Program-made: the position numbers and the translations under genes
Source of the DNA: Dictyoglomus sp. NZ13-RE01
Lineage (GTDB): Bacteria > Dictyoglomota > Dictyoglomia > Dictyoglomales > Dictyoglomaceae
DNA length: 5,973 bases
Reading direction: 5' to 3'
NCBI GenBank assembly: GCA_002878375.1
Contig: NIRF01000029.1
Span: 1 to 5,973 of the forward strand
Part shown: positions 1-5,973 of the stretch, piece after piece
Numbering within the stretch: position 1 is the first letter of the stretch
Layout: the number at the start of each line of letters is the position of its first letter
The notes under the pieces: generated by a model
The model's input: only the letters and a program-made list of their open reading frames with translations
Databases searched by the model: none
Told to the model about the DNA's origin: nothing

Positions 1-2
1 TA

Positions 3-83
3 GTTATTGATGCTAACGAAATAATAAAAAAGACCTTCTCTTTTATAGAAACCTTAATTTTTGTGAAACGAATAAGTATATAG
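3..83 (+). CDS. Possible C-terminal tail of an upstream gene (partial, runs off the left edge)
   Basis: One forward frame is open from the window edge to a TAG at 81-83, giving 26 codons that end ...IETLIFVKRISI. The stop sits just before the SD of the next gene, the tight spacing seen elsewhere in this cluster. The other two forward frames close within the first 24 bases. The stretch is too short to recognise. Equally, it may be untranslated, because a TATA-like stretch lies inside it at 40-47. The call rests only on the open frame and spacing. Confidence 0.3.
   Translation, partial: VIDANEIIKKTFSFIETLIFVKRISI
40..47 (+). promoter_or_regulatory. Candidate TATA box for the 94-333 gene
   Basis: The sequence cttttata resembles the archaeal TATA consensus. 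Initiation about 25 bases downstream would fall near 70 and give a leader of roughly 20-25 bases that carries the strong SD at 84-92. If the upstream frame (3-83) is a real gene, this promoter lies inside it. Confidence 0.35.
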
Positions 84-92
84 AGGTGGTGG
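84..92 (+). promoter_or_regulatory. Ribosome binding site gaggtggtg
   Basis: This is a strong match to the archaeal anti-SD, only a few bases before the ATG at 94. It fixes that start and is the template for the GGTGGT sites before most other genes here. Confidence 0.75.
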
Positions 93-93
93 T

Positions 94-333
94 ATGGCTG
101 AAGCTATACTAGTTTGGATAGGCGAAAATTGGCGAATTATAGCATCAATAATAGGCTTAGCAGTATTAGGTAGTGTTGCATATACTGTAGGTAGTGCTGT
201 AGTGCAATCTCAACCTGCTTTCACACAAGCATTTTCGATAACTGCTTATGTTATACCATTAATAGTTTATATGATGGCTATACAATTCGTATTTAATGCT
301 ATATCAATGATAAAAGAATACTTTGGCAAATAA
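94..333 (+). CDS. Two-helix hydrophobic membrane protein, candidate virion coat protein
   Basis: The 79-residue product has two long hydrophobic segments, about residues 14-37 and 47-70. They are joined by a short polar turn (VQSQPAFTQ), and the protein ends in a short basic/aromatic tail (IKEYFGK). It has no cysteines and few charges. Known background: the coat proteins VP1 and VP3 of fusellovirus-type spindle-shaped viruses are similarly small, with two hydrophobic helices and a short charged end. Inference: this gene is a coat protein candidate. Its very strong SD and first place in a cluster of small membrane protein genes fit high expression. No specific motif proves the family; any small viral membrane protein could look like this. 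The 3' end, including the stop, is duplicated in tandem just downstream. The start is firm, the function tentative. Confidence 0.75.
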   Translation: MAEAILVWIGENWRIIASIIGLAVLGSVAYTVGSAVVQSQPAFTQAFSITAYVIPLIVYMMAIQFVFNAISMIKEYFGK

Positions 334-358
334 CTAAAAGAATACTTTGGCAAATAAC
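311..358 (+). repeat. Perfect 24-bp tandem duplication spanning the end of the first gene
   Basis: Bases 311-334 and 335-358 are identical. The unit covers the last codons, the stop codon and one base beyond, so the second copy sits just after the gene. Because 24 is a multiple of three, the second copy repeats the same tail codons and stop in the same frame, and reading through the first TAA would meet a second in-frame stop. Recent replication slippage is the simplest origin; perfect identity suggests it is young. Confidence 0.9.
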
Positions 359-370
359 AGGTGGTAGTAG

Positions 371-538
371 ATGGATGACATGACAATAGTAAAGCTAGTA
401 GCTATAGTTAGCCTAGCATCAATAGCTATTACTGCACTCCTGCATGGTATAGATAGTGTTGTAACGGGTACGATTAGCAGCATCATAGGTGGTATAGCAG
501 GCTATGAATTTGCTAAGTCTAAAAAGCAAACTAAGTAG
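371..538 (+). CDS. Small glycine-rich membrane protein (55 residues)
   Basis: The ATG at 371 follows an aggtggt SD at 360-366. The product has two hydrophobic stretches, about residues 6-24 and 29-46. The second is rich in glycine and small residues (TGTISSIIGGIAGYEF), a helix-packing glycine-zipper look, followed by a basic tail KSKKQTK. It is shorter than common gene-length cut-offs and easy to miss, but the good SD, the tight position between neighbours and the membrane character support it. The last 35 bases overlap the start of the next gene in another frame, which suggests translational coupling. The function is unknown; a minor virion membrane protein or a holin-like protein are possibilities only. 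Confidence 0.7.
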   Translation: MDDMTIVKLVAIVSLASIAITALLHGIDSVVTGTISSIIGGIAGYEFAKSKKQTK

Positions 539-737
539 CATAGCACACGTACTTTACGGTATCATTACTAGTTTTGCTCCTTGGTATCTAGCTATAATAA
601 TGGGCTTCATGTTTGCTCTATATGAGCTTGATGAAGAAATGCACATCAAGGATAGAGCCTACAAGGACATTAGAGAGTATATGTTAGGTTTGGTCATAGG
701 AGCAATAATTTATATAGGACTAAATAGTATAGTTTAA
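504..737 (+). CDS. Small membrane protein overlapping the upstream gene
   Basis: The 77-residue product has a hydrophobic N-terminal half (about residues 12-41, possibly two short membrane passes broken at APWY). A charged amphipathic middle follows (ELDEEMHIKDRAYKDIREY, 41-59), then a final membrane helix (60-75). The ATG at 504 is served by aggtggt at 487-493, which lies inside the upstream gene, so the 35-base overlap looks genuine. An in-frame TTG at 510 is a weaker alternative. The product sits between another membrane protein and a soluble helical protein in the same run of genes. I do not recognise a named family; the layout recalls small membrane proteins of archaeal viruses. Confidence 0.72.
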   Translation: MNLLSLKSKLSSIAHVLYGIITSFAPWYLAIIMGFMFALYELDEEMHIKDRAYKDIREYMLGLVIGAIIYIGLNSIV

Positions 738-751
738 TATGAGGTGGTAAA

Positions 752-1078
752 ATGGCGGTATCAGTAACTGAGGTGCTGCAAAAGCTCTCTAAGGAAAAAA
801 TAGAGCCTGCAGAAGTCGGGACTATTCTTGATGCTGCTAGAGAGGCTGCTATAAAAGCTAGGCAGGAGCTTAGCAAAAAGGTTAAGGAATTTTGGACTTC
901 AGATGAGGGGGAGCTTGTAAGGTATATGCTTGGATGGGAAGCTGAACAGAGCGGATTTGCAGCTGAAATGGAGAGGATAATGAGTAGTGTTAGGGAAGAT
1001 ATAAGAAAGGTTGCTAAAGCTACTGGTCTTGGCAATAAGTACAGGTATGTATGGGGTAAGCCTCCAAAGCCTGCTTAA
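752..1078 (+). CDS. Charged helical protein of unknown function
   Basis: This 108-residue soluble protein starts at an ATG preceded by gaggtggt (741-748), 14 bases after the previous stop. It is almost wholly helical in pattern, rich in Ala, Glu, Lys and Arg, with amphipathic stretches at about residues 3-17, 19-47 and 52-90. The C-terminus is aromatic and basic, then proline-rich (KYRYVWGKPPKPA). It has no cysteines and no membrane segment. It is the last gene of the left-hand cluster, and T-rich DNA follows. Position suggests a virion-associated, scaffold or DNA-binding role, but no motif shows this. Confidence 0.75.
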   Translation: MAVSVTEVLQKLSKEKIEPAEVGTILDAAREAAIKARQELSKKVKEFWTSDEGELVRYMLGWEAEQSGFAAEMERIMSSVREDIRKVAKATGLGNKYRYVWGKPPKPA

Positions 1079-1110
1079 CATAGCGTATTTCAATAGAATG
1101 TAACCCTAAA

Positions 1111-1143
1111 CTAAAACTTTTTTATATATACTCTTTTTCTCAT
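1111..1143 (-). pseudogene. Possible relic start of a divergent gene (10 codons)
   Basis: On the minus strand an ATG at 1143 is preceded by gatggtggtaga, a textbook SD for this element, but the frame closes after ten codons (MRKRVYIKKF, stop at 1111-1113). The 14 bases at 1139-1152 are identical to 5421-5434, which carry the SD and start of the real minus-strand gene at 5425. This could be the remains of a deleted divergent gene, a very short peptide, or chance. Confidence 0.25.
1118..1137 (+). terminator. T-rich terminator after the left gene cluster
   Basis: Runs of six T (1118-1123) and five T (1133-1137) lie 40-60 bases after the stop at 1078. Archaeal transcription commonly ends at such T-tracts without a hairpin. 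The next gene has its own promoter, which supports a transcript end here. Confidence 0.45.
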
Positions 1144-1145
1144 TC

Positions 1146-1201
1146 TACCACCATCAAAAACTTTATATCCTTAGACTTCAATACCTTAATTGATGGTGGT
1201 A
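1146..1201. repeat. 12-bp inverted repeat flanking the zinc-ribbon promoter
   Basis: The sequence taccaccatcaa at 1146-1157 is the exact reverse complement of ttgatggtggta at 1190-1201. The 32-base gap holds the TATA box, and the right arm is the SD of the 1205 gene. It could be an operator bracketing the promoter. It could also simply reflect two identical SD sites facing away from each other, one of them belonging to a decayed divergent gene. Confidence 0.6.
1162..1168 (+). promoter_or_regulatory. TATA box for the zinc-ribbon gene
   Basis: The sequence tttatat is preceded by an A-rich stretch. Initiation about 25 bases downstream, near 1190, would leave a leader of about 15 bases containing the gatggtggt SD. 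Confidence 0.6.
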
Positions 1202-1204
1202 TCA

Positions 1205-1345
1205 ATGGCTAAATGTCCTTATTGCGGTACAGAAGTCGAAAAACCAATAAAAACATGGGTTATAGCACCTAGGGGTAGAAAAGGGGTAACAGTAGGACTA
1301 TTCAAGTGTACTAGCTGTGGTAAGTACTTTAGGGCTAAACTCTAA
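1205..1345 (+). CDS. Small zinc-ribbon protein (46 residues)
   Basis: The ATG at 1205 follows gatggtggt at 1192-1200. The product has two zinc knuckles, CPYC (residues 4-7) and CTSC (35-38), each followed by a Gly. Between them is a basic, beta-rich stretch ([15 protein letters not shown]), and the protein ends KYFRAKL. This is the classic two-knuckle zinc ribbon layout. As I recall, very similar mini-proteins of about 45-60 residues are common in crenarchaeal genomes and their mobile elements, usually without assigned function. Inference: nucleic-acid binding or a transcription accessory role. The gene is monocistronic, with its own TATA box and a T8 terminator. It is shorter than common length cut-offs, but all four cysteines and the signals make it secure. 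Confidence 0.88.
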
Positions 1346-1350
1346 TACAA

Positions 1351-1360
1351 TCTTTTTTTT
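1351..1360 (+). terminator. T8 terminator after the zinc-ribbon gene
   Basis: An uninterrupted run of eight T (1353-1360) begins seven bases after the stop codon. This is a typical archaeal intrinsic termination signal and separates the gene from the promoter of the next operon. Confidence 0.6.
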
Positions 1361-1390
1361 CATAGCATGCTCTTTTAATAAGTAATAGAT

Positions 1391-1398
1391 TTTATATA
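1391..1398 (+). promoter_or_regulatory. TATA box for the 1431-2475 operon
   Basis: The sequence tttatata lies about 33-40 bases before the ATG at 1431. Predicted initiation near 1420 gives a very short leader holding the ggtggtggt SD (1420-1428). Confidence 0.6.
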
Positions 1399-1430
1399 CC
1401 ACGTAATATCTACTATATTGGTGGTGGTGC

Positions 1431-1616
1431 ATGGGTGTGTTGCGTGTTATAACCTTCAAAGTAGATGAAAATACCTTAGAGGAGTTAGATAGATTCTGTG
1501 CTAACAGCGGATTATCACGTAGTAGTGCTATCAGAATAGCAATAAAGAAGCTAATTAGTGAAGGTGTAGAAATAAAGCCAAAGCCAAAAAGGGTAAGGAA
1601 GGTGGAGCTTTATTGA
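1431..1616 (+). CDS. Ribbon-helix-helix (CopG/MetJ/Arc fold) transcription regulator
   Basis: The 61-residue product shows a beta strand with alternating residues (RVITFKV, 5-11) that would pair across a dimer and enter the DNA major groove. Helix A follows (NTLEELDRFCANSG, 14-27), a turn at LSRSS, and helix B (SAIRIAIKKLISEG, 31-45). This is the standard RHH layout and usual length. A basic tail (KPKPKRVRK) may add DNA contacts. The ATG follows ggtggtggt at 1420-1428. It is the first gene of a three-gene operon, and its TGA overlaps the TTG start of the next gene. Family knowledge: such proteins are dimeric repressors, often autoregulatory. The target here is unknown; its own promoter or the repeats at 4111-4666 are candidates by inference. 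Confidence 0.88.
   Translation: MGVLRVITFKVDENTLEELDRFCANSGLSRSSAIRIAIKKLISEGVEIKPKPKRVRKVELY
1597..1607 (+). promoter_or_regulatory. SD site supporting a TTG start at 1613
   Basis: The sequence ggaaggtggag ends five bases before TTG at 1613-1615. No in-frame ATG lies nearby, so this internal SD is what justifies a TTG start overlapping the previous TGA (TTGA). Confidence 0.6.
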
Positions 1617-1813
1617 AGGATAGGAAGCCATGCATCTATGGGCTTCATAGCTACTGCATAGTAGAGGAATACCTTAAGAAAAACAATAAAGATACATCAA
1701 ATTGGGGTAGTGAAGATTGGATTAAGCTAAATTGCAGTATGTGCATTAAGGCTACTTATGCTAAGGCTAAGATGCGTCTTGTTAAAGGCTATTCTGTGGT
1801 GAATACGTTATGA
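1613..1813 (+). CDS. Four-cysteine small protein, TTG start
   Basis: This 66-residue protein has Cys7, Cys15, Cys41 and Cys44 (PCIYGLHSYC, then NCSMC). The pattern C-x7-C-x25-C-x2-C suggests one metal site, zinc or possibly iron-sulfur; His12 is an extra possible ligand. The remainder is basic and helical (KATYAKAKMRLVK). It starts at TTG within the stop of the RHH gene and ends within the start of the next gene (ATGA at 1810-1813), so the three are very probably translationally coupled. Inference: an accessory nucleic-acid-binding or regulatory protein working with the two RHH proteins on either side. I do not recognise a named family. Confidence 0.75.
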   Translation: MKDRKPCIYGLHSYCIVEEYLKKNNKDTSNWGSEDWIKLNCSMCIKATYAKAKMRLVKGYSVVNTL

Positions 1814-2475
1814 ATGATAAGAAGATTAGAGTTAGCGAGGAAATCTATGAGCAATTAGCTAAGCTTGCAGAAAAAGGTGGTAGAAGCATTAGAGAGCTTG
1901 CAGAAGAGGCTATTAAAGCGTACCTCTTAGGTACTGAGAATGTAGATAAACCTGTTAAGGCGGTTTCGGGTAAGATTATCCCTATACAATATGAGACAAA
2001 ATGTAAGTTCTGCGGTAAGACTATCAACAAGGGAGAGCTAGCTTATTGGGTTAAGTATACCTTTGATGATAATAGTAGCAGGTCTTACGTTATCTGCTTG
2101 GATTGCTATTACAAGGATACTGCACTTGCTGAATGGTACTTAAAGAAAAAGAAGCTAGAAGGCATAGTTAGGGGTCTAAAGAATAAAGCAGACCAATTAG
2201 CAGAAGAGGTAGAGAAGTTGCAGGTAGAGTATGACGTATTGAAGGTTAAGCAGGAAGTCTTAGATTTATGGAGAAACTTTGAATCACTATTCCTATCTAC
2301 AGAGCAAAGCCTAACCACAGAGAAGATGGAGGAGTTTATGGATAGGCTTAATGAATTGCTTGATAGGGTAGGAAGCCTAGAGGCTACACTAAATGCTATA
2401 CCTGAATTCAAGAAGTATATGGTTAGAAGGTCTGTACAAACATCAAAGTATGAATCAAAAAGAGCATGGATGTAA
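1810..2475 (+). CDS. RHH domain plus zinc finger plus coiled-coil regulator
   Basis: The 221-residue product has three parts. Residues 4-41 form an RHH-like unit: strand KIRVSEE, then helices IYEQLAKLAEKG and SIRELAEEAIKAYLLG. Residues 65-99 carry CKFC and CLDC, a four-cysteine zinc site with a beta-rich 27-residue insert. Residues 110-200 are a long heptad-rich coiled coil (KNKADQLAEEVEKLQVEYD and EFMDRLNELLDRVGSLEATL), and the tail is basic. RHH proteins with a zinc domain and coiled coil are much longer than plain RHH repressors. The coiled coil suggests oligomerisation on arrayed operators or a partner-binding role, possibly in replication or partitioning (inference). It overlaps the previous gene by ATGA and ends at the shared terminator facing the integrase. 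Confidence 0.82.
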   Translation: MNDKKIRVSEEIYEQLAKLAEKGGRSIRELAEEAIKAYLLGTENVDKPVKAVSGKIIPIQYETKCKFCGKTINKGELAYWVKYTFDDNSSRSYVICLDCYYKDTALAEWYLKKKKLEGIVRGLKNKADQLAEEVEKLQVEYDVLKVKQEVLDLWRNFESLFLSTEQSLTTEKMEEFMDRLNELLDRVGSLEATLNAIPEFKKYMVRRSVQTSKYESKRAWM

Positions 2476-2487
2476 GGTAAAACAAAA

Positions 2488-2514
2488 AATCAAATAATTT
2501 TTTTTGGTTTGATT
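2488..2514. terminator. Shared hairpin/T-tract terminator between convergent genes
   Basis: The sequence aatcaaa at 2488-2494 pairs with tttgatt at 2508-2514 around a run of eight T (2498-2505). The T-tract lies 23 bases after the operon stop. The right arm touches the integrase stop codon (2513-2515), so forward read-through into the integrase would be limited. On the minus strand a run of A follows, so termination in that direction is less convincing. Confidence 0.5.
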
Positions 2515-4045
2515 AGGCTATTCCTTGTATTAGTTTCTGCTTAGTTGTTTCTGCTTGTTGCAGATATTCACTTATTAGGCTCATGCTAAACCTCATATAG
2601 AATATCACGGCTGTAGTTATGTCATCCCAGCCTACTCCAAATCCTGTGTTAGCTGAGGACTGTAGCACTAACTCCATAGGTATCCTAAACTCTGCTAATA
2701 TGCTGATATGAGCACTTCTTAGCCTGTGAGGTGTTATTTCCCAAGGTAGCCCTAGAACGTCTCTCAGATTCTTGCACATTTTGCTGTACCATTTCCTAAA
2801 TGCGGATACATTCCATTTACCATCATTATTCACAGGCTTTACACTATGATATAGCAGAATAGACTTAACTACAGACCTATAGCCCTTATGTCTAGCCCAT
2901 TCATAGATTTTCTTCCATTCTTCATGTAGCTGTTTATCTAACCAAGGTAACCTTAGCTCCCACCACTTCTTAGTTTTCTCTTCCCATATCCTAAAGCCTA
3001 GAAGCTCTCCATTTGCTCCCCATATAGCGTTATCCCACTTTATTCCTATGAGGCTAGTATTTACTAAGTCATGGTCTAGGTCTAGCTTCCAAACATCGCT
3101 AGGCTTAATGTTCACTTGTATACCATCTGCTATCATTCTTTCAATTTGTTCTACTATGCTACTCCATCCTTCTCTAGTACCAGCTTCAATGTGCAGACCT
3201 GCAATTAGCCAGAAAGCCCTTAGCTCATTATCGTTAGACTCCTTAGCTAGCTTCTTTAGCTTAATGTAATGCTCATAAAATAGAGTAGCTTCCTTTGGTC
3301 TTATCACATCTCTTACTGTACCAATTCTACCCTTAAACCATTCCCTAAACTTAGGTATCCTCTTCAATAGCTGCATGTATCTCCTTGCACAAACCCTAGC
3401 CTTGAAGTCATCTCCTTGGTTTTCTTCATAGCACTTCATCCTTATTATCTCAAATATCGCATCTTCATCATCCCATAGGTCTGGGTTGCTTGGTATCTCC
3501 TTATTTAGGTGCTTGGTAATCCTATCCTTGTTAGCTAGAATGTACTGAGCTAGCTCATTAACTCGGTTTACTGTGTCTATAAATTGTTTTCTAGTGTAGC
3601 GTATTGAGTGCTTACCCTTCCTTTGGATTTTAATTGGGTTCTTTACAAACTCGATAATGCAGCTAGCTTCTGTTACATCCTTTAGCCATTTCTTAGCCTT
3701 AGGCTTTAACCACTCTTCTGCTGTAGCTTTTACGTCTTCAATTGTAAGGCTTACAGTTTCTATAGTCTTCCTTTCCTTGTTAAATATCGTTATTGGGCTA
3801 CCTTCCTCAAACCTCTTTATCAACTTGTAAAGTGTAGTCTTATCGAGACCTAGTATTTTGCTAAGTTCATTAGCACTTATACCAAACTCCTTGTTAGCAT
3901 ATATCAAGGCTACGGCTTCATCCTTGCTCTCTAATATTGGGTATCCATACTTTGCAAGGCTACCATAGGTCTTCCTTATGTCAGTAACACGGTCTCTTAT
4001 TTGATATATTAGCTGTGCAATTGGTTTAGGTAGTACCTCAGTCAT
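2513..4045 (-). CDS. int: Tyrosine recombinase (integrase) with N-terminal helix-turn-helix
   Basis: This 510-residue site-specific recombinase probably inserts and excises the element in the host chromosome. Catalytic candidates in order are Arg291 (AGTREGW), a lysine in the beta hairpin (EEKTKK, 357-360), His440 and Arg443 (ITPHRLRS), Trp473 in the second His/Trp position (GVGWDD), and nucleophile Tyr483 (IFYMRF). The Trp-to-Tyr spacing of ten fits the family. Residues about 55-80 form a helix-turn-helix (ISANELSKILGLDKTTLYKL), and residues 100-260 are probably the core/arm-binding region. It is much longer than Xer-type enzymes (about 290-300) or, as I recall, the SSV1 integrase (about 335), so it has a large extra N-terminal part. 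The ATG follows ggtgggg on the minus strand (4053-4059). It stands alone, convergent with the regulator operon and divergent from the gene at 4679. No tRNA-like att site is visible in it. All catalytic positions are filled, so it is probably active. Confidence 0.93.
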   Translation of the reverse strand: MTEVLPKPIAQLIYQIRDRVTDIRKTYGSLAKYGYPILESKDEAVALIYANKEFGISANELSKILGLDKTTLYKLIKRFEEGSPITIFNKERKTIETVSLTIEDVKATAEEWLKPKAKKWLKDVTEASCIIEFVKNPIKIQRKGKHSIRYTRKQFIDTVNRVNELAQYILANKDRITKHLNKEIPSNPDLWDDEDAIFEIIRMKCYEENQGDDFKARVCARRYMQLLKRIPKFREWFKGRIGTVRDVIRPKEATLFYEHYIKLKKLAKESNDNELRAFWLIAGLHIEAGTREGWSSIVEQIERMIADGIQVNIKPSDVWKLDLDHDLVNTSLIGIKWDNAIWGANGELLGFRIWEEKTKKWWELRLPWLDKQLHEEWKKIYEWARHKGYRSVVKSILLYHSVKPVNNDGKWNVSAFRKWYSKMCKNLRDVLGLPWEITPHRLRSAHISILAEFRIPMELVLQSSANTGFGVGWDDITTAVIFYMRFSMSLISEYLQQAETTKQKLIQGIA

Positions 4046-4052
4046 ATTTCAT

Positions 4053-4090
4053 CCCCACCATAAACTTATACTATTCTATCCTTTAAAAAG
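4053..4090 (-). promoter_or_regulatory. Integrase promoter and SD (minus strand)
   Basis: Read on the minus strand, a TATA-like ctttttaaa lies near 4082-4090 and the SD ggtgggg at 4059-4053, seven bases before the ATG. Initiation about 25 bases after the TATA box would fall near 4060 and give a short leader. A second candidate, ggttatat at 4106-4099, is also a copy of the repeat found before the 4679 gene, so one protein could bind both promoters. Confidence 0.5.
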
Positions 4091-4264
4091 TTTATCCTAT
4101 ATAACCTTAAGATGGGGGTATATCACATCATGAAATTACTAGCTGCGTCTTATTTACTTTTTTGATTTAACAGATATAGAGAAAACTAGACCCCTGTACC
4201 CCATCATAAATATACGGTTTCTGGAAATCGTAATTTTTTGTTTTTCCTATTAGCAGTTTATGGT

Positions 4265-4288
4265 GGGGGTCATTGAGGGGGTCATTGA
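4265..4288 (+). repeat. Perfect 12-bp tandem repeat gggggtcattga x2
   Basis: The two copies at 4265-4276 and 4277-4288 are identical and adjacent. A partial third occurrence, tcattga, is at 4357-4363, and tcattggg begins at 4381 within an iteron. The second copy forms one side of the hairpin at 4274-4298. Confidence 0.85.
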
Positions 4289-4298
4289 ACCCCCCTCA
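4274..4298. repeat. GC-rich hairpin, 8-bp stem
   Basis: The sequence tgaggggg at 4274-4281 pairs perfectly with cccccTCA at 4291-4298 across a nine-base loop. It is the most GC-rich structure in an otherwise AT-rich region. No T-tract follows directly, so it does not look like a simple terminator. Confidence 0.65.
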
Positions 4299-4371
4299 TC
4301 ATCAAACTGTATTATATTTGGTCATATAGTGGTGATTGGGTACAGGACATCATGGCTCATTGACCCCATCT

Positions 4372-4384
4372 AATGACAGTCATT
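4372..4384. repeat. 13-bp palindrome AATGAC-A-GTCATT
   Basis: This perfect 6-bp inverted repeat has a single central base and overlaps the first cattgggtac iteron. Its size suits a dimeric DNA-binding protein. Confidence 0.55.
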
Positions 4385-4433
4385 GGGTACATTATCTTAA
4401 TACATTGGGTACTATGACCATACATATACCCAT

Positions 4434-4446
4434 CTATAACCTATAG
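4434..4446. repeat. 13-bp palindrome CTATA-ACC-TATAG
   Basis: This perfect 5-bp inverted repeat has a three-base centre and sits at the junction between the iteron field and the AT-rich tract. It is short and could be chance in AT-rich DNA. Confidence 0.4.
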
Positions 4447-4489
4447 CGATGATACAGTAGCCTGTAATTTTAAAAGGTAGGTTGTATTT

Positions 4490-4666
4490 GGTTATAATGT
4501 AGTTATATGATGATAGGTTAGGTCTGGTCATAAGGTAGTTATATTGGAATATAACCACTCTTAACCTTCTATCACCTATTAGTAATAAGATATAAATGGT
4601 TATATTTCGCACCTATCACGATAGGTTAAAAAAGGTTATATATGGTTATATCATTATATGTTATAT
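4490..4666. repeat. Repeated ggttatat/gttatat element before the 4679 gene
   Basis: Copies occur at 4490-4496, 4502-4508, 4538-4544, 4598-4605, 4634-4641, 4644-4651 and 4660-4666. A reverse copy is at 4549-4556, and another lies near the integrase promoter (4099-4106, reverse). The ten bases gtagttatat recur exactly at 4499-4508 and 4535-4544. The copies at 4634 and 4644 are ten bases apart and overlap the likely TATA box, so an RHH repressor bound here would block transcription. AT-richness inflates chance matches. Confidence 0.5.
4611..4626. repeat. 16-bp operator-like palindrome ACCTATC-AC-GATAGGT
   Basis: This perfect 7-bp inverted repeat with a two-base spacer lies just upstream of the TATA box of the RHH gene at 4679. 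Related half-sites are ataggtta (4512-4519) and tcacctat (4571-4578). Size, symmetry and position fit an operator for the RHH dimer encoded immediately downstream (autoregulation, inferred). Confidence 0.55.
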
Positions 4667-4674
4667 GAGGTGAT
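4634..4674 (+). promoter_or_regulatory. Promoter and SD deciding a GTG start at 4679
   Basis: A purine-rich aaaaaagg (BRE-like) precedes the TATA box gttatata at 4635-4642. Initiation about 25 bases on falls near 4664, so an in-frame ATG at 4658 would not be on the transcript. The SD gaggtgat at 4667-4674 lies within what would be the first codons from 4658, and it is ideally placed for GTG at 4679. Confidence 0.6.
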
Positions 4675-4678
4675 GTAT

Positions 4679-4960
4679 GTGGTTAAGGCTCAATTCACAG
4701 TTAGGGTAGAAAAGGAGATTAATGAAGCCTTAGAGAAGAGGGCTAATGAGCTAGGCATCTCAAAGACCAAGCTAGTAGAGAAGATACTAGCAGACTATGT
4801 ACAGGTAAAGCTAAAGGATGACCCTTTGCAACCACTTGAAGCTCTTTGGGCTAAGATTGAAGAGTTAGAAGGAAGATTAGCTAAGATAGAGCAATCACTA
4901 GCTAATAGTAAGCCTACTACTAGCAGCATCGAACCATTCATAAAAAGGGGTAGCAAGTAA
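4679..4960 (+). CDS. Ribbon-helix-helix regulator with C-terminal coiled coil
   Basis: From the GTG at 4679 the protein has 93 residues. The frame also opens at ATG 4658, adding seven residues, but the SD gaggtgat and the promoter position favour GTG. A strand KAQFTVRVEK (3-12) is followed by helix A (EINEALEKRANELG, 12-25), a turn at ISKT, and helix B (KTKLVEKILADYVQ, 29-42), the RHH fold. A short leucine-rich coiled coil follows (LEALWAKIEELEGRLAKIEQ, 53-72), then a flexible polar tail. It is probably a DNA-binding repressor that oligomerises through the coiled coil. It faces the repeat-rich region and a 16-bp palindrome, suggesting autoregulation and possibly control of the divergent integrase (inferred). 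Its TAA overlaps the ATG of the next gene (TAATG). Confidence 0.85.
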   Translation: MVKAQFTVRVEKEINEALEKRANELGISKTKLVEKILADYVQVKLKDDPLQPLEALWAKIEELEGRLAKIEQSLANSKPTTSSIEPFIKRGSK

Positions 4961-5205
4961 TGTATACTACAATACTTGAAGCTATTGTTTTTGCTATCTT
5001 CTCTGTACTAGCTATAGTGCTATTGGTAGCATTTGTAGATGCTCTATGTAGCTATATGCCCTATGCATGCAGCTTAGAGCTTGTAAAGCAGGCTATAGCA
5101 CTACTCTTTAAGATAATGTGGTTATTCTTAGCTGGTGCAATAATATACTTCATAGTAGCACTAATACTAGAGTATTATGAAAAAAAGAGTAGCTTTAGAA
5201 TCTAA
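4960..5205 (+). CDS. Two-helix small membrane protein, coupled to the RHH gene
   Basis: The 81-residue product has two strongly hydrophobic segments, about residues 6-28 and 47-71. A loop containing Cys30 and Cys37 (LCSYMPYACSLE) joins them and could carry a disulfide if exposed outside the cell. The tail is charged (EYYEKKSSFRI). The ATG overlaps the upstream stop by one base, indicating co-translation with the RHH regulator; a weak aggggt lies at 4945-4950. The last 11 bases overlap the end of the opposing gene. The function is unknown. Pairing of a regulator and a membrane protein is seen in many plasmid and viral modules, but no family is recognised. Confidence 0.75.
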   Translation: MYTTILEAIVFAIFSVLAIVLLVAFVDALCSYMPYACSLELVKQAIALLFKIMWLFLAGAIIYFIVALILEYYEKKSSFRI

Positions 5206-5212
5206 CTTTTTT
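5180..5212. terminator. Oppositely directed T-tracts at a convergent gene junction
   Basis: Six T at 5207-5212 follow the plus-strand stop at 5205. Seven A at 5180-5186, read as T on the minus strand, follow the minus-strand stop at 5195. Each tract lies inside the other gene's coding end, a compact arrangement for two convergent transcripts. Confidence 0.45.
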
Positions 5213-5425
5213 CAACATTCTTTCAAATTCTTCAAGCGTCATAGTAGGCTTTTTTCTTCCTTTTCTATCTATCTTATATGCATTATTTAATGCTACCACT
5301 ATCTTCTTTGGGTTATTGTTCTTTACTATCCTTATGATTCTTTCACGGTCTTCCTCTTTTAGCTTGAAAAATTCTTGCAATACTTCTACTAGCTTCTCTT
5401 GTTGTTTTGTTAATTGCTCGCTCAT
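5195..5425 (-). CDS. Small charged helical protein, unknown function
   Basis: The 76-residue product is rich in Lys, Glu and Arg. An amphipathic N-terminal helix (about 5-36, KQQEKLVEVLQEFFKLKEED) is followed by NNNPKKIVVALNNAYKIDRKGRK and a C-terminal helix (TLEEFERMLKKVRF). No cysteines or membrane segment are seen, and the overall charge is basic. The ATG follows ggtggtaga on the minus strand (5426-5434) and overlaps the TGA of the upstream glycosyltransferase gene, so the two are coupled. The end is convergent with, and overlaps by 11 bases, the membrane protein gene. A seven-T run on the minus strand (5186-5180) soon after the stop may end the transcript. A small DNA- or protein-binding role is possible but unproven. 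Confidence 0.75.
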   Translation of the reverse strand: MSEQLTKQQEKLVEVLQEFFKLKEEDRERIIRIVKNNNPKKIVVALNNAYKIDRKGRKKPTMTLEEFERMLKKVRF

Positions 5426-5973
5426 TCTACCACCTTGGGTTTAGTTATATAGCCTAGCTCTTCAAATATGATTAGGTCATCATAGCTAAAGCTCTTCTCT
5501 ATAGCCTTAACCATCTCCTTACCTGCTTTCTCCCATGTTAATTCCTTTCTTACATAATCGCTAGCAATTCTAGCCTGCTTAGCGTATTTATCATAGTTAT
5601 TTAGCACTTCATGTAGCTTAAGGGCTATGTCTTCTGCACTCGGTACAGGATGCACCATACCATCAATGCTGTAGTATATTCCTTTTGGTTCTACATATAT
5701 GCAGTAGTCTTTGCACCATTCTTCTACTGCACCATATCTAGTGGTTATATTTGGTATTCCAAGTGCTAGAGTTTCTGTTATTGGCATTCCCCAAGCTTCC
5801 CCCATGCTTGCTAGAATATGCACCTTCATCATAGATAGTAGCTTTGCTTGTTCTATTTCTGGCAAACCAAAGAATACCTCATAATCGAATGGCTTAATCA
5901 TAGGTATTTTAACATTAAACCTTTCTTCTATTGTTTCTACTAGGTTAGGTGTTATCCAATACCTTTCACTAAA
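5422..5973 (-). CDS. Glycosyltransferase, GT-B fold (GT4-like), C-terminal part, 5' end off the window
   Basis: The frame is open from the right edge to a TGA at 5422-5424, 183 codons; an internal ATG at 5901 is not the true start because coding continues upstream to the edge (...ERFNVKIPMIKPFDYE). The hallmark EX7E motif is present as GEAWGMPITE, with the glutamates encoded at 5797-5799 and 5773-5775. It is preceded by VHILAS and followed by ALGIPNITTRYGAVEEW, the nucleotide-sugar-binding loop of group 1 glycosyltransferases. The C-terminus has the usual long helices (DIALKLHEVLNNYDKYAKQARIAS, then LTWEKAGKEMVKAIEK). Full members are about 350-400 residues, so roughly half is missing. Family role: transfer of a sugar from a nucleotide sugar. 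In archaeal viruses such enzymes may glycosylate virion proteins or lipids (inference); the substrate is unknown. It is coupled to the downstream 76-residue gene by ATGA. Confidence 0.9.
   Translation of the reverse strand, partial: FSERYWITPNLVETIEERFNVKIPMIKPFDYEVFFGLPEIEQAKLLSMMKVHILASMGEAWGMPITETLALGIPNITTRYGAVEEWCKDYCIYVEPKGIYYSIDGMVHPVPSAEDIALKLHEVLNNYDKYAKQARIASDYVRKELTWEKAGKEMVKAIEKSFSYDDLIIFEELGYITKPKVVE

Follow-up and report, generated by a model that had tools for sequence, protein, structure and literature searches.

The window analysed here, the whole stretch of 5973 bp, contains a gene-free region of 612 bp. The description that suits this region best is a regulatory operator array, of a type already known, in an archaeal virus about which little is known. 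Judged from the sequence, we give a probability of roughly 0.6 to the reading that this is a viral control region in which a bidirectional operator array would be bound by an autoregulating RHH repressor.

The region separates a recombinase gene from a divergent gene for an RHH protein. Apart from chance ORFs it holds no plausible gene, as the first-pass annotation had stated. No other gene-free region of the window is as long, and this one contains several families of repeats as well as a G-run hairpin. The layout is as follows:

2513 to 4045, minus strand: gene for an HTH plus divergent tyrosine recombinase, with the HTH domain N-terminal.
4046 to 4657, no strand: gene-free control region of 612 bp, flanked by the divergent recombinase gene on one side and the RHH gene on the other.
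4250 to 4310, no strand: G-run inverted repeat, with a predicted fold better than that of shuffles (z -2.4 on the plus strand, -3.8 on the minus strand).
4268 to 4286, plus strand: two GGTCATTG copies, 12 bp apart, within the G-run stretch.
4658 to 4960, plus strand: gene for an RHH plus coiled-coil protein, the likely binder, with RHH_3 and RHH_1 matches above cut-off.

Runs of four or more G number 8 in the region and 10 in the remaining 5361 bp. An Rfam scan gives no RNA at gathering scores; the microRNA-like matches on AT-rich inverted repeats are weak and below threshold, and we take them as chance.

The dominant repeat, overlooked in the first-pass annotation, is GGTYATA, found in 10 copies where 0.66 would be expected. 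Not one of 300 shuffles beats it when all heptamer families are tested, so multiple testing is covered. For the hexamer GGTYAT there are 12 copies in the region against 8 in the other 5361 bp (Fisher p 7e-8), and the half-site family also includes AGTTATA variants. Further, pairs of GGTYAT-type sites on the same strand and 10-12 bp apart occur four times (expected 0.59, reached in 13 of 5000 simulations). The promoter of the RHH plus coiled-coil gene has the highest density of these pairs, and two of the four fall in a 31-nt repeat. When all GGTTATA-like sites are pooled the phasing is not tight. The sites and the elements close to them are:

About 4083 to 4090, minus strand: TATA-like TTTTTAAA, read from the sequence.
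4100 to 4106, minus strand: GGTTATA, directly upstream of the likely recombinase promoter.
4320 to 4326, plus strand: GGTCATA.
4413 to 4441, minus strand: cluster of GGTCATA, GGGTATA and GGTTATA, in steps of 12 and 10 bp.
4478 to 4508, plus strand: first copy of the 31-nt repeat; its half-sites, at 4490 and 4501, are separated by 11 bp.
4514 to 4544, plus strand: second copy of the 31-nt repeat (81%), 36 bp downstream of the first; its half-sites, at 4526 and 4537, are likewise separated by 11 bp.
4550 to 4556, minus strand: GGTTATA.
4598 to 4604, plus strand: GGTTATA.
4634 to 4650, plus strand: two GGTTATA, 10 bp apart (4634 and 4644), over what is likely the TATA box of the RHH gene.

Both the promoter and the start codon of the RHH gene are predicted, with alternative starts at 4673 or at a GTG at 4679, and the overlap of the 4634 and 4644 sites with the TATA box depends on both. 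As a point against the operator reading, GGTTATAT is partly similar to archaeal TATA elements, while the GGTCATA copies are dissimilar to them.

The likely binder is encoded directly downstream of the sites. The protein from 4658-4960 shows weak similarity to CopG and AvtR (E 0.017), AvtR being among its best PDB sequence matches, and has a long C-terminal helix in a single-sequence model. The identity of the binder is uncertain, because the window encodes at least two other RHH proteins (1431-1616 and 1810-2475). In the mechanism that we propose, RHH dimers, most likely from 4658-4960, would bind neighbouring half-sites cooperatively, and the bound protein would then spread along the DNA. It would block the assembly of TBP and TFB at its own promoter, that is, repress itself, and at higher occupancy it may also block the recombinase promoter. 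The proposal of arrayed RHH binding made in the first-pass annotation finds support in general terms, for the predicted sites of the GGTYATA family, but not for the motif that was chosen there.

Such an arrangement would have precedents. At their own promoters, RHH repressors of archaeal viruses occupy sites that are repeated or palindromic; they occlude TATA/BRE and oligomerise, starting from distal sites, and are thought to nucleate distally and then to polymerise toward TATA/BRE (PMC5569661). F55 of SSV1 acts at tandem repeats, at several early promoters as well as its own (PMC9608457). By analogy, the one-turn pairs over the RHH promoter, together with the outlying sites toward the recombinase promoter, would fit an F55-type mechanism. 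The likeness to the F55 operators of SSV1 (Tlys/T5/T6/Tind) lies in a small viral RHH repressor and in tandem short sites, there ATAGATAG/ATAGATAGAGT, which lie at early promoters and also at the promoter of the repressor itself (PMC5569661, PMC9608457). The window differs in its motif, GGTYATA, in having far more sites per region and in the coiled-coil tail of the RHH protein, and here binding is predicted. SvtR of SIRV1 and AvtR of AFV6 are likewise RHH regulators of archaeal viruses, and SvtR represses its own promoter (PMC5569661); however, their consensus is an imperfect inverted repeat of another sequence, while the pairs in the window are mostly direct. A scan for aCcr1 boxes shows no enrichment, and we place no weight on it.

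The affiliation of the window follows from its genes. It is the whole of contig C29, one of 34 contigs in an assembly that totals 1.93 Mb, and this assembly is bacterial: the best fit of an rRNA end is the bacterial LSU model, and there are contigs with bacterial IF-2 and PTS enzyme I. The window itself encodes at 1190-1345 (plus strand) a Cren7-like chromatin protein with a zinc-ribbon-like N-terminus, whose nearest relatives are found in Desulfurococcales and other Thermoproteota. The RHH protein at 1431-1616 (plus strand) scores above the cut-off that NCBIfam sets for aCcr1, a family of cell-cycle regulators, and its top relatives among phage records are from Sulfolobales viruses. Further, the protein at 752-1078 (plus strand) matches a structural-gene region of Sulfolobus polyhedral virus 3, with 42% identity across 65% of its length. 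Judging from these archaeal-virus-like genes the window is an archaeal virus or virus-like element, so the words "element" and "virus" had been correctly chosen, and the contig likely comes from an archaeal virus and was placed in a bacterial bin by mistake. It is an incomplete one, since its termini do not overlap, which rules out circular closure, and since a glycosyltransferase gene is truncated by the contig end.

Besides the protein at 752-1078, the likeness to Portogloboviridae includes several DNA-binding proteins and a glycosyltransferase, present in SPV1 and also on the window contig. The difference is that one protein is clearly in common, plus a short RHH match. No capsid proteins were identified on the window contig, and the HTH-recombinase has no match in SPV3. 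Phage records and IMG/VR, searched with DNA and protein, gave no relatives of the region, the recombinase, ORF 1810-2475 or RHH 4658-4960. When IMG/VR was scanned for site pairs, paired ATTGGGTAC was found in 89 stretches and the GGTYATA pair in 15; those that were fetched contain no relative of the element, and their sole similarity to it is one weak glycosyltransferase match.

A few side observations concern the RHH protein at 1431-1616 and the other contigs of the assembly. The former is a viral homologue in a family of archaeal cell-division repressors. C28 (L022) is another virus-like contig of this bacterial bin, and its small membrane protein at 6369-6521 is 51% identical to the one at 371-538 of the window. 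Two contigs are circular, each with a 139-bp overlap: C30 (L023), of about 3.37 kb, has a 735-aa protein resembling a primase-helicase, and C31 (L024), of about 3.08 kb, has a rolling-circle-type Rep, a P-loop ATPase and RHH-like small proteins.

The recombinase has the catalytic residues R...HxxR...Y, namely R291, H440, R443, H446 and Y483, as well as W473, and these are invariant in an alignment of four sequences, the window protein and three relatives. The window protein itself does not match Phage_integrase (PF00589); one relative, L211, passes the cut-off of this family. A single-sequence structure model of the recombinase was discarded (pLDDT 48).

Among 398 sampled Thermoproteota genomes, one contains a full-length relative of the recombinase, with 43% identity. 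The contig concerned, L208 (G415:C21), is 10,442 bp long, and because of a terminal overlap of 39 bp it is probably circular, of about 10.4 kb. It encodes several RHH proteins and has a gene-free region of roughly 730 bp directly before an RHH/coiled-coil gene. G-runs number 8 in this region and 12 in 9670 bp, an enrichment about as in the window. The orientation of the recombinase is unlike that in the window, and the RHH proteins of the two are only 23% identical. GGTYATA occurs once in L208, outside the gene-free region, and is not enriched; the shorter GGTYAT is weakly enriched there, with 4 copies against 11 elsewhere (p 0.018), too weak to be taken as proof of a common motif. ATTGGGTAC was not found in the gene-free region. 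Thus the architecture is common to the window and L208, while the motifs are not clearly so.

The helical phasing proposed in the first-pass annotation concerned another motif, (G/C)ATTGGGTAC, for which seven copies had been claimed. Five of them are:

4196 to 4205, minus strand: GATGGGGTAC, SATTGGGTAC with one mismatch.
4334 to 4343, plus strand: GATTGGGTAC, exact copy of SATTGGGTAC.
4361 to 4370, minus strand: GATGGGGTCA, claimed copy with three mismatches, left uncounted.
4381 to 4390, plus strand: CATTGGGTAC, exact copy of SATTGGGTAC.
4403 to 4412, plus strand: CATTGGGTAC, exact copy of SATTGGGTAC.

Four of the seven hold, the exact copies at 4334, 4381 and 4403 and the one with a single mismatch at 4196, which falls within one arm of an imperfect inverted repeat of 22 nt, the other arm being 4325-4346 (82%). 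Three do not: at 4361 (minus strand) there are three mismatches to SATTGGGTAC, and the copies at 4111 (plus strand) and 4425 (minus strand) are missing even at three mismatches, a gap or indel being needed to fit them. The sequence at 4425 is a better fit to the GGTYATA-type family, as TGGGTATA, one mismatch from TGGTTATA. A spacing of 20, 22 and 22 bases had been read from this set, but it depends on two weak copies, those at 4361 and 4425. Between the exact copies the distances are 47 and 22 bp, or 4.48 and 2.10 helical turns, so these copies share no common face of the DNA and the claim of helical phasing fails there.

In the 1.93-Mb assembly exact SATTGGGTAC occurs four times, three of them here, and if one mismatch is allowed 4 of the 89 copies of the assembly fall within 217 bp here. 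As the window carries archaeal-virus genes in a bacterial bin, such a density is a comparison with a foreign chromosome and says little. Further, the motif was picked for its repetition, and a fair test is therefore against all motifs. Some 9-mer with three copies in the 612-bp region appears in 139 of 2000 dinucleotide shuffles, and the Poisson score of ATTGGGTAC, which includes the expectation, is equalled or beaten in 24 of 500 shuffles when all 9-mers are considered. In the sub-region 4046-4450, picked post hoc, ATTGGGTAC is matched in 0 of 200 shuffles. Against all 9-mers, the three exact copies are thus borderline.

We treat these copies, with the same borderline standing, as a secondary family in the middle of the region. 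They may be bound by a second regulator, or they may be degenerate members of the GGTYATA field. That they are chance or decayed sequence with no function is a real possibility, though short of probable. It agrees with the two shuffle results, with the non-helical spacing and with the absence of the motif from the gene-free region of L208. Loss in relatives had been named in the first-pass annotation as evidence against its own reading, and such a loss is seen here for one distant relative. The chance reading does not agree well with three exact copies inside 79 bp when the whole assembly has four, or with the one-mismatch copy nearby, inside the 22-nt inverted repeat.

For the claim that the region is a replication origin we find no positive evidence, and we consider it unlikely. 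On this reading ATTGGGTAC, GGTYATA or both would serve as iterons for an initiator, which might be an RHH protein and would melt the DNA next to them. The length of the gene-free region, its several repeat families and its G-run hairpin would suit an origin, as would the similar gene-free region in L208. No initiator can be recognised in portogloboviruses (PMC8459092), which have one structural-region protein in common with the window, and the window too may thus have an unusual one. However, no initiator gene is recognised among the window proteins, on a contig that is incomplete. The switches in GC skew track the strand of the genes, the skew being negative over the recombinase gene on the minus strand and positive over the genes on the plus strand. 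In 100-bp bins the AT content of the region ranges from 0.56 to 0.71, compared with 0.63 overall. No melting zone stands out from this, and no AT-rich unwinding zone lies by the repeats. Regularly spaced identical iterons were not found either, given the distances between the exact copies. Further, SATTGGGTAC-type motifs are missing from the L208 region, and the strongest sites overlap a promoter. In general there is a resemblance to plasmid iteron origins in having short repeats in a gene-free region; the differences are that the window has no recognised initiator gene adjacent, no regular iteron spacing and no distinct AT-rich zone.

That the region is an attP, with the repeats as arm-type sites for the N-terminal HTH of the adjacent recombinase, seems quite unlikely. 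The recombinase gene, starting at 4045, adjoins the region and encodes both an HTH and a catalytic domain, and a lambda-like attP of about 240 bp has several Int sites (PMC8371274). The core of an attP matches a host site, often the 3' end of a tRNA. In contrast, no tRNA-derived core was found in 4046-4657, a comparison of L208 with its own host assembly gave no convincing att match, and a review of archaeal recombinases searched for arm-type sites offered no archaeal example. Also, the strongest repeats are found at the RHH promoter, a long way from the recombinase gene.

It is very doubtful that the region unites origin and control, with the RHH/coiled-coil protein nucleating on the GGTYATA pairs and serving as a replication initiator or segregation factor as well as a repressor; such a locus would be set in the HTH-recombinase lineage (window and L208), which has no recognisable replication protein. 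Other RHH proteins work as ParR- or omega-like partition proteins. In archaea, SegB is an RHH segregation protein (PMC12284271). That the region is a partition (centromere) site for such a ParR- or omega-like protein, which would regulate its own gene as a side effect, is highly improbable here, for although the RHH plus coiled-coil gene adjoins phased short repeats, no ParA- or ParM-like partner gene is recognised in the incomplete window.

The operator array that we favour replaces a weak claim of an origin with a testable operator map. It names candidates for the operator motif and for the repressor in a lineage of archaeal viruses that is poorly known, and the region is a reasonable test site for the replication of archaeal viruses that have no recognisable initiators.
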